From Rhodovibrio salinarum DSM 9154 (GTDB lineage Bacteria > Pseudomonadota > Alphaproteobacteria > Kiloniellales > Rhodovibrionaceae), in the NCBI RefSeq assembly GCF_000515255.1, contig NZ_KI911559.1, positions 3,352,693-3,416,692 on the forward strand: a DNA stretch of 64,000 nt. Direction: 5' to 3'. Shown here in pieces: positions 1 to 64,000 of the stretch (its first letter is position 1; the number at the start of each line of letters is the position of its first letter). The notes beneath the pieces are model-generated. The model was not told the DNA's origin and searched no databases. It saw only the letters and a list, made by a program, of their open reading frames with translations. The position numbers were made by a program, and so were the translations under genes.

Positions 1-533
<533 letters not shown>

Positions 534-676
534 CGCTGTCTGTCTCCGTTACCCGGTATCTGTCTGCCGCCCCGCGGGGTGCGCCGCCGGGCGTTCGTGT
601 TCTTGTGCGTTTGTGACGTCCGACCACCGCGCCCGGCGCGCGCCCCGACCGAAGCCAGGGCGCGCGCCAGCGGCGT

Positions 677-2755
<2,079 letters not shown>

Positions 2756-2794
2756 GGCTGCTCTCTTTCGCGTGCGGTCGGCGCAGTCGGCCGG

Positions 2795-3265
2795 TTACCA
2801 GCGGTAGTGCGAGAACGCACGGTTGGCCTCGGCCATCTTGTGCGTGTCTTCGCGCTTCTTGACGGCCGCGCCGCGGTTATTCGACGCGTCCAGAAATTCG
2901 TTCGCCAGGCGCTCGGTCATGGTGTGCTCCGAGCGCGCCCGGGAGGCGCGGATCAGCCAACGGATGGCGAGCGCCTGACCCCGGTTATGCTTGACTTCCA
3001 CGGGGACCTGATAGGTCGCGCCACCAACGCGCCGGGACCGGACCTCGATGTCCGGGGTCGTGTGCTCCAGGGCATCATGGAAGGTCTGCAGCGGATCGCC
3101 ACCGGTCCGCGACTTGATGCGCTCGAAGGCCTGGTACACCAGCTTCTCGGCCGTGGCCTTCTTGCCGTCGTACATCAGGTTGTTCACGAACTTCGTGACG
3201 ATCACGTCGTTGAACAGCGGATCCGGCAGGATTTCCCGCTTTTCCGCGCTATGCCGGCGAGACAT
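2795..3265 (-). CDS. rpsG: 30S ribosomal protein S7
   Basis: S7 is a 16S rRNA 3'-domain assembly protein and the classic repressor of the str operon. The 156-aa product starts [10 protein letters not shown] and ends NRAFSHYRW, both typical of bacterial S7; length is normal. It sits between rpsL (12-bp gap) and fusA on the minus strand, so it is co-transcribed with them. Confidence 0.98.
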
Positions 3266-3277
3266 GCGGTCGGCTCC

Positions 3278-3649
3278 TTACTTCGGACGCTTAACGCCGT
3301 ACTTCGACCGGCGCTGTTTGCGGTTCTTGACGCCCTGGGCGTCCAGCGCGCCGCGGATGACGTGGTAGCGCACGCCCGGCAGGTCCTTCACACGACCGCC
3401 GTGGATCATCACGACGGAGTGTTCCTGCAGGTTGTGCCCCTCGCCCGGGATGTAGCTCGTCACCTCGTAGCTGTTCGTCAGGCGCACACGGGCGACCTTA
3501 CGCAGCGCGGAGTTCGGCTTCTTCGGCGTGGTGGTGTAGACGCGCGTGCAGACCCCGCGGCGCTGCGGGCAAGCTTCGAGCGCCGGCACCTTATTCGGTA
3601 CCGTGCGGTCCTTACGGCCCCGCCGGACTAACTGGTTAATCGTCGGCAT
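3278..3649 (-). CDS. rpsL: 30S ribosomal protein S12
   Basis: S12 sits at the decoding centre of the 30S subunit. The 123-aa product has the conserved [12 protein letters not shown] and [12 protein letters not shown] segments; the two lysines where streptomycin-resistance substitutions usually occur look wild type. It is the first gene of the str operon, about 200 nt downstream of a good sigma70-type promoter at 3855-3883. Confidence 0.98.
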
Positions 3650-4087
3650 TCGTCATTCAACCCTTGTCGTTACCAAGCAAAACGTCACCGGGAGCCAAGC
3701 CCGAGATCAGGCCGCCCCTGGTGCGGACACGCGGTCATCCGCCGGTTCGCGTTGCGTTGGCTATGGTCCAGTCTGGTCGCGCGGGACTGCGTCTAGACCG
3801 AGATTCGGCGATCACCGAAAGCGGCCTACCACCAGCCCCCGTAAAGGCTGGCGCATCCTAGTGAGGCGACCGGTGCGCGTCAAGCGGTCAAAAACCGCTC
3901 TTTTCCGCCGTTTCCGAACCCCTTTGGGTCGGCTCCGACGGGCGCTTGGCGCCGCCACCGTCGATACGCGTTGCGCGGGACCCGCCCGGTCCGTCGCCGT
4001 GCTGTACGGCGCCGAGTCCGGCCGCGTCCCGCGCGAACCTAACGATGTAACGACCCGACCGCAACCGAGTCGTCACATCTCTCCTCG
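3650..4087. other. rpoC-rpsL intergenic region (str operon leader)
   Basis: About 440 bp without a credible gene. It holds the promoter at 3855-3883 and the ~200-nt rpsL leader on the minus strand. The open frames crossing it on the plus strand are extensions antisense to rpsL with no recognisable product. Confidence 0.6.
3855..3883 (-). promoter_or_regulatory. Sigma70-type promoter for the str operon
   Basis: On the minus strand TTGACG (3883-3878) and TAGGAT (3860-3855) are separated by exactly 17 bp. This would start transcription near 3848 and give a leader of about 200 nt before the rpsL ATG. Confidence 0.6.
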
Positions 4088-4108
4088 AATCCGGGAAAAG
4101 TCCCGGAT

Positions 4109-4109
<1 letters not shown>
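4088..4109 (-). terminator. Hairpin at the end of rpoC
   Basis: AATCCGGGA and TCCCGGATT form a perfect 9-bp stem with a 4-nt loop, touching the rpoC stop codon. No U-tract follows in the rpoC direction (a short TTTATT follows on the plus strand), so it may be an mRNA 3'-end stabiliser or a weak terminator separating rpoBC from the rpsL operon. Confidence 0.5.
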
Positions 4110-8347
<4,238 letters not shown>

Positions 8348-8434
8348 TCAAGGGCGGCGGATCGGGGGCGCGCCGTCGATTGGCCCGATCCGCCGCCAGA
8401 CTGCATCGTCTAAAGCCTATGGCCGTTGCACGGC

Positions 8435-12607
<4,173 letters not shown>

Positions 12608-12873
12608 ATCTCGTCCTCTGTGTTCGGCTCCACCCACCTCCGCCGGCCCCTGAACCGGGGGCCTGGCATCCCCGACCAGCGAAATCGGGTGGATCGTGCT
12701 GCTGTCGCGCCCGCGTCAAGGCCCCGGCGGCGTGTGGGCGACGGGGCGGGCGCGTCTCAGTCCCGTGTGCGCATCAATAAAGTTGTTACATCTACGCCCT
12801 AAACCGTTGGTGTCGTGCCACGGGGATGCGCGTTACACGCGGAGTCGGTGGCGGCCCCGCCCCCACGCGTCGC

Positions 12874-12920
12874 GCCGCTTCCTACACCGGCGCGCGCCTC
12901 ACGCCGGTGAAGGAAGCGGC
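12874..12920 (-). promoter_or_regulatory. Long stem-loop in the rplL-rpoB leader (RNA processing or attenuation candidate)
   Basis: Arms 12874-12892 and 12902-12920 pair over 19 positions with one A.A mismatch and a 9-nt loop. In E. coli the same intergenic region carries an attenuator and an RNase III site, so a processing or attenuation role is a reasonable inference. No U-run follows, which argues against a simple intrinsic terminator. Confidence 0.6.
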
Positions 12921-13031
12921 TGCCAACGCCCACACCCCTGAACGCCCGGCGCCGGAGCGACGACAGCGCCCGCGCGCACGACCCTTCGCCGGGTCGCCCG
13001 CCGGACGCCTGTCGCTGCCGAACGCATCGAA

Positions 13032-13063
13032 GCGGCGCGCCGCCCAAAGGGGCCGCGCGCCGC
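13032..13063 (-). terminator. GC-rich hairpin after rplL
   Basis: GCGGCGCG (13032-13039) and CGCGCCGC (13056-13063) form an 8-bp stem with a 16-nt GC-rich interior, about 34 nt after the rplL stop. It has no T-tract and is a possible attenuator between rplL and rpoB. Confidence 0.35.
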
Positions 13064-13096
13064 ACCGATTTGGCGTGAGCGGTTAGAACCGTCAGC

Positions 13097-13471
13097 TTAC
13101 TTCAGCTCCACGGTGCCGCCGGCATCCTCGATCTTCTTCTTGATCTGCTCGGCTTCGTCCTTGTCGACGCCTTCCTTCAGCGCCTTCGGGACGTTCTCGA
13201 CCATCTCCTTGGCCTCCTTCAGGCCAAGACCGGTGATGCCGCGCACCTCCTTAATGACGTTGATCTTCTTGTCGCCCGGGTTGGTCAGAACGACATCGAA
13301 TTCGGTCTTCTCTTCCGCGGGCGCGGCAGCCTCGCCGCCACCGCCGCCGGCCGCCGCGACCGGCGCCGCAGCACTGACGCCCCAGTGCTCCTCGAGCTTC
13401 TTGGAGAGCTCGGCGGCCTCCATGACGGTGAGGTTCGAAAGCTCGTCGACGAGCTTGTCCAGATCGGCCAT
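13097..13471 (-). CDS. rplL: 50S ribosomal protein L7/L12
   Basis: The stalk protein that recruits translation factors. 124 aa: an N-terminal dimerisation domain ([20 protein letters not shown]), an Ala/Gly hinge near residues 37-52, and the conserved C-terminal domain ending GGTVELK. It follows rplJ after 53 bp. Confidence 0.98.
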
Positions 13472-13524
13472 TTCTATCTCCAGTTAGGCTTGAGCTTCGT
13501 GATGTATCGGGTGATCGACCGCCC

Positions 13525-14043
13525 TTACGCGGCCTCGTCCTTTTCGGCGTAAGCGCTGAGAACCCGCGCGATCTGACTGGCGGGTGCCTGCGTGACGGTG
13601 ACGACGCGCTGCGCCGGCGTCTGCAGCAGGCCCACGATCTTGGCGCGGGATTCGTCCAGGCTCGGGGTCTTCGCCAGGTTCTCGACGCCATCGGCGTCCA
13701 GCACCTTCTCGCCATAGGCCCCGCCGAGAATCTCCAACTTCTTGTTCTTGTTGGCATACTCGACGACGATCTTGGCGGCCGAGACGGGGTCTTCCGACCA
13801 CGCAAGCGCGGTCTGACCTTCCATCATCGGCAACAGCCCCTCGAACTGCGTGCCGTCCAGGGCGAGCCGTGCAAGGGTGTTCTTCGCAACCTTGTACTTC
13901 GCCCCCGCGTCATACATCTGGCGCCGCAGGTCGCTGACCTCCGCCACGGTGAGGCCGTTCGGCCGGGTCACCACGACGGTGGACACGTCCTGGAACGTCT
14001 GATGCAGATCGGAGACCAGTTGCTGTTTCTCTGCACGGTCCAC
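13525..14043 (-). CDS. rplJ: 50S ribosomal protein L10
   Basis: L10 anchors the L7/L12 stalk and represses its own operon in well-studied bacteria. I place the start at GTG 14043 (VDRAEKQQLVSDLHQ, 172 aa), which has a GGAGAGAAG Shine-Dalgarno 4-5 nt upstream. The open frame continues about 60 codons upstream with no L10-like sequence. Followed by rplL. Confidence 0.96.
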   Translation of the reverse strand: MDRAEKQQLVSDLHQTFQDVSTVVVTRPNGLTVAEVSDLRRQMYDAGAKYKVAKNTLARLALDGTQFEGLLPMMEGQTALAWSEDPVSAAKIVVEYANKNKKLEILGGAYGEKVLDADGVENLAKTPSLDESRAKIVGLLQTPAQRVVTVTQAPASQIARVLSAYAEKDEAA

Positions 14044-14519
14044 GGATCTTCTCTCCGTTCCCTCTTGGCCAAGCCGGTTTCCGCCGCCCAAGCCGCCGCG
14101 TCCTAGGATTGCGGCCACCTGGAGATGGCGAAACGCCGGCTCCGGCGTTTGCACGAGGTCATCCGGGATCACCCAACGTCGCTGGCGCCCCGGATGCCCG
14201 GTTCGCCTGTCCCGGAAGCTCAAGCCCGTGCGTGCCGCTGCCGACCGGTTGCCCGTCTCGGCCGCGACGTACGCGCGAACCTTCTTGCTTCCTGTCTATG
14301 CAGGCCCCGTCGAATGGACTTAAGCGGAAACCAGAGTTTTCCGCACCTGCAGTCTCGGACAGGTCGGTGGCCGCCCTACCCGCCCCGGTTGCCCGGAGGG
14401 ATCGTACGACCACCCGTCAAGGTGTCGGCCGCGACGCTTAACGCCGCGCCCGCACCGCGATCAAGGGGGTGGCGATCGCACGCCACCACCTTGAATCGGT
14501 CTCACGCACTGGCGCGCGG
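14044..14519. other. rplA-rplJ intergenic region (L10 leader)
   Basis: A 476-bp gap with no credible gene. It carries a hairpin just after rplA (14461-14494), a smaller one (GCGGAAA...TTTCCGC, 14324-14344), and presumably the L10 autoregulatory leader. I could not identify a convincing promoter in it. Confidence 0.55.
14461..14494 (-). terminator. Hairpin downstream of rplA
   Basis: TCAAGGGGGTGG (14461-14472) pairs with CCACCACCTTGA (14483-14494) with one mismatch and a 10-nt loop, about 26 nt after the rplA stop. There is no U-tract, so it could be an attenuator or part of the rplJ leader structure. Confidence 0.4.
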
Positions 14520-15221
14520 CTAGTCCTGCAGCTGCAGGGTGGCCACGTCCAGCTTCAGGCCCGGGCTCATCGTGGAGGACATCGAGACCTTCTTGATGTA
14601 CTGCCCCTTCGCGCCCGAGGGCTTGTTCTTCACGATCGCGTCATAGAACGCGCGGGCGTTCTCGGCGAGCTGCTGATCGTCGAAGCTGGCCTTGCCGATA
14701 CCCGCGTGCACCAGGCCCGCGCGCTCGGCGCGGAAGGTCACCTGGCCGCCCTTGGCGGCCTTGACCGCCTCGGCGACGTCGTTGGTCACGGTGCCCAGCT
14801 TCGGGTTCGGCATCAGCCCGCGCGGGCCCAGGATCTTACCCAGCCGGCCCACGATCGGCATCATGTCCGGCGTGGCGATCGCCCGCTCGAAGTTCATCTC
14901 GCCGTTCTGGATCTGCTCGGCCAGGTCTTCCGCACCGACCAGATCGGCGCCGGCGTCCTGAGCGGCCTGCGCCTTGTCGCCGCGGGCGAACACCGCCACG
15001 CGCACCGCCTTGCCGGTGCCGTGCGGCAGCGTAACCGCGCCGCGCAGGGTCTGGTCCGCGTGCCGCGGGTTCAGGCCCAGGTTCATCGCGATCTCGAACG
15101 TCTCGTCGAAGCTGGCGATCGAGCGCTCGCGGATCGTCTTGATCGCCTCCTCAAGAGCGAACGCGCGACTGCGGTCCAGGCCCTTGTAGGCGTCGGTGAT
15201 TTTCTTGCCGCGTCGTGCCAT
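14520..15221 (-). CDS. rplA: 50S ribosomal protein L1
   Basis: L1 is the 23S rRNA L1-stalk protein and, in model bacteria, the translational repressor of rplKA. The product is 233 aa starting [17 protein letters not shown]; the conserved [15 protein letters not shown] segment is near residue 125-140 and the C-terminus is normal. It lies 4 bp after rplK, so the two are translationally coupled. Confidence 0.98.
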
Positions 15222-15225
15222 CGTG

Positions 15226-15654
15226 CTACTCCGTGACCTCGATGCCCATGGACCGTGCCGAGCCCTTGATGCTCTCCATCGCCGTCTCGATGTCGTAGGC
15301 GTTCAGGTCCTTGAACTTCGCCTCGGCGATCTCGCGCACTTGGTCCAGCGTGACCTTACCGACGGTCTCGCGCTTCGCGGTCTTGGCGCCCTTGTTAACC
15401 TTGGCCGCCCGCTTGAGATAGTATGCCGCCGGGGCGGTCTTGGTCTCGAAGGTAAACGAACGGTCGGAGTAGGCGGTGATGATCACCGGCGTCGGGGTAC
15501 CCGGCTCGATTTCCTGCGTGGCGGCGTTGAACGCCTTGCAGAACTCCATGATGTTCAAGCCGCGCTGACCCAGCGCCGGGCCCACCGGCGGCGACGGGTT
15601 CGCCTTGCCGGCCGGAATCTCCAGCTTAATGGATCCAACTACTTTTTTTGCCAT
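15226..15654 (-). CDS. rplK: 50S ribosomal protein L11
   Basis: L11 is part of the GTPase-associated centre. 142 aa starting [20 protein letters not shown], with [20 protein letters not shown] and the C-terminal [10 protein letters not shown] signature. Four bases separate it from rplA. Confidence 0.98.
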
Positions 15655-15783
15655 CTGCTAACCCTGTGTCTTGCGGTTTTCGGGTCGCGCGGTAGTGGCG
15701 ATGGCAGCGCCTCCCGCGCCTCACGGGCCGTCCCGGGAACCCCGGCGCCCATGTTGCGATCACACTTGAATGAAATGGCAGCT

Positions 15784-16344
15784 CTACTGCTGCTTTTCCA
15801 CCTGCGTGAATTCCAGTTCGACCGGCGTCGAGCGGCCGAAGATCGACACGGCGACCTTCACCCGGCTGCGCTCGGTATCGACGTCCTCGACCGTCCCGGA
15901 GAAGGAGGTGAACGGGCCGTCGACGACGCGCACCTGCTCGCCGATCTCGTAACTGACCGACGGCTTCGGGCGCTCCACGCCCTCCTGCACCTGGTTCAGG
16001 ATCTGGCTGGCTTCCTTTTCGGAGATCGGCGACGGCTTGCCGCGCTGACCCAGAAAGCCGGTCACCTTGGGCGTATTCTTCACCAGGTGCCAGGACTGAT
16101 CGGTCATCATCATCTTCACCAGCACGTAGCCGGGGAAGAACTTGCGCTCCTGGCTGACCTTCTGGCCGCGCTTGAGCTCGACCACCTCTTCGGTGGGGAC
16201 CAGCACCTGCTCGAACAGGTGGTCCATGCCCTTTTGCTGCGCCTGCTCCTGGATCGCCTCGGCCACCTTCTTTTCGAAGCCGGAGTAGGCGTGAACCACG
16301 TACCAGCGCGCCCGCGGACCGGAGTCCAGAGCTTGTTCCGCCAT
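15784..16344 (-). CDS. nusG: Transcription termination/antitermination protein NusG
   Basis: NusG binds RNA polymerase and couples it to Rho or ribosomes. 186 aa, with an N-terminal NGN domain (RWYVVHAYSGFEKKVAEAI) and a C-terminal KOW domain (GEQVRVVDGPFTSFSGTVED). It is 8 bp after secE. Confidence 0.98.
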   Translation of the reverse strand: MAEQALDSGPRARWYVVHAYSGFEKKVAEAIQEQAQQKGMDHLFEQVLVPTEEVVELKRGQKVSQERKFFPGYVLVKMMMTDQSWHLVKNTPKVTGFLGQRGKPSPISEKEASQILNQVQEGVERPKPSVSYEIGEQVRVVDGPFTSFSGTVEDVDTERSRVKVAVSIFGRSTPVELEFTQVEKQQ

Positions 16345-16352
16345 CGCTGCGC

Positions 16353-16553
16353 TTACCCTCCGAACCCGAGAATGACCTGAACGATCGTCGACAATGCCTG
16401 ATCGACGACGAAGAAGAAGACCGCAGCCAGGGTGACGAAGATAAACACCATCAGCGTGGTGATCGCCGTTTCCTTACGCGTCGGCCAGGTGACTTTGGCG
16501 GTCTCCTGCCGGACTTCGCGGACGAACTGTCCGGGGTTGAACTTCGTGGCCAT
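16353..16553 (-). CDS. secE: Preprotein translocase subunit SecE
   Basis: SecE is a core subunit of the SecYEG channel. 66 aa, the short single-TM form usual in alphaproteobacteria: a conserved amphipathic segment (FVREVRQETAKVTWPTRKE) then one transmembrane helix. It sits between tRNA-Trp and nusG, the standard arrangement. Confidence 0.97.
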   Translation of the reverse strand: MATKFNPGQFVREVRQETAKVTWPTRKETAITTLMVFIFVTLAAVFFFVVDQALSTIVQVILGFGG

Positions 16554-16687
16554 CGATCTCGCTTCCGCCAGGGTCCTTGGGGCGCGTCCCGATCATGTCG
16601 CCGCGCGTTTGCGGTCACTCGGGGCGCCCCATGAGCCCTGTTGTTGATCCGTCTTGTGGTTCGTCCCGGTGTTTTAGACGACGCGAA

Positions 16688-16714
16688 CGCCCGAAGGGTC
16701 GAGCCCTCCGGGCG
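16688..16714 (-). repeat. Hairpin between tRNA-Trp and secE
   Basis: Arms 16688-16698 and 16704-16714 pair over 11 positions with one mismatch and a 5-nt loop. It could mark 3'-end processing of the tRNA precursor or protect the secE mRNA end. Confidence 0.4.
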
Positions 16715-16757
16715 CCGCAGCGTCCGAGCCGTTTCGAACGTCTTTCTCAGGAGGTGT

Positions 16758-16833
16758 TGGCAGGAGTGGAGGGACTCGAACCCCCAGCCCCCGGTTTTGG
16801 AGACCGGTGCTCTGCCAATTGAGCTACACTCCT
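16758..16833 (-). tRNA. tRNA-Trp (anticodon CCA)
   Basis: A full cloverleaf can be read on the minus strand. The acceptor AGGAGTG pairs with CACTCCT, the D-arm is GCTC...GAGC, and the anticodon loop is CTCCAAA with the anticodon at 16800-16798. A GGTTCGAGTC T-arm and an encoded 3' CCA are present. It lies between tuf and secE as in many Proteobacteria. Confidence 0.97.
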
Positions 16834-16876
16834 ACAGGCCCTCCGTCACGCCGCCCACAGCTATCGTGGGCCGCGG

Positions 16877-18067
<1,191 letters not shown>

Positions 18068-18303
18068 CTCGCGTTCCCGTTTGCGCTCTTGGTGTCGGGC
18101 TCCGCCCGCGATCGACCTGAAGTGATCGGCTGCCGACGGTCCGGCTACTCCGATGTGCTATGCCCGAAGGCACAGGATGTTTGTTCTTCCCGTCCGGGAT
18201 CGACCGTCCGGTTTGGGTGCGCGATCCGTCCCAAGCCAGCCGCCCTAAGCTAGCAGCAGGCCTATGCCAGTCGGCCGAGGCCACCGGTTGCCGTGCGCCG
18301 CGT

Positions 18304-18378
18304 TGGAGCGGGTGATGGGAATCGAACCCACATCCCCAGCTTGGAAGGCTGGTGCTCTGACCATTGAGCTACACCCGC
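18304..18378 (-). tRNA. tRNA-Gly (anticodon TCC)
   Basis: Cloverleaf on the minus strand: acceptor GCGGGTG/CACCCGC, D-arm GCTC...GAGC, anticodon loop CTTCCAA (anticodon TCC), T-arm GGTTCGATTCCC and encoded 3' CCA. It is the first gene of the tuf-containing transcript. Confidence 0.97.
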
Positions 18379-18482
18379 GGTGAACGCGGCTGCACCTGCG
18401 GTTCACGGCCGGGCACCGCCACCGGGGCGCCGAACGACCGGATGCACGGCACCAGGCGACGGACCCTCGGCTCGGGCCCGTG

Positions 18483-18510
18483 ACTATGGCGAATCACGGT
18501 GGCCTGTCAA
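18483..18510 (-). promoter_or_regulatory. Sigma70-type promoter for tRNA-Gly/tuf operon
   Basis: On the minus strand a consensus TTGACA (18510-18505) is followed after 16 bp by CATAGT (18488-18483). This places a transcription start near 18475, about 100 nt upstream of tRNA-Gly. Confidence 0.6.
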
Positions 18511-18634
18511 CGCCAAAAGACCGCGCACGACGCACCACGCCGCCCGACCCGTCCCACCGACGAAGCTACCCGGTTGTCAGGGTACAGGGCATGCGTGGTT
18601 GCATCGTGTTGCACGGCCCGTCAGAAGATTAGGC

Positions 18635-19540
18635 ATGGCCCCGAAAGAACGCAAGAACGACCCACGCCCCCACCGCCCGAACAAACCCAACGCCGGCGCA
18701 CAGCGCACAGCGCCGACACACGGCAAGGGCGACCGCAAACGCACGGCCGGCAAACCAGACAACCGCCCGTCTGGCCCACGCGCGCCAGCCCCCGACGCCC
18801 CGGTCTGGCTATGGGGCGGGCACGCCGTGCTGGCCGCGCTTGGCAACCCGCGGCGGCGCTGCCGGCGCGTGCTGATCGCGGGCGAGAACGTCGAAACCTG
18901 GGAAGCGGAGGTCGCCGAGCTGCTGGAAGCGCGCAGCGACGTCCGTAAACCCGAAATCATCGCCCGCCACGCTTTCGCCCAATACCTGCCGGCCAGCGCC
19001 GTGCACCAGGGAGTGGCGGTGCAGGCAGACCCGCTGGACCAACCCGAGCTGGACGTCCTGTTGGCGAGCTTACCGACGGATCAGCCAGCCGCGCTGCTGC
19101 TATTGGACCAAGTGAGCGATCCGCACAACGTCGGGGCGGTGCTGCGCTCCGCCGCCGCGTTCGGCGCGAGCGCGGTGGTCACGACCAAGCGCAACGCGCC
19201 CGGCGAGACCGGCGCGCTGGCCAAAGCCGCCTCGGGCGCGCTGGAGCACGTCCCCTACCCGCACGTCACCAATCTGGCCCGCGCGATGGAAACGGCGCAG
19301 CAGCATGGCTTCCGCCTGCTCGGCCTGGCGCAGGAAGCAACGTCCACGCTGGCTGACGAAGCGGGCACAGACCGGATTGGCCTGGTGCTGGGCGCGGAAG
19401 GGCATGGTCTGCGGCAGAAGACGCGGGCGACCTGCGACAGCATGGTCCGTCTGCCGACCCGGGGCCCCGTGGCTGAGCTCAACGTCTCCAACGCCGCGGC
19501 AGTGGGACTCTATGAGCTGATCGGCCGCAAGACCGGCTGA
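18635..19540 (+). CDS. rlmB: TrmH-family 23S rRNA 2'-O-ribose methyltransferase (RlmB-like)
   Basis: A SPOUT methyltransferase, probably modifying 23S rRNA. From ATG 18635 it is 301 aa: a very basic, Pro-rich N-terminal tail (about 50 residues), a SpoU substrate-binding domain, then the knotted SAM-binding domain with NVGAVLRSAAAFGASAVV, LVLGAEGHGLR and LNVSNAAAVGLYE. The open frame extends 85 codons upstream into the tRNA-Gly promoter region, but that part looks non-coding. RlmB rather than TrmH is inferred from the N-terminal domain and from the position next to tRNA-Gly/tuf. Confidence 0.9.
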   Translation: MAPKERKNDPRPHRPNKPNAGAQRTAPTHGKGDRKRTAGKPDNRPSGPRAPAPDAPVWLWGGHAVLAALGNPRRRCRRVLIAGENVETWEAEVAELLEARSDVRKPEIIARHAFAQYLPASAVHQGVAVQADPLDQPELDVLLASLPTDQPAALLLLDQVSDPHNVGAVLRSAAAFGASAVVTTKRNAPGETGALAKAASGALEHVPYPHVTNLARAMETAQQHGFRLLGLAQEATSTLADEAGTDRIGLVLGAEGHGLRQKTRATCDSMVRLPTRGPVAELNVSNAAAVGLYELIGRKTG

Positions 19541-19676
19541 CCCCTGCACGCCCGCGATCAGACGCGGGTTGTACGCCCGTCGGCAGGTGCTATCGTCGCC
19601 GGCAGACGGCGGCCGCGAACGCGCCAGAGCCGCGGCGTGCAGCCGCCCCCACGCCACAGACGAGGGAGGCAACGCC

Positions 19677-21080
19677 ATGGAAGGATCGCAGGCCAGCGGT
19701 GGCGACCAGGCCGTGCAGGGCGACACCGCCGGGCAGTTCGACGTCCAGTTCGAGGCAACGCCGAACAATCTCGAGTCCTTCTGGATGCCGTTCACCTGGA
19801 ACCGCGCCTTCAAGCGCAAGCCCAAGGTGATCACCGGCGCCAAGGACATGCACTACACCAGCGACGACGGCCGCCAGATCCTCGACGGCACCGCCGGTCT
19901 GTGGTGCGTCAACGCCGGCCATGGCCGGAAGAAGATCGTCGAGGCGGTGCAGCAGCAGGTCGCCCGGCTGGACTACGCACCGGCCTTCCAGCTCAGCCAC
20001 CCGCTGGCCTTCCAGCTCGCCAACCGGCTGATTGGCATGGCCCCGGGCGACGGCGCATTCGACCATGTGTTCTTCGCCAATTCCGGCTCCGAGGCAGTCG
20101 ACAGCGCGCTGAAGATCGCGCTTGCCTACCACCGCGCCCGCGGCGAAGGGCAGCGCACCCGTCTGATCGGCCGGGAGCGCGGCTACCACGGGGTCGGTTT
20201 CGGCGGCATCTCGGTCGGCGGCATCGTCGCCAACCGGCGCAAGTTCGGCCAGTTACTCGCCGGCGTCGACCACCTGCCGCACACCCATCTGCCGGAGCAG
20301 AACCGCTTCGCCAAGGGTCAGCCGGAGCACGGCGCGCACCTGGCGGACGAGCTGGAGCGGATCTGCACCCTGCACGGGCCCGAGACGATCGCCGCGGTGA
20401 TCGTCGAACCGCTGGCGGGCTCGACCGGCGTGCTGGTACCGCCCAAGGGCTACCTGCAGCGCCTGCGCGAGATCTGCGACAAGTACGGCATCCTCCTGAT
20501 CTTCGACGAGGTGATCACCGGCTTCGGGCGGCTCGGCACCGGCTTCGCCACGGACTGCTTCGGCGTGACCCCCGATCTGATCACGGTCGCCAAGGGAATC
20601 ACCAACGGCACCGTACCAATGGGGGCTGTGTTCTGTCGTAAGGGTATCTACGACACCTTCATGGCCGAGGCGGAGCAAGCCGGCGGCACGATTGAGCTGT
20701 TCCACGGCTATACCTATTCGGCGCATCCGCTGGCCTGCGCCGCTGGGCTCGCCACCCTGGAGGTGTACAAGGAGGAAGGGCTGTTCGAGCACGCCGCCGA
20801 ACTGGCGCCCAAATGGCAGGAGGCGGTGCACAGCCTGGCCGATCACCCGCACGTGATCGACGTGCGCAACCTGGGCCTGGTGGCCGGCATCGAGCTGGAG
20901 CCGCGCACGCGCGCGCCTGGCGCGCGCGGCTACGAGGTGTTCACCAACGCCTGGGAAGACGGCCTGCTGACCCGCATCACCGGCGATATCCTGGCGCTTT
21001 CCCCGCCGCTGATTGTGACCGAGCAACAGATCGACCAGATGGTCGAGATGACGCGCAAAGCGCTCGACGCCACACCCTGA
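19677..21080 (+). CDS. Omega-amino acid/beta-alanine:pyruvate aminotransferase (class III)
   Basis: A class III PLP aminotransferase, 467 aa from ATG 19677 with a GAGGGAGG ribosome-binding site. Motifs: SNSGSEAVDSALKIAL-type cofactor region, FDEVITGFGRLG (the Asp that contacts PLP) and VAKGITNGTVPMG with the Schiff-base lysine. The N-terminal FWMPFTWNRAFKR and overall length fit the beta-alanine/omega-amino acid:pyruvate group. The gene 104 bp downstream is alanine dehydrogenase, which would recycle the alanine formed to pyruvate plus ammonia. Exact amine donor is unknown; taurine or other omega-amines are alternatives. Confidence 0.88.
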   Translation: MEGSQASGGDQAVQGDTAGQFDVQFEATPNNLESFWMPFTWNRAFKRKPKVITGAKDMHYTSDDGRQILDGTAGLWCVNAGHGRKKIVEAVQQQVARLDYAPAFQLSHPLAFQLANRLIGMAPGDGAFDHVFFANSGSEAVDSALKIALAYHRARGEGQRTRLIGRERGYHGVGFGGISVGGIVANRRKFGQLLAGVDHLPHTHLPEQNRFAKGQPEHGAHLADELERICTLHGPETIAAVIVEPLAGSTGVLVPPKGYLQRLREICDKYGILLIFDEVITGFGRLGTGFATDCFGVTPDLITVAKGITNGTVPMGAVFCRKGIYDTFMAEAEQAGGTIELFHGYTYSAHPLACAAGLATLEVYKEEGLFEHAAELAPKWQEAVHSLADHPHVIDVRNLGLVAGIELEPRTRAPGARGYEVFTNAWEDGLLTRITGDILALSPPLIVTEQQIDQMVEMTRKALDATP

Positions 21081-21101
21081 CCCGACCCAATCGGCGATTG
21101 C

Positions 21102-21141
21102 GCCCGATGCCCGCGTGCCGACCGGTGCGCGGGCATCGGGC
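21102..21141 (+). repeat. Perfect 14-bp inverted repeat between aminotransferase and ald
   Basis: Arms 21102-21115 and 21128-21141 are perfectly complementary over 14 bp with a 12-nt loop. No T-run follows. It may act as a transcript-stabilising stem or partial terminator between the two genes. Confidence 0.6.
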
Positions 21142-21184
21142 ATCCAGCCCCCAACGCTCCTGACGTGGAGAAGGATTAAAAGAC

Positions 21185-22303
21185 ATGCTGATCGGTGTTC
21201 CCAGCGAGGTGAAGGTTCATGAGTACCGGGTCGGCCTGGTGCCCGCGGGCGTGCGCGAACTGATCCACCACGGCCACGAGGTGATCGTCCAGAGCGACGC
21301 GGGAGCCGGGATCGGCATGTTCGACGCCGACTACCAGGAAGCTGGCGCCCGGGTCGTCGGCGACGCCAGCGAGGTGTTCGCCAAGGCCGACATGATCGTC
21401 AAGGTGAAGGAGCCGCAGGCCAGCGAATACAAGCAGCTGTCGAAGGACCAGGTGCTGTTCACCTACCTGCACCTCGCCCCGGACGCCGAGCAGACCCAGG
21501 GCCTAGTCGACAGCGGCTGCACCGCGATCGCCTACGAAACGGTCACTGACCAACTCGGCCGCCTGCCGTTGCTGGCCCCGATGAGCGAGGTCGCCGGGCG
21601 GATGAGCGCGCAGGTCGCCGCGCACGGCCTGGAAAAGAACCAGGGCGGCAAGGGCGTGCTGATGGGCGGCGTCCCGGGGGTGCTGCCGGCGAACGTCGTG
21701 GTGCTCGGCTGCGGCGTGTCCGGCATGAACGCCGCGCGCATGGCGATGGGCATGCAGGCCAAGGTGTTCGCGATCGACAAGTCGCTCGACAAGCTGAACG
21801 AGGTCGACCTCTACTTCGGCCGGGAGCTGGACACGCTGTACTCCACCGTCGATCACATCGAGAAGGCGGTCGAGGCGGCCGACGTGGTGATCGGCTGCGT
21901 GCTGGTGCCTGGCGCCGCCGCGCCCAAACTCGTCACCCATGACATGGTGCGCAAAATGAAGCCCGGCTCGGTCATGGTCGATGTTGCGATCGACCAGGGC
22001 GGCTGCTTCGAGACGTCCAAGCCGACCACCCACGACGAACCGACCTATGTGGTCGACGACGTGGTGCATTACTGCGTCACCAATATGCCAGGGGCGGTGG
22101 CGCGGACCTCCACCTTCGCGCTCACCAACGCCACCATGCGCTTTGTCCTGGCCCTCGCGGACAAGGGCGTGAAACGTGCGCTGGCGGAGGACCCGCACCT
22201 GATGAACGGCCTGAACGTTCACCAGGGCCAGGTCACCTATAAGGCGGTCGCCGACAACCTCGGCTACGACTTCGTGGCACCGCAACAGGCCCTCGGGTTC
22301 TAA
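21185..22303 (+). CDS. ald: Alanine dehydrogenase
   Basis: NAD-dependent L-alanine dehydrogenase, converting alanine to pyruvate and ammonia. 372 aa, with the [20 protein letters not shown] start, the FTYLHLAPD catalytic His region near residue 95, and a Rossmann [14 protein letters not shown] motif near 170. A clear AGAAGGA site precedes the ATG. It is downstream of the omega-aminotransferase, consistent with a shared amino-donor catabolic role. Confidence 0.96.
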
Positions 22304-22472
22304 GCCTGCCAGGAACTGTTGCGCATACCGCCGCTCACCAGCATGCGCCGCCCGGGGCTGTGGCCGTTTAACCGCGCGATAACCGGTCCGCTCTAAGATT
22401 ACCCGGAAAGCGTGTCGAAGCCGTTACCAAGCACATTCGACACGTCATCCACGGGACCAGGACCCCCGCCAC

Positions 22473-23096
22473 GTGATCCCTTGCGTCCCTTCCCGCGCGG
22501 CATTTCGGTTGATCGCCATCACCGTTGCAACTGCCGCAGCTCTGGGCTCGACGATACCGGCCCGGGCGGACAGCGCCACCACCTCCCCCTCCGATGCCGC
22601 GACCGCTGTGTCGACCAGCGTGCCACATCCCGGCCTCAAGCCGCCGGCTCCCGAACGGCCACGCGGCTGCAGCGGGCAGCGCTTCATCGGCCAGCGGGTC
22701 GCATGTTTCTCCGACCGCGCCGTTCAGGCTGGCGACGCATCGGTGTGTTTCCAGGCCAGCGCCCCAGATGTGCGCTGGCCCTGCATCGCCAAGTACGCGG
22801 TGGTCGCTGGCGATGCGACGACGTGCCGCCTGCTGCCGGGGCCACGTCCGGACGGCGTCGACGGCCCCCTGTCCGGCGGCGAGGACACCGTGACCGTCGA
22901 TCTCTGCCTCTCCACTCTTGCGCTGGTCTACCGCCGACCGGACCTGTGCCGGCAGATCCAGACGGAAACGATGGACGATGCCTGCCTCGCCAAGCTGGTC
23001 GCCAATGGCGCCGATCCGGCCCTGTGTGCTGGAATCGATGTGCCCGAATTGCGCAGGGTCTGCCGTCCAGATCCGCTGCAAGAAGCCCGCGAATAG
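22473..23096 (+). CDS. Exported protein with four C-x13-C repeats
   Basis: I do not recognise a named family. 207 aa with an N-terminal signal peptide (about residues 1-32, cleavage after PARA). After a Pro-rich spacer, four units of about 22 residues each have two cysteines exactly 13 residues apart: CFSDRAVQAGDASVC, CIAKYAVVAGDATTC, CLSTLALVYRRPDLC and CLAKLVANGADPALC. Such units suggest disulphide-pinned helical hairpins in the periplasm. The gene stands alone, converging on gcrA with a shared hairpin in between. An alternative upstream start exists, but the signal peptide supports this one. Confidence 0.7.
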   Translation: MIPCVPSRAAFRLIAITVATAAALGSTIPARADSATTSPSDAATAVSTSVPHPGLKPPAPERPRGCSGQRFIGQRVACFSDRAVQAGDASVCFQASAPDVRWPCIAKYAVVAGDATTCRLLPGPRPDGVDGPLSGGEDTVTVDLCLSTLALVYRRPDLCRQIQTETMDDACLAKLVANGADPALCAGIDVPELRRVCRPDPLQEARE

Positions 23097-23110
23097 CCCA
23101 GAAAACAAAT

Positions 23111-23141
23111 CGGCCGCCGGGGGTTGGTACCCCGGCGGCCG
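23111..23141 (-). terminator. Terminator hairpin between the C-x13-C gene and gcrA
   Basis: CGGCCGCCGGGG and CCCCGGCGGCCG form a 12-bp stem. On the minus strand it is followed by ATTTGTTTTC, fitting an intrinsic terminator for gcrA; it may serve both convergent genes. Confidence 0.65.
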
Positions 23142-23190
23142 TCCAGAAGCGTTGTTTCGCGCGCAGGCCGTGGGCCCCGGAGTCCGTTCG

Positions 23191-24159
23191 CTAGGCGGCC
23201 TCCTCGCCCCGCTCGCCACGTGAACGGGTGATGTAGGCACGCGCGGCATGTTCCTGACAGTACGGCTTGCCCGGGACCGGTTCCGCACCGCAGAAATGGA
23301 AATCGGCATCGCCCGGATCGCCGATCGGCCACAAGCACCCACTCGAACTGCCACGCTGTTCGACACGCGCCCGCTGGCTGCCTAGCTGAGCCGTTGGCGC
23401 GGCCGTTGAGCGCTGCCGCCCCTCGCTGGCCAAGGTCCTGGAGGCCTGCCGGCTCTGCGTGCCTTCGTTGGCACGTGGCGTTTGCGGCGCTGCGCCCTTG
23501 ACGCCAGGAGCGGCACGCCCTTCCCCCGAACTCTGCGCCGCGGCCGCCGGCGTGGACGGTCGGACCGGGCGCTCGGCCGCGCGCGCCTGCGGCGGTTGCG
23601 CGGCGCCAGCTTCCTCGGGCCGCGCGCTAGGCGCCGACGTGCCGAATGCGCGCGCGTTGGCCGCCGACCTGCCGCCAGAGGCTGCCGTCTGACCATCGCT
23701 GTTCGAGGCAGCAGTCTTGGCGGAATCAGCCGGCTGTGCCTTGGTCGTCTGTCCGGTCGAGGTCTGCGCAGTTGCTGTCTGCGCACCTGATTTCTGCGAC
23801 CCGGCGCTCACCGATTTGGGCGCGGACGTCTTGGAACCGGCCGTTTGGGCGCTTGCGGTCTGGGCGACCGAGGCCTTGGCGCTCGCGTTCGAGGCGCGTC
23901 CGGTATCGCTGCCACCTTGCCGGTCGGTCGTTTGGGCGCGTCGCGGGGTCGGCTGGGCGGCTTGGGACGTCGCCTCCGAACTCGCGACCTCGGCGGACTG
24001 CTGCTTGATCGGCGATGGCCGCGAAGGAAGCTTGAGACGGTGCGCCTTACCGACGATCGAGTTCTTGGACACCCCAAGGCGCTTGCCGATTTCCGAGGCG
24101 CTGTGCCCTGCCTGCCACAGGCGGGTCAGTTCTTGGATACGTTCGTCGGTCCAACTCAT
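23191..24159 (-). CDS. gcrA: GcrA cell-cycle regulator with unusually long linker
   Basis: GcrA is an alphaproteobacterial sigma70-associated regulator that acts at CcrM-methylated promoters. The N-terminal DNA-binding domain is canonical (MSWTDERIQELTRLWQAGHS, residues 1-20, then the KNSIVGKAHRLKLPSRPSPI region), and the C-terminal sigma-binding domain (CLWPIGDPGDADFHFCGA, then PYCQEHA) is intact. Between them lie about 200 residues rich in Ala, Ser, Thr and Gln with repeated AQT units. The family is usually about 170 aa, so 322 aa is nearly double. It is transcribed divergently from the SAM hydrolase gene. Confidence 0.93.
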   Translation of the reverse strand: MSWTDERIQELTRLWQAGHSASEIGKRLGVSKNSIVGKAHRLKLPSRPSPIKQQSAEVASSEATSQAAQPTPRRAQTTDRQGGSDTGRASNASAKASVAQTASAQTAGSKTSAPKSVSAGSQKSGAQTATAQTSTGQTTKAQPADSAKTAASNSDGQTAASGGRSAANARAFGTSAPSARPEEAGAAQPPQARAAERPVRPSTPAAAAQSSGEGRAAPGVKGAAPQTPRANEGTQSRQASRTLASEGRQRSTAAPTAQLGSQRARVEQRGSSSGCLWPIGDPGDADFHFCGAEPVPGKPYCQEHAARAYITRSRGERGEEAA

Positions 24160-24383
24160 ACGTTCATCGACCCTTGATGCGGCGTGTGTTGCGCGTCGAA
24201 GCTCATAGTTAACCTATGCTAACAAAAAACCATATTTAGAGCAGGACGATATTCAGGGCACCATATGCGGTAGACACCTTGCTGTCCAGTCGGGAATTTG
24301 CCTATCCCGAAGCCGTACCCCAGATTCTTGTGGACAGTTCTGCCCACGTCTTGGACGTACGTGACGTAAAGGGAAAAGGTGGC

Positions 24384-25130
24384 ATGATCCTGACAGTCAC
24401 GGACTTTGGTGTAGCCGGCCCCTACCTCGCCCAAATGCATGCTGCCGCGCGCGTCCGCGCGCCCGACATTCCCGTTCTCGATCTAGTGGCGGACCTGCCA
24501 TCGTTCCAGCCCGTGCGATCAGGATATCTGCTGAGCGCGCTTGCCCCGGAATTCCCGTCAGGCAGTGTATTCTGCTGCGTGGTCGACCCCGGTGTCGGAT
24601 CGGATCGCGGCGCCCTGATCGTCCACGCCAACCGGCAATGGTTTGTCGGTCCAGATAACGGTCTGATGGCGATTGCCGCGCAGCGCGATCCGCAGGCCCG
24701 CGTGTGGACGCTGGACTGGCGCCCTGAGCGCCTGTCCGCCTCGTTCCACGGACGGGACCTGTTTGCCCCGGTCGCCGCCGACCTCGCCCGCGGCACGCAG
24801 GTGTCCAGCACCCCGATCGAGCCAGGCCGGATGATCGGCGCCGATGCGCCGCCCGACTTGGCAGAAGTGGTGTACATCGATCATTACGGCAACGCCATGA
24901 CCGGATTGCGTGCTGCCACGCTGCCCGCCGATGCCGAGTTGCTCACGGGCCGCCAACGTGTGACGCGGGCCCATACCTTCGCCGACGTCCAGCCCGGAAC
25001 GCCGCTGTGGTATACCAACAGTTCGGGCTTGGCCGAGATCGCCGTCAACCAGGGTCGCGCGGATCGTGTGCTCGACCTGGAGGTCGGCACACCAATCACG
25101 GTGCATGCGACTGAAGCCGGCGATGCTTGA
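24384..25130 (+). CDS. SAM hydrolase / SAM hydroxide adenosyltransferase (DUF62 family)
   Basis: Member of the SAM-dependent halogenase/hydroxide adenosyltransferase fold; most bacterial members hydrolyse SAM to adenosine and methionine. From ATG 24384 (MILTVTDFGVAGPYLAQMH) it is 248 aa with a GGGAAAAGG ribosome-binding site; the frame extends 35 codons upstream without family similarity. Conserved features: TDFG near residue 6, VVDPGVGSDR, FVGPDNGL and YIDHYGNAMT in the C-terminal domain. A role in SAM turnover is inferred from the family only. Confidence 0.88.
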   Translation: MILTVTDFGVAGPYLAQMHAAARVRAPDIPVLDLVADLPSFQPVRSGYLLSALAPEFPSGSVFCCVVDPGVGSDRGALIVHANRQWFVGPDNGLMAIAAQRDPQARVWTLDWRPERLSASFHGRDLFAPVAADLARGTQVSSTPIEPGRMIGADAPPDLAEVVYIDHYGNAMTGLRAATLPADAELLTGRQRVTRAHTFADVQPGTPLWYTNSSGLAEIAVNQGRADRVLDLEVGTPITVHATEAGDA

Positions 25131-25725
25131 GCGCCCGTCGGCGACCAGTCAGCCAGCGCTTCAGGCCGTTCGCCAGTAGCTGCGCGGTCGCCTATGTCGT
25201 CCCATTTAAGAACAACGGTGCATCTTCGCGCACCATCGACACAAAACACCGCGTTACCAAGGCCCGACAGCGCCACCCGTCTCGCGGGTACCCCGAGCAT
25301 CTGAACTGGCACACCGCGACAACCGCAACGCCCCCTAGCAAAACTATAGACTTAGAACATTTTATTGATACTAAGAATTAGTAGAGCGAGCGGCGCCATC
25401 AAATCGCATCAATACGCTAAAAATTGAAAATATCGGCTCATTAACCCAACCAGAGGCGCTACGGCATTCCTGGATACAAAATTCCCTGGAGCCTTGCACC
25501 TAGAAATATCGTAAAACGAAACAATATTAACCATCCCAAACCCCTCTCGACACGATCAACGCGCAGAATTTGCACTAAGAATTACAGCGTCGTTATGCGA
25601 GCCGCCCCTTTTTGCTCCACTTGTCACGGGGTAGCGCATCGTATATCGTCAGTTCGTGTAGCGCTCTTTCTTTGTCGATCGACTTCTGGAACATCAAACT
25701 CCGCAGCTTCTGACGAAAAACCTTA
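25131..25725. other. AT-richer intergenic region before the MarR gene
   Basis: About 595 bp with no credible gene. From roughly 25330 to 25600 the base composition drops clearly to AT-rich compared with the surroundings. No tRNA, IS end or clear repeat was found. It presumably includes the MarR promoter. Confidence 0.6.
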
Positions 25726-26166
25726 ATGACTTACTTTGAGAGCGAGTCCGACCTGTCTATAACAACCTGCGCGCGTGATCTCGAAGCGGTGGCTCGGCTC
25801 TACATGCGAGCTGGCTTTCGCGATGGACTGCGCCCGGCGCAATGGCAAGCGATGCGCTTTTTCGCCAACAACCCAGGCGAGAGTCTGACCGCATTTGCCC
25901 GGCACCGGCACTCCACGACCGGATCTGCCTCAGTGGTCGTATCGGCCCTGGTCAAGCGCGGCTACCTCGCCCGCCAGAGCGCGCATACCAGCCGCAACAT
26001 CGGTATCCAGCTCACCGAGGCGGGCCAACAGGCTCTTGAACAGGACCCGATCAAGGAACTGGTGGCCGCTCTCGAAAACCTGCCGACCGAACAACTGTCC
26101 ACTTTCAAGCAGACCCTTGCACAGCTGCATGACGACCTGTCGGAACGGATCGAGGACGAGGATTAG
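25726..26166 (+). CDS. MarR-family transcriptional regulator
   Basis: 146-aa winged-helix regulator. The recognition region SLTAFARHRHSTTGSASVVV, followed by LVKRGYLARQSAHTSRNIGI (the wing), is typical of MarR proteins. The C-terminal helix would make the dimer interface. Neighbours are an AT-rich gap and a DUF3565 gene on the other strand, so the target is not evident; it may regulate itself. Confidence 0.85.
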   Translation: MTYFESESDLSITTCARDLEAVARLYMRAGFRDGLRPAQWQAMRFFANNPGESLTAFARHRHSTTGSASVVVSALVKRGYLARQSAHTSRNIGIQLTEAGQQALEQDPIKELVAALENLPTEQLSTFKQTLAQLHDDLSERIEDED

Positions 26167-26270
26167 GTCAGAACAATCGGCGTCACCCATCGCCCTTCGC
26201 TCCAGGCCGTCTCGTCTGGGCACCTCCTAATCGATGCCGAAGGGCTCATAGGAGGGGGGCAGATAACCGC

Positions 26271-26507
26271 CTATCCATCGTTCCTGCTGTGGTCTTCTTG
26301 AAGCGGTGGCAGGCATTTGCGGCAGTCGAGGTAGACGCCCAACATCTTCTGGCGCCCCGCCTCGCTTTGGGTCCAGGGCCGCTCCTGAAATGGCGGCTTA
26401 TGGCGGACGTGTCGACCGTGGCCGCACGCCAATTCAGCCACCCAATGCCCTTCTTCATCGCGGTGAAAGCCGACAATCGGCTGCTGGATTCCGTTACGCG
26501 TGTCCAT
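26271..26507 (-). CDS. DUF3565 small protein
   Basis: 78 aa from ATG 26507, preceded by GGGAGG. The core (IVGFHRDEEGHWVAELACGH, then GRHVRHKPPFQERPW, and a C-terminal LDCRKC) matches the DUF3565 family of small Cys/His proteins, whose function is not established. The Cys-x-His and C-x2-C pairs suggest metal binding. The frame extends upstream but without family similarity. The gene converges on the MarR gene. Confidence 0.8.
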   Translation of the reverse strand: MDTRNGIQQPIVGFHRDEEGHWVAELACGHGRHVRHKPPFQERPWTQSEAGRQKMLGVYLDCRKCLPPLQEDHSRNDG

Positions 26508-26983
26508 CGTACCTCCCGTTGCCTGGATCGGCTGCACACCCCAGGCACACACGAGACAAGACACCCCGTCAAAGCCACACGCAATTCCCGCAGACAAGTG
26601 CCAAAATCGAACAGCCGCGCCGTACGCTCCGAACGCTCCATGCCCCTCAACCGGCCCAGTCGTCCGTTCAACCGGCAACGCCTACCTCACAAAGGCATTC
26701 GGACGACGAAAAGGCTTCAATTCGAAACCAGGCCACAAAAGGACTCTGAATCTCTCACCTGTGCGCACACAGAACAAAATCGATGTATTATATTTCAGTA
26801 TAAGGCATTACGACTTCACATTAGCCATTTATTAACAATTTATAACTATAAATAGGATAAAATATTATCGAATTCAAATTCTGATTATACTTACCCCTCA
26901 TTCGCCAAAACCGCCCCCGGACAATAGCCCTCCCCCTCGGTGCACATCTTTTATATTTCTTTATAGTTGACGAGGTAGCCCTG
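26508..26983. other. Intergenic region with AT-rich block before the histidine kinase
   Basis: About 475 bp without a clear gene. From about 26750 to 26985 it is strongly AT-rich (runs such as ATTTATTAACAATTTATAA) and probably holds the kinase promoter. The GC-rich 26508-26740 part is crossed by frames in all directions without recognisable products. Confidence 0.55.
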
Positions 26984-27028
26984 ATGCGCAATTTCGCGTG
27001 TATACACATGTGGAGCCGGATGTCGTGA
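26984..27028 (+). CDS. Possible 14-codon leader ORF overlapping the kinase start
   Basis: ATG 26984 follows a CGAGG site by about 8 nt and reads MRNFACIHMWSRMS, ending in a TGA that overlaps the GTG at 27025 of the histidine kinase frame (GTGA). This looks like a translational-coupling arrangement, but a 14-codon frame can arise by chance. Confidence 0.3.
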   Translation: MRNFACIHMWSRMS

Positions 27029-28551
27029 GTCAGGAAACGAGCAACCTGGGCCGGATGGCCCTCGCCACCCTGGCGAGTTCGCCTTATGGGGTCGCGCTCT
27101 ATGACCGTGACGGGCGTCTCTTGTTCCTGAACGATCGCGCCAAGGGCTGGCGGCTCACGAACGACCCAGCTCCTGTCGACCCCTCCGAAGGCCCGCTCGA
27201 CGGCTGGAAACCGGTTTGGGACGCCAACGGCCCGTTGACCCCGGAAAACACGCCTTCTGTCCGCGCACTAGCCGGTGAAACCGTGGTCGACCGGCGTATC
27301 AAATTAACGGAATCGGACGGTACGATCCGCGAGCTTGAGGTCACGGCACATCCGCTGCGGACGCAAGACGACCGGATCGAGGGCGCCGCCGTGATCGCAG
27401 AGGACGTAACCGACAAGCTGCGCATCCGTGACGACAGCGAGCGGGCGCGTCGGCTGATGGCCGGCGTGCTGGAGACGATCGGCGACATGCTGCTGGTGCT
27501 CGACAACCAACTGACTGTCCTGATGGCCAGCCATGCATACTACAAGGCCACGAAGACCGTCCCCGAGCAGGTCGTTGGCAAACATCTGACACAGATCCAG
27601 GGTGGCCTTTGGGACATTGCCGACCTGCAGACACGTCTGAGCGAGCTGGTGCCCGTACACGGTCGGGTCGATGGCTACCGCCTACAACTCGAGTTGCCAA
27701 AGAGGGGCCTGCGCACGCTCGTGCTCAGCGCGCGTAAGATCTATCGGCTGGGCAACAACACCAAGACGATCCTGCTCACGATCGACGACGTGACCGACCG
27801 GGAGCGTGCGCAGGAGCAGGCGCTGCTGAACGCCAAACTGGAAAGCATCGGCTTTCTGGCCGGTGGGCTGGCGCACGACGTCAACAACCGCCTGCAGCCG
27901 ATCCTGGGCTATAGCCAACTGGGCCGGACGCGCGTCGATCCGAACACCAAGCTGGCAGAGTGGCTGGAGCGGATCGAAGCCAACGCCGAAGGTGCGCGTG
28001 CCGTCGTGCGCAACGTGCTGTCGTACGCCCGCCTGGAACCTTGCCACACCGAGCTCGTCGATCTGAGTGTCGTGACCAAGCAGGCCCTCGCCAATGCGCG
28101 CGACAATGCGCCCGAGTGGATCGAGATTTCCCAGGATCTTGCCACCGACGCCCCACCGGTGAAGGTCAATCCGAACGACATGATGCAGGTCCTCGATAAC
28201 CTGCTCACCAACGCGATCCAGGCCTTGTCACAGGGCGGGCACATCACCGTGGCACTCAGCCGGCAACGGATCGATGGCCAGCCGGACGCGACCGCTCCCA
28301 CCGTACCAGGCGTGTACGCCCTGCTGAGCATCGCCGACAACGGGCCCGGCATCCCAGAGGCGGAACGTGACAAGATCTTCGATCCCTTCTACACGACCAA
28401 GCCGGTCGGCGAAGGCACGGGACTTGGGCTCGCGATCGCGCACAGTATCGTGCACCAGGCGGGCGGCTACATCGAACTGGACTCGACCCCCGGAACCGGC
28501 TGTCGCTTTGACATTTGGCTACCCGATAGCGGGACCACCAACGACATCTGA
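27025..28551 (+). CDS. PAS-PAS sensor histidine kinase
   Basis: Cytoplasmic hybrid-free histidine kinase. Two PAS domains (about residues 10-130 and 140-260) precede a HisKA dimerisation domain with GLAHDVNNRLQPILGY (phospho-acceptor His about 284) and a HATPase_c domain with N-box DNLLTNAIQAL, G1 IADNGPGIP, F-box DPFYTTK and G2 EGTGLGLAI. No membrane segments are seen, so the signal is probably cytoplasmic. The start is uncertain: GTG 27025 (overlapping a small ORF) or GTG 26998. A CheY-like response regulator follows 43 bp later, so they form a likely pair. Confidence 0.9.
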   Translation: MSQETSNLGRMALATLASSPYGVALYDRDGRLLFLNDRAKGWRLTNDPAPVDPSEGPLDGWKPVWDANGPLTPENTPSVRALAGETVVDRRIKLTESDGTIRELEVTAHPLRTQDDRIEGAAVIAEDVTDKLRIRDDSERARRLMAGVLETIGDMLLVLDNQLTVLMASHAYYKATKTVPEQVVGKHLTQIQGGLWDIADLQTRLSELVPVHGRVDGYRLQLELPKRGLRTLVLSARKIYRLGNNTKTILLTIDDVTDRERAQEQALLNAKLESIGFLAGGLAHDVNNRLQPILGYSQLGRTRVDPNTKLAEWLERIEANAEGARAVVRNVLSYARLEPCHTELVDLSVVTKQALANARDNAPEWIEISQDLATDAPPVKVNPNDMMQVLDNLLTNAIQALSQGGHITVALSRQRIDGQPDATAPTVPGVYALLSIADNGPGIPEAERDKIFDPFYTTKPVGEGTGLGLAIAHSIVHQAGGYIELDSTPGTGCRFDIWLPDSGTTNDI

Positions 28552-28594
28552 GCCGGTCGCCCCGAAAGGCCCGGACATCGCGTGGGAGGAAGAC

Positions 28595-28975
28595 ATGGCT
28601 ACCGTGCTCGTCATCGATGACCAGGCCGACATCCGCAACGTCTTTGCGGAAGTGCTGCAGGAGGCCGGCTATCAGGTCGTGACCGCGGTCAACGGCCGCG
28701 ATGGTTTGGCAAAGGCCAGCAGCAGTGAGATCGACCTGATCATCACCGACATCCTGATGCCAGAACGCGATGGCATCGAAGTGATCCACGAAATCAAGCG
28801 CACGAGCGGCGAAACACCGGTTGTCGCGGTCTCTGGCGGCGGCACCATGCGGGGCCCTGACCTCCTGTCGATCGCCAGCAAGCTGCACGCCGACGCAACC
28901 CTGCAGAAGCCGGTGGATGCGGACGCGCTGGTCCGCACCGTGCAGGAATTGCTGGGCAACAAAGGGGACGCCTGA
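28595..28975 (+). CDS. Single-domain (CheY-like) response regulator
   Basis: 126-aa receiver domain from ATG 28595 with GGGAGGA upstream. Acidic pair DD at residues 8-9, phospho-acceptor D52 in IITDILMPERDG, the conserved Ser in VAVSGGG and the Lys in LQKPVD are all present. No output domain exists, so it would act by protein contact or in a phosphorelay. It is paired with the upstream kinase; the frame extends upstream within the kinase gene in another frame. Confidence 0.9.
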   Translation: MATVLVIDDQADIRNVFAEVLQEAGYQVVTAVNGRDGLAKASSSEIDLIITDILMPERDGIEVIHEIKRTSGETPVVAVSGGGTMRGPDLLSIASKLHADATLQKPVDADALVRTVQELLGNKGDA

Positions 28976-29012
28976 TCCGGCTCTGCTCCCCCGGGCGGGT
29001 GCTCAGAGTTCG

Positions 29013-30194
29013 CTACGATTTGCCGGAACCGAACAACATCGGCGCATAGAAGAGCACGAAGCCGCCGAACGCAGCCGCCCACGCAAGCGCCGCCGCGCCC
29101 AGCAGCACCAGGAACAACTGCGGAACGAGCGGTGCGGCCAACCGAAGCAGCACGGCCAGGGTAAGCGCAACGAACAGCAGAACCGTTGGCACATCGGCGC
29201 TCAGCGCCCGGCCGGTGTGCCCGCGGGTGGCACGCGTCATGACGGCCAGTACCATGGTTCCCATCGCGCCTGCGGTCAGCGCGTGCACAGCACTGGTACC
29301 GAGTAGACCGGGTACAAGCATCTGCAGGCCAAGCAGCAGAAATCCGGCCGCGAGCCACGCGTAACCGAGATGCAGAACCAGGATCAGCGGCTCCCGCCAC
29401 GCCTGCCAGGCACACCAGCGCGCCACCCGGCCTGCGTTTAAAAGACCGACGCCGAACATCACCCCGCCGGTCACACGCGTGTCCGGCAGGAGGGTCCAAG
29501 CCAGCACGGCCACGACCGTCGCGAGCGCCGTGAGGCTGTCGTAGCGTCCCCACATCGCGGGTAGACGAGGACTACCGTGCGATTGCAGCCAGTTGCGGGT
29601 AAACACCGGCACGATCCGCCCCCCGATCAGCACGATCAACAGCGCGAACATCCCCACGCCCAGGCGGATGCCATACCCCCGATCCACCCCGGCAATCGGG
29701 CCCAGATGAACCAGAAGGTTGGCGAGCGCGACGCCCGATATCCCCACGACCACAAGCAGGTTCCGCCGATTGCCGGCAGCCAACACTTCCCGCAGCACGA
29801 TGACTCCCAGAGCAACGAAGAAGCCGACATCGACGACCGCTGCCGGCACCGCACCGACGATCCCGGATGTCAGGCACGCCACCCGTCCAAGCCCCCACAA
29901 CCCTGCCAATGCGGCCAATGGGGCCCCACGCAGCGCCGGCCGTCCGGTCCAGTTCGGCACCGCCGTGGTCAGGAAGCCGGCCAGCGCGGCGCCCAAGAAA
30001 CCAAACAGCATGGCATGGGCGTGCCACGTCACCGGCGCGAACGCCGTCGGCAGCTGCAGCCCATGGCCGAGCGTCGCACTCCACATCAAGATCGCGAGCG
30101 CAGCCCAGAGCCCAGCGCCAAAGAAGAACGGCCGGAAGCCGCGATCAAGCAGCGGTATCGTGTGCGCGGACGCAATGGTGTCGGTCTGGGCCAT
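29013..30194 (-). CDS. nnrS: NnrS-family heme/copper membrane protein
   Basis: NnrS proteins are polytopic membrane proteins linked to nitric oxide stress and denitrification. 393 aa with about 12 hydrophobic segments; the N-terminal PLLDRGFRPFFFGAGLWA and WHAHAMLFGFLGAALAGFL signatures are characteristic. It lies downstream of the nar cluster on the same strand. It has its own 109-bp leader with a 10-bp long-range inverted repeat followed by TTTTT, so it may be controlled separately. Confidence 0.92.
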   Translation of the reverse strand: MAQTDTIASAHTIPLLDRGFRPFFFGAGLWAALAILMWSATLGHGLQLPTAFAPVTWHAHAMLFGFLGAALAGFLTTAVPNWTGRPALRGAPLAALAGLWGLGRVACLTSGIVGAVPAAVVDVGFFVALGVIVLREVLAAGNRRNLLVVVGISGVALANLLVHLGPIAGVDRGYGIRLGVGMFALLIVLIGGRIVPVFTRNWLQSHGSPRLPAMWGRYDSLTALATVVAVLAWTLLPDTRVTGGVMFGVGLLNAGRVARWCAWQAWREPLILVLHLGYAWLAAGFLLLGLQMLVPGLLGTSAVHALTAGAMGTMVLAVMTRATRGHTGRALSADVPTVLLFVALTLAVLLRLAAPLVPQLFLVLLGAAALAWAAAFGGFVLFYAPMLFGSGKS

Positions 30195-30208
30195 GGGGGC
30201 CGTCCTCT

Positions 30209-30295
30209 AAAAACAGCGCGGGATAAGAGCTGGACGAGATCGCGAACGGGTCAAAGCGTCATGGACACGGTGCGCCCGTCAACCTCTCTTATCCC
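30209..30295 (-). promoter_or_regulatory. nnrS leader with long-range stem and T-run
   Basis: GGGATAAGAG (30220-30229) is complementary to CTCTTATCCC (30286-30295) across 56 nt. On the nnrS strand the closing arm is followed by GCGCTG and five T residues (30213-30209). It could be a leader RNA with a terminator-like end, or two operator half-sites. Confidence 0.4.
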
Positions 30296-30303
30296 CGATT
30301 AGC

Positions 30304-30870
30304 TTACCGCGCGGCGCGCGACCAACCGGGCCAACTCTCGCGACGGGCACGGAAAGCGGCAGCGAGCAGTTCCTCGTCGGCTGTTGTCAGGCGCACCCGC
30401 AACAACGGTACCAGCACAGAGGATTCGAGCGACACCATCTGGCGCAAATGAAGCGCCAGCGTACGCGCAGCGTCCAATGCCGGACGGGGCAGCGGACGCT
30501 CCGCCGTGGAGGTGTCCGCGAGCGCATATACGAGCAGTTCCGCATTGGCCTGAACCGCGTCATAGGACGTCGTCAAAGATTCCGACAGATGATCGGCATC
30601 ATCCTCTGGAGCCGCCCGGCGCCCCATCACCGGCAGGACATTGGCCCGCCGGTCCTGCAGAACTGCCAACAAGCGGGTGCACAAATAGGAACACACTGCC
30701 GCCCGTCGCGCCCCATCGCCTGCTTCGCCCAGGCTCTCCAACATATCGATCAAAGCGCGGAGGCTGTTGATCTGTGCCCGGATGAACACGAGGGGGCGGT
30801 CGGCCAGAGCCATACTCGGCGCCGATAAGAGAGTCGTCGTGGCGGATTTGCTATCCGTGGCAGCAGGCAT
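30304..30870 (-). CDS. Hemerythrin-like helical protein lacking most iron ligands
   Basis: 188 aa. The overall pattern follows HHE hemerythrin domains: an N-terminal RPLVFIRAQINSLRALID where the family has a ligand His, a middle VLQDRRANVLPVMGRRAAPE where H..DEE..LFP ligands are expected, and a C-terminal LALHLRQMVSLESSVLVPLL matching the final H...E..LLP helix. Most metal-binding His and acidic residues are replaced (Q, M, N), although one His and one Glu remain. It overlaps the upstream gene by 20 bp, in the nar accessory cluster. The family assignment is by eye. Confidence 0.55.
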   Translation of the reverse strand: MPAATDSKSATTTLLSAPSMALADRPLVFIRAQINSLRALIDMLESLGEAGDGARRAAVCSYLCTRLLAVLQDRRANVLPVMGRRAAPEDDADHLSESLTTSYDAVQANAELLVYALADTSTAERPLPRPALDAARTLALHLRQMVSLESSVLVPLLRVRLTTADEELLAAAFRARRESWPGWSRAAR

Positions 30871-31153
30871 GCCGGTCTTCCTGGCGCAGCCGGCGCTTCA
30901 GCATCAGGTTGAGACAGGTACCAGGGCTACAATCGCCGTGGCGCAGGCGACCTATTAGCTGGGCCCAGTCCTCCTCGCTGGCATGGTCGAGAAAGCCGAC
31001 GATGGCGCCTTGCAGATAGTCGCCCAAGCTTTCGCCGTGCCGCTGTGCAGCCGCGCTTGCCTGGGCAAGGGTAACCAGGTTCAGGTCCTGGCCCACCAGG
31101 GCAATGGGGTCGGGAGCACGGCGCAGGGTTTCCAATACGGTGCCAAGGTTCAT
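30851..31153 (-). CDS. Small Cys-containing protein of the nar cluster
   Basis: 100 aa from ATG 31153, preceded by GGGAGG; a GTG two codons upstream is possible. The core GDYLQGAIVGFLDHASEEDW is followed by RLRHGDCSPGTCLNLMLKRR and a C-terminal HACCHG. I do not recognise a named family. It lies between the parvulin gene and the hemerythrin-like gene, so a nitrate reductase assembly or redox role is possible but unproven. Confidence 0.65.
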   Translation of the reverse strand: MNLGTVLETLRRAPDPIALVGQDLNLVTLAQASAAAQRHGESLGDYLQGAIVGFLDHASEEDWAQLIGRLRHGDCSPGTCLNLMLKRRLRQEDRHACCHG

Positions 31154-31165
31154 CGTCACCTCCCC

Positions 31166-31960
31166 CTATTGCACGAGCGGCGAACTGGCGGCGGCCATCT
31201 GCAGCCCTTCGATCCGCGACTTGCCGGCGAGGATGGAGATGTATTGCGAGACCGCACGGTTCCAGGACTGCTGCTGCAGGTACTCAGCAATGCGCGGCTG
31301 AACCGCCTCGAACGGCAACTGCCGACCGTCCTCGCGTGCGTCCAGACGCAGGACGTGAACGCCGTAGCGGGTCTCCACCGGGACCGGGCAAACCTGTCCG
31401 GGTTCCAGGGAGTCCATGAAACTCTCCAGCTCCGGGGCGGTCTGACCGCGCGTCACCTGCCCCAGCCGGCCGCCTTCCTTGGCGGAGGAACAGGCTGACT
31501 GCTCGTAGGCCAGCGCGGCGAAGGCGTTGGGGTGCGCGGCCAGGGTATCGATCGCCGCCTGTGCCTGGGCGCGCGCTTTGACCCGCGCGTCTTCATCGTT
31601 GTGCGCAGCGGGGAAGAGGATGTGGGCGGCCTCGTAGACGCTGGGGCTCTGAAATCGCTTTTTGTTGTTCTCGTAATAGCGTCGGCAGGCCGCCTCGTCG
31701 GCCGTCGGGGTTGCCACCTGATCGTCCAGCAACTGGCGAATCAGGCTGTCTTCGTCAGTCTCGCGCTTGCCCTCGCCCAGGGTGTGCGGGCGCGGCCTGT
31801 AGCCAAGATTGCGCGCCTCCTGCAGCAGCAACTCGCGAATCACCAGGGCCTGAGCCGCCTCCTCGCGCGCCTGGAACATCGACTGCCCGGCATGGTTCTG
31901 GGTTTCCTGCGCGATCGCCTGTTCAGGGATTTCGGCGTCGTTGACTTTAATGGTGGTCAT
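31166..31960 (-). CDS. Parvulin-type peptidyl-prolyl isomerase (NifM/PpiC-like)
   Basis: 264 aa with an N-terminal helical region and a parvulin rotamase domain in the second half (YEAAHILFPAAHNDEDARVK, then EGGRLGQVTRGQTAPELESF and ETRYGVHVLRLD). No signal peptide is visible, so it is probably cytoplasmic, unlike SurA. It lies 68 bp downstream of narI; similar isomerases occur in nar operons, where they are thought to help enzyme maturation. A strong GAAGGAGG site precedes the ATG. Confidence 0.88.
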   Translation of the reverse strand: MTTIKVNDAEIPEQAIAQETQNHAGQSMFQAREEAAQALVIRELLLQEARNLGYRPRPHTLGEGKRETDEDSLIRQLLDDQVATPTADEAACRRYYENNKKRFQSPSVYEAAHILFPAAHNDEDARVKARAQAQAAIDTLAAHPNAFAALAYEQSACSSAKEGGRLGQVTRGQTAPELESFMDSLEPGQVCPVPVETRYGVHVLRLDAREDGRQLPFEAVQPRIAEYLQQQSWNRAVSQYISILAGKSRIEGLQMAAASSPLVQ

Positions 31961-32028
31961 GTCATCGGCCTCCTTCTCGGGCCGTGGCCGGCGGCGCCAG
32001 ATCGAGAGACGCCGCCGGCAGTGTCGCG

Positions 32029-32733
32029 TCAGACGGCTTTCCGGCCGTTGCCATTGCGGGTGCGCACGATCTGGTAACCGCGCCGGCCGAGGTACCAGAC
32101 CGGCACCGACCAGACGTGCACCAGGCGCGTGAACGGGAACACCAGGAAGATCGTCAGCCCCAGGAAGAGGTGCAGCTTGAAGATCCAGGGCGCCTCGGCG
32201 ACATAGGTGGCGGCTGGCTGGAAGGTCCAGATACTCTGCGCCCAGGTCATGAAGTTGACCATCATGTGCCCGTCGAGGTGCCCGGCCGAGATCGGGATGG
32301 TGGCGATACCGAGCAGCAGTTGGACGTACAGCAAGATCAGGATCGCGTTGTCGCTGAACGAGCTGTTCCGGCGGATCCGCGGGTCGCTCAGCCGGCGGTG
32401 CAGCAGCAGGGTCGCGCCGATCAGCGCGGACACCGCCGCCAAACCGCCAATGACGATCGCCATCAACTGCTTGAAGCCGTGGCCGATGCCAAGCGCGTCG
32501 AACACCGCGATCGGGGTCAGCAGCCCCACCAGGTGGCCGAAAAAGATCACCAGCACACCGATATGGAAGAGGTTGCTGCCCAGACGCAGCTGCTTGCGCC
32601 GCAACAGCTGGCTGGAGCCGCTGCGCCAGGTGAACTGCTCCCGGTCGAACCGCACCAGACTGCCCAGGAAGAACACCGCCAGGCAGATATACGGGTAGTA
32701 GCCGAAGAGAAGGGTGTTGAGATAGTCGGCCAT
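32029..32733 (-). CDS. narI: Respiratory nitrate reductase gamma subunit (cytochrome b)
   Basis: NarI anchors the complex in the membrane and passes quinol electrons through two b hemes. 234 aa from ATG 32733 (MADYLNTLLFGYYPYICLAV), with five predicted membrane helices and the conserved His residues (SNLFHIGVLVIFFGHLVGL; HLFLGLTIFLVFPFTRLVHV). The frame extends about 100 codons upstream into narJ in another reading frame; that part is not real. Confidence 0.96.
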   Translation of the reverse strand: MADYLNTLLFGYYPYICLAVFFLGSLVRFDREQFTWRSGSSQLLRRKQLRLGSNLFHIGVLVIFFGHLVGLLTPIAVFDALGIGHGFKQLMAIVIGGLAAVSALIGATLLLHRRLSDPRIRRNSSFSDNAILILLYVQLLLGIATIPISAGHLDGHMMVNFMTWAQSIWTFQPAATYVAEAPWIFKLHLFLGLTIFLVFPFTRLVHVWSVPVWYLGRRGYQIVRTRNGNGRKAV

Positions 32734-32755
32734 GTCGTGAGGTCCTTGAGCCGGG

Positions 32756-33502
32756 TTAGGCGTTGGTGCCCGTGCGCCGGCCGTCGCCCGCCTGCCCGGC
32801 CTGCTGGCGGGCCTGGCCGGCGGCGATCCGCTCGGCGATCTGCTTGATCCGGCCGCAAGAATTGCCACCGGTCCCCGGTGCGTCCGGGCCAAAGGTAACC
32901 GGGCTCTCTTCCCAGTCCTTATCCAGCTGTTCGGGATCGTTCGGATCGTCGTCGCCGTACGCCAGCAGCTGCTCCAACTCGTCCCGGTCCAGCTGCTCCG
33001 GGCACAATGTCTCGAGCACCGTGAACACCCCGGCGTAGCTCTCCTCACGCCGACGCAGGCGCTCGCCCACCGCGGAGACGACGTGGATCGGTTGCGCCAG
33101 ACGCGTGCGCGCCGTCTCCGGATCGAGGACCGACAGGTATTCCAGGTAGAGCGGCAGGAAGTCAGGCAACTCGGCGCTGTCGAGTTCCAGGCCGACGTCC
33201 TCGTACATGCTCTTCAACTCGACCATCGCCGACCCACGGTCGCGAGACTCGCCATGGACATGCTCGAACAGATAGAGCGAACGCGACCTGGAGCGGTCGA
33301 ACAGTTCGACATAGCGCTCCTGCAGATCGAGCAGATCCCAACTGGCCAACTCTCTTAGCAAGGGATCCAGCTTGCGCTGCATGCGCCCATCGAGCAGACC
33401 TTCCTCGCGAATCGCAGCCTGCAGGTCTCCCGCCTGCACCGCCTGCTGCAGCTCGGCCGACGGATAGGTCAGGAGCGCGGCCAGGGCCTTATAGCTATAC
33501 AT
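32756..33502 (-). CDS. narJ: Nitrate reductase molybdenum cofactor assembly chaperone
   Basis: NarJ is a dedicated chaperone for NarG maturation. 248 aa from ATG 33502, which overlaps the narH stop codon (TGATG). Typical motifs: LLTYPSAEL near the start and YVELFDRSRSRSLYLFEHVH near residue 65-85. The C-terminal tail is acidic, then Gln/Gly-rich. Confidence 0.95.
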   Translation of the reverse strand: MYSYKALAALLTYPSAELQQAVQAGDLQAAIREEGLLDGRMQRKLDPLLRELASWDLLDLQERYVELFDRSRSRSLYLFEHVHGESRDRGSAMVELKSMYEDVGLELDSAELPDFLPLYLEYLSVLDPETARTRLAQPIHVVSAVGERLRRREESYAGVFTVLETLCPEQLDRDELEQLLAYGDDDPNDPEQLDKDWEESPVTFGPDAPGTGGNSCGRIKQIAERIAAGQARQQAGQAGDGRRTGTNA

Positions 33503-35028
33503 CACTCGACCTCCATCGGGTTGGTCGCCTTGGCCTTCTTGGCCAGGCCAAACAGATTGGGCGCGCTGTCGCCGCCGGAGCAGCCGTTGCCGAACGAGAA
33601 GCCGCAGGAGCCACGCAGGTTGTAGGCGTCCTCGGCGTTCTCCCGATGCGTGGTCGGGATGACGAAGCGATCCTCGTAGTTCGCGATCGCCATGATCCGG
33701 TACATCTCTTCGATCTCGTTTCCGGTCAGGCCGACCTTCTCGGCGACGGCCTCGTCGATCACGCCGTCGACGGTCTTCGAGCGCATGTACTGGCGCATCG
33801 CCATCATCCGCTCGAGCGCGCTCACGACCGGCGCCTCTTTGCCGGCGGTCAGCAGGTTGGCGAGGTATTTGACCGGGATGCGCAGCTGCGAGACGTCCGG
33901 CATGCCGTCTTCCAGGTCGATCTTGCCGCTTTCGGCCGCCGACTGGATCGGCGAGAGCGGCGGGCAGTACCAGACCATCGGCAACGTCCGGTACTCCGGG
34001 TGCAGCGGGAAGGCGACCTGCCAGTCCATCGCCATTTTCCAGACCGGCGAGTGCTTGGCCGCCTCCAGCCAGCTCTCGGAGATGCCGTCCTTGCGCGCCT
34101 GTGCCTGCACGTCCGGATCGAAGGGGTCGCAGAAGACGTCCAGCTGCGCCTGGTAGAGATCCTGTTCGTTTGCCGCGCTGGCCGCTGCCTCGATCTTGTC
34201 GGCGTCATACAGCATCACGCCCAAGTAGCGGATCCGTCCGACGCAGGTCTCCGAGCACACGGTCGGCAGGCCCGCTTCGATCCGCGGGAAGCAGAAGGTG
34301 CATTTCTCCGACTTACCGCTGGACCAGTTGTAATAGATCTTCTTGTACGGGCAGCCGGAGACGCACATGCGCCAGCCGCGGCACTTGTCCTGGTCGATCA
34401 GGACGACGCCGTCCTCTTCGCGCTTGTAGATCGCCCCCGACGGGCACGCCGCGACACAGGTCGGGTTCAGGCAGTGCTCGCACAGCCGGGGGAGATACAT
34501 CATGAAGGTGTTCTCGAACTCGCCGTAGATCTCCTTCTCGACCTCGGCGAAGTTGTAGTCCTGGCTGCGCTTGGCGAACTCGCCGCCCAGGATCTCCTCC
34601 CAGTTCGGGCCCCACTCGACCTTGCTCATCCGTTCGCCCGAGATCAGCGAGCGGGGCCGCGCGGTCGGCGGGTGCTGCAGGTCGGGAGCGGTGTGCAGGT
34701 GCTCGTAGTCGAAGGTGAAGGGTTCGTAGTAGTCGTCGATCTCCGGCAAGTCCGGGTTGGCGAAGATCTTCGAGAGCATCCGCCACTTGCCGCCCATCTT
34801 GGGTTCGATCTGGCCGCCCGCCTTGCGCCGCCAGCCGCCGTTCCAGCGCGCCTGGTTCTCCCAGTCCTTGGGGTAGCCAACGCCGGGCTTGGTCTCGACG
34901 TTATTGAACCAGGCGTATTCCATGCCTTCGCGGCTGGTCCAAACGTTCTTGCAGGTCACCGAACAGGTGTGACACCCGATGCACTTGTCGAGGTTCAGCA
35001 CCATGCCGATCTGAGCGCGGATCTTCAT
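33502..35028 (-). CDS. narH: Respiratory nitrate reductase beta subunit
   Basis: Iron-sulphur electron-transfer subunit, 508 aa from ATG 35028 (MKIRAQIGMVLNLDKCIGCH). Four cluster-binding groups are visible: CIGCHTCSVTC, CEHCLNPTCVAACP, CRGWRMCVSGCP (with the Trp that marks the 3Fe-4S site), and CTFC...CSETCVGR. It stands 28 bp after narG and overlaps narJ. Confidence 0.98.
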   Translation of the reverse strand: MKIRAQIGMVLNLDKCIGCHTCSVTCKNVWTSREGMEYAWFNNVETKPGVGYPKDWENQARWNGGWRRKAGGQIEPKMGGKWRMLSKIFANPDLPEIDDYYEPFTFDYEHLHTAPDLQHPPTARPRSLISGERMSKVEWGPNWEEILGGEFAKRSQDYNFAEVEKEIYGEFENTFMMYLPRLCEHCLNPTCVAACPSGAIYKREEDGVVLIDQDKCRGWRMCVSGCPYKKIYYNWSSGKSEKCTFCFPRIEAGLPTVCSETCVGRIRYLGVMLYDADKIEAAASAANEQDLYQAQLDVFCDPFDPDVQAQARKDGISESWLEAAKHSPVWKMAMDWQVAFPLHPEYRTLPMVWYCPPLSPIQSAAESGKIDLEDGMPDVSQLRIPVKYLANLLTAGKEAPVVSALERMMAMRQYMRSKTVDGVIDEAVAEKVGLTGNEIEEMYRIMAIANYEDRFVIPTTHRENAEDAYNLRGSCGFSFGNGCSGGDSAPNLFGLAKKAKATNPMEVE

Positions 35029-35056
35029 TTGATGTCTCCTTCCGCTGGCTCGGGTG

Positions 35057-38000
35057 TCACTCGGCGGCCTGGGTTTCAGACTGGTCCAGGGTCGGGCTCT
35101 CGGGATCTTCGAGCCAGTCGACCTTGGCCATCTTGCGCACCACGATGAACTCATCGCGGTTGGCGCCCACGGTGCCGTAGTAGTTGAAGCCGTAGCTGTA
35201 TTGGGCGTAGCCACCGATCATGTGCGTCGGCTTGGTCACCGTCCGGGTGACGGAGTTATGGATGCCGCCGCGGGTACCGGTGATCTCGGAGCCAGGGACG
35301 TTCACGATCTTCTCCTGGGCGTGGTACATCAGCGCCATGCCTTCCTTGACCCGCTGGGAGACGACGGCCCGGGCGGTCAGCGCGCCGTTGGCGTTGAACG
35401 CCTCGATCCAGTCGTTGTCCTCGATCCCGGCCTTTTGCGCATCGCGCTCGGAGATCCAGACGATCGGACCGCCGCGCGACAGGGTCAGCATCAGCAGGTT
35501 GTCGGTATAGGTGCTGTGGATGCCCCACTTCTGGTGTGGCGTGATGAAGTTGAGGGCGATGTGCGGATTGCCGTTCTGGGTCGCCACCCCTTCCAGGAAG
35601 GGGTGCAGCGTCTGGGTATCGATCGGCGGCTTGTAGACGCACAGCTGCTCGCCGAACGCCCGCATCCAGGGGTGGTCCTGGTAGAGCTGCTGCCGGCCGG
35701 TGAGCGTGCGCCAGGGGATAAGCTCATGGACGTTGGTGTAGCCGGCGTTGTAGCTGACGTGCTCGCTCTCCAGACCCGACCAGATCGGCGAGGAGACGAT
35801 CTTGCGCGGCTGGCTCTGGATGTCGCGGAAACGGATCTTGTCCTCCGCGCGGCTGGTCGCGAGGTGGGTGTGCTCGCGCCCGGTCTGCTTGCCGAGCGAG
35901 TCCCAGGCCTTGACCGCGACCTCACCGTTGGTCTCGGGCGCGAGCCCCAGGATCACCTCGCAGGCATCGATGTCGCTCTCGATCCGGGGCATGCCCTTGG
36001 TCGGTCCGTCGTCCTGCACCGTGCCGTTCAGCTGGCGCAGGAAGTCGACCTCGTGCTCGGTGTTCCAGGCGATGCCCTTGCCGGCGTTGCCCGCGCTCTC
36101 CATCAACGGGCCAAGCGCGGTGAAGCGCTTATAGACGTTGGGATAATCGCGCTCGATCACCTTGATCATCGGCATGGTCTGGCCGGGCACGGCCTCGATC
36201 TCGCCCTTCTTCCACTCCGACACACCGAACGGCTGCGCCAGCTCGCCCGGGCTGTCGTGCTGCATCGGGGTCAGGACGACATCCTTCTCCTTGCCCAACA
36301 CCTCGGGCGCGATCTCGGAGAACTTCTTGGCGATCGACTTGTAGATGCCCCAGTCGGTGCGCGACTCCCACACCGGGTCGACGGCCGTCGACAGCGGGTG
36401 GATGAAGGGGTGCATGTCGGAGGTGTTGAGGTCGTTCTTCTCGTACCAGGTCGCCGTCGGCAGCACGACGTCGGAGTAGAGCGCCGTGGTCGACATCCGG
36501 AAGTCGAGCGTGACCAAGAGGTCCAGCTTGCCTTCCGGCGCCTGATCGTGCCAAGCGACCTCGGCCGGCTTCTGGCCGCCCTCCTCGCCCAGGTCCTTGC
36601 CCTGAACGCCGTGCTTGGTGCCCAGCAGGTGCTTCAGGAAATATTCGTGGCCCTTGCCGGAGGAGCCGAGCAGGTTGGAGCGCCAGACGAACAGGTTGCG
36701 CGGCCAGTTCTCGGGCGCGTCGGGGTCCTCGCAGGCGAACGCGAGCTCGCCGGACTTCAACTGCGCGACGGTGTAGTCCACCGGGTCCTGACCGGCGGCT
36801 TCGGCGTCCTTGGCGACCTGCAGCGGGTTGCGGTTCAGCTGCGGGGCCGAGGGCAGCCAGCCCATCCGCTCGGCGCGGACATTGTAGTCGATCAGGCTCT
36901 GGGAGACCCAGTCGCCCTCCGGGGCCGTCGGGGAGAGAATGTCGGAGACCGATAGCCGCTCGTAGCGCCACTGGTCGGTATGCGCGTACCAGTAGCTAGT
37001 CGAGTTCATGTGCCGCGGCGGCCGCGCCCAATCGAGCGCGAACGCGAGGTTGGTCCACCCCGTCTGCGGGCGCAGTTTCTCCTGGCCGACGTAGTGGGAC
37101 CAGCCGCCACCCGACTGACCCACGCAACCGCACATCACCAGCATGTTGATGATCGCGCGGTAGATCATGTCCATGTGGTACCAGTGGTTGAGGCCAGCCC
37201 CGAGGATCACCATCGACTTGCCGTGGGTCTTCTCGGCGTTGGCGGCGAAACCGCGCGCGACCGAGACGACGTGGTCGCGCGACACCCCGGTGATCCGCTC
37301 CTGCCAGGCCGGGGTGTAGGGCACGTCGCTGTCGTAATCGCTGGCGATGTGCTCGCCGCCCAGCCCCTGATCGACGCCGTAGTTAGCGACGAACAGGTCG
37401 TACACCGTGGCGACCAGGGCCTCACTGCCGTCGGCCAGCGTGACCCGCTTGGCCGGGACGTTGCGGAGCAGCTTGTCCGGATGATCGGTACCGGTGAAGT
37501 AGTCGTGGTGCTGATTGCCGAAGTACGGGAAGGCGACCGGGACGACTTCGTCGTGGGCATCGGTCTGGCTGAGCTTGAGACGGACGTCGTTGCCGTCCGC
37601 GTCCTTCTCTTCCAGGTTCCACTTGCCCTTATCGCCCCAGCGGAAACCGATCGACCCACGCGGGGCCACCATCTCCCCGCTGGTCTCGTCGATCGCGACG
37701 GTCTTCCAATCGGCCTGCGCACCCTGGCCGAACGCGCCCTTGATGTCGCTGGCCCGCAGCAGCCGGCCGGAAACATGGCCGCCCTCGGCCTCGTCGAGAC
37801 GCACCAGCATCGGGAAGTCGCTGTACTTGCGGACGTAGTCCTGGAAGTACTCCGCCTGCCGGTCGACGTGGAACTCCTTCAGGATGACGTGACCGATCGC
37901 CATGCCGAGCGCGGCGTCCGTGCCCTGCTTGGGCGAGAGCCACAGGTCGGCGAACTTCGACGCCTCGGAATAGTCCGGGGTCACGACGACGCTTTTGGCG

Positions 38001-38821
38001 CCCTTGTAGCGGACCTCGGTATAGAAGTGCGCGTCCGGGGTACGCGTCTGGGGCACGTTGGAGCCCCAGATCATCAGAAAGCTGGAGTTGTACCAGTCCG
38101 CGCTCTCCGGCACGTCGGTCTGCTCGCCCCAGGTTTGCGGCGAGGACGGCGGCAGGTCGCAGTACCAGTCGTAAAACGACATGCAGGTCCCGCCGAGCAG
38201 CGACAGGTAGCGCGTGCCGGCGGCGTAGGAGACCATCGACATCGCCGGGATCGGCGAGAAGCCGGCGATCCGGTCCGGACCGTATTGCTTGGCGGTGTAG
38301 GCGTTGGAGGCGGCGACGATCTCCGTCACCTCGTCCCAGTCGGCGCGCACGAAGCCGCCCAGGCCGCGGCGCTCGACGTAGCTCTGCCGCTTGGCGGAAT
38401 CATCCTGGATCGACCGCCAGGCAGCCACCGGAGACAACGTCTTGCGCGCCTCCCGCCATTGCCGCAGCAGGGCCTTGCGCACCATCGGGTACTTCAGCCG
38501 GTTGCCCGAATAGATGTACCAGGAATAGCTGGCGCCCCGGGAGCAGCCGCGCGGCTCGTGGTTCGGCATGTCGGGGCGGGTGCGGGGATAGTCGGTCTGC
38601 TGCGTCTCCCAGGTGACGATCCCGCCCTTAACGTGGATCTTCCAGCTGCAGGAACCGGTGCAGTTCACCCCGTGGGTGGAGCGCACGACCTTGTCGTGCT
38701 GCCAGCGCGACCGGTAGCCCTCCTCCCAGCCGCGGTTCTCGGCCGTGGTGATGCCGTGGCCGTTCGCGAATTCGCCCACGTTCTTCTTGAAGAAGGTCAG
38801 GCGGTCGAGGAAGTGGCTCAT
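35057..38821 (-). CDS. narG: Respiratory nitrate reductase alpha subunit
   Basis: Catalytic Mo-bisMGD subunit reducing nitrate to nitrite, facing the cytoplasm. 1254 aa from ATG 38821 (MSHFLDRLTFFKKNVGEFAN); an upstream in-frame ATG is ignored because it overlaps the regulatory region. The FS0 cluster ligand motif STHGVNCTGSCSWKIHVKGG is near residue 50, and the RPDMPNHEPRGCSRGASYSW segment follows. No Tat signal is expected or seen, as usual for NarG. An FNR-type box lies 82 bp upstream of the start. Confidence 0.98.
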   Translation of the reverse strand: MSHFLDRLTFFKKNVGEFANGHGITTAENRGWEEGYRSRWQHDKVVRSTHGVNCTGSCSWKIHVKGGIVTWETQQTDYPRTRPDMPNHEPRGCSRGASYSWYIYSGNRLKYPMVRKALLRQWREARKTLSPVAAWRSIQDDSAKRQSYVERRGLGGFVRADWDEVTEIVAASNAYTAKQYGPDRIAGFSPIPAMSMVSYAAGTRYLSLLGGTCMSFYDWYCDLPPSSPQTWGEQTDVPESADWYNSSFLMIWGSNVPQTRTPDAHFYTEVRYKGAKSVVVTPDYSEASKFADLWLSPKQGTDAALGMAIGHVILKEFHVDRQAEYFQDYVRKYSDFPMLVRLDEAEGGHVSGRLLRASDIKGAFGQGAQADWKTVAIDETSGEMVAPRGSIGFRWGDKGKWNLEEKDADGNDVRLKLSQTDAHDEVVPVAFPYFGNQHHDYFTGTDHPDKLLRNVPAKRVTLADGSEALVATVYDLFVANYGVDQGLGGEHIASDYDSDVPYTPAWQERITGVSRDHVVSVARGFAANAEKTHGKSMVILGAGLNHWYHMDMIYRAIINMLVMCGCVGQSGGGWSHYVGQEKLRPQTGWTNLAFALDWARPPRHMNSTSYWYAHTDQWRYERLSVSDILSPTAPEGDWVSQSLIDYNVRAERMGWLPSAPQLNRNPLQVAKDAEAAGQDPVDYTVAQLKSGELAFACEDPDAPENWPRNLFVWRSNLLGSSGKGHEYFLKHLLGTKHGVQGKDLGEEGGQKPAEVAWHDQAPEGKLDLLVTLDFRMSTTALYSDVVLPTATWYEKNDLNTSDMHPFIHPLSTAVDPVWESRTDWGIYKSIAKKFSEIAPEVLGKEKDVVLTPMQHDSPGELAQPFGVSEWKKGEIEAVPGQTMPMIKVIERDYPNVYKRFTALGPLMESAGNAGKGIAWNTEHEVDFLRQLNGTVQDDGPTKGMPRIESDIDACEVILGLAPETNGEVAVKAWDSLGKQTGREHTHLATSRAEDKIRFRDIQSQPRKIVSSPIWSGLESEHVSYNAGYTNVHELIPWRTLTGRQQLYQDHPWMRAFGEQLCVYKPPIDTQTLHPFLEGVATQNGNPHIALNFITPHQKWGIHSTYTDNLLMLTLSRGGPIVWISERDAQKAGIEDNDWIEAFNANGALTARAVVSQRVKEGMALMYHAQEKIVNVPGSEITGTRGGIHNSVTRTVTKPTHMIGGYAQYSYGFNYYGTVGANRDEFIVVRKMAKVDWLEDPESPTLDQSETQAAE

Positions 38822-38902
38822 CTCAGGTCTCCTCTGGCCCGCGAAAGGGCCGTGTGTCGCTGTGTTCGACCTGGAAGATGCCGACCCCACTGGAGGAACC
38901 AC

Positions 38903-38916
38903 CTGATCCAAATCAA
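38903..38916 (-). promoter_or_regulatory. FNR-type box upstream of narG
   Basis: On the minus strand TTGAT-TTGG-ATCAG, one mismatch from the FNR/ANR consensus TTGAT-N4-ATCAA. Its centre is about 88 nt upstream of the narG ATG. A weak -10-like CATCTT (38880-38875) sits where a site centred at -41.5 would predict it. Confidence 0.7.
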
Positions 38917-39030
38917 TCGAAGCCCGTTCGAGACCAATCGTCTTGTAGTTTTGATCTGACCTGAATCAGAGGGTTACTTATTTCTGTCTTGATATTGATT
39001 TACTTCTTATGGATACGTGAGAAACATCAC

Positions 39031-39068
39031 AAACAAAGCGGCGGCCGTCCCCGAGGGAACGGCCGCCG
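39031..39068 (-). terminator. Intrinsic terminator after the second narK
   Basis: GGCGGCCGT and ACGGCCGCC form a 9-bp stem; the minus-strand tail is CGCTTTGTTTG. It lies about 32-69 nt past the narK stop, separating the transporters from the narG promoter. Confidence 0.6.
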
Positions 39069-39099
39069 GCCAAGACTCCAGCGTGCTGGGGAGCAGGTG

Positions 39100-40500
39100 T
39101 CAGCAGCGGATCTCGGCGTTGCGCCGGGTGTAGTAGAACCAGGTGAGGCCGACACAGATCAGGTAGAAGGCGATGAAGGCGTAGAGCGCTGTCTCCGCCC
39201 CCCCGGTGAGTGCGATCGAGGAGCCATACGACTTCGGGATGATGAACGCGCCGTAGGCCGCGATCGCGCTGGTGAAGCCGATTGTGGCTGCGGATTCCTT
39301 CTCCGCCTGCCGGGTCTGCTCGCTCTCGTTCAGATGCGGCAGAAGCCGGGGCACCTCCTTACGGAAGATCACCGGGATCATCTGGAAGGTACTGGCGTTG
39401 CCCACGCCAGTGGCGAAGAAGAGCACCATGAACATCGCAAAGAAGCCCCAGAAGGCGCCCGGCTGCTCGCGGATGCCGAGGAAGAACAGAATACCGATCA
39501 CCGCCAGGATCATCGTCACGAAGGTCACCAGCGTGACCCGACCGCCGCCGAACTTATCGGAAACCCAACCCGTTGCCGCCCGGCTGAGCGCGCCCACGAG
39601 CGGACCGAGAAAGACGTATTGCAGGGCGTTCGCGTCCGGGAACTGGTTGGTGGCGAGCAGCGGGAAACCGGCGGAGTAGCCGATGAACGAGCCGAACGTA
39701 CCGGTGTACAGCACACACATGATCCAGTTGTGCTTGCGCTTGAAGATCACCGACTGCTCGCGGAAGGACGCGCGGGCGCTGGCGATGTCGTGCATGCCGA
39801 ACCAAGCCGCCAGCGTGCTGACGATCAGAAACGGCACCCAGACAAAGCCTGCGTTCTGCAGCCAGATCTTGCCGCCTTCGGATAGGGTCTGCGGCTCGCC
39901 GCCCAGGCTGCCGAACACCCCCAGGGTGATCACGATCGGCACCAGGAACTGCATCACCGAGACGCCGGCATTGCCCAGGCCGGCGTTCAAGGCCAGCGCA
40001 TTGCCCTTGGACTTGCGCGGGAAGAAGAAGGAAATGTTCGCCATCGAGGAGGCGAAATTGCCGCCGCCGAAACCACACAGCAGCGCCAGCAGCAGGAATA
40101 TCCCATAGGGCGTCTCCGGCGATTGCACCGCGAACCCGATGCCAATGGCGGGCAGCAACAGCGAAGCCGTGGACACCGCCGTCCAGCGCCGGCCGCCGAA
40201 GATCGGCACCATGAAGGAATAGAAGATACGCAGCGTGGCGCCGGACAGGCCCGGCAGCGCGGCCAGCCAGAACAGTTGGTTGGTGGTGTAGTTGAAGCCG
40301 ATCTGCGGCAGCTTGGCGACGACGACCGACCAGACCAGCCAGACGCAGAAGGCAAGCAACAGGCAGGGGATCGAGATCCAAAGGTTGCGTTGGGCGATTC
40401 GGTGGCCTTCGGCCTGCCAAAAGGCCTCGTCGTCGGGCCGCCAGTCTTGCAGCACCTTGCCCGAATTCGGGCCATTGGCGGTTGGGGCGTGGCTGGACAT
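39100..40500 (-). CDS. narK: MFS nitrate/nitrite transporter, NarK2-type
   Basis: 466-aa major facilitator with 12 or more hydrophobic segments. Signature-like stretches GGGNFASSMANISFFFPR and GLGNAGVSVMQFLVPI correspond to the Gly-rich nitrate signature motifs, and conserved Arg residues line the core helices. It follows a second NarK-type gene by 86 bp. In related bacteria such pairs combine a nitrate/proton symporter and a nitrate/nitrite antiporter; this one resembles the NarK2 type by sequence feel, but type assignment is inference. Confidence 0.9.
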   Translation of the reverse strand: MSSHAPTANGPNSGKVLQDWRPDDEAFWQAEGHRIAQRNLWISIPCLLLAFCVWLVWSVVVAKLPQIGFNYTTNQLFWLAALPGLSGATLRIFYSFMVPIFGGRRWTAVSTASLLLPAIGIGFAVQSPETPYGIFLLLALLCGFGGGNFASSMANISFFFPRKSKGNALALNAGLGNAGVSVMQFLVPIVITLGVFGSLGGEPQTLSEGGKIWLQNAGFVWVPFLIVSTLAAWFGMHDIASARASFREQSVIFKRKHNWIMCVLYTGTFGSFIGYSAGFPLLATNQFPDANALQYVFLGPLVGALSRAATGWVSDKFGGGRVTLVTFVTMILAVIGILFFLGIREQPGAFWGFFAMFMVLFFATGVGNASTFQMIPVIFRKEVPRLLPHLNESEQTRQAEKESAATIGFTSAIAAYGAFIIPKSYGSSIALTGGAETALYAFIAFYLICVGLTWFYYTRRNAEIRC

Positions 40501-40586
40501 ACGTCCACTCCTTGAAATGCGGGAAAGCTTGGTCGCGGGGCAGCCCCGGCGGCACCGTCACGGGCCGCCGGGACCGAAACCCGGGA

Positions 40587-41975
40587 TTAGTTGAAGCGCT
40601 GCTGGGTCGCCCGGGCCGCCTGGAAGCTGCTCCCGGCCGCACGCGCACCCTGACTGACGCGGCTGGTTTGGACCGGCGTGTCCGGCAGGTCCGAGAGCTG
40701 CGTTTCCTCGGCGAGTTGCGGGTACTTGCGCCGCTCCATCAGCCGGATCGCGACGTGCATCCAGATCAGGCTGACCAGCACGATCACGAACATCAGCATG
40801 AAGCTGGTCTGCCAGACGCCCGTCAGATCGAGCAGGCCGCCGAAGGCGATCGGCAGGACGAAGCCCCCCAGGCCGCCGATCATGCCGACCAGACCGCCGA
40901 CCGAGCCGACGTGCTCCGGGTAGTACACCGGGATGTGCTTGTAGACCGCGGCCTTACCGAGCGACATCACGAAGCCGAGCACGACCGCCAGCGTGACGAA
41001 CATCCACAACGGGATCGCCATGGAGAAGCTGACCGGGCCTTCCTTGCCCTGCACCACGTACTCGGTCGCCGGGTAGCTCATGATGAACAGGCAGACCAGC
41101 GACACGACGAACGTGAGGTACATCACGAAACGCGCGCCCAGACGGTCGGACAACCAACCGCCCAGCGCCCGGAAGACCGAGGCCGGCAGGGAGTACAGCG
41201 CCGCCAGCGTGCCGGCGGTCGCCAACGTGACGCCGTAGGCGCCGGTGTAGAAGTTGGGCAGATAAGAGGCGAGCGCAACGAACGCGCCGAAGACGAAGAA
41301 GTAGTAGGTCGCGAAGCGCCACACCTGAACCTTCTTCAGCGGCTCCAGCTGCATCAAGGCTGAGGCCGGCTTCTCGCCGCTCTTGCGGCGGGCGTTCGTG
41401 CCCGGATCTTCCTTGGACAGCAGGAAGAACGCGACCGCCATCACCGCCAGAACGACGGCGTAGACCTGCGCCGTCTGCTCCCAACCGAGCGCGAGCACCA
41501 GGAAGGGGGCGCCGAAGTTGGTCACGGCTGCACCGACGTTGCCCGCGCCGAAGATTCCGAGCGCAGTTCCCTGCTTTTCCTTCTCGAACCATTGCGAGGT
41601 GTAGGCGATGCCAACGATGAACGAGCCACCGGCCAGTCCAACGCCAAGCGCAGCCAGCAGGAAGATCTCGTAGGTGGTCACCATCGAGAGCAGCCAGCAG
41701 GCCACGGCGGTGGTCAGCATTTGCACGGTGAACACCAGCCGCCCGCCGAACTGCTCGGTCCACACGCCTAGAAAAATCCGGCTGATCGAACCGGTCAGAA
41801 CAGGCGTGGCGACCAACAAGCCGAACTGGGTCTCACTCAGGCCCAGATCCTGTTTGATCTTCACGCCGATAATCGAAAAGATGGTCCATACCGCAAAGCA
41901 TACGGTGAAGGACAGCGTGCTGAGGCCGAGCGCGCGAACCTGTTGGCCGCGTGTGACCCCGCTCAGGTCTTTCAT
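40587..41975 (-). CDS. narK: MFS nitrate/nitrite transporter, NarK1-type
   Basis: 462-aa major facilitator with nitrate-porter features (LGVGLAGGSFIVGIAYTSQW; IFGAGNVGAAVTNFGAPFLV). It is shorter in loops than its neighbour and resembles the NarK1 group. It is the first gene of the narK pair, with a consensus FNR box about 122 bp upstream. An extended soluble tail of about 50 residues follows the last helix. Confidence 0.9.
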   Translation of the reverse strand: MKDLSGVTRGQQVRALGLSTLSFTVCFAVWTIFSIIGVKIKQDLGLSETQFGLLVATPVLTGSISRIFLGVWTEQFGGRLVFTVQMLTTAVACWLLSMVTTYEIFLLAALGVGLAGGSFIVGIAYTSQWFEKEKQGTALGIFGAGNVGAAVTNFGAPFLVLALGWEQTAQVYAVVLAVMAVAFFLLSKEDPGTNARRKSGEKPASALMQLEPLKKVQVWRFATYYFFVFGAFVALASYLPNFYTGAYGVTLATAGTLAALYSLPASVFRALGGWLSDRLGARFVMYLTFVVSLVCLFIMSYPATEYVVQGKEGPVSFSMAIPLWMFVTLAVVLGFVMSLGKAAVYKHIPVYYPEHVGSVGGLVGMIGGLGGFVLPIAFGGLLDLTGVWQTSFMLMFVIVLVSLIWMHVAIRLMERRKYPQLAEETQLSDLPDTPVQTSRVSQGARAAGSSFQAARATQQRFN

Positions 41976-42096
41976 GTCTGTCTCCCGTCTGACCCTAAGG
42001 GGATCGCGAAGTTTGGCATTTCGCGGAGTCGCCCGCCTGAATTGCGTCTGGCGGGCCGTCGGGTTCGGACCCTGCGCCGCCCCACATGACAGACAC

Positions 42097-42110
42097 TTGA
42101 TTCACATCAA
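42097..42110 (-). promoter_or_regulatory. Consensus FNR-type box upstream of the narK pair
   Basis: TTGAT-TCAC-ATCAA matches the FNR/ANR consensus exactly and lies 122 bp before the first narK ATG, in the divergent region shared with the Crp/Fnr regulator. Confidence 0.8.
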
Positions 42111-42211
42111 CGGCACCTGATAACTGATTCTACTTGGATGTACTTTTGATCCTCACCGCTAACCAAAATAACGCGCAGCACGGAAGCAATTGATGGACGC
42201 CACGGGAATAT

Positions 42212-42225
42212 TTGATGTTCATCAC
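42212..42225 (+). promoter_or_regulatory. FNR-type box upstream of the Crp/Fnr regulator
   Basis: TTGAT-GTTC-ATCAC, one mismatch from consensus, 43 bp before the regulator ATG. A start site 41.5 bp downstream would fall almost on the ribosome-binding site, so it may act as a repressor site or on the divergent narK promoter instead. Confidence 0.6.
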
Positions 42226-42267
42226 ACCCTCGGCAGCCATGCTGCATTTCCGCTGGCGGGGTGAGGC

Positions 42268-42984
42268 ATGATTCGCGAAGACGATATCGAGGCGCTGCGC
42301 CGTCTGACGCCTTTCTCCGAAATGACCGAGGAGAACCTGCAAGCCCTCGTGCGCGCCAGCTACTTGCAGCGATTCCCGGCAGCCACTCAGTTGATCGAGG
42401 AAGGCGACCGGGCGGACATGCTGCACATCCTGCTCGACGGCGTTGTGGAGCTCTACGGCAGCTTCAAGGACCGGGAAAGCACGATGATCATCATGCATCC
42501 GGTGCGCGCCTTCATCCTGGCGGCGATCGTGCAGGACCTGCCCTACCTGATGTCCGCGCGGACCATCTCGCCAGCGCGCATCTTGATGATCCCAGCCCCG
42601 ATGGCACACGCATTGTTGCGCGAGGACCCGGCGTTCAATGATGCCATGATGCGCGCACTGGCCGAGGAGTTCCGGCGCGTGATGAAGGGGCTGAAATCGC
42701 AAAAGCTGCGCGACGGCACGGAACGGATCGCCGCGTATTTCCTGGAGCTACGGCACAAGGCCGACAATGCCGACGTCGTGCGCCTGCCAGCCGACCGTAA
42801 AACGATCGCCACCTATCTGGGCATGACCCGGGAAAACCTGTCCCGCAGCCTACAGACCGTCCGCGACCATGGTGCTGTTGTGCGCGGCAATGAGGTGCAT
42901 TTCCGCGATATCGACAAGCTGCGCGCCCTGGCGCAGCCATCCCGGCTGATCGACAACGTCGACCCGGACCCCGAGCGTACCTGA
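42268..42984 (+). CDS. Crp/Fnr-family regulator without Fe-S cysteines (Dnr/NarR type)
   Basis: 238 aa: cyclic-nucleotide-like sensor fold (about residues 10-130), long dimerisation helix, then a C-terminal helix-turn-helix (RKTIATYLGMTRENLSRSLQ). The recognition helix has E-x-x-S-R as in FNR, predicting binding to TTGAT-type half sites, which are present upstream. There is no cysteine cluster at the N-terminus, so it should not sense oxygen through an Fe-S cluster; heme-based NO sensing (Dnr) or nitrate/nitrite response (NarR) are alternatives. It is transcribed divergently from the narK genes. Confidence 0.88.
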   Translation: MIREDDIEALRRLTPFSEMTEENLQALVRASYLQRFPAATQLIEEGDRADMLHILLDGVVELYGSFKDRESTMIIMHPVRAFILAAIVQDLPYLMSARTISPARILMIPAPMAHALLREDPAFNDAMMRALAEEFRRVMKGLKSQKLRDGTERIAAYFLELRHKADNADVVRLPADRKTIATYLGMTRENLSRSLQTVRDHGAVVRGNEVHFRDIDKLRALAQPSRLIDNVDPDPERT

Positions 42985-42998
42985 AAGAAAGGCCCACC

Positions 42999-43328
42999 AT
43001 GTCGACCAACAGCAAGCTTCCCACCGCCGCCCAACAGATCGCCCAATATCATCCGGACGTCTGGGATGCCTACGAGCAGCTGGGCAAGGCGGTTGCCGAG
43101 GCCGGCCCGCTGGACGCACGCACCATCCATCTGGTGAAGATCGCCGCGGCGATCGCCCAACGCTCGGAAGGCGCCACGCACTCGCACGTCCGCCGGGCGC
43201 TGGAAGCCGGGGTAAGCGCGGCGGAAATCCGCCACGTCAGCATGCTGCTCGCCCCCACCTCCGGCTTCCCGCAAGCGGTCGCGGGACGCACTTGGATCGA
43301 GGATATCCTGGCCGAGCAGGACACCTAG
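42999..43328 (+). CDS. Carboxymuconolactone decarboxylase/AhpD-like protein without the Cys pair
   Basis: 109-aa all-helical protein starting 14 bp after the regulator, so probably co-transcribed. It has the family core (LVKIAAAIAQRSEGATHSHV, ALEAGVSAAEIRHV). The C-x2-C pair that gives AhpD relatives peroxidase or disulphide activity is absent; the position reads EGATHSH. Similar Cys-less versions occur near nitrate reductase genes, but their role is unknown to me. Confidence 0.8.
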   Translation: MSTNSKLPTAAQQIAQYHPDVWDAYEQLGKAVAEAGPLDARTIHLVKIAAAIAQRSEGATHSHVRRALEAGVSAAEIRHVSMLLAPTSGFPQAVAGRTWIEDILAEQDT

Positions 43329-43420
43329 TCGCCTTCGGTGCGAAATCACCCTGTCGTGGCGCCGGGGCGCGACTTGGGGCACATTCCGACAGTAGACAGG
43401 CGTGATCCCAGGAGTGCGCG

Positions 43421-43747
43421 ATGACCAGCCGCCGCCGTTTCTTCCTCTCCAGCGCCGCCATGGCCATCGCCGCCGGCGTGCCGGTCAGTGCCAGCGCGTT
43501 CCGCCGCGTCGACCCAACGCCTGAGGCCCAACGCGGCTACCAGGCCGCGTGTTCGTCAAGCCGCTATCATGAGGATCTGATCGACCAGGTTGTGCAGAAT
43601 CTCGAGAAGCAGGGAATGGAGATCGGCGAAAGCGACGTCCGCAATCTGCTGGCGGCACGGACCTGTCCCTGGTGCGGCTGCTCCGTCGCAACCCGCACGC
43701 GCCCGACGCCGGAATCAGGCGAACGCCCCGCCGGTACTGACAGTTAA
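43421..43747 (+). CDS. Small Tat-exported Cys-rich protein
   Basis: 108 aa. The N-terminus MTSRRRFFLSSAAMAIAAG has a twin-arginine motif and hydrophobic core, with cleavage after about residue 26. The mature part has an isolated Cys (AACSSSRYH) and a CPWCGC cluster near residue 82, suggesting metal or redox function in the periplasm. No family recognised. Its last 33 bp overlap the end of the convergent DUF1826 gene. Confidence 0.65.
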   Translation: MTSRRRFFLSSAAMAIAAGVPVSASAFRRVDPTPEAQRGYQAACSSSRYHEDLIDQVVQNLEKQGMEIGESDVRNLLAARTCPWCGCSVATRTRPTPESGERPAGTDS

Positions 43748-44413
43748 GACCAGCCGGTGGTTGTCGTTCCCCTGCGCTGGGGGGGGGGAACGATGCAGCA
43801 AGCCAGGCGACTGCGTGTCAGGCGTCCGCCCGCGAAACAGTGCGATCGACCGGGTTGGCACCTGACGGATCAGATGGGGGGCAGCTTCCAGCACGGACGT
43901 AACTTCCGGGCCGCCGGTGCCGCGCACCGACGTCTCCGGCGCGACCCATTGTGTGCCCGGGCCGCGGTAGGTGCACAGCAGCCGCATGGACAGGCGATCG
44001 ACGTGGAAATAGCGGCACGCATCGTCGTCGATCGCAGCAAGCCGGACGTGCATGCGCCCGCCCCCGGTCACGGCGGCATAACGGCAACACAAGCCGGCGA
44101 TGTCGCTCTCCAGCCATCGGCCCATCGCGCTGCCCGCCAGCGCCGACCGATCGATCGCCGCTCGGGCCTCGGCCCGCACGGACACCACGCCGCCCAGCAC
44201 GTCGAAGGCCGGCAGACCGTCGAAGGCCAGCCGGTCGAGCTCCCGGGCGACGCAGTCCGCGATCTGGCGGTGCCATAACGCCAGGACGCAGGCCTCCTCG
44301 CGCGCGGCGAACAGAATAGAGCCACGCGGGCCGACACGCACGTAGGCGCCTGACATAACCCGACGGTCGATCGGGCCGCCGGACGTCGCCAAGTTCTTCG
44401 GTATCTCATTCAT
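43715..44413 (-). CDS. DUF1826 family protein
   Basis: 232 aa from ATG 44413 (MNEIPKNLATSG), overlapping the upstream small gene by 8 bp. The segment RYFHVDRLSMRLLCTYRGPG, then TQWV, is the family hallmark; a conserved HVD and Cys residues suggest metal binding. DUF1826 genes often sit near zinc-uptake loci, as here. A ten-C homopolymer (43779-43788 on the plus strand as G) lies in the last 30 codons, so the C-terminal tail depends on tract length. Confidence 0.8.
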   Translation of the reverse strand: MNEIPKNLATSGGPIDRRVMSGAYVRVGPRGSILFAAREEACVLALWHRQIADCVARELDRLAFDGLPAFDVLGGVVSVRAEARAAIDRSALAGSAMGRWLESDIAGLCCRYAAVTGGGRMHVRLAAIDDDACRYFHVDRLSMRLLCTYRGPGTQWVAPETSVRGTGGPEVTSVLEAAPHLIRQVPTRSIALFRGRTPDTQSPGLLHRSPPPAQGNDNHRLVLTVSTGGAFA

Positions 44414-44669
44414 GCCACTTGTGTCTCCATGGCACCGGCGCCGGCGAGGCGCCCGGGTTGCGCGCGGCCCCGAAGCGGGTGCGTGGCGTCGACCGACGAG
44501 CAGTCGCCAACGCGCGCAGAACGTCGGCGCGTTGGAGGCCGTCGCGACGCCGCAGCAAAGCGGCGATCGGATCGTCGAGCAGCGCGGCCAAGCTCGGTTC
44601 CCGGCCTGCATACCGCCAGCGTGTATTCATCTCGTTCGATGCCAGCTGCTTATCGCGATCGTCTGTCAT
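44406..44669 (-). CDS. Small hypothetical protein upstream of DUF1826
   Basis: 87 aa from ATG 44669; a later ATG at 44630 is possible. The core SLAALLDDPIAALLRRRDGL resembles small alphaproteobacterial proteins with a DPI..LL..RDG motif, function unknown. The tail is basic and Pro-rich. It overlaps the DUF1826 start by 8 bp, so they are translationally coupled. Confidence 0.6.
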   Translation of the reverse strand: MTDDRDKQLASNEMNTRWRYAGREPSLAALLDDPIAALLRRRDGLQRADVLRALATARRSTPRTRFGAARNPGASPAPVPWRHKWHE

Positions 44670-44731
44670 GACCATCCGAGCCGGGTCACGTCCGCCCGTC
44701 CGGGAGACAGGACAGACGTGACCCAAGACCG

Positions 44732-44872
44732 TTAAAGCGTCAGCTGCAGGCGCAGCAGACCCGTATCGACCGTCTCGTCTTGACCGCCCGGTTCGTCGGT
44801 CTCGCTGTGCAGATAGTTGACGCTCATCTTCACCAGCGTGTTGCGGCGGTGTGCTGCAGGCTCGAAAGGCAT
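44732..44872 (-). pseudogene. Remnant 3' end of an outer-membrane beta-barrel protein gene
   Basis: 46 codons (MPFEPAAHRRNTLVKMSVNY, then LHSETDEP..., ending DTGLLRLQLTL). Alternating hydrophobic residues and the final strand resemble the C-terminal strands of an outer-membrane barrel, but there is no room for the rest of the gene before znuA. A putative Zur box lies only about 10 nt before the ATG. I read this as a deletion that fused a Zur-regulated promoter to the last strands of a zinc-related outer-membrane protein; a genuine short ORF is the alternative. Confidence 0.5.
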
Positions 44873-44881
44873 CTTAATTCC

Positions 44882-44898
44882 AATGTTATATCGTTACT
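44882..44898. promoter_or_regulatory. Putative Zur box between znuA and the barrel remnant
   Basis: AATGTTATATCGTTACT is an imperfect palindrome (AA-G-TATA-C-TT pattern) resembling alphaproteobacterial Zur operators, and shares ACGATATAAC with the site in the znuA-zur gap. Confidence 0.55.
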
Positions 44899-44910
44899 TT
44901 CGATATCTCC

Positions 44911-44951
44911 AAAAACGCCCGGAGGCGCCGCGCGGGACGGCACCCCCGGGC
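44911..44951 (-). terminator. Intrinsic terminator after znuA
   Basis: On the minus strand GCCCGGGGGTGCCG pairs with CGGCGCCTCCGGGC with few mismatches, followed by GTTTTT. It lies 13 nt after the znuA stop. Confidence 0.75.
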
Positions 44952-44963
44952 TGTTGCGTTGGC

Positions 44964-46118
44964 TTATTCCTGGGCGGACAAGCAGTTGCGCAGGTCGGTC
45001 GCCAAATCGCGCATGGTCTGTGGGTAGGCGTCCGGTCCGGCCGTGTGGTCCACGCCCAGCGGGTCGAGCGTGCCGATCCGTGCCTGCGTGTTTTCAACGA
45101 CCGTCGCCACCAAATCCGGGGCGAACTGCGGCTCCCGGAAGACGCAGCGGGCATCGAGCTCGGTGATCTTGTCCCGCACCTCGGTCAGCCGCTTTGCCCC
45201 CGGCTTACGCTCCGGGCTCAGGGTGATCGACCCGACCGCATTGGTGGCATAGTGCTGCTCGAAGTAATGGTAGGCATCGTGGAAGACGACGTAAGGTACG
45301 TCCTGCACCGGCGCGATCGTCTCCGCGATCGTGGCATCGAGTTCGGCGATCCGCTGCACCGCGGCTTCCGCGTTCGCTTGGTAGGTTTCGGCGTGCGCCG
45401 GATCCAGTTCGGCAAGCCGGTCCGCCAGCGCCTGCAGGATCAGCTGTGCGTTATCGGGATCGAGCCAGACGTGCGGATCCAGTTCGTCCTCTGGAATCCC
45501 CTGGACCTCGCCGCCGGCATGATCGTGCCCCTCGCCAGCATGCGCTTCGTGCGCATGGCCGTGATCATGCTCGTCCGCATGGTCGTGGGCATCAGCATGG
45601 TCGTGGGCGGCGGGGTCGTCCTGCTCATGCCCGTGCGCCTCCTCGGCTTCGTGGGCATGCTCTTCATGATCATGACCGTCGTGGTCATGATCTTCGTGAT
45701 CGTGCGCATCGTGCCCTCCGCTGCCATGGTCGTGGGCGTGCCCTTCCCAGGCGCCGCCTTCGCGGGTGCGCAGCAGGTTCAAGCCGTCCAGATGCAGCAG
45801 CGGAAAGGAGGCGGACTCTTGCGCAATGTTGCGCACGGGGCGCACTAGGAAGGATTCCAGACTCGGGCCGACCCAGACGACGAGGTCAGCGCCCTCGAGC
45901 GCGCCGGCGTCGGATGGGGTCAGCGAATAGGTGTGCGGCGATTGCCCGGCCTCGACCAGCAGGCGCGGCGTGCCGACGCCGTCCATCACGGCGCTGACCA
46001 GGCTGTGCACGGGCTTCACGGTCGCGACCACCTCGGGCGCGGCCTTGGCCGGCCCAGCAAGCGCGGACGCGGCCAGCAGGCTGGTCGCCAGCCAGGCGGC
46101 GCGATGCGGGGTGCGCAT
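44964..46118 (-). CDS. znuA: Zinc ABC transporter substrate-binding protein with long His-rich loop
   Basis: Periplasmic zinc-binding protein, 384 aa. Signal peptide about residues 1-26. Zinc ligand positions H62 (SPHTYSLTPSD), H216 (LDPHVWLDP), the FHDAYHYFEQHY His and the C-terminal GVDHTAG Asp fit the ZnuA family. Between them, residues 127-200 are an Asp/His/Glu-rich loop with 25 histidines, longer than in many homologues. It is divergent from zur, with a Zur box between them. Confidence 0.96.
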   Translation of the reverse strand: MRTPHRAAWLATSLLAASALAGPAKAAPEVVATVKPVHSLVSAVMDGVGTPRLLVEAGQSPHTYSLTPSDAGALEGADLVVWVGPSLESFLVRPVRNIAQESASFPLLHLDGLNLLRTREGGAWEGHAHDHGSGGHDAHDHEDHDHDGHDHEEHAHEAEEAHGHEQDDPAAHDHADAHDHADEHDHGHAHEAHAGEGHDHAGGEVQGIPEDELDPHVWLDPDNAQLILQALADRLAELDPAHAETYQANAEAAVQRIAELDATIAETIAPVQDVPYVVFHDAYHYFEQHYATNAVGSITLSPERKPGAKRLTEVRDKITELDARCVFREPQFAPDLVATVVENTQARIGTLDPLGVDHTAGPDAYPQTMRDLATDLRNCLSAQE

Positions 46119-46160
46119 GCGTACCTCCGTTGGTGGGATGTTGAATTCGACGGACGATCA

Positions 46161-46180
46161 AGATACGATATAACGTGTCT
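46161..46180. promoter_or_regulatory. Putative Zur box in the znuA-zur divergent region
   Basis: AGATACGATATAACGTGTCT is palindromic at 16 of 20 positions. Lying between divergent znuA and zur, it would control both, matching known Zur regulation. Confidence 0.7.
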
Positions 46181-46203
46181 ACGTCAACCCGATGGAGACG
46201 GCG

Positions 46204-46719
46204 ATGGAGTCCTCGCAAACGCGCGCGGCGTTCGACCAGCACGAGCACGACCACCGCGACTGTATCGACGCCGCGCTGACGGTCGCCCAGGAAATCTGTG
46301 CGCGCGACGGCGCGCAGCTGACCAAGACCCGCCGCCGGGTGCTCGAGCTGATCTGGGCGCACCGCAAGCCGGTCGGCGCCTACCAGCTACTCGACGACCT
46401 GTCGCGCGAACGCGGCCGGGTCGCCCCGCCAACCGTCTACCGCGCGATCGACTTCCTGCTCGACCATGGCCTGATCCACCGGATCGAGAGCCTCAACGCC
46501 TTCATCGGCTGCCACCACCCGCGCGAAACCCACACCGGCTGCTTCCTGATCTGCCGCGCCTGTGGCGCCACCGCCGAGCTGGAAGACCCCAAACTGGACC
46601 GCGCGCTCAACGACGCCGCCGCCAACCTCGCCTTCCAGGTCGAACGCCGAACCGTCGAAATGCGCGGGCTTTGCCCTGTCTGCGCGCAGACCGCCGAAGG
46701 ATCCCAGTTTGCGCACTGA
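46204..46719 (+). CDS. zur: Zinc uptake regulator (Fur family)
   Basis: Zinc-responsive repressor, 171 aa from ATG 46204, chosen because GGAG lies 6 nt upstream; an ATG four codons earlier lacks a site. Fur-family features: winged helix with RRRVLELIWAHRKPVGAYQL and PPTVYRAIDFLLDHGLIHR, His-rich metal region HHPRETHTGCFLICRACG, and a second C-x2-C (CPVC) for the structural zinc. First gene of zur-znuC-znuB. Confidence 0.95.
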   Translation: MESSQTRAAFDQHEHDHRDCIDAALTVAQEICARDGAQLTKTRRRVLELIWAHRKPVGAYQLLDDLSRERGRVAPPTVYRAIDFLLDHGLIHRIESLNAFIGCHHPRETHTGCFLICRACGATAELEDPKLDRALNDAAANLAFQVERRTVEMRGLCPVCAQTAEGSQFAH

Positions 46720-47575
46720 CAAGACCGACCTCCAGGCAGCCGAACGCCCGGCTACGCGGCCATCCGATCCCTCAAGCCAAACGCCGCTGATCGAGGTCAG
46801 TGATGTCAGCCTGCAGTTCGACGGCACGGCGGTATTGGAGCATGTCGACCTGAGCCTACACGCGGGAGAGGTCGTCACGCTGATCGGCCCCAACGGGGCG
46901 GGCAAGACCACCCTGCTGCGCATCGCCCTCGGCCTGACGAAGCCGACCACAGGCCGCGTCTGGCGCAAGCCGGGGCTCGCCTTCGGCTACGTGCCGCAAC
47001 GCTTCGCCGTCGACCCGACCCTGCCACTGACGGTCGGGCGCTTCCTGTCGCTGCCGCGGCGGCGGGCGCGCCGGGAGATCGAGCTCGCGCTTGAAGAGGT
47101 CGGCGTCCCGGACCTGCTCGGACGTGAATTGTCGACCCTGTCGGGGGGCGAGTTCCAGCGGATCATGCTGGCCCGGGCGCTGCTACGCCGGCCGGACGTG
47201 CTGGTACTGGACGAACCGCTGCAGGGGGTCGACGTCACCGGTCAGACCGCCCTGTTCAAGCTGATCAATCAATTGCGCAAAAGTCACGGCTTTGCCGTCC
47301 TGATGGTCAGTCACGATCTGCACCTGGTGATGCGCCAAACCGACCAAGTGCTGTGCCTGAACCATCACGTCTGCTGCCGCGGCGAACCGGAATCCGTCAG
47401 TCAGCACCCGGACTATCAGCGGCTGTTCGGTCACGAGGCTGCCCGCACGCTGGCGGTCTACGCCCATGCCCACGACCATGCTCAAGACCACACCCACGAC
47501 GCCCACGGCGCGGTCGTCCCGCTGGACGGCACCGACGTGCCAGCACATCGGCACAACGAAAACGGCCAGCCATGA
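46709..47575 (+). CDS. znuC: Zinc ABC transporter ATP-binding protein
   Basis: ATPase of the Znu system, 288 aa if the TTG at 46709 is the start (GAAGGA 6 nt upstream, overlapping the zur stop); the frame is open further upstream inside zur. Walker A GPNGAGKTT, signature LSGGEFQR, Walker B VLVLDEP and H-loop SHD are present. The C-terminal tail is His-rich (AHAHDHAQDHTHDAHG), possibly handling zinc. It overlaps znuB. Confidence 0.93.
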   Translation: MRTDKTDLQAAERPATRPSDPSSQTPLIEVSDVSLQFDGTAVLEHVDLSLHAGEVVTLIGPNGAGKTTLLRIALGLTKPTTGRVWRKPGLAFGYVPQRFAVDPTLPLTVGRFLSLPRRRARREIELALEEVGVPDLLGRELSTLSGGEFQRIMLARALLRRPDVLVLDEPLQGVDVTGQTALFKLINQLRKSHGFAVLMVSHDLHLVMRQTDQVLCLNHHVCCRGEPESVSQHPDYQRLFGHEAARTLAVYAHAHDHAQDHTHDAHGAVVPLDGTDVPAHRHNENGQP

Positions 47576-48387
47576 CCCTGCCCGCCCTGTTCCAGCTCGA
47601 ATTCCTGCAACGCGCGCTGCTGGCCGGGCTCGGCATCGCCGCAGTGGCCGGGCCGCTCGGCTGCTTCGTGGTCTGGCGCCGGATGGCCTACTTCGGCACC
47701 AGTCTGGCCCACAACGCCTTCCTCGGCATCGCCCTCGGCGTGCTGCTGGGTATCGATCCGATGTTCGGGATCGCTCTCGCGGCGGCCGTGGTCGCGCTGC
47801 TGCTGGTCGGCCTGCAACGCCAGCACCGGCTGGCTGACGACACGCTGCTGGGCATCCTGGCCCACGCCGGCATGGCGCTGGGGCTGGTCGCGATCTCCTT
47901 CATGGAGGGCATGCGCGTCGACCTCCTGACCTACCTGTTCGGCGACGTGCTCGCGGTGAGTTGGCGCGACCTGGCCTGGATCTACGGCGCCGGCGGCGCG
48001 GTATTGGCCGGCCTGATCGTGCTGTGGCGCTGGCTGCTGATGGTTTCGGTGCATCCCGAACTGGCCGCCGCGGAAGGCATTCCAGTGCTCGCGGTGCGGC
48101 TGGCCTTCATGCTGATGCTGGCGATCCTGGTCGCAATCGCCATGAAGGTGGTGGGCGTGCTGTTGATCACCTCGATGCTTATTATCCCGGCAGCCGCGGC
48201 CCGGCGGTTCGCCATCTCGCCGGAAGGGATGGCCGTCTCTGCCGTAGGGGTCGGCTGGGTGTCGGTGATCGTGGGGCTCGCCGCATCCTACCAGTGGGAC
48301 CTGCCGTCCGGCCCGGCAATGGTGGTCTCGGCAACCGCGATCTTCGCCCTCTCGCTCGGCGCTGGCGCCGCGCTTTCCCGCACCTAA
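47572..48387 (+). CDS. znuB: Zinc ABC transporter permease
   Basis: Inner-membrane permease, 271 aa from ATG 47572, overlapping the znuC stop by 4 bp (ATGA). Hydrophobic along its length with about 8 segments; GCFVVWRRMAYFGTSLAHNA is the family signature near the N-terminus. Confidence 0.96.
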   Translation: MTLPALFQLEFLQRALLAGLGIAAVAGPLGCFVVWRRMAYFGTSLAHNAFLGIALGVLLGIDPMFGIALAAAVVALLLVGLQRQHRLADDTLLGILAHAGMALGLVAISFMEGMRVDLLTYLFGDVLAVSWRDLAWIYGAGGAVLAGLIVLWRWLLMVSVHPELAAAEGIPVLAVRLAFMLMLAILVAIAMKVVGVLLITSMLIIPAAAARRFAISPEGMAVSAVGVGWVSVIVGLAASYQWDLPSGPAMVVSATAIFALSLGAGAALSRT

Positions 48388-48408
48388 AGACTTGGCGGAC
48401 ACAGATAG

Positions 48409-48939
48409 CTAGGCGCCCTGGGTCCAGTCGCTCGCCCCAAGAATGTACCGGACCGGGGCGGTCGTCTGCGGACGGTCATCGGCATCGCGCAGGGGCAGCA
48501 GCACACCGTAGCTCCGCTTTCTGCACCCGGTCACAGTGCGATGGCGCAGCACATAGAACAGCGGCGATTGCTCCCTGACGACGTCGTTCAGCGCCTGCCG
48601 GAACAGAACACCCGAGCCCGCCTCCACCTCCACCTCGGATAGGCAGCGCCCGGCCAAACCTGTCCCCATAACCTGTGCCGCATGCTCCCCGCACAGCCGC
48701 CAGCGGTAGTCGTCCCCGTCTTCGACAACCTCGATCAGGGTCAGATTGGGCAGAACCGCAGCCCCGAAGCGCACCGGATCAAGCTGCTGCCGGCAAGGTA
48801 TCCGGCCCGCACAATGATCCCACCACACGGTGTAACTCGTTGCCGCAACCTGGAAGTACGGGACGGTGCGCGCCTCGGCTATCGCTACACGCTCGACGGC
48901 CGCCTGACACCAGGACGCGAAATCTCCGCGGTCTTTCAC
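48409..48939 (-). CDS. PAS_5-domain protein
   Basis: 176 aa. The sequence GAAVLPNLTLIEVVEDGDDY, then RWRLCGEHAAQVMGTGLAGR is typical of the PAS_5 family of alphaproteobacterial stand-alone PAS proteins, presumably cytoplasmic ligand or redox sensors. No output domain. Converges on znuB with a 21-bp gap; no functional link is apparent. Confidence 0.8.
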   Translation of the reverse strand: MKDRGDFASWCQAAVERVAIAEARTVPYFQVAATSYTVWWDHCAGRIPCRQQLDPVRFGAAVLPNLTLIEVVEDGDDYRWRLCGEHAAQVMGTGLAGRCLSEVEVEAGSGVLFRQALNDVVREQSPLFYVLRHRTVTGCRKRSYGVLLPLRDADDRPQTTAPVRYILGASDWTQGA

Positions 48940-49336
48940 CCTGCAGCTCCCATAACGTGCGCCCGCCCACCTATTTATATAGTTAATATGTCCATTCGGA
49001 CCCCGAGATAATTAACTCTTATCAGGTTCTAACGCGATAAATTTGTGGATTATCTAAAGTCTACAACTCAGGCAAAAGATTATACACCAATATAAACGAA
49101 TATTATCTGTCTTGGTTGTTTGACTCGAATAGATGCACGCGACGCCAAACGCACAATTATCCGGTGAACACATACACCTGGGGTCGGGATTCAGGCGCAA
49201 CATAAACAACGCGCGCTGAAGCACACACGGCAACGGCCTGATGGACCTCTTTGCACACAAAAAAGCCCGCCAAGGGAGTGGCGGGCTTCAAGTTAATTGC
49301 GGGGATTCGTATCCGAGGGTGCCGAGATGGCTGCGG
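48940..49336. other. AT-rich intergenic region
   Basis: About 400 bp without a gene. It is AT-rich from 48960 to 49130, and probably contains the PAS_5 gene promoter. The terminator of the MipA gene is at its right end. Confidence 0.55.
49258..49290 (-). terminator. Intrinsic terminator after the MipA/OmpV gene
   Basis: GCCCGCCA and TGGCGGGC form an 8-bp stem; the minus-strand tail is a run of six T residues. It lies about 50 nt after the stop. Confidence 0.85.
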
Positions 49337-50182
49337 CTAGAAGGTATAGCTCAACCCGAGAAAGGCGGTGGGAGACGTCTCCTGTTCGACCATGGGGCTG
49401 TCTGCAGCCTCCCCCAGTAGGTGGGTCACGCCGACCGCCCCGATCCCAGTGATGCTGTCGGTAATGCGGTAGCGGGCGCTGATACGCAACGAAACGTCCT
49501 TGAAGCCATTGCTCGGTTCGTATCTCCGCAACCCCGATGTCGCGGACTCCGACGAACTGATGCCAAAATAGCCGTCCATGTAAGTGCCGTTAGCCCAACT
49601 CAGGCTGATGCTTGGCTTGATGATGAAGCGCTTGCTCGCCGCCCATGGATAGGCAAGTTCTGCATCGATGAGCAGGCCACGGTCGGTATCGGTCACAGCC
49701 TGGGTAGCCCCGAGCGTGGCCTCCACCCCCTGAAACCGGGTCGACGCGAACAGACGTGCGCCAAGCTCCCCGTCGACGTCGTCAATGCCACGCGCGACGT
49801 CGTCGCCATCGTACCCTTCCATCCAATTGACGCTGGCGCCGACCGTGAAATCGGGCGTGTCGACGACATAGGCTCCGATACCATCGCTGGTTTTCGCAAA
49901 AAACCGACCGTACTGCACGTCGACAATCGGAACCGGGCTGGCGGCATACTCATCGGACCCTTCGAATTCAGGCCGCGCCGCAACCCCCGCGCCAAACGTC
50001 CAATGATCCGCGCTCTCCAAACCGGCCGCACTTGCGCGATCCGACCGGTCGGCACTCTCATCATCGCTCTGCGGACCTGCCTGCGCAGGCGCACCGACGC
50101 CACAGACCACCCCGATCAAAGCCACTGCGGTATACCCTCTGGCGGTCGCGCCCGGCCAGAGCCGCTCAAACCTGCTTGTCAT
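49337..50182 (-). CDS. MipA/OmpV family outer-membrane protein
   Basis: 281 aa with signal peptide (about residues 1-35, AQA cleavage). After a low-complexity acidic linker, the barrel begins WTFGAGVAARPEFEGSDEYA, typical of MipA/OmpV; it ends FLGLSYTF with the C-terminal Phe expected for an outer-membrane protein. It is 128 bp divergent from a TetR regulator, which may control it. Confidence 0.88.
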   Translation of the reverse strand: MTSRFERLWPGATARGYTAVALIGVVCGVGAPAQAGPQSDDESADRSDRASAAGLESADHWTFGAGVAARPEFEGSDEYAASPVPIVDVQYGRFFAKTSDGIGAYVVDTPDFTVGASVNWMEGYDGDDVARGIDDVDGELGARLFASTRFQGVEATLGATQAVTDTDRGLLIDAELAYPWAASKRFIIKPSISLSWANGTYMDGYFGISSSESATSGLRRYEPSNGFKDVSLRISARYRITDSITGIGAVGVTHLLGEAADSPMVEQETSPTAFLGLSYTF

Positions 50183-50310
50183 GGCATCGCCTCGTGCATA
50201 CGACTAATTCCCGTGCATAATTGTCATCACGATACACTCGCGCATCTTATAGGCGTCCTTTTCTTCGACCGTCAAGATGCGGATGTGTATCTTATTGGAG
50301 GAAGCGTCGG

Positions 50311-50886
50311 ATGAGGCAACGTCGGCGCGGCGCAGACCTTGAGCGCGCCATCCTGGACGCTGCCTGGCTGGAACTGACCGAGCGCGGCTATGCCGGACTG
50401 ACGATGGAGAACGTTGCCGCGCGGGCTCAGACCAGCCGGCCGGTCCTGGCCCGCCGCTGGAACGGGCGGGTCGATCTCGCGATCGCGGCGATCCGGCAAC
50501 AGAGGCAGAAATTCCCGCTGGAGGTGCCGGACCAAGGCGACCTGCGCACCGAATTGTTGGAATACCTGGAGCGCCTATCCAACCGCGTCAGCGGAATCGC
50601 CGCCATTTTCACGCTGTTCGCGAGCGAATACTTCAACGAAACCTCATCGACCCCCCAGGACCTGCGCACGGCGCTGATCGCAGGCGAGAAAAGCGTACTC
50701 GCATCGATTCTCGACAGGGCCGTGGAGCGGGGCGAGATCGATCCCCAAAAGCTCACGCCGCCAATCAACTCGCTGCTCACCGACCTGCACCGCCATCACG
50801 CCATCATGACGTTCTCACCACCACCGCCGGAGTTGCGGACGGCCTGGGTTGATTCGATTTTCCTGCCGCTTGTGAAAACCAGCTAG
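50311..50886 (+). CDS. TetR-family transcriptional regulator
   Basis: 191 aa from ATG 50311 with TTGGAGGA upstream; the frame extends 30 codons further without similarity. The N-terminal HTH (AAWLELTERGYAGLTMENVA, then RAQTSRPVLARRW) is clear; the C-terminal ligand domain is helical. Divergent from the MipA/OmpV gene, a likely target. Confidence 0.88.
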   Translation: MRQRRRGADLERAILDAAWLELTERGYAGLTMENVAARAQTSRPVLARRWNGRVDLAIAAIRQQRQKFPLEVPDQGDLRTELLEYLERLSNRVSGIAAIFTLFASEYFNETSSTPQDLRTALIAGEKSVLASILDRAVERGEIDPQKLTPPINSLLTDLHRHHAIMTFSPPPPELRTAWVDSIFLPLVKTS

Positions 50887-51480
50887 CGCAACGCGCCTCC
50901 TACGAGCCCCCAAATCGCGGTGCTCATCATAGGTTTCGGGAAAGGTTGCTCGATGCAGTCGGACCTGGGAAGTTGCACAAAATCATTCCTGGAATAAAAA
51001 TAATTTATAGAAAAACTCCAATTATTTGAATAAAGCTCGAAAAATCCACCGAAGTGGGCGATGTTTATATTCGGTAGCGGGAGGGTATCCCTGCCACCTC
51101 CCTCTCGCCATGCCTATTTTGAAACGTTTCATTGCATGAACGACAAAGCCCCCCTATACGACTCAACATCATCAAAGCGGTGCGGGCCGCAAGGCATCCT
51201 CGTTTCTCACATGCCTCCGCACGCGCCCCGTCGCGTCCAAGCCCCGGAGCCCTCTAACCTGAAGGCTCGCCCCCTGCCCTGTTCCGTTGCGCTCCGACGC
51301 GGCGGGAGCGCAGAGGACGTCCCGCCTATCCAAAAAGCCGGACACAGGCCGGGATAAGGACGCATCACGACCGAAAGGAGGTTCGAGAACGTCAGAGAAC
51401 TCCAAAACCGCAAACACGTTACCGGACTACAGGCGGGCGATGGACATGCTCCGGTCCCGCCGATCAGAAGGAGTCATACG
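50887..51480. other. Intergenic region before the dipeptidase
   Basis: About 594 bp with no convincing gene. An AT-rich stretch lies at 50975-51075. A 65-codon frame at 51287-51484 is charged and low in hydrophobic residues and runs into the next gene's start, so I do not call it. Confidence 0.5.
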
Positions 51481-53142
51481 ATGATCTTGTCACGCAAATC
51501 GCTGTGGGTGACCGCGACCGCGCTCTGTGCCGGGCTGGCCATGCCGGCAAATGCGCAGCCGGAAACTCCGGAGCCGGTGGGCCACCCGAACTCCAAGAGT
51601 CTGGGGATTTATATCGGCCACGAACTCACCGCCGACGGTTCGACGCTGGTCGGCGGCTTCGGACACGAGCCGTCCAGCCACTGGATCGAAATCGTGCCGC
51701 GGCGCTCCTTCCCCGAAGACGCCACGATGAAGGTCGGGGTGACCGACGCCGCCCGCATCCCGGGCGAGCTCACCACGATTCCGCAGGCGCGGCAGACCGC
51801 CAAATACATCACCTCGAACTATTCCGAGTTCGCCGGCTTCCCGCCGCCGCTCACCAATGGCGGCCTGAACGAATACGGTGTGGCAGCGCGTGACATCTGG
51901 TCGCCGTCGCGCCAGGAACTCGTCGACATCGCCAAACAGAACGCGCCGCAATCAGGCCCGAACTACTCCGATCTGGCGCGCGTGGCGATGGAGCGCGCGA
52001 CCAGCGCGCGCGAGGCTGCCGCGCTCGTGGGACGTCTGATCGATGAGCACGGCTTCTCCACCTACGGCGGCAACTCGCACCTGTTCGCCGATTCCGAGGA
52101 AGCCTGGGTGTTCATCAACTACGCCGCCAAAGGCCTGTGGGCGGCGAAGCGCATCGGCCCGGACGAGGTTCGGGTGATGTATCCGGGCTACATCCACGCG
52201 TTTCCGGCCGACTTCAAGCAGCGCGACGGCTACATGGGCTCGGACAACCTGGTCTCCTTCGCCCGCGAACAGGGCTGGTGGGACGGCGAAGGCTCGCTGA
52301 ACCTGCAGGAGGTCTACGGCAAGCCGTTCCCAGCGGACGTCGAGCAGGATTACTACCCGCAGTTCTATGCCGACGCCCGGAACCCGGTGGCCCGTGAAGC
52401 CGAGCTGCGCGAGATGGCCCCGGTGTCGGTTAAGGACCTGATGGCCTATGTCCGCGATCCGCGCTGGTCGACCGATTTCACCGGCTACAGTCAGGTCGCC
52501 CACATCCGCCCCGACGCGCCGAAGCAGTTGCATACGCTGTGGACCGCGATCACCAGCGGCATCACCACGCCGTTCGTCCCGATCCCGATCGCGACGACCT
52601 CGGTGCCGCCGGAGTTCAGTCAGCACCGCTACATGACCAAGAACGCGTCCTCGCACTTCCTGGACCCGGATTATGGGCCGCTGGAGGCGACGCGCTACGC
52701 GACCCGGACGTTCAAGCGGCTGCTGTACCACACCTGCGAGCACCCGAGCGATTTCCTGCATCCGGTAACCGGCGAGATCGAGCGCTTCGAGACCGGCCTT
52801 CTGGCCCAGCGCGATGACGTCGAGGCGCGCGCCAAGGCCTTGCTGGCCGACGGCAAGACAGACGCCATGCAGCGCCTGCTGACCCGCGACGTGCACGACA
52901 ATCTGCTGGCCAGCCTGAACCTGGGCCAGGACCTCGTGCAGGCGGTCGAGCAGCAGACCCGGACCAAATACGGTATCCGCATGCCAGAAGGCGAGCGCGC
53001 AGCGGGCGAAACCACCCCGGCCACGAGCCAAGCCATGGCACGCCACGGATGGGGAGCGATGATCCACTGCTATCAAAAGGAGTTGGACGAGTACCCGCGC
53101 CCGCACGGCCTCTACAACGATAGTCCCGATCTGACCTACTAA
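51481..53142 (+). CDS. Exported C69-type dipeptidase with Ser at the usual nucleophile position
   Basis: 553 aa with a signal peptide (residues 1-25, cleavage after ANA). The mature N-terminal region NSKSLGIYIGHELTADGSTL matches the C69 (PepD/secernin) Ntn-hydrolase start, but the position normally held by the catalytic Cys is Ser (KSLG). The family motifs ITSNYSEFAGFPPPLTNGGL, SREELVD-like WSPSRQELVD and NSHLFADSEEAWV are present. Whether it is an active peptidase, a serine variant or inactive cannot be told from sequence. It faces a TRAP transporter and may supply amino acids to it. Confidence 0.8.
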   Translation: MILSRKSLWVTATALCAGLAMPANAQPETPEPVGHPNSKSLGIYIGHELTADGSTLVGGFGHEPSSHWIEIVPRRSFPEDATMKVGVTDAARIPGELTTIPQARQTAKYITSNYSEFAGFPPPLTNGGLNEYGVAARDIWSPSRQELVDIAKQNAPQSGPNYSDLARVAMERATSAREAAALVGRLIDEHGFSTYGGNSHLFADSEEAWVFINYAAKGLWAAKRIGPDEVRVMYPGYIHAFPADFKQRDGYMGSDNLVSFAREQGWWDGEGSLNLQEVYGKPFPADVEQDYYPQFYADARNPVAREAELREMAPVSVKDLMAYVRDPRWSTDFTGYSQVAHIRPDAPKQLHTLWTAITSGITTPFVPIPIATTSVPPEFSQHRYMTKNASSHFLDPDYGPLEATRYATRTFKRLLYHTCEHPSDFLHPVTGEIERFETGLLAQRDDVEARAKALLADGKTDAMQRLLTRDVHDNLLASLNLGQDLVQAVEQQTRTKYGIRMPEGERAAGETTPATSQAMARHGWGAMIHCYQKELDEYPRPHGLYNDSPDLTY

Positions 53143-53169
53143 CCGCTGATCGGGAAGATTTCTGCTGTA

Positions 53170-53205
53170 AAGGTCGGGGCCGCCAGCAAAGCGGTCCCGG
53201 CCTTT
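53170..53205 (+). terminator. Intrinsic terminator after the dipeptidase
   Basis: A 14-bp stem with two G-U pairs (AAGGTCGGGGCCGC with GCGGTCCCGGCCTT), followed by TTGTC, 28 bp after the stop codon. Confidence 0.65.
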
Positions 53206-53352
53206 GTCGCCTTCCGGCACCAATGGCCTGACAGCTGTGCCTTCGGACCGGTTTGAGTGAGCGGACTTCCTACCGCAGGCGCGGCGTCTTCGCCATCACG
53301 CACGCCCCGCCGTTAAAATGCTCGGAGCCGCCCCCGCCAGAAACTCATCAAG

Positions 53353-53386
53353 AGGATTGGGGCGGTTCGATATGGCGAACCGCCCC
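53353..53386 (-). terminator. Terminator hairpin after dctP
   Basis: GGGGCGGTTCG and CGAACCGCCCC form a perfect 11-bp stem with a 6-nt loop; the minus-strand tail AATCCTCTT is only partly T-rich. It lies 21 bp after the dctP stop. Confidence 0.6.
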
Positions 53387-53406
53387 AGCCCGCTAATAGA
53401 TGAGGC

Positions 53407-54462
53407 TTATTGATCAGCCTCCATATACTCGGCCTCGTTGGCTTTCTTCACTTCCTGCTTAAGCAGGCCGAGCATGTCGACGGCCTTATCGCCGTAATTG
53501 CTCTCGATGTAGTCGATGAAGGCCGGCCGTGTGGCATCGCGCATCTGATCACGCTGGTCGGGCGAAAGCGCGGTGACCTGCATCTCCTGGCGCACCCCCT
53601 TCAGCCCACGGTCGGAAGCCTCGATGATCCGCGCCATGCCCCGCGAAGCGGTGACGCAGGAGTTCGCGGCGTAGCGCAGAATATTCTGCTGCCGGGCGTC
53701 CAGACCGTCCCAGAAGTCCTTCGAGAGGAGCAGCGTGTAAGGCGAGAACAGGTGGCGCGTCAGCGTCAGGTACTTCTGCACCTCCTGAAAATTGGAGAAG
53801 GAGATGATCGGGATCGGGTTCATCTGACCATCGATCACGCCGGTTTGAAGCGCCGAATAGACTTCGCCCCAGGCCAGCGGATAGGCCTCGGCCCCGAGGG
53901 CATTCATGATCACCTTGTGGGACGGGAGTTTCATCGTGCGGATCCGGACCCCGTTGAAGTCCTCCACCGTAGCGATTTCGTGCTGGGAATTGGTCACGGC
54001 GAAGAACCCGCCCGTGTCCGGGAACCCGAGAACGACGACGTCTCCAAGCGTGTCTTCGATGTCCCGCTTCAACGCCTTGCCGAACGGCCCGTCGAACACC
54101 TGATAGGTCGCCGCGTTGTTGGCGAAGGCGAAGGGCAGGTTCAGGACGTCGATCCGCGGATAGTACGACGACATGGCGCCGGTCGAGACGATGGTCGCCT
54201 GGATGACGCCGTCACGCACCATTTGGATGTGTTCGGAGCCCGAACCGAGTTCGTTGTTCGGATAGAACTCGACCTCAATCTCCCCATTAGTGTCGGTCTC
54301 GACAATGCTGGAAAACACCTGCGCGCAGGCGTGGGCGGGATTGTCGGTTGGATCCGGCTTGTTATCGTGCCCGAATTTCAGGGTTGCGGCGTTGGCGACA
54401 CCGGAAACCGCGATGGCTCCGATGACCAGAGACGACGCAAGCGCTCGAACGCTTTTACTCAT
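53407..54462 (-). CDS. dctP: TRAP transporter solute-binding protein (DctP family)
   Basis: Periplasmic receptor of a TRAP transporter, 351 aa with signal peptide (residues 1-25). DctP features: LKFGHDNKPDPTDNPAHACA start, NNELGSGSEHIQMVRDGVIQ and the GVRIRTMKLPSHKVIMNALG segment with the carboxylate-binding Arg. The ligand is unknown; most members bind organic acids. The gene order is DctQ-DctM-DctP on the minus strand. Confidence 0.93.
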   Translation of the reverse strand: MSKSVRALASSLVIGAIAVSGVANAATLKFGHDNKPDPTDNPAHACAQVFSSIVETDTNGEIEVEFYPNNELGSGSEHIQMVRDGVIQATIVSTGAMSSYYPRIDVLNLPFAFANNAATYQVFDGPFGKALKRDIEDTLGDVVVLGFPDTGGFFAVTNSQHEIATVEDFNGVRIRTMKLPSHKVIMNALGAEAYPLAWGEVYSALQTGVIDGQMNPIPIISFSNFQEVQKYLTLTRHLFSPYTLLLSKDFWDGLDARQQNILRYAANSCVTASRGMARIIEASDRGLKGVRQEMQVTALSPDQRDQMRDATRPAFIDYIESNYGDKAVDMLGLLKQEVKKANEAEYMEADQ

Positions 54463-54525
54463 ATTAAGCCTCCCTTCTGTTGTCGTTCGGAATATCCGAG
54501 AGAACTTGCTCGGGCGCGGCCCGCG

Positions 54526-55809
54526 TCAGGCGAACCCGAACAATCTCGGCACGAAGAGGGCGGCATCGCTCCAGAAGGCGAAGAGGAGCAGCACCGCGAC
54601 CTCCGCGAGCAGGAATGGCCAAAGCCGATAGGCGATCGCCTCGACCCGTTCACCGGTCACTGAAGACAGCACGAACAGACAGGCACCGACCGGTGGCGTC
54701 ATCAGCGAGATGTTTAGGGCGATGACGAAGATGATCCCGGCGTGGATCGGCGTCAGGCCGATGTCGGCGGTCAGCGGGACCAGAACCGGCGCCAGGATGA
54801 TCAGCGTGGCCGTTATATCCATCACCATGCCGATCACGAGCAGCAGGACGATAATCAGCAGCAGGACGACATGCTTGTTGGCGGAAACCGAGAGCACGGC
54901 CTCTGCCAGCATTTGGGGAATGCTATTGAAGCTCATCCACCAACCAAGCACGCTCGCGAACGCGATGATGACGAAGATCACGCCGGTGGTCCGCCCCGTG
55001 CGGAGCAGCATGTTGTAGAGGTCTTTCGGCGTGATGTTGCGGTAAACGACGACCCCCAGCCCGAAAGCGTAAGCCACGGCGACCGCCGCAGCCTCGGTCG
55101 GGGTTACAATGCCGCCCAGAATCCCGCCCAGGATGATCACCGGCATCAGCAAGGCGGCCAGGGACTGCCGGAACGCACTGGCGATTTCCCGGAAGTTGGC
55201 ACGCCGCTCGCTTCGCGGCAGATTGCGCCGGCCCGCACCGAGCCAGATCACACCCATGCAGACCAGGCAGATGAGCAATCCTGGCAGGATGCCGGCCGCG
55301 AACAGCCCGCCGATCGATACGCCAAGAAGCGAGCCGTAGACCACCATCAGTCCCGATGGCGGGATCGTCGGGCCGATGATAGACCCCGCCGCGGTCACGG
55401 CGCAGGCATAGTCGCGTGGATACCCCTGCTTCACCATCGCCGGCACCAGCGTCTTCCCGAACGCGGCGGCATCGGCGGTCGCCGCCCCGGTCAAGCCGGC
55501 GAAGAACACAGACGCCACCATGTTGGCGTGCGCGATGCCGCCCCGGAAATGGCCGACCAGCACCTGGGCAAGATGCATGAGCTGTCGGGTGATCCCGATG
55601 TGATTCATGATCTCACCGGCCAGGATGAAGAACGGCATCGCGAGAAAGGGGAAGATGTTGAGGCCGTTGAAGATCTTGCTCGGCCCCATCGCGAGAAACC
55701 GCTCGCCGCCCATTTGCACCAGACCAAACAGGCCGGTCAGACCGATGGCAAAGCCGATCGGAACCCCGATCGTCAGCAGTAGGAGGAAAGCCAGTGCAAC
55801 GAAGACCAT
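54526..55809 (-). CDS. dctM: TRAP transporter large permease (DctM)
   Basis: 427-aa, about 12-TM membrane subunit that couples uptake to the sodium gradient. The start overlaps the DctQ stop by one base. Motifs such as PLLLTIGVPIGFAIGL-type opening and SIIGPTIPPSGLMVVYG are typical of DctM. Confidence 0.95.
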   Translation of the reverse strand: MVFVALAFLLLLTIGVPIGFAIGLTGLFGLVQMGGERFLAMGPSKIFNGLNIFPFLAMPFFILAGEIMNHIGITRQLMHLAQVLVGHFRGGIAHANMVASVFFAGLTGAATADAAAFGKTLVPAMVKQGYPRDYACAVTAAGSIIGPTIPPSGLMVVYGSLLGVSIGGLFAAGILPGLLICLVCMGVIWLGAGRRNLPRSERRANFREIASAFRQSLAALLMPVIILGGILGGIVTPTEAAAVAVAYAFGLGVVVYRNITPKDLYNMLLRTGRTTGVIFVIIAFASVLGWWMSFNSIPQMLAEAVLSVSANKHVVLLLIIVLLLVIGMVMDITATLIILAPVLVPLTADIGLTPIHAGIIFVIALNISLMTPPVGACLFVLSSVTGERVEAIAYRLWPFLLAEVAVLLLFAFWSDAALFVPRLFGFA

Positions 55810-56315
55810 TATTCAGACCCCATAGCGTCGCCCATGACCGGGTTCTGCCCCAGGTCCCGTAGCATCACGAGCGCGAGCTGAATGGCGCTAAGACCAGCCG
55901 CAACGGGAATCGCCGCGAACACGGGGGCAAGCGACAGGCCGAAGACCATGGCCTGCCGGTTGATACCGCCAGCAGCGAAATCCAGGCCGTACCAGAAGAG
56001 GTAAGCGAAGAGCGCAAACCCCAGAAGATCGGCGGCGATCAGGAGCATCCGTCGAACGACTTCCGGAACCAGTTCGATCGCCAGCAACAGCCCAATGTGC
56101 TCACGTCGCGCGATCGCACAGGAAATGGCCAGCAAGGCCGTCCAGATCATCAGATAGCGCGCGAGAATTTGCGGCCAGGGAAGCTGCCAGTGAAAGATGT
56201 AGCGATCGATCACACCGATCCACACCACCAACACAAGCAGTGCCATCAACAAGACGACGAGCGCTTCGACGACCCGGTTTAGATGCTTACTGCTCAAGGC
56301 CGCTAGGTTCCGCAT
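55809..56315 (-). CDS. dctQ: TRAP transporter small permease (DctQ)
   Basis: 168-aa four-TM subunit from ATG 56315, preceded by AGGAGGGG. The conserved WPQILARYLMIWTALLAISC and the IARREHIGLLLAIE segment identify DctQ. The frame extends 67 codons upstream without similarity. It sits 52 bp downstream of the PLP enzyme gene. Confidence 0.93.
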   Translation of the reverse strand: MRNLAALSSKHLNRVVEALVVLLMALLVLVVWIGVIDRYIFHWQLPWPQILARYLMIWTALLAISCAIARREHIGLLLAIELVPEVVRRMLLIAADLLGFALFAYLFWYGLDFAAGGINRQAMVFGLSLAPVFAAIPVAAGLSAIQLALVMLRDLGQNPVMGDAMGSE

Positions 56316-56367
56316 GCCCCGCCCCTCCTGATTTGCTCGCCCTGCGGATAGATGCCTGCGCGCACGT

Positions 56368-57429
56368 TCAAACCACCCGACCGCGTGCGGCGACGGGAAC
56401 CTCCTCGACACTGCCGTCAGGCGCCAACACCTGAACCCGCTCGAACAGGTTCGAGACCACGCAGGCATGGTTCGGCACCACACGAAGACGCTCGCCAATG
56501 GTCGGCTTGGTCGCACAGCGCGACACGTCGACGATGCCGTGCTCCTCGCTCAACTCGCCGATCACGGCGTCGGGGTATTCCCGTATCAAGCCGAAGCCGG
56601 TTTGCCCAAGCATATCCGTCGTCAACGCCTTGGACCCCGCATCGAGGATCGCGCGGTCCGGCGTGGGCGTGGAGACGACCGTGGTGAGGACGGTCAGGGC
56701 GCAGTCATCGAGGCTGCCGACCCCGTAGTCGACTTGCATGCGATCGAGGTAGATGTACGTGCCCGGACGGTACTCCGTGATCGGATCGGCCAGGTGGGCC
56801 GACCACATGTCGGGCGTCCCCCCGCTCGTTACCGTCGCGGGTGGCAGCCCGGCACCTTCCAGGGCGTTCACCGCCTCCGCCAGCCACTGCGCGGTTTCGC
56901 CAACGCGTCGCTTGGGCGGATAGGTCATGATCCCGCCAAAGGTCAGGCCAGGCGACGTCTCGATGGCGTGCGCCAACTGGACCAGCTCCGCCGGCGTCTG
57001 AACGCCGCAGCGGCCGGCACCGGTGTCACACTCAACCAGAACCGTAAGCGGCTGCTCGGCGCCCTCGAAGGCCGAGGCATACCCTTGCACGGTGGCCACG
57101 TTATCGGCCGTCACCGTAAGCGAGATCCGGTGGGCCAGGTTCCGCAGGCGCTGCAGTTTCGAGGCGCCCAGGATGTTGTAGGTCAGCAGGATATCGTCGA
57201 TCCCGGCATCGGCCATAACCTCGGCTTCCCCGAGTTTCTGGCACGTGATGCCGACGGCACCGAGTGCGACCTGACGACGTGCGAAGCGCGGAAGCTTGTG
57301 GGTCTTGATGTGCGGTCGCAAGCGCAGCCGATGGGCATCTGCATACGCCTGAGCACGGGCAAGGTTGGCCTCGACACGGTCGAGGTCGACAACAGCAGCC
57401 GGAGTTTCGACGGCGGCTAAGTTGTGCAT
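56368..57429 (-). CDS. PLP fold-type III enzyme: D-threonine aldolase/D-serine dehydratase-like
   Basis: 353 aa from ATG 57429 with GAGGGA upstream. N-terminal alanine-racemase-like barrel has the Schiff-base Lys in RLRPHIKTHKLPRF (near residue 41-46). The C-terminal domain has VVPNHACVVSNL, the His/Cys metal-binding pair of D-serine dehydratase and D-threonine aldolase. The substrate is therefore probably a D-amino acid with a beta-hydroxyl group; 3-hydroxy-D-aspartate is another possibility. It lies between the RpiR regulator and the TRAP genes, so its substrate may be what the transporter imports or a derivative. Confidence 0.88.
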   Translation of the reverse strand: MHNLAAVETPAAVVDLDRVEANLARAQAYADAHRLRLRPHIKTHKLPRFARRQVALGAVGITCQKLGEAEVMADAGIDDILLTYNILGASKLQRLRNLAHRISLTVTADNVATVQGYASAFEGAEQPLTVLVECDTGAGRCGVQTPAELVQLAHAIETSPGLTFGGIMTYPPKRRVGETAQWLAEAVNALEGAGLPPATVTSGGTPDMWSAHLADPITEYRPGTYIYLDRMQVDYGVGSLDDCALTVLTTVVSTPTPDRAILDAGSKALTTDMLGQTGFGLIREYPDAVIGELSEEHGIVDVSRCATKPTIGERLRVVPNHACVVSNLFERVQVLAPDGSVEEVPVAARGRVV

Positions 57430-57443
57430 GATCGATCCCTCGT

Positions 57444-58319
57444 TCAATCGCCGATCGGGCGTGTCGGATCGCCCCTATTGAGGCTGGAAAGACTGGTGCG
57501 GATACGCCTGAGCCCCTCCAAAACGTCCGGCCCCAGGGTCTCGGCGGCTGCCATCGCAATCAGATCGACGACGATCAGCAGGGCGTAGCGTCCGGAGGTC
57601 GGCTTGTAGAGCTGATCGTCGCCGGGAAAGGGAGCTGGAAGGCACACATCCACCACCTCCCCGAGGGGGGAATCAGGGGCGCTGAGTGCCACCGTGCTGG
57701 CGCCGTACTGACGCGCGATCTTCGTCGCCTCGAGGGCCGAAGGCGCCCGACCCGACGAGGAGATGGCCACGATCACGCAATCGGAATTCGCGACCGAAGC
57801 GGTCATGCGCTGCATCTGCCCGTCCGTGTGGGCGACGACCGCGAGCCCCAGCCGGAATAGCCGGTTCTGAAGCTCGATAGCCCCCAGCGAGGAGACGCCG
57901 CCCGACCCGTAAACATAGATGCGCTTGGCCTGGGTCAGCAGGCCCGCCACCTGCTCGACCTTGGACATGTCGGCGGCTTTCGCCGCCGCGTCGACCGCAG
58001 CGTGGGCCCCTTCGCTGACGGCATTAACGATGCGCCGCGCACTCTCGCTGCGATCGAGCGGCTGGGGATAGAGGTAAAGCCCCCCGACGGCCAGCACCTG
58101 GACCAGCTGCATTTTGAAATCGCGTACGCCGTCGCACCCGAGTTCGCGGCAAAAGCGCGTGACCGATGGCTCGCTGACTCCGGCCGCCGCCGCAAGCTCC
58201 GCGATCGAAGCGCGGCATGCCTGCTCGAGATCGCTCAACATCGCCCGCGCCACGGCGCGATCCGCTTTGCTGCCCTCAGCGGCGGCTTCTCGGAGCTTGG
58301 CGATTAAGTCCAGCGGCAT
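57444..58319 (-). CDS. RpiR/MurR-family transcriptional regulator
   Basis: 291 aa. N-terminal HTH (RASIAELAAAAGVSEPSVTR, then FCRELGCDGVRDFKMQL) and a C-terminal SIS domain (VYGSGGVSSLGAIELQNRLF, ISSSGRAPSALEATKIARQYG) that usually binds a phosphosugar or related ligand. It heads the minus-strand arm and faces ridA across a 216-bp gap that contains two copies of a direct repeat. Confidence 0.93.
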   Translation of the reverse strand: MPLDLIAKLREAAAEGSKADRAVARAMLSDLEQACRASIAELAAAAGVSEPSVTRFCRELGCDGVRDFKMQLVQVLAVGGLYLYPQPLDRSESARRIVNAVSEGAHAAVDAAAKAADMSKVEQVAGLLTQAKRIYVYGSGGVSSLGAIELQNRLFRLGLAVVAHTDGQMQRMTASVANSDCVIVAISSSGRAPSALEATKIARQYGASTVALSAPDSPLGEVVDVCLPAPFPGDDQLYKPTSGRYALLIVVDLIAMAAAETLGPDVLEGLRRIRTSLSSLNRGDPTRPIGD

Positions 58320-58394
58320 CGAGGGAACTCCTCGGCAAACTCCCCCGCAAGGGGGGTGTCACGGCATGTTGGCAAGCTACGGTGGCAGCGAAAT

Positions 58395-58463
58395 TGTAAC
58401 TAAGCAACATAAAATTTGGCCTTGAGCTCAAGGAAATTGCGCATAATGTAGGAAAGCAACATA
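58395..58463. repeat. Two direct copies of TGTA-N3-AAGCAACATA (candidate RpiR operators)
   Basis: TGTAACTAAGCAACATA at 58395-58411 and TGTAGGAAAGCAACATA at 58447-58463 differ only in the three-base spacer. Starts are 52 bp apart, close to five helical turns. They lie between divergent rpiR and ridA and upstream of the catabolic arm. Confidence 0.65.
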
Positions 58464-58535
58464 CATATGCCGCGCGCCCCGCAGCGAAGGCGAGGCGATC
58501 AGGCGGCCCGACCCAGAACCAGAGGAAGGTCAGCT

Positions 58536-58904
58536 ATGCCGAGGACGTGTTACGGGAAAGCACCGGTTCCCCTGTCGCCCGCCGTACGTGCGGGCGACTT
58601 CGTCTACGTGTCCGGACAGGTTCCGATGGGCGAGGATGGATGCCTCGTCGACGGCGGCATCGAGGCGCAGACCCGACAGGTGATGGCGAACCTGGAAGCC
58701 GCTTTGAAGCTCGCCGGCGCGGGGCTTGAGGACGTGGTCAAGACGACCGTATGGCTCGACGACGCGCGCGACTTCGGGCGCTTCAATGCGGTCTACGGCA
58801 CCTTCTTCTCGTCCGAGCCGCCGGCCCGGACGGCTGTCGAATCCCGCTTGATGGTCGACATCAAGGTCGAGGTCGAAGCGGTCGCGTATCGGCCGGAATC
58901 TTAA
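58536..58904 (+). CDS. ridA: RidA family enamine/imine deaminase
   Basis: 122-aa RidA/YjgF protein from ATG 58536 with AGAGGAAGG upstream. Core: PLSPAVRAGDFVYVSGQVPM, then TRQVMANLEAALKLAGAG and the conserved Arg in PARTAVESRL. Such proteins hydrolyse reactive 2-aminoacrylate-like imines from PLP dehydratases. First gene of a ridA-amidohydrolase-creatininase-threonine-synthase-like run. Confidence 0.92.
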   Translation: MPRTCYGKAPVPLSPAVRAGDFVYVSGQVPMGEDGCLVDGGIEAQTRQVMANLEAALKLAGAGLEDVVKTTVWLDDARDFGRFNAVYGTFFSSEPPARTAVESRLMVDIKVEVEAVAYRPES

Positions 58905-58969
58905 GACCCGTCACGAGCTCGTGCAGGAACGGCCGTGCCTGCGGCGTCCTGCCCAAAGGGAATCACAGC

Positions 58970-60166
58970 ATGGCCGAACAACTGATCCTGAAGAATGCCA
59001 GAGTGGTCGACCCCTCCCAGAAGATCGACCGCGTTGCCGACATCGCTTTCGAAGACGGCCGCGTTGTGGGCCTCGGTTCAGATATTCCAGCCAACAAAAA
59101 CGCCGACATTCGGGATGTTACCGGTAAGATCGTCACCCCGGGACTGATCGACCTGCACACGCATGTCTACTGGGGCGGCACCTCTCTTGGCATCGACGCG
59201 GACGACTACGCCCGTCTCAGCGCGGTGACCACGAGCGTCGACACGGGCAGCGCCGGTGCCGGCAACTTCCCGGGGTTCCGCAAGCACGTGATTGACCAGG
59301 CACAGGCACGGATCCTGGTCTATCTGCACGTCTCCTTCGCCGGGATCTTCGGCTTCACACCCTCCCTGATGGTCGGAGAAAGCCACGACCTCCGCCTTGT
59401 GTCGGCAAAGGAAGCGGCCCGGGTCATCGAGGCGAACCGTGACGTCATCGTCGGCATCAAGGTCCGCATCGGGCGTCACGCGAGCGGTCCGGCCGGAATC
59501 CAGCCGCTCGACGTCGCGCTGGAACTGGCGGAGGAAACCGGGCTGCATATCATGGCCCACATCGACGAGCCGCCGCCGACCTACGAAGCAGTGGTCTCGC
59601 GCCTGCGCGCTGGCGACGTCCTGACACACTGCTTCCGCCCCTTTCCCAATGCCCCGGTCACCGGCACCGGCGAGATCAAACCCGAAGTCCTGAAGGCGCG
59701 CGAGCGCGGCGTGCACTTCGACATCGGCCACGGCATGGGCTCGTTCTCCTGGAAGACCGCGCGCGCGATGCTCGAACGCGGCTTTCGACCCGACACGATC
59801 TCTTCCGATGTGCACGCCTTCTGCGTCGAAGGCCCCGCCTTCGACCAGGTGACGACCTTGTCGAAATTCCTCGCACTCGGTCTGCCGCTGGACGATGTCG
59901 TCGCCGCCTCGACCTCGACCCCCGCGGCCATCCTCGGACGCCCGGAGCTCGGGACGCTCAGACCCGGCGCGCTGGGCGACGCAAGCGTGCTGTCGCTGCG
60001 CGAGACCCCTGTCGACCTGGTCGACGTGGAAGGCGCAACTGTGCGCGCAGAAGAAAGCCTGCGCGCGGAAGGCGCCGTGATCGGCGGCCAGTGGGTCGCC
60101 CCCTTCGAGCCGCACGAGTTGCCTGCCGGCGCACGCCCGGCCCATCTCGCAGCACACCGCGGCTGA
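58970..60166 (+). CDS. Amidohydrolase, COG3964 deacetylase-like
   Basis: 398 aa from ATG 58970. Metal-dependent amidohydrolase signatures: DLHTHVYWGG (HxH), the carbamylated-Lys region VIVGIKVRIGRHA, His in MAHIDEPPP, His in DVLTHCFRPF and Asp in SSDVHAF. The sequence resembles the COG3964 group of amidohydrolases/deacetylases related to D-aminoacylase and dihydroorotase. It may open a cyclic amide or remove an acyl group; the substrate is unknown. Confidence 0.85.
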   Translation: MAEQLILKNARVVDPSQKIDRVADIAFEDGRVVGLGSDIPANKNADIRDVTGKIVTPGLIDLHTHVYWGGTSLGIDADDYARLSAVTTSVDTGSAGAGNFPGFRKHVIDQAQARILVYLHVSFAGIFGFTPSLMVGESHDLRLVSAKEAARVIEANRDVIVGIKVRIGRHASGPAGIQPLDVALELAEETGLHIMAHIDEPPPTYEAVVSRLRAGDVLTHCFRPFPNAPVTGTGEIKPEVLKARERGVHFDIGHGMGSFSWKTARAMLERGFRPDTISSDVHAFCVEGPAFDQVTTLSKFLALGLPLDDVVAASTSTPAAILGRPELGTLRPGALGDASVLSLRETPVDLVDVEGATVRAEESLRAEGAVIGGQWVAPFEPHELPAGARPAHLAAHRG

Positions 60167-60177
60167 GGGGCGAGAAT

Positions 60178-60954
60178 ATGCGCTGGAGCGACCTCACAAC
60201 CCGCGACGTCGATGCGTTGGCGCGCACCACGCCGGTGGTGCTGAACATCGCGGCGGTGGAACAGCACGGTCCGCACCTGCCGGTGGATACCGACAGCACC
60301 ATCGGCGCACATTTCCTGGAACGGCTGGACACCGAGTTGGGGGAGAACGTTCTGACGTTGCCGCAGATCGCCGTCGGCTGCTCGGACCATCACCGCGACT
60401 TCACCGGCACGCTCAGCGTGGGCCATGAGACTTTCATCGCCTACGCAGGGGACATCGCAAGATCGGTGATGGGCGATGGGTTCCAGGCACTCCTGATCCT
60501 CAACTCGCATGGCGGCAACCGCGGCGCGGGACAGGTTCTGTTGGAAAAGCTCGGCCCAAGCTATCCGGACCGTCAGATCGCGCTCGCCACCTGGTGGCAA
60601 CTGGCGGCCGAACCGCTCACCCAGTTGCGCGAGAGCGCGCCCGGCGGGGTCAACCATGCCGGGGAGTTCGAGACCTCGTTGATGCTGCACATCGCCCCAG
60701 AGCGCGTCCGTCGCGACCTGATCGGCGGCCACAGCTACGCCGCGACCCACGCATGGGCCGACGCGGACATGCTTCATCCCGCGCAGGCCACCCTCTATCG
60801 CAGCATGCGCGCGATGTCGGACGGTCGCGGGACGGTCGGGGACCCGTCGTTGGCCTCCGCGGACAAGGGTCGCCGGATCAGCGAGGCCGTCGTCAAAGAG
60901 CTTTGCACCGTGGTCGGGGATCTCCACGACGCAGCCACTCGGCAAGCACCATGA
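60178..60954 (+). CDS. Creatininase-family amidase
   Basis: 258 aa from ATG 60178, 11 bp after the amidohydrolase. Metal-binding motifs of the family are visible: VEQHGPHLPVDTDS, LNSHGGNRGAGQ and NHAGEFETSLM. Members include creatinine amidohydrolase and amidases acting on other cyclic or linear amides. Its stop overlaps the next gene's start (ATGA). Confidence 0.9.
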   Translation: MRWSDLTTRDVDALARTTPVVLNIAAVEQHGPHLPVDTDSTIGAHFLERLDTELGENVLTLPQIAVGCSDHHRDFTGTLSVGHETFIAYAGDIARSVMGDGFQALLILNSHGGNRGAGQVLLEKLGPSYPDRQIALATWWQLAAEPLTQLRESAPGGVNHAGEFETSLMLHIAPERVRRDLIGGHSYAATHAWADADMLHPAQATLYRSMRAMSDGRGTVGDPSLASADKGRRISEAVVKELCTVVGDLHDAATRQAP

Positions 60955-62171
60955 ACGCCCGGGAAACAGAACGCCTGACCTGTGTTGCCTGCGGTCAGGT
61001 GCATGATATCGCCCAGGTCCCCTCGACCTGCAGTGCTTGCGGCGGGATTCTGGATCTGGACATCCCGGGACCAGAGCAGAACGCCATACCGCACGCGGAC
61101 GAAGACACGCGGAGCCTCTGGCACTGGGCGCAATGGCTGCCCGACTGCGCGCGCGAAGACCGCGTTTCATTGGGCGAGGCTGGAACGCCCCTGCTGCCCT
61201 GCCCGCGCCTTGCGGCCGACAGTCAGCTTGAATCCCTGTGGATCAAGAACGACTCGATCATGCCAACGGGCTCGTTCAAGGATCGGGCGATCGCCCTTGC
61301 CGTATCGCTGGCCCGAACGTATGGACGCCCTGGGCTGGTCCTGTCCTCGAGCGGCAACGCCGGCGCCTCGGCCGCCGCCTATGCAGCCCGGGCCGGCATG
61401 CCGGTCGTCGTCCTCGTCCCGGCCACGGCCCCGGCGGCCAAGCTGCGTCAGATCGCGGTCACCGGGGCCCAGTTGGTCACGGTCGACGGCGCGACCAGCG
61501 ATTGCTGCCGTCTGGCAGATGAGCTGGCGCGGAGCCGCGGCTGGGTTAATCTCACGACCACCTTCCACAACCCCTATGGGGTCGATGCCTACGCGACCCT
61601 GGCTTACGAGGTCGCGCAGGCGGCGCCGGACGTTTTGTTGCTGCCGATCTCAAGCGGCCCCCTCCTGGTGGGCATCATGAAGGGGTTCGCACGCCTCCAG
61701 GCCGCGGGCCTGGCCTCGAAAATGCCGAGGCCGGTCGCTGTCCAGCCAACCCGCTGCGCCCCGATCACGACGGCCTGGACCTCTGGCACACCGGTCACCT
61801 CGACGACACCCGGCAAGACGATCGCCTCGGCCTTGAGCGATACGCTTGAAGGCTACGCGGATCACGGCGCCTATACGTTGTCGTGGCTACGCCGGTACGA
61901 CGGTGCATGCCTGGCCGTTGACGAGGACGAGATCGCCCATGCCGTGCAACGGACGGCCAGATGCGAAGGGATCGTCCTCGAACCGAGCGCGGCGGCGCCG
62001 ATCGCCGCCGCCCCGCGGCTCGGCGAGGTACTTGGCATCACCCCTTCGACCCGCGTCATGGCGGTGGTAACGGGCCACGGACTGAAAGACCTGTCGATCG
62101 TCGAGACGGAAGACCTCGGCACCCCGATCCCGCCTGACTTCTCCGCCCTGACCCATCGCATCGGCACCTGA
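60951..62171 (+). CDS. Threonine-synthase-like PLP lyase with zinc ribbon
   Basis: 406 aa from ATG 60951. N-terminal zinc-ribbon CVACG...CSACG, then PLP fold type II: MPTGSFKDRA (Schiff-base Lys), SSSGNAGASAAAY (phosphate loop) and SSGPLLVG. The annotation threonine synthase is possible, but isolated homologues in catabolic clusters can be ammonia-lyases acting on other beta-substituted amino acids. The upstream ridA gene favours a deaminating (imine-forming) reaction. Confidence 0.85.
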   Translation: MNARETERLTCVACGQVHDIAQVPSTCSACGGILDLDIPGPEQNAIPHADEDTRSLWHWAQWLPDCAREDRVSLGEAGTPLLPCPRLAADSQLESLWIKNDSIMPTGSFKDRAIALAVSLARTYGRPGLVLSSSGNAGASAAAYAARAGMPVVVLVPATAPAAKLRQIAVTGAQLVTVDGATSDCCRLADELARSRGWVNLTTTFHNPYGVDAYATLAYEVAQAAPDVLLLPISSGPLLVGIMKGFARLQAAGLASKMPRPVAVQPTRCAPITTAWTSGTPVTSTTPGKTIASALSDTLEGYADHGAYTLSWLRRYDGACLAVDEDEIAHAVQRTARCEGIVLEPSAAAPIAAAPRLGEVLGITPSTRVMAVVTGHGLKDLSIVETEDLGTPIPPDFSALTHRIGT

Positions 62172-62257
62172 CTCCCGGTGACTGCGACACGCGGCCCTTG
62201 ATGTCAGCGGGGTCTTATCGACCCGTTGCCGCGTGGCGATCCGTGGCTGCGCCGCCC

Positions 62258-62953
62258 TCAGAGGACGGCGCGCAGGGAGGCCTCGATCTGGCCGCTGCAC
62301 CATTCGTCGCCATATTCCGCTTCGCTCCACGCGCGGAGGCTCGCTTGCTGCGGAAGTTGGCCGATCCGGTCGGAGAGCGCCGCGATCGCAGGCGCCTGGG
62401 TCTCAAGCAACGGCCGCAGCGCCGGCAGCTGCGATGTCATCGTCCCCCAGAGGATGTGCGTCGTGAGATCCGCAAGACTTGGCGCGTCGGTCCCCAGGAG
62501 GTAGCCCTGCTCGGCCGTCAGACCGTGGCGGCGTCCATGCTCCTCGAAGATCGCCATCCAGCGCCCAAGACGCGGCCGGTAAGCTTCCCATCGCGCCTGC
62601 GTCCACATCTGGGCGCCGTTGTGGAGCGTCATTTCGTAGAGCACATCATCTGCATCGGCGGTGATCTTATGCGTCAGGGCCGCGCGGGCCGGATCGCCCG
62701 GGATCAGGCCGTACTTGCCCCCAAGATAGGCGAGGATCGCCGGCGTCTGCCCCAGCGAAAAGTCCGCCGCATGATCCGTCAGGACGGGCGGCCCCATGTG
62801 CGGAACCACCTGCTGCGCGGGTTCGGCGTCGTGAAGGGCGACCACCTCTTCGATGCCGGCTTCGTCCCACGAAGCCTCGACATGCGCGAGGACAGCGCGG
62901 ACGAATTGGCCGCGAAACGGAGACGGCCAGTAATAGAGCGTGTAATCAGCCAT
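62258..62953 (-). CDS. Glutathione S-transferase family protein
   Basis: 231 aa. N-terminal thioredoxin-like domain (DYTLYYWPSPFRGQFVRAVL; TPAILAYLGGKYGL) and C-terminal helical domain (APSLADLTTHILWG). Converges on the threonine-synthase-like gene; 271 bp separates it from the AraC regulator. Substrate unknown. Confidence 0.88.
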   Translation of the reverse strand: MADYTLYYWPSPFRGQFVRAVLAHVEASWDEAGIEEVVALHDAEPAQQVVPHMGPPVLTDHAADFSLGQTPAILAYLGGKYGLIPGDPARAALTHKITADADDVLYEMTLHNGAQMWTQARWEAYRPRLGRWMAIFEEHGRRHGLTAEQGYLLGTDAPSLADLTTHILWGTMTSQLPALRPLLETQAPAIAALSDRIGQLPQQASLRAWSEAEYGDEWCSGQIEASLRAVL

Positions 62954-63224
62954 CTGCTCCCATCCTTCTTCAAACCCGACAGGCAGCCCGGTTCAACGCT
63001 AGCCTAGCGATCCCCACGGCCGCCGCGAAAGCCGCCCGGAGAGATGTCCCGAATTATTGATAATGCGTCGCATTTGCATATACTCACCCGCGCGTGAGCA
63101 CAGTTCGGTGTCGCGCCGGGGTTCCCGAGGCGTCTTGCCATTCGCTTCGAAAACGCCGCCCTCACCGGTCCTGTTAGCCAGTCCAACAGGATCGCGACCG
63201 CGCGTGGATCTGGACGCAGAGCAA

Positions 63225-64000
63225 ATGAGCTATCACCACCAGTTCACCGGACACACGGAGGGGATCCATCCCACCGCGCCGCTCAAGTGGCGGGTGTTCG
63301 ACGGTCTGGCAAGCGCCTTCTGGGAAGCCGAGGGAGAGGCTGGCGGCAAAGGCTACTATATCTCCGCCAATCCCAGGGTCAGCATCTTCTTTACCGATGT
63401 CTCGTCGATCCGCGTGACCAATCAAAACGACGCGGTGCGGCGAACGGGCCGGCCGATGGCACGCGCGTTCTATGTGCCCGCAGGCACGTCGATGTGGACA
63501 TCTTTCACCTCGCCCCTCTCCTTCTCGCATCTGGACATCCATCTCACGCCAGAGAAGATGGTGAAGTTCCTCGCGCCGTCGCTGGGACGGACCGCCGCAT
63601 TGGCCGTCGCGCGTCGCCCCGCCGAGGTGGATGAGCCTCGCGACCTTGAGATGCTGGCACGACTGCTGGTCGATGAAGTGACCAATCCGGCCCGCCATGA
63701 CCTCTATGCGGAAAGCCTTGCCGGAAGCCTGGTTGCCGGCATGCTCGATCTGGGGGAAAGGCGGACGACCCGTGCAGACGGCCGGCTCACGCGCGCACAG
63801 ATGCGCAAGATCGTTGCCAGGTTCGAAGCTGGCGGGGGACGCCGCCTGACGGTCGCCGAGATGGCCGAGGCCGTGGGCCTATCCGAAAGCTGGTTCACCC
63901 ACGTATTCAAGAACACGACCGGTATGACGCCGCTGCAGTGGCAGTCGACGCGGCGTATCGATCTCGCGAAAACCTTGCTGGGCGAAGGCGTTCTGAGCAT
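63225..64000 (+). CDS. AraC-family transcriptional regulator (partial, 3' end outside window)
   Basis: Truncated by the right window edge after about 258 residues. The start is ATG 63225; a GTG at 63204 is also possible. The N-terminal effector-like domain is followed by an AraC HTH (RRLTVAEMAEAVGLSESWFT, then HVFKNTTGMTPLQWQ). It may regulate the neighbouring gst or the catabolic cluster. Confidence 0.88.
   Translation, partial: MSYHHQFTGHTEGIHPTAPLKWRVFDGLASAFWEAEGEAGGKGYYISANPRVSIFFTDVSSIRVTNQNDAVRRTGRPMARAFYVPAGTSMWTSFTSPLSFSHLDIHLTPEKMVKFLAPSLGRTAALAVARRPAEVDEPRDLEMLARLLVDEVTNPARHDLYAESLAGSLVAGMLDLGERRTTRADGRLTRAQMRKIVARFEAGGGRRLTVAEMAEAVGLSESWFTHVFKNTTGMTPLQWQSTRRIDLAKTLLGEGVLS

Follow-up and report, generated by a model that had tools for sequence, protein, structure and literature searches.

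Nine genes at positions 53407-62171 of the analyzed DNA may form a single catabolic module under RpiR control that acts on an N-acylated (amide-capped) 2-amino-3-hydroxy acid. We hold this reading tentatively and place its probability somewhat short of an even chance. The most likely class of substrate is an N-acyl 2-amino-2-deoxyaldonate, for example oxidized GlcNAc. All coordinates refer to the window, the 64,000-nt stretch of Rhodovibrio salinarum DSM 9154 at positions 3,352,693-3,416,692 of contig NZ_KI911559.1 (assembly GCF_000515255.1).

The genes make up two tight divergent operons, RpiR-DTA-DctQ-DctM-DctP on the left and RidA-AHS-Crn-TS on the right; the arms are read as operons because the gaps within them range from -4 to +65 bases. 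Every named gene is a long open frame at its place and matched its family in profile searches. The first-pass annotation had outlined a catabolic island at 53407-63000. The genes it named are present, while the cluster ends at 62171 and excludes the gene at 62258-62953, a glutathione transferase of the Atu5508 family with no counterpart in the ten related loci compared. The word island, and with it a genomic island as an explanation, found no support in base composition (GC of 0.646 in the cluster vs. 0.649 in bases 1-53406).

We observed that the order DctP-DctM-DctQ-RpiR / (RidA)-AHS-Crn-TS is kept in Nitratireductor sp. B36, Acuticoccus kalidii and a third genome, G075. Such repetition in three further genomes makes the cluster more than a chance arrangement. 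In these loci the proteins are 66-68% (DctP), 59-63% (RpiR), 69-70% (AHS), 54-59% (Crn) and 59-63% (TS) identical to those of the window. RidA is kept in two of the three, being missing at the Nitratireductor sp. B36 locus, and DTA stands at the same place in none of them; DTA is the mobile part of the cluster. Failure of the genes to co-occur elsewhere had been named at the outset as evidence against the proposal; this objection does not hold, since every gene of the set apart from DTA and RidA keeps its order in the three genomes. A functional split between the two arms, also proposed then, does not agree with the TRAP and RpiR genes staying with AHS-Crn-TS in all four genomes while DTA comes and goes. 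R. salinarum itself combines AHS, Crn and TS with DTA.

The regulator (57444..58319, minus strand; PF01418 and PF01380) is an RpiR-family protein with an SIS domain, a domain known for its liking for sugars. The divergent gap next to it has two copies of TGTANNNAAGCAACAT, at 58395..58410 and 58447..58462 on the plus strand, which are the two matches in the 64 kb. Related sites are present in the three orthologous divergent gaps, and ten bases, AAAGCAACAT, are common to all four; a perfect inverted repeat common to the four gaps was not found. Judging by this conservation, the TGTANNNAAGCAACAT/AAAGCAACAT site is a candidate operator.

Uptake is represented by a DctP-type TRAP system with all three components, encoded on the minus strand. 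DctP, the solute-binding protein (53407..54462), and DctM, the large permease (54526..55809), score above their cut-offs (TIGR00787, 201.6 bits vs. 175.05; TIGR00786, 411.4 bits vs. 268.45). DctQ, the small permease (55809..56315, start chosen by homology), has a weak NCBIfam match (34 bits, cut-off 260) and is also backed by homologs at the same place in related loci. Closely related TRAP genes stand with an M81 hydrolase and DTA in four genomes of the survey; their company also includes RidA and sometimes a KdgK-like kinase. DctP is 63-67% identical in these M81-type clusters, and DctM is 71-76% identical across them and the syntenic loci. The nearest solved proteins to DctP were 4p47 and 4n8g; a literature search on 4n8g gave nothing of use for the DctP ligand. 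A predicted structure of DctP, made from three sequences, was discarded (mean pLDDT 31).

DTA (56368..57429, minus strand, with a possible alternative TTG start at 57447; PF01168 and PF14031) is a fold-III PLP enzyme of the D-serine-dehydratase/D-threonine-aldolase superfamily. Its C-terminal metal site has a His-x-Cys motif, found in all 13 aligned DTA sequences (the window and 12 others) and in D-threo-3-hydroxyaspartate dehydratase 3wqc, whereas the three aldolases compared (4v15, 7dib and 6qkb, with 7yqa and other solved matches left aside) carry His-x-Asp. By its residues the motif is of the dehydratase type, not the aldolase type. Of the original call, a D-threonine aldolase/D-serine dehydratase-like enzyme, the dehydratase side is thus retained; D-threonine or D-3-hydroxyaspartate aldolase was rejected for lack of His-x-Asp.

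A search of the phylum with DTA gave matches in 65 of 339 genomes at 1e-35. Among the 12 surveyed genomes with both DTA and AHS, the two are neighbors (within 4 kb) in seven, R. salinarum included, and these span five genera. In the class survey, an AHS, M81 or D-aminoacylase-like hydrolase lies within 9 kb at 15 of the 25 other DTA loci and RidA is present at 11; eight loci have no marker gene nearby, and two more have RidA alone or a TS relative alone.

The right arm lies on the plus strand and opens with a RidA-family protein (58536..58904; PF01042), whose start was chosen by homology within a frame that opens at 58467. AHS (58970..60166) belongs to the COG3964/PRK09237-type amidohydrolases-deacetylases, with 424.1 bits against the NF006689 cut-off of 371. 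Its best solved relative by sequence search was 2ogj (aligned to residues 27-378). Comparison of a low-confidence predicted model (mean pLDDT 50.5) agreed with this search, with 8wzy, 2ics, 2ogj and 8je0 coming first (Z of 19.9-22.6, 246-276 residues aligned, rmsd of 3.0-4.7). The titles of these entries are silent on substrate. On that low-confidence model, AHS and 2ogj, which we take to be Atu3266, share 28% identity over 246 structurally aligned residues; the 2ogj group of COG3964 amidohydrolases presumably acts on acetyl-(R)-mandelate. Relatives of AHS have other neighbors on plasmids of Mesorhizobium, Chelativorans and Thermomicrobium, and in one genome (G001) AHS stands beside genes read by eye as possible allantoate/ureidoglycolate genes. 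To judge from such varied neighbors, members of the family take part in several pathways, and the substrate cannot be read from AHS alone.

Crn (60178..60954) is a creatininase-family hydrolase (PF02633, 209.3 bits, gathering score 31.3). The name creatininase itself was rejected, as Crn scores 85.6 against the TIGR04448 cut-off of 235 and all four orthologs have NSHGGN, not the NGHYEN of 1q3k; creatinine degradation was dropped on the same score.

TS (60951..62171) is a threonine-synthase-like fold-II PLP enzyme with N-terminal CxxC pairs (PF00291, PALP, 245.1 bits, cut-off 35). It falls below the cut-offs for ThrC (TIGR00260, 144.7 vs. 167.1; NF006050, 267.7 vs. 303), while another gene of the same genome exceeds that of TIGR00260 with a score of 258.1. 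All four TS orthologs have G-V-D-[AG]-Y-A-T where three solved threonine synthases have R-[IL]-E-G-Q-K-T, whose Arg has a phosphate-binding role. Because of the scores, the missing motif and the separate gene that passes TIGR00260, threonine synthase and threonine biosynthesis were rejected for TS. A search of plasmids with TS at 1e-60 returned no match.

From these genes, their synteny and their motifs, we infer the following course. The TRAP system (DctPQM) would bring in the carboxylate. AHS is the likeliest metal amide hydrolase to free the amino acid, and Crn might open or trim a further bond of the amide, lactam or lactone kind. A PLP enzyme would then eliminate water and ammonia via an enamine; DTA would do this here, and TS may take its place in the syntenic loci. 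RidA would hydrolyze the imine to the 2-oxo-3-deoxy acid, and RpiR would bind between the two operons. No kinase or KDPG aldolase was found within the cluster; outside it, the genome has eda with a KdgK-like neighbor (281 bits, cut-off 400), and 2-keto-3-deoxygluconate (KDG) could pass to this pair. The genes are conserved together and share a candidate operator, and the best scheme is still the one sketched in the first-pass annotation, amide hydrolysis followed by PLP elimination and RidA.

The same enzymes could instead salvage D-amino acids or D-peptides: the TRAP system would import N-acyl-D-amino acids or cell-wall D-dipeptides, the hydrolases would free D-serine- or D-threonine-type amino acids and DTA would deaminate them, with no sugar acid involved. 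We consider this rather unlikely. It is favored by Amidohydro_3-type genes, read as D-aminoacylase-like, beside DTA at three of the 25 loci (best model PRK09061, 156 bits, cut-off 340), by dipeptide-type ABC transporters adjoining AHS and DTA (one case by annotation, one by eye), by an amino-acid ABC transporter adjoining DTA in Chelatococcus and, close to the G075 cluster, by a gene of the gamma-glutamyltransferase family (257 bits, cut-off 357.85). A C69-dipeptidase-like gene ending 264 bases from dctP (63.8 bits, cut-off 250) fits as well, but it has no counterpart in the ten related loci. Evidence for a sugar acid comes from the KdgK-like kinases clustered with DTA, M81 and related TRAP genes, from the SIS domain of RpiR and, in Phyllobacterium and Nitratireductor OM-1, from sugar ABC transporters adjoining DTA.

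That DTA is absent from its place in the syntenic loci would also fit a chance meeting of two modules, TRAP/DTA/RidA and a separate AHS-Crn-TS for another, perhaps cyclic, substrate with hydroxyectoine-like logic (ring opening, deacylation, PLP dehydration); EutB-type dehydratases do share the PLP superfamily of TS. We regard such a meeting as improbable, because the constant company of TRAP and RpiR with AHS-Crn-TS indicates that transport and the right arm belong together. Also against it are the DTA-AHS neighborhoods in five genera, and a Crn-family gene (29-31% identical) beside AHS and RidA, without TS, at four more loci of one family. Highly improbable, in our judgment, is a role in metabolizing beta-hydroxyaspartate or some other dicarboxylic amino acid, in which DTA would be the aldolase and TS its dehydratase. 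BhcC is the top NCBIfam match of DTA and BhcB is among those of TS, but their scores (207.9 bits vs. a cut-off of 690 and 78.8 vs. 550) are low, DTA differs from 6qkb in the metal motif, and two amide hydrolases would not be needed.

Returning to the N-acyl amino acid module, a broader and quite doubtful proposal is that Alphaproteobacteria have a TRAP-fed pathway for N-acyl amino-sugar acids, such as oxidized chitin monomers, in two interchangeable forms, one with M81 and DTA, the other with AHS and the creatininase-family and threonine-synthase-like enzymes. In the second form, a fold-II PLP lyase would have taken the place of a fold-III D-amino-acid dehydratase, while the kind of transporter stayed the same. 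To our knowledge, natural substrates of COG3964 and M81 hydrolases are poorly known, and the module proposed here gives both families, along with a rare conserved cluster, a substrate hypothesis. If this hypothesis is right, catabolism of oxidized amino sugars or N-acyl amino acids is also found in Alphaproteobacteria, where transport and enzymes differ, and new jobs fall to one enzyme of the creatininase family and one resembling threonine synthase.

Among known systems, hydroxyectoine utilization (Eut/Doe) runs through TRAP uptake, ring opening, deacylation and a PLP dehydratase. The cluster resembles it in logic only: TS is far below the cut-offs of the EutB models (93.8 vs. 413 and 75.4 vs. 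413.35), and the remaining enzymes presumably come from other families. Plasmid clusters of Paracoccus sp. SCSIO 75233 and Phaeobacter gallaeciensis (L088, L089) share the TRAP genes (DctP 64-65%, DctM 72-75%), RpiR, DTA and RidA. In their gene order RpiR is set apart from DctQ-DctM-DctP-M81-DTA, and RidA and a sugar kinase accompany these genes; the best match of the Paracoccus kinase is 2-dehydro-3-deoxygluconokinase (239 bits, cut-off 400). They differ in having M81 and the kinase and in lacking AHS, Crn and TS, and their RpiR, only 36-38% identical, is of another branch.

In logic, the nearest described system is the ong pathway, which breaks down oxidized GlcNAc (GlcNAc1A) in Pseudoalteromonas prydzensis, with OngC converting glucosaminate to KDG, and is given as complete for Gammaproteobacteria and one betaproteobacterium (PMC9537276). 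There, OngB is a D-aminoacylase and OngIT an SSS-family transporter, whereas the window cluster has AHS of the COG3964/PRK09237 family and TRAP, adds Crn and TS, enzymes not known to act in that pathway, and has no kdgK. Both bring an RpiR-family regulator and RidA under joint regulation with a deacetylase and a PLP deaminase of fold type III, and the product here would likewise be KDG; DTA, which has the PLP fold type of OngC and a dehydratase-type motif, is a possible OngC ortholog. The first-pass annotation knew of no described pathway with such a set, a statement superseded by ong, which follows the same logic with RpiR, RidA and D-amino-acid PLP components of like kind (PMC9537276).

All nine genes of the catabolic set named in the first-pass annotation are present, on a genome of one contig (4,176,524 bases). 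The minus-strand arm consists of RpiR (57444-58319), the fold-III PLP enzyme of the D-serine-dehydratase/D-threonine-aldolase superfamily (DTA, 56368-57429), and the TRAP transporter genes DctQ (55809-56315), DctM (54526-55809) and DctP (53407-54462), with spacings in this order of 14, 52, -1 and 63 bases. The plus-strand arm holds RidA (58536-58904), the COG3964/PRK09237-type amidohydrolase (AHS, 58970-60166), the creatininase-family hydrolase (Crn, 60178-60954) and the threonine-synthase-like fold-II PLP enzyme (TS, 60951-62171), spaced by 65, 11 and -4 bases. The term "island" does not hold for GC, which lacks any island signal. Since the remaining genes between 46 and 64 kb had no counterparts in the three syntenic loci beyond weak ABC-transporter matches (25-30%), DctP and TS were taken as the cluster ends. 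A long plus-strand ORF at 51481-53142, stopping 264 bases from dctP, has a weak likeness to C69-family dipeptidases (63.8 bits, cut-off 250) and no match among ten related loci.

The earlier suggestion to look for the conserved gene set elsewhere was borne out for the core: DctP-DctM-DctQ-RpiR divergent from AHS-Crn-TS recurs in three other genomes (Nitratireductor sp. B36, Acuticoccus kalidii and survey genome G075), without DTA in the RpiR operon; two of these also keep RidA at its position in the cluster. The core set is rare. In a sample of 385 genomes of the class, Crn was detected at 1e-40 in two, R. salinarum itself and G075; TS reached 1e-50 in 21 genomes, with identity above 60% solely in the same two and 43% in the next best. 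AHS and DTA, both at 1e-60, were found in 39 and 26 genomes of the survey. A scan of genome contigs with the TS alignment, relying on two short peptide patterns that may miss orthologues, found five TS relatives, two at 60-63% identity (Nitratireductor sp. B36 and A. kalidii) and three at 33-35%.

DTA is located outside the RpiR operon in all three syntenic genomes. In A. kalidii (locus L061, 11387-16856), the core is directly followed by a second TRAP set, a class-III aminotransferase and, ~4.6 kb past TS, a DTA homologue that is among the closest (62%). In G075, DTA is on a different contig from the core; in Nitratireductor, it was not seen within the 21 kb of contig examined. Of the 12 survey genomes that have both genes, 7 carry DTA and AHS as neighbours (R. 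salinarum, G013, G194, G247, G294, G375, G395); these belong to five genera, one of which accounts for three of them. For 25 other DTA loci, tblastn hits within 9 kb, with counts being lower bounds as contig ends cut some stretches, included AHS (6), M81-family hydrolases (8) and D-aminoacylase-like genes (3), with at least one of these hydrolase types at 15 loci, as well as RidA (11), RpiR (5), closely related TRAP genes (4) and KdgK-like genes (2). One locus had RidA alone, one a TS relative alone, and eight none of the markers.

We examined 43 of the 46 AHS places in other genomes (G414, G282 and one G194 fragment were left out) and observed as neighbours RidA (12), amidase (12), M81 (9), DTA (6), Crn-family genes (5), TS relatives (2) and RpiR (2). 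Four of the five Crn-family genes, only 29-31% identical and all within one family, f63, adjoin AHS and RidA at loci lacking the other core genes; these loci lend modest support to the idea that AHS, Crn and RidA work together as a unit. At locus L135 (1710-8803), an AHS relative is grouped with relatives of M81, of TS and of a DgaE/SelA-type ammonia-lyase (301 bits, below the cut-off of 385). PLP enzymes of three fold types thus appear beside AHS.

Other contexts of the AHS family were seen as well. At L032 (6522-8749), an AHS of 71% identity adjoins what by eye appear to be ureidoglycolate lyase and allantoicase genes, and on a Chelativorans plasmid (L066, 6986-7780) the neighbour is annotated as phosphosulfolactate synthase. 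Gamma-glutamyltransferase-family and polysaccharide-deacetylase-like genes lie close to the AHS-Crn-TS cluster of L031 (2248-4787); a gamma-glutamyltransferase-family gene (by eye) is also close to the M81-DTA-TRAP cluster of L102 (1-1464).

TRAP genes near those of the window (DctP 63-67%) are placed with M81 and DTA in G005, G012, G143 and G324, with no AHS, Crn or TS found next to these genes. Plasmids of Paracoccus sp. SCSIO 75233 and Phaeobacter gallaeciensis have the order RpiR / DctQ-DctM-DctP-M81-DTA, accompanied by RidA and a sugar kinase gene; Ponticoccus has RpiR / DctQMP-M81 with RidA and no DTA match. Because close TRAP relatives stand in M81-type clusters too, a single transporter family seems to serve two different enzyme sets. 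In the trees, the four AHS-Crn-TS loci cluster together (support 84/98 for DctP, 82/98 for DctM and 97/95 for RpiR), with only the RpiR tree passing the strict support rule. The best match of two kinases from M81-type clusters was 2-dehydro-3-deoxygluconokinase (239 bits in the Paracoccus locus L088 and 300 bits in L103; cut-off 400).

With up to two mismatches allowed, TGTANNNAAGCAACAT matches the 64 kb twice, without a mismatch in either case and each time inside the RpiR-RidA gap, compared to 0.19 matches expected by chance; the pattern was derived from these same two sites, and the count shows only its rarity elsewhere in the 64 kb. Independently of this derivation, the ten-base AAAGCAACAT is present in the matching gap of all three syntenic loci; it is absent from eleven scanned M81-type or other AHS/DTA loci, two of which contain AAGCAACAT (the Phaeobacter locus L089 at 15584 and L107 at 7795). 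L031 has a one-base variant of the ten-base form within the AHS gene. No perfect inverted repeat common to the four divergent gaps was found. The occurrence of AAAGCAACAT in the four gaps makes it a candidate site for co-regulation of both operons, with putative binding of RpiR.

In the alignment, aldolases 4v15, 7dib and 6qkb have HxD at the site where DTA carries HxC, as does 3wqc, a D-threo-3-hydroxyaspartate dehydratase; a further dehydratase entry, 3wqg, has HAA. The HxC motif is kept in 13 of 13 aligned sequences, including that of the window. Since the motif is that of 3wqc and not the aldolase HxD, it favours dehydration and deamination as the probable DTA reaction. All four TS orthologues retain the PLP-lysine motif and both CxxC pairs, but at the segment where three solved threonine synthases have R-[IL]-E-G-Q-K-T they show G-V-D-[AG]-Y-A-T; a separate gene of the genome scores above the ThrC cut-off. 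Crn is below the cut-offs for creatininase (85.6 vs 235) and MftE (126.6 vs 172), and AHS is above its own family cut-off.

In the open-licence literature, no paper joined five of creatininase, RidA, threonine synthase, amidohydrolase, TRAP transporter and aldolase, and for DTA, RidA, M81 and glucosaminate nothing among the matches listed was closer than the ong pathway for oxidised GlcNAc, GlcNAc1A (PMC9537276). The general chemistry proposed initially, amide hydrolysis followed by beta-elimination with RidA clean-up, remains plausible and gained comparative support and a precedent in ong. According to PMC9537276, GlcNAc1A is converted to 2-keto-3-deoxygluconate and ammonia by the deacetylase OngB and the fold-III PLP deaminase OngC; the RidA protein OngD is required in vivo, KdgK performs the next step, and the cluster includes an RpiR-family repressor. 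The two systems are alike in working logic on paper. However, the window cluster is not a member of the ong pathway, because the deacetylase family and the transporter differ and kdgK is outside the cluster (PMC9537276).
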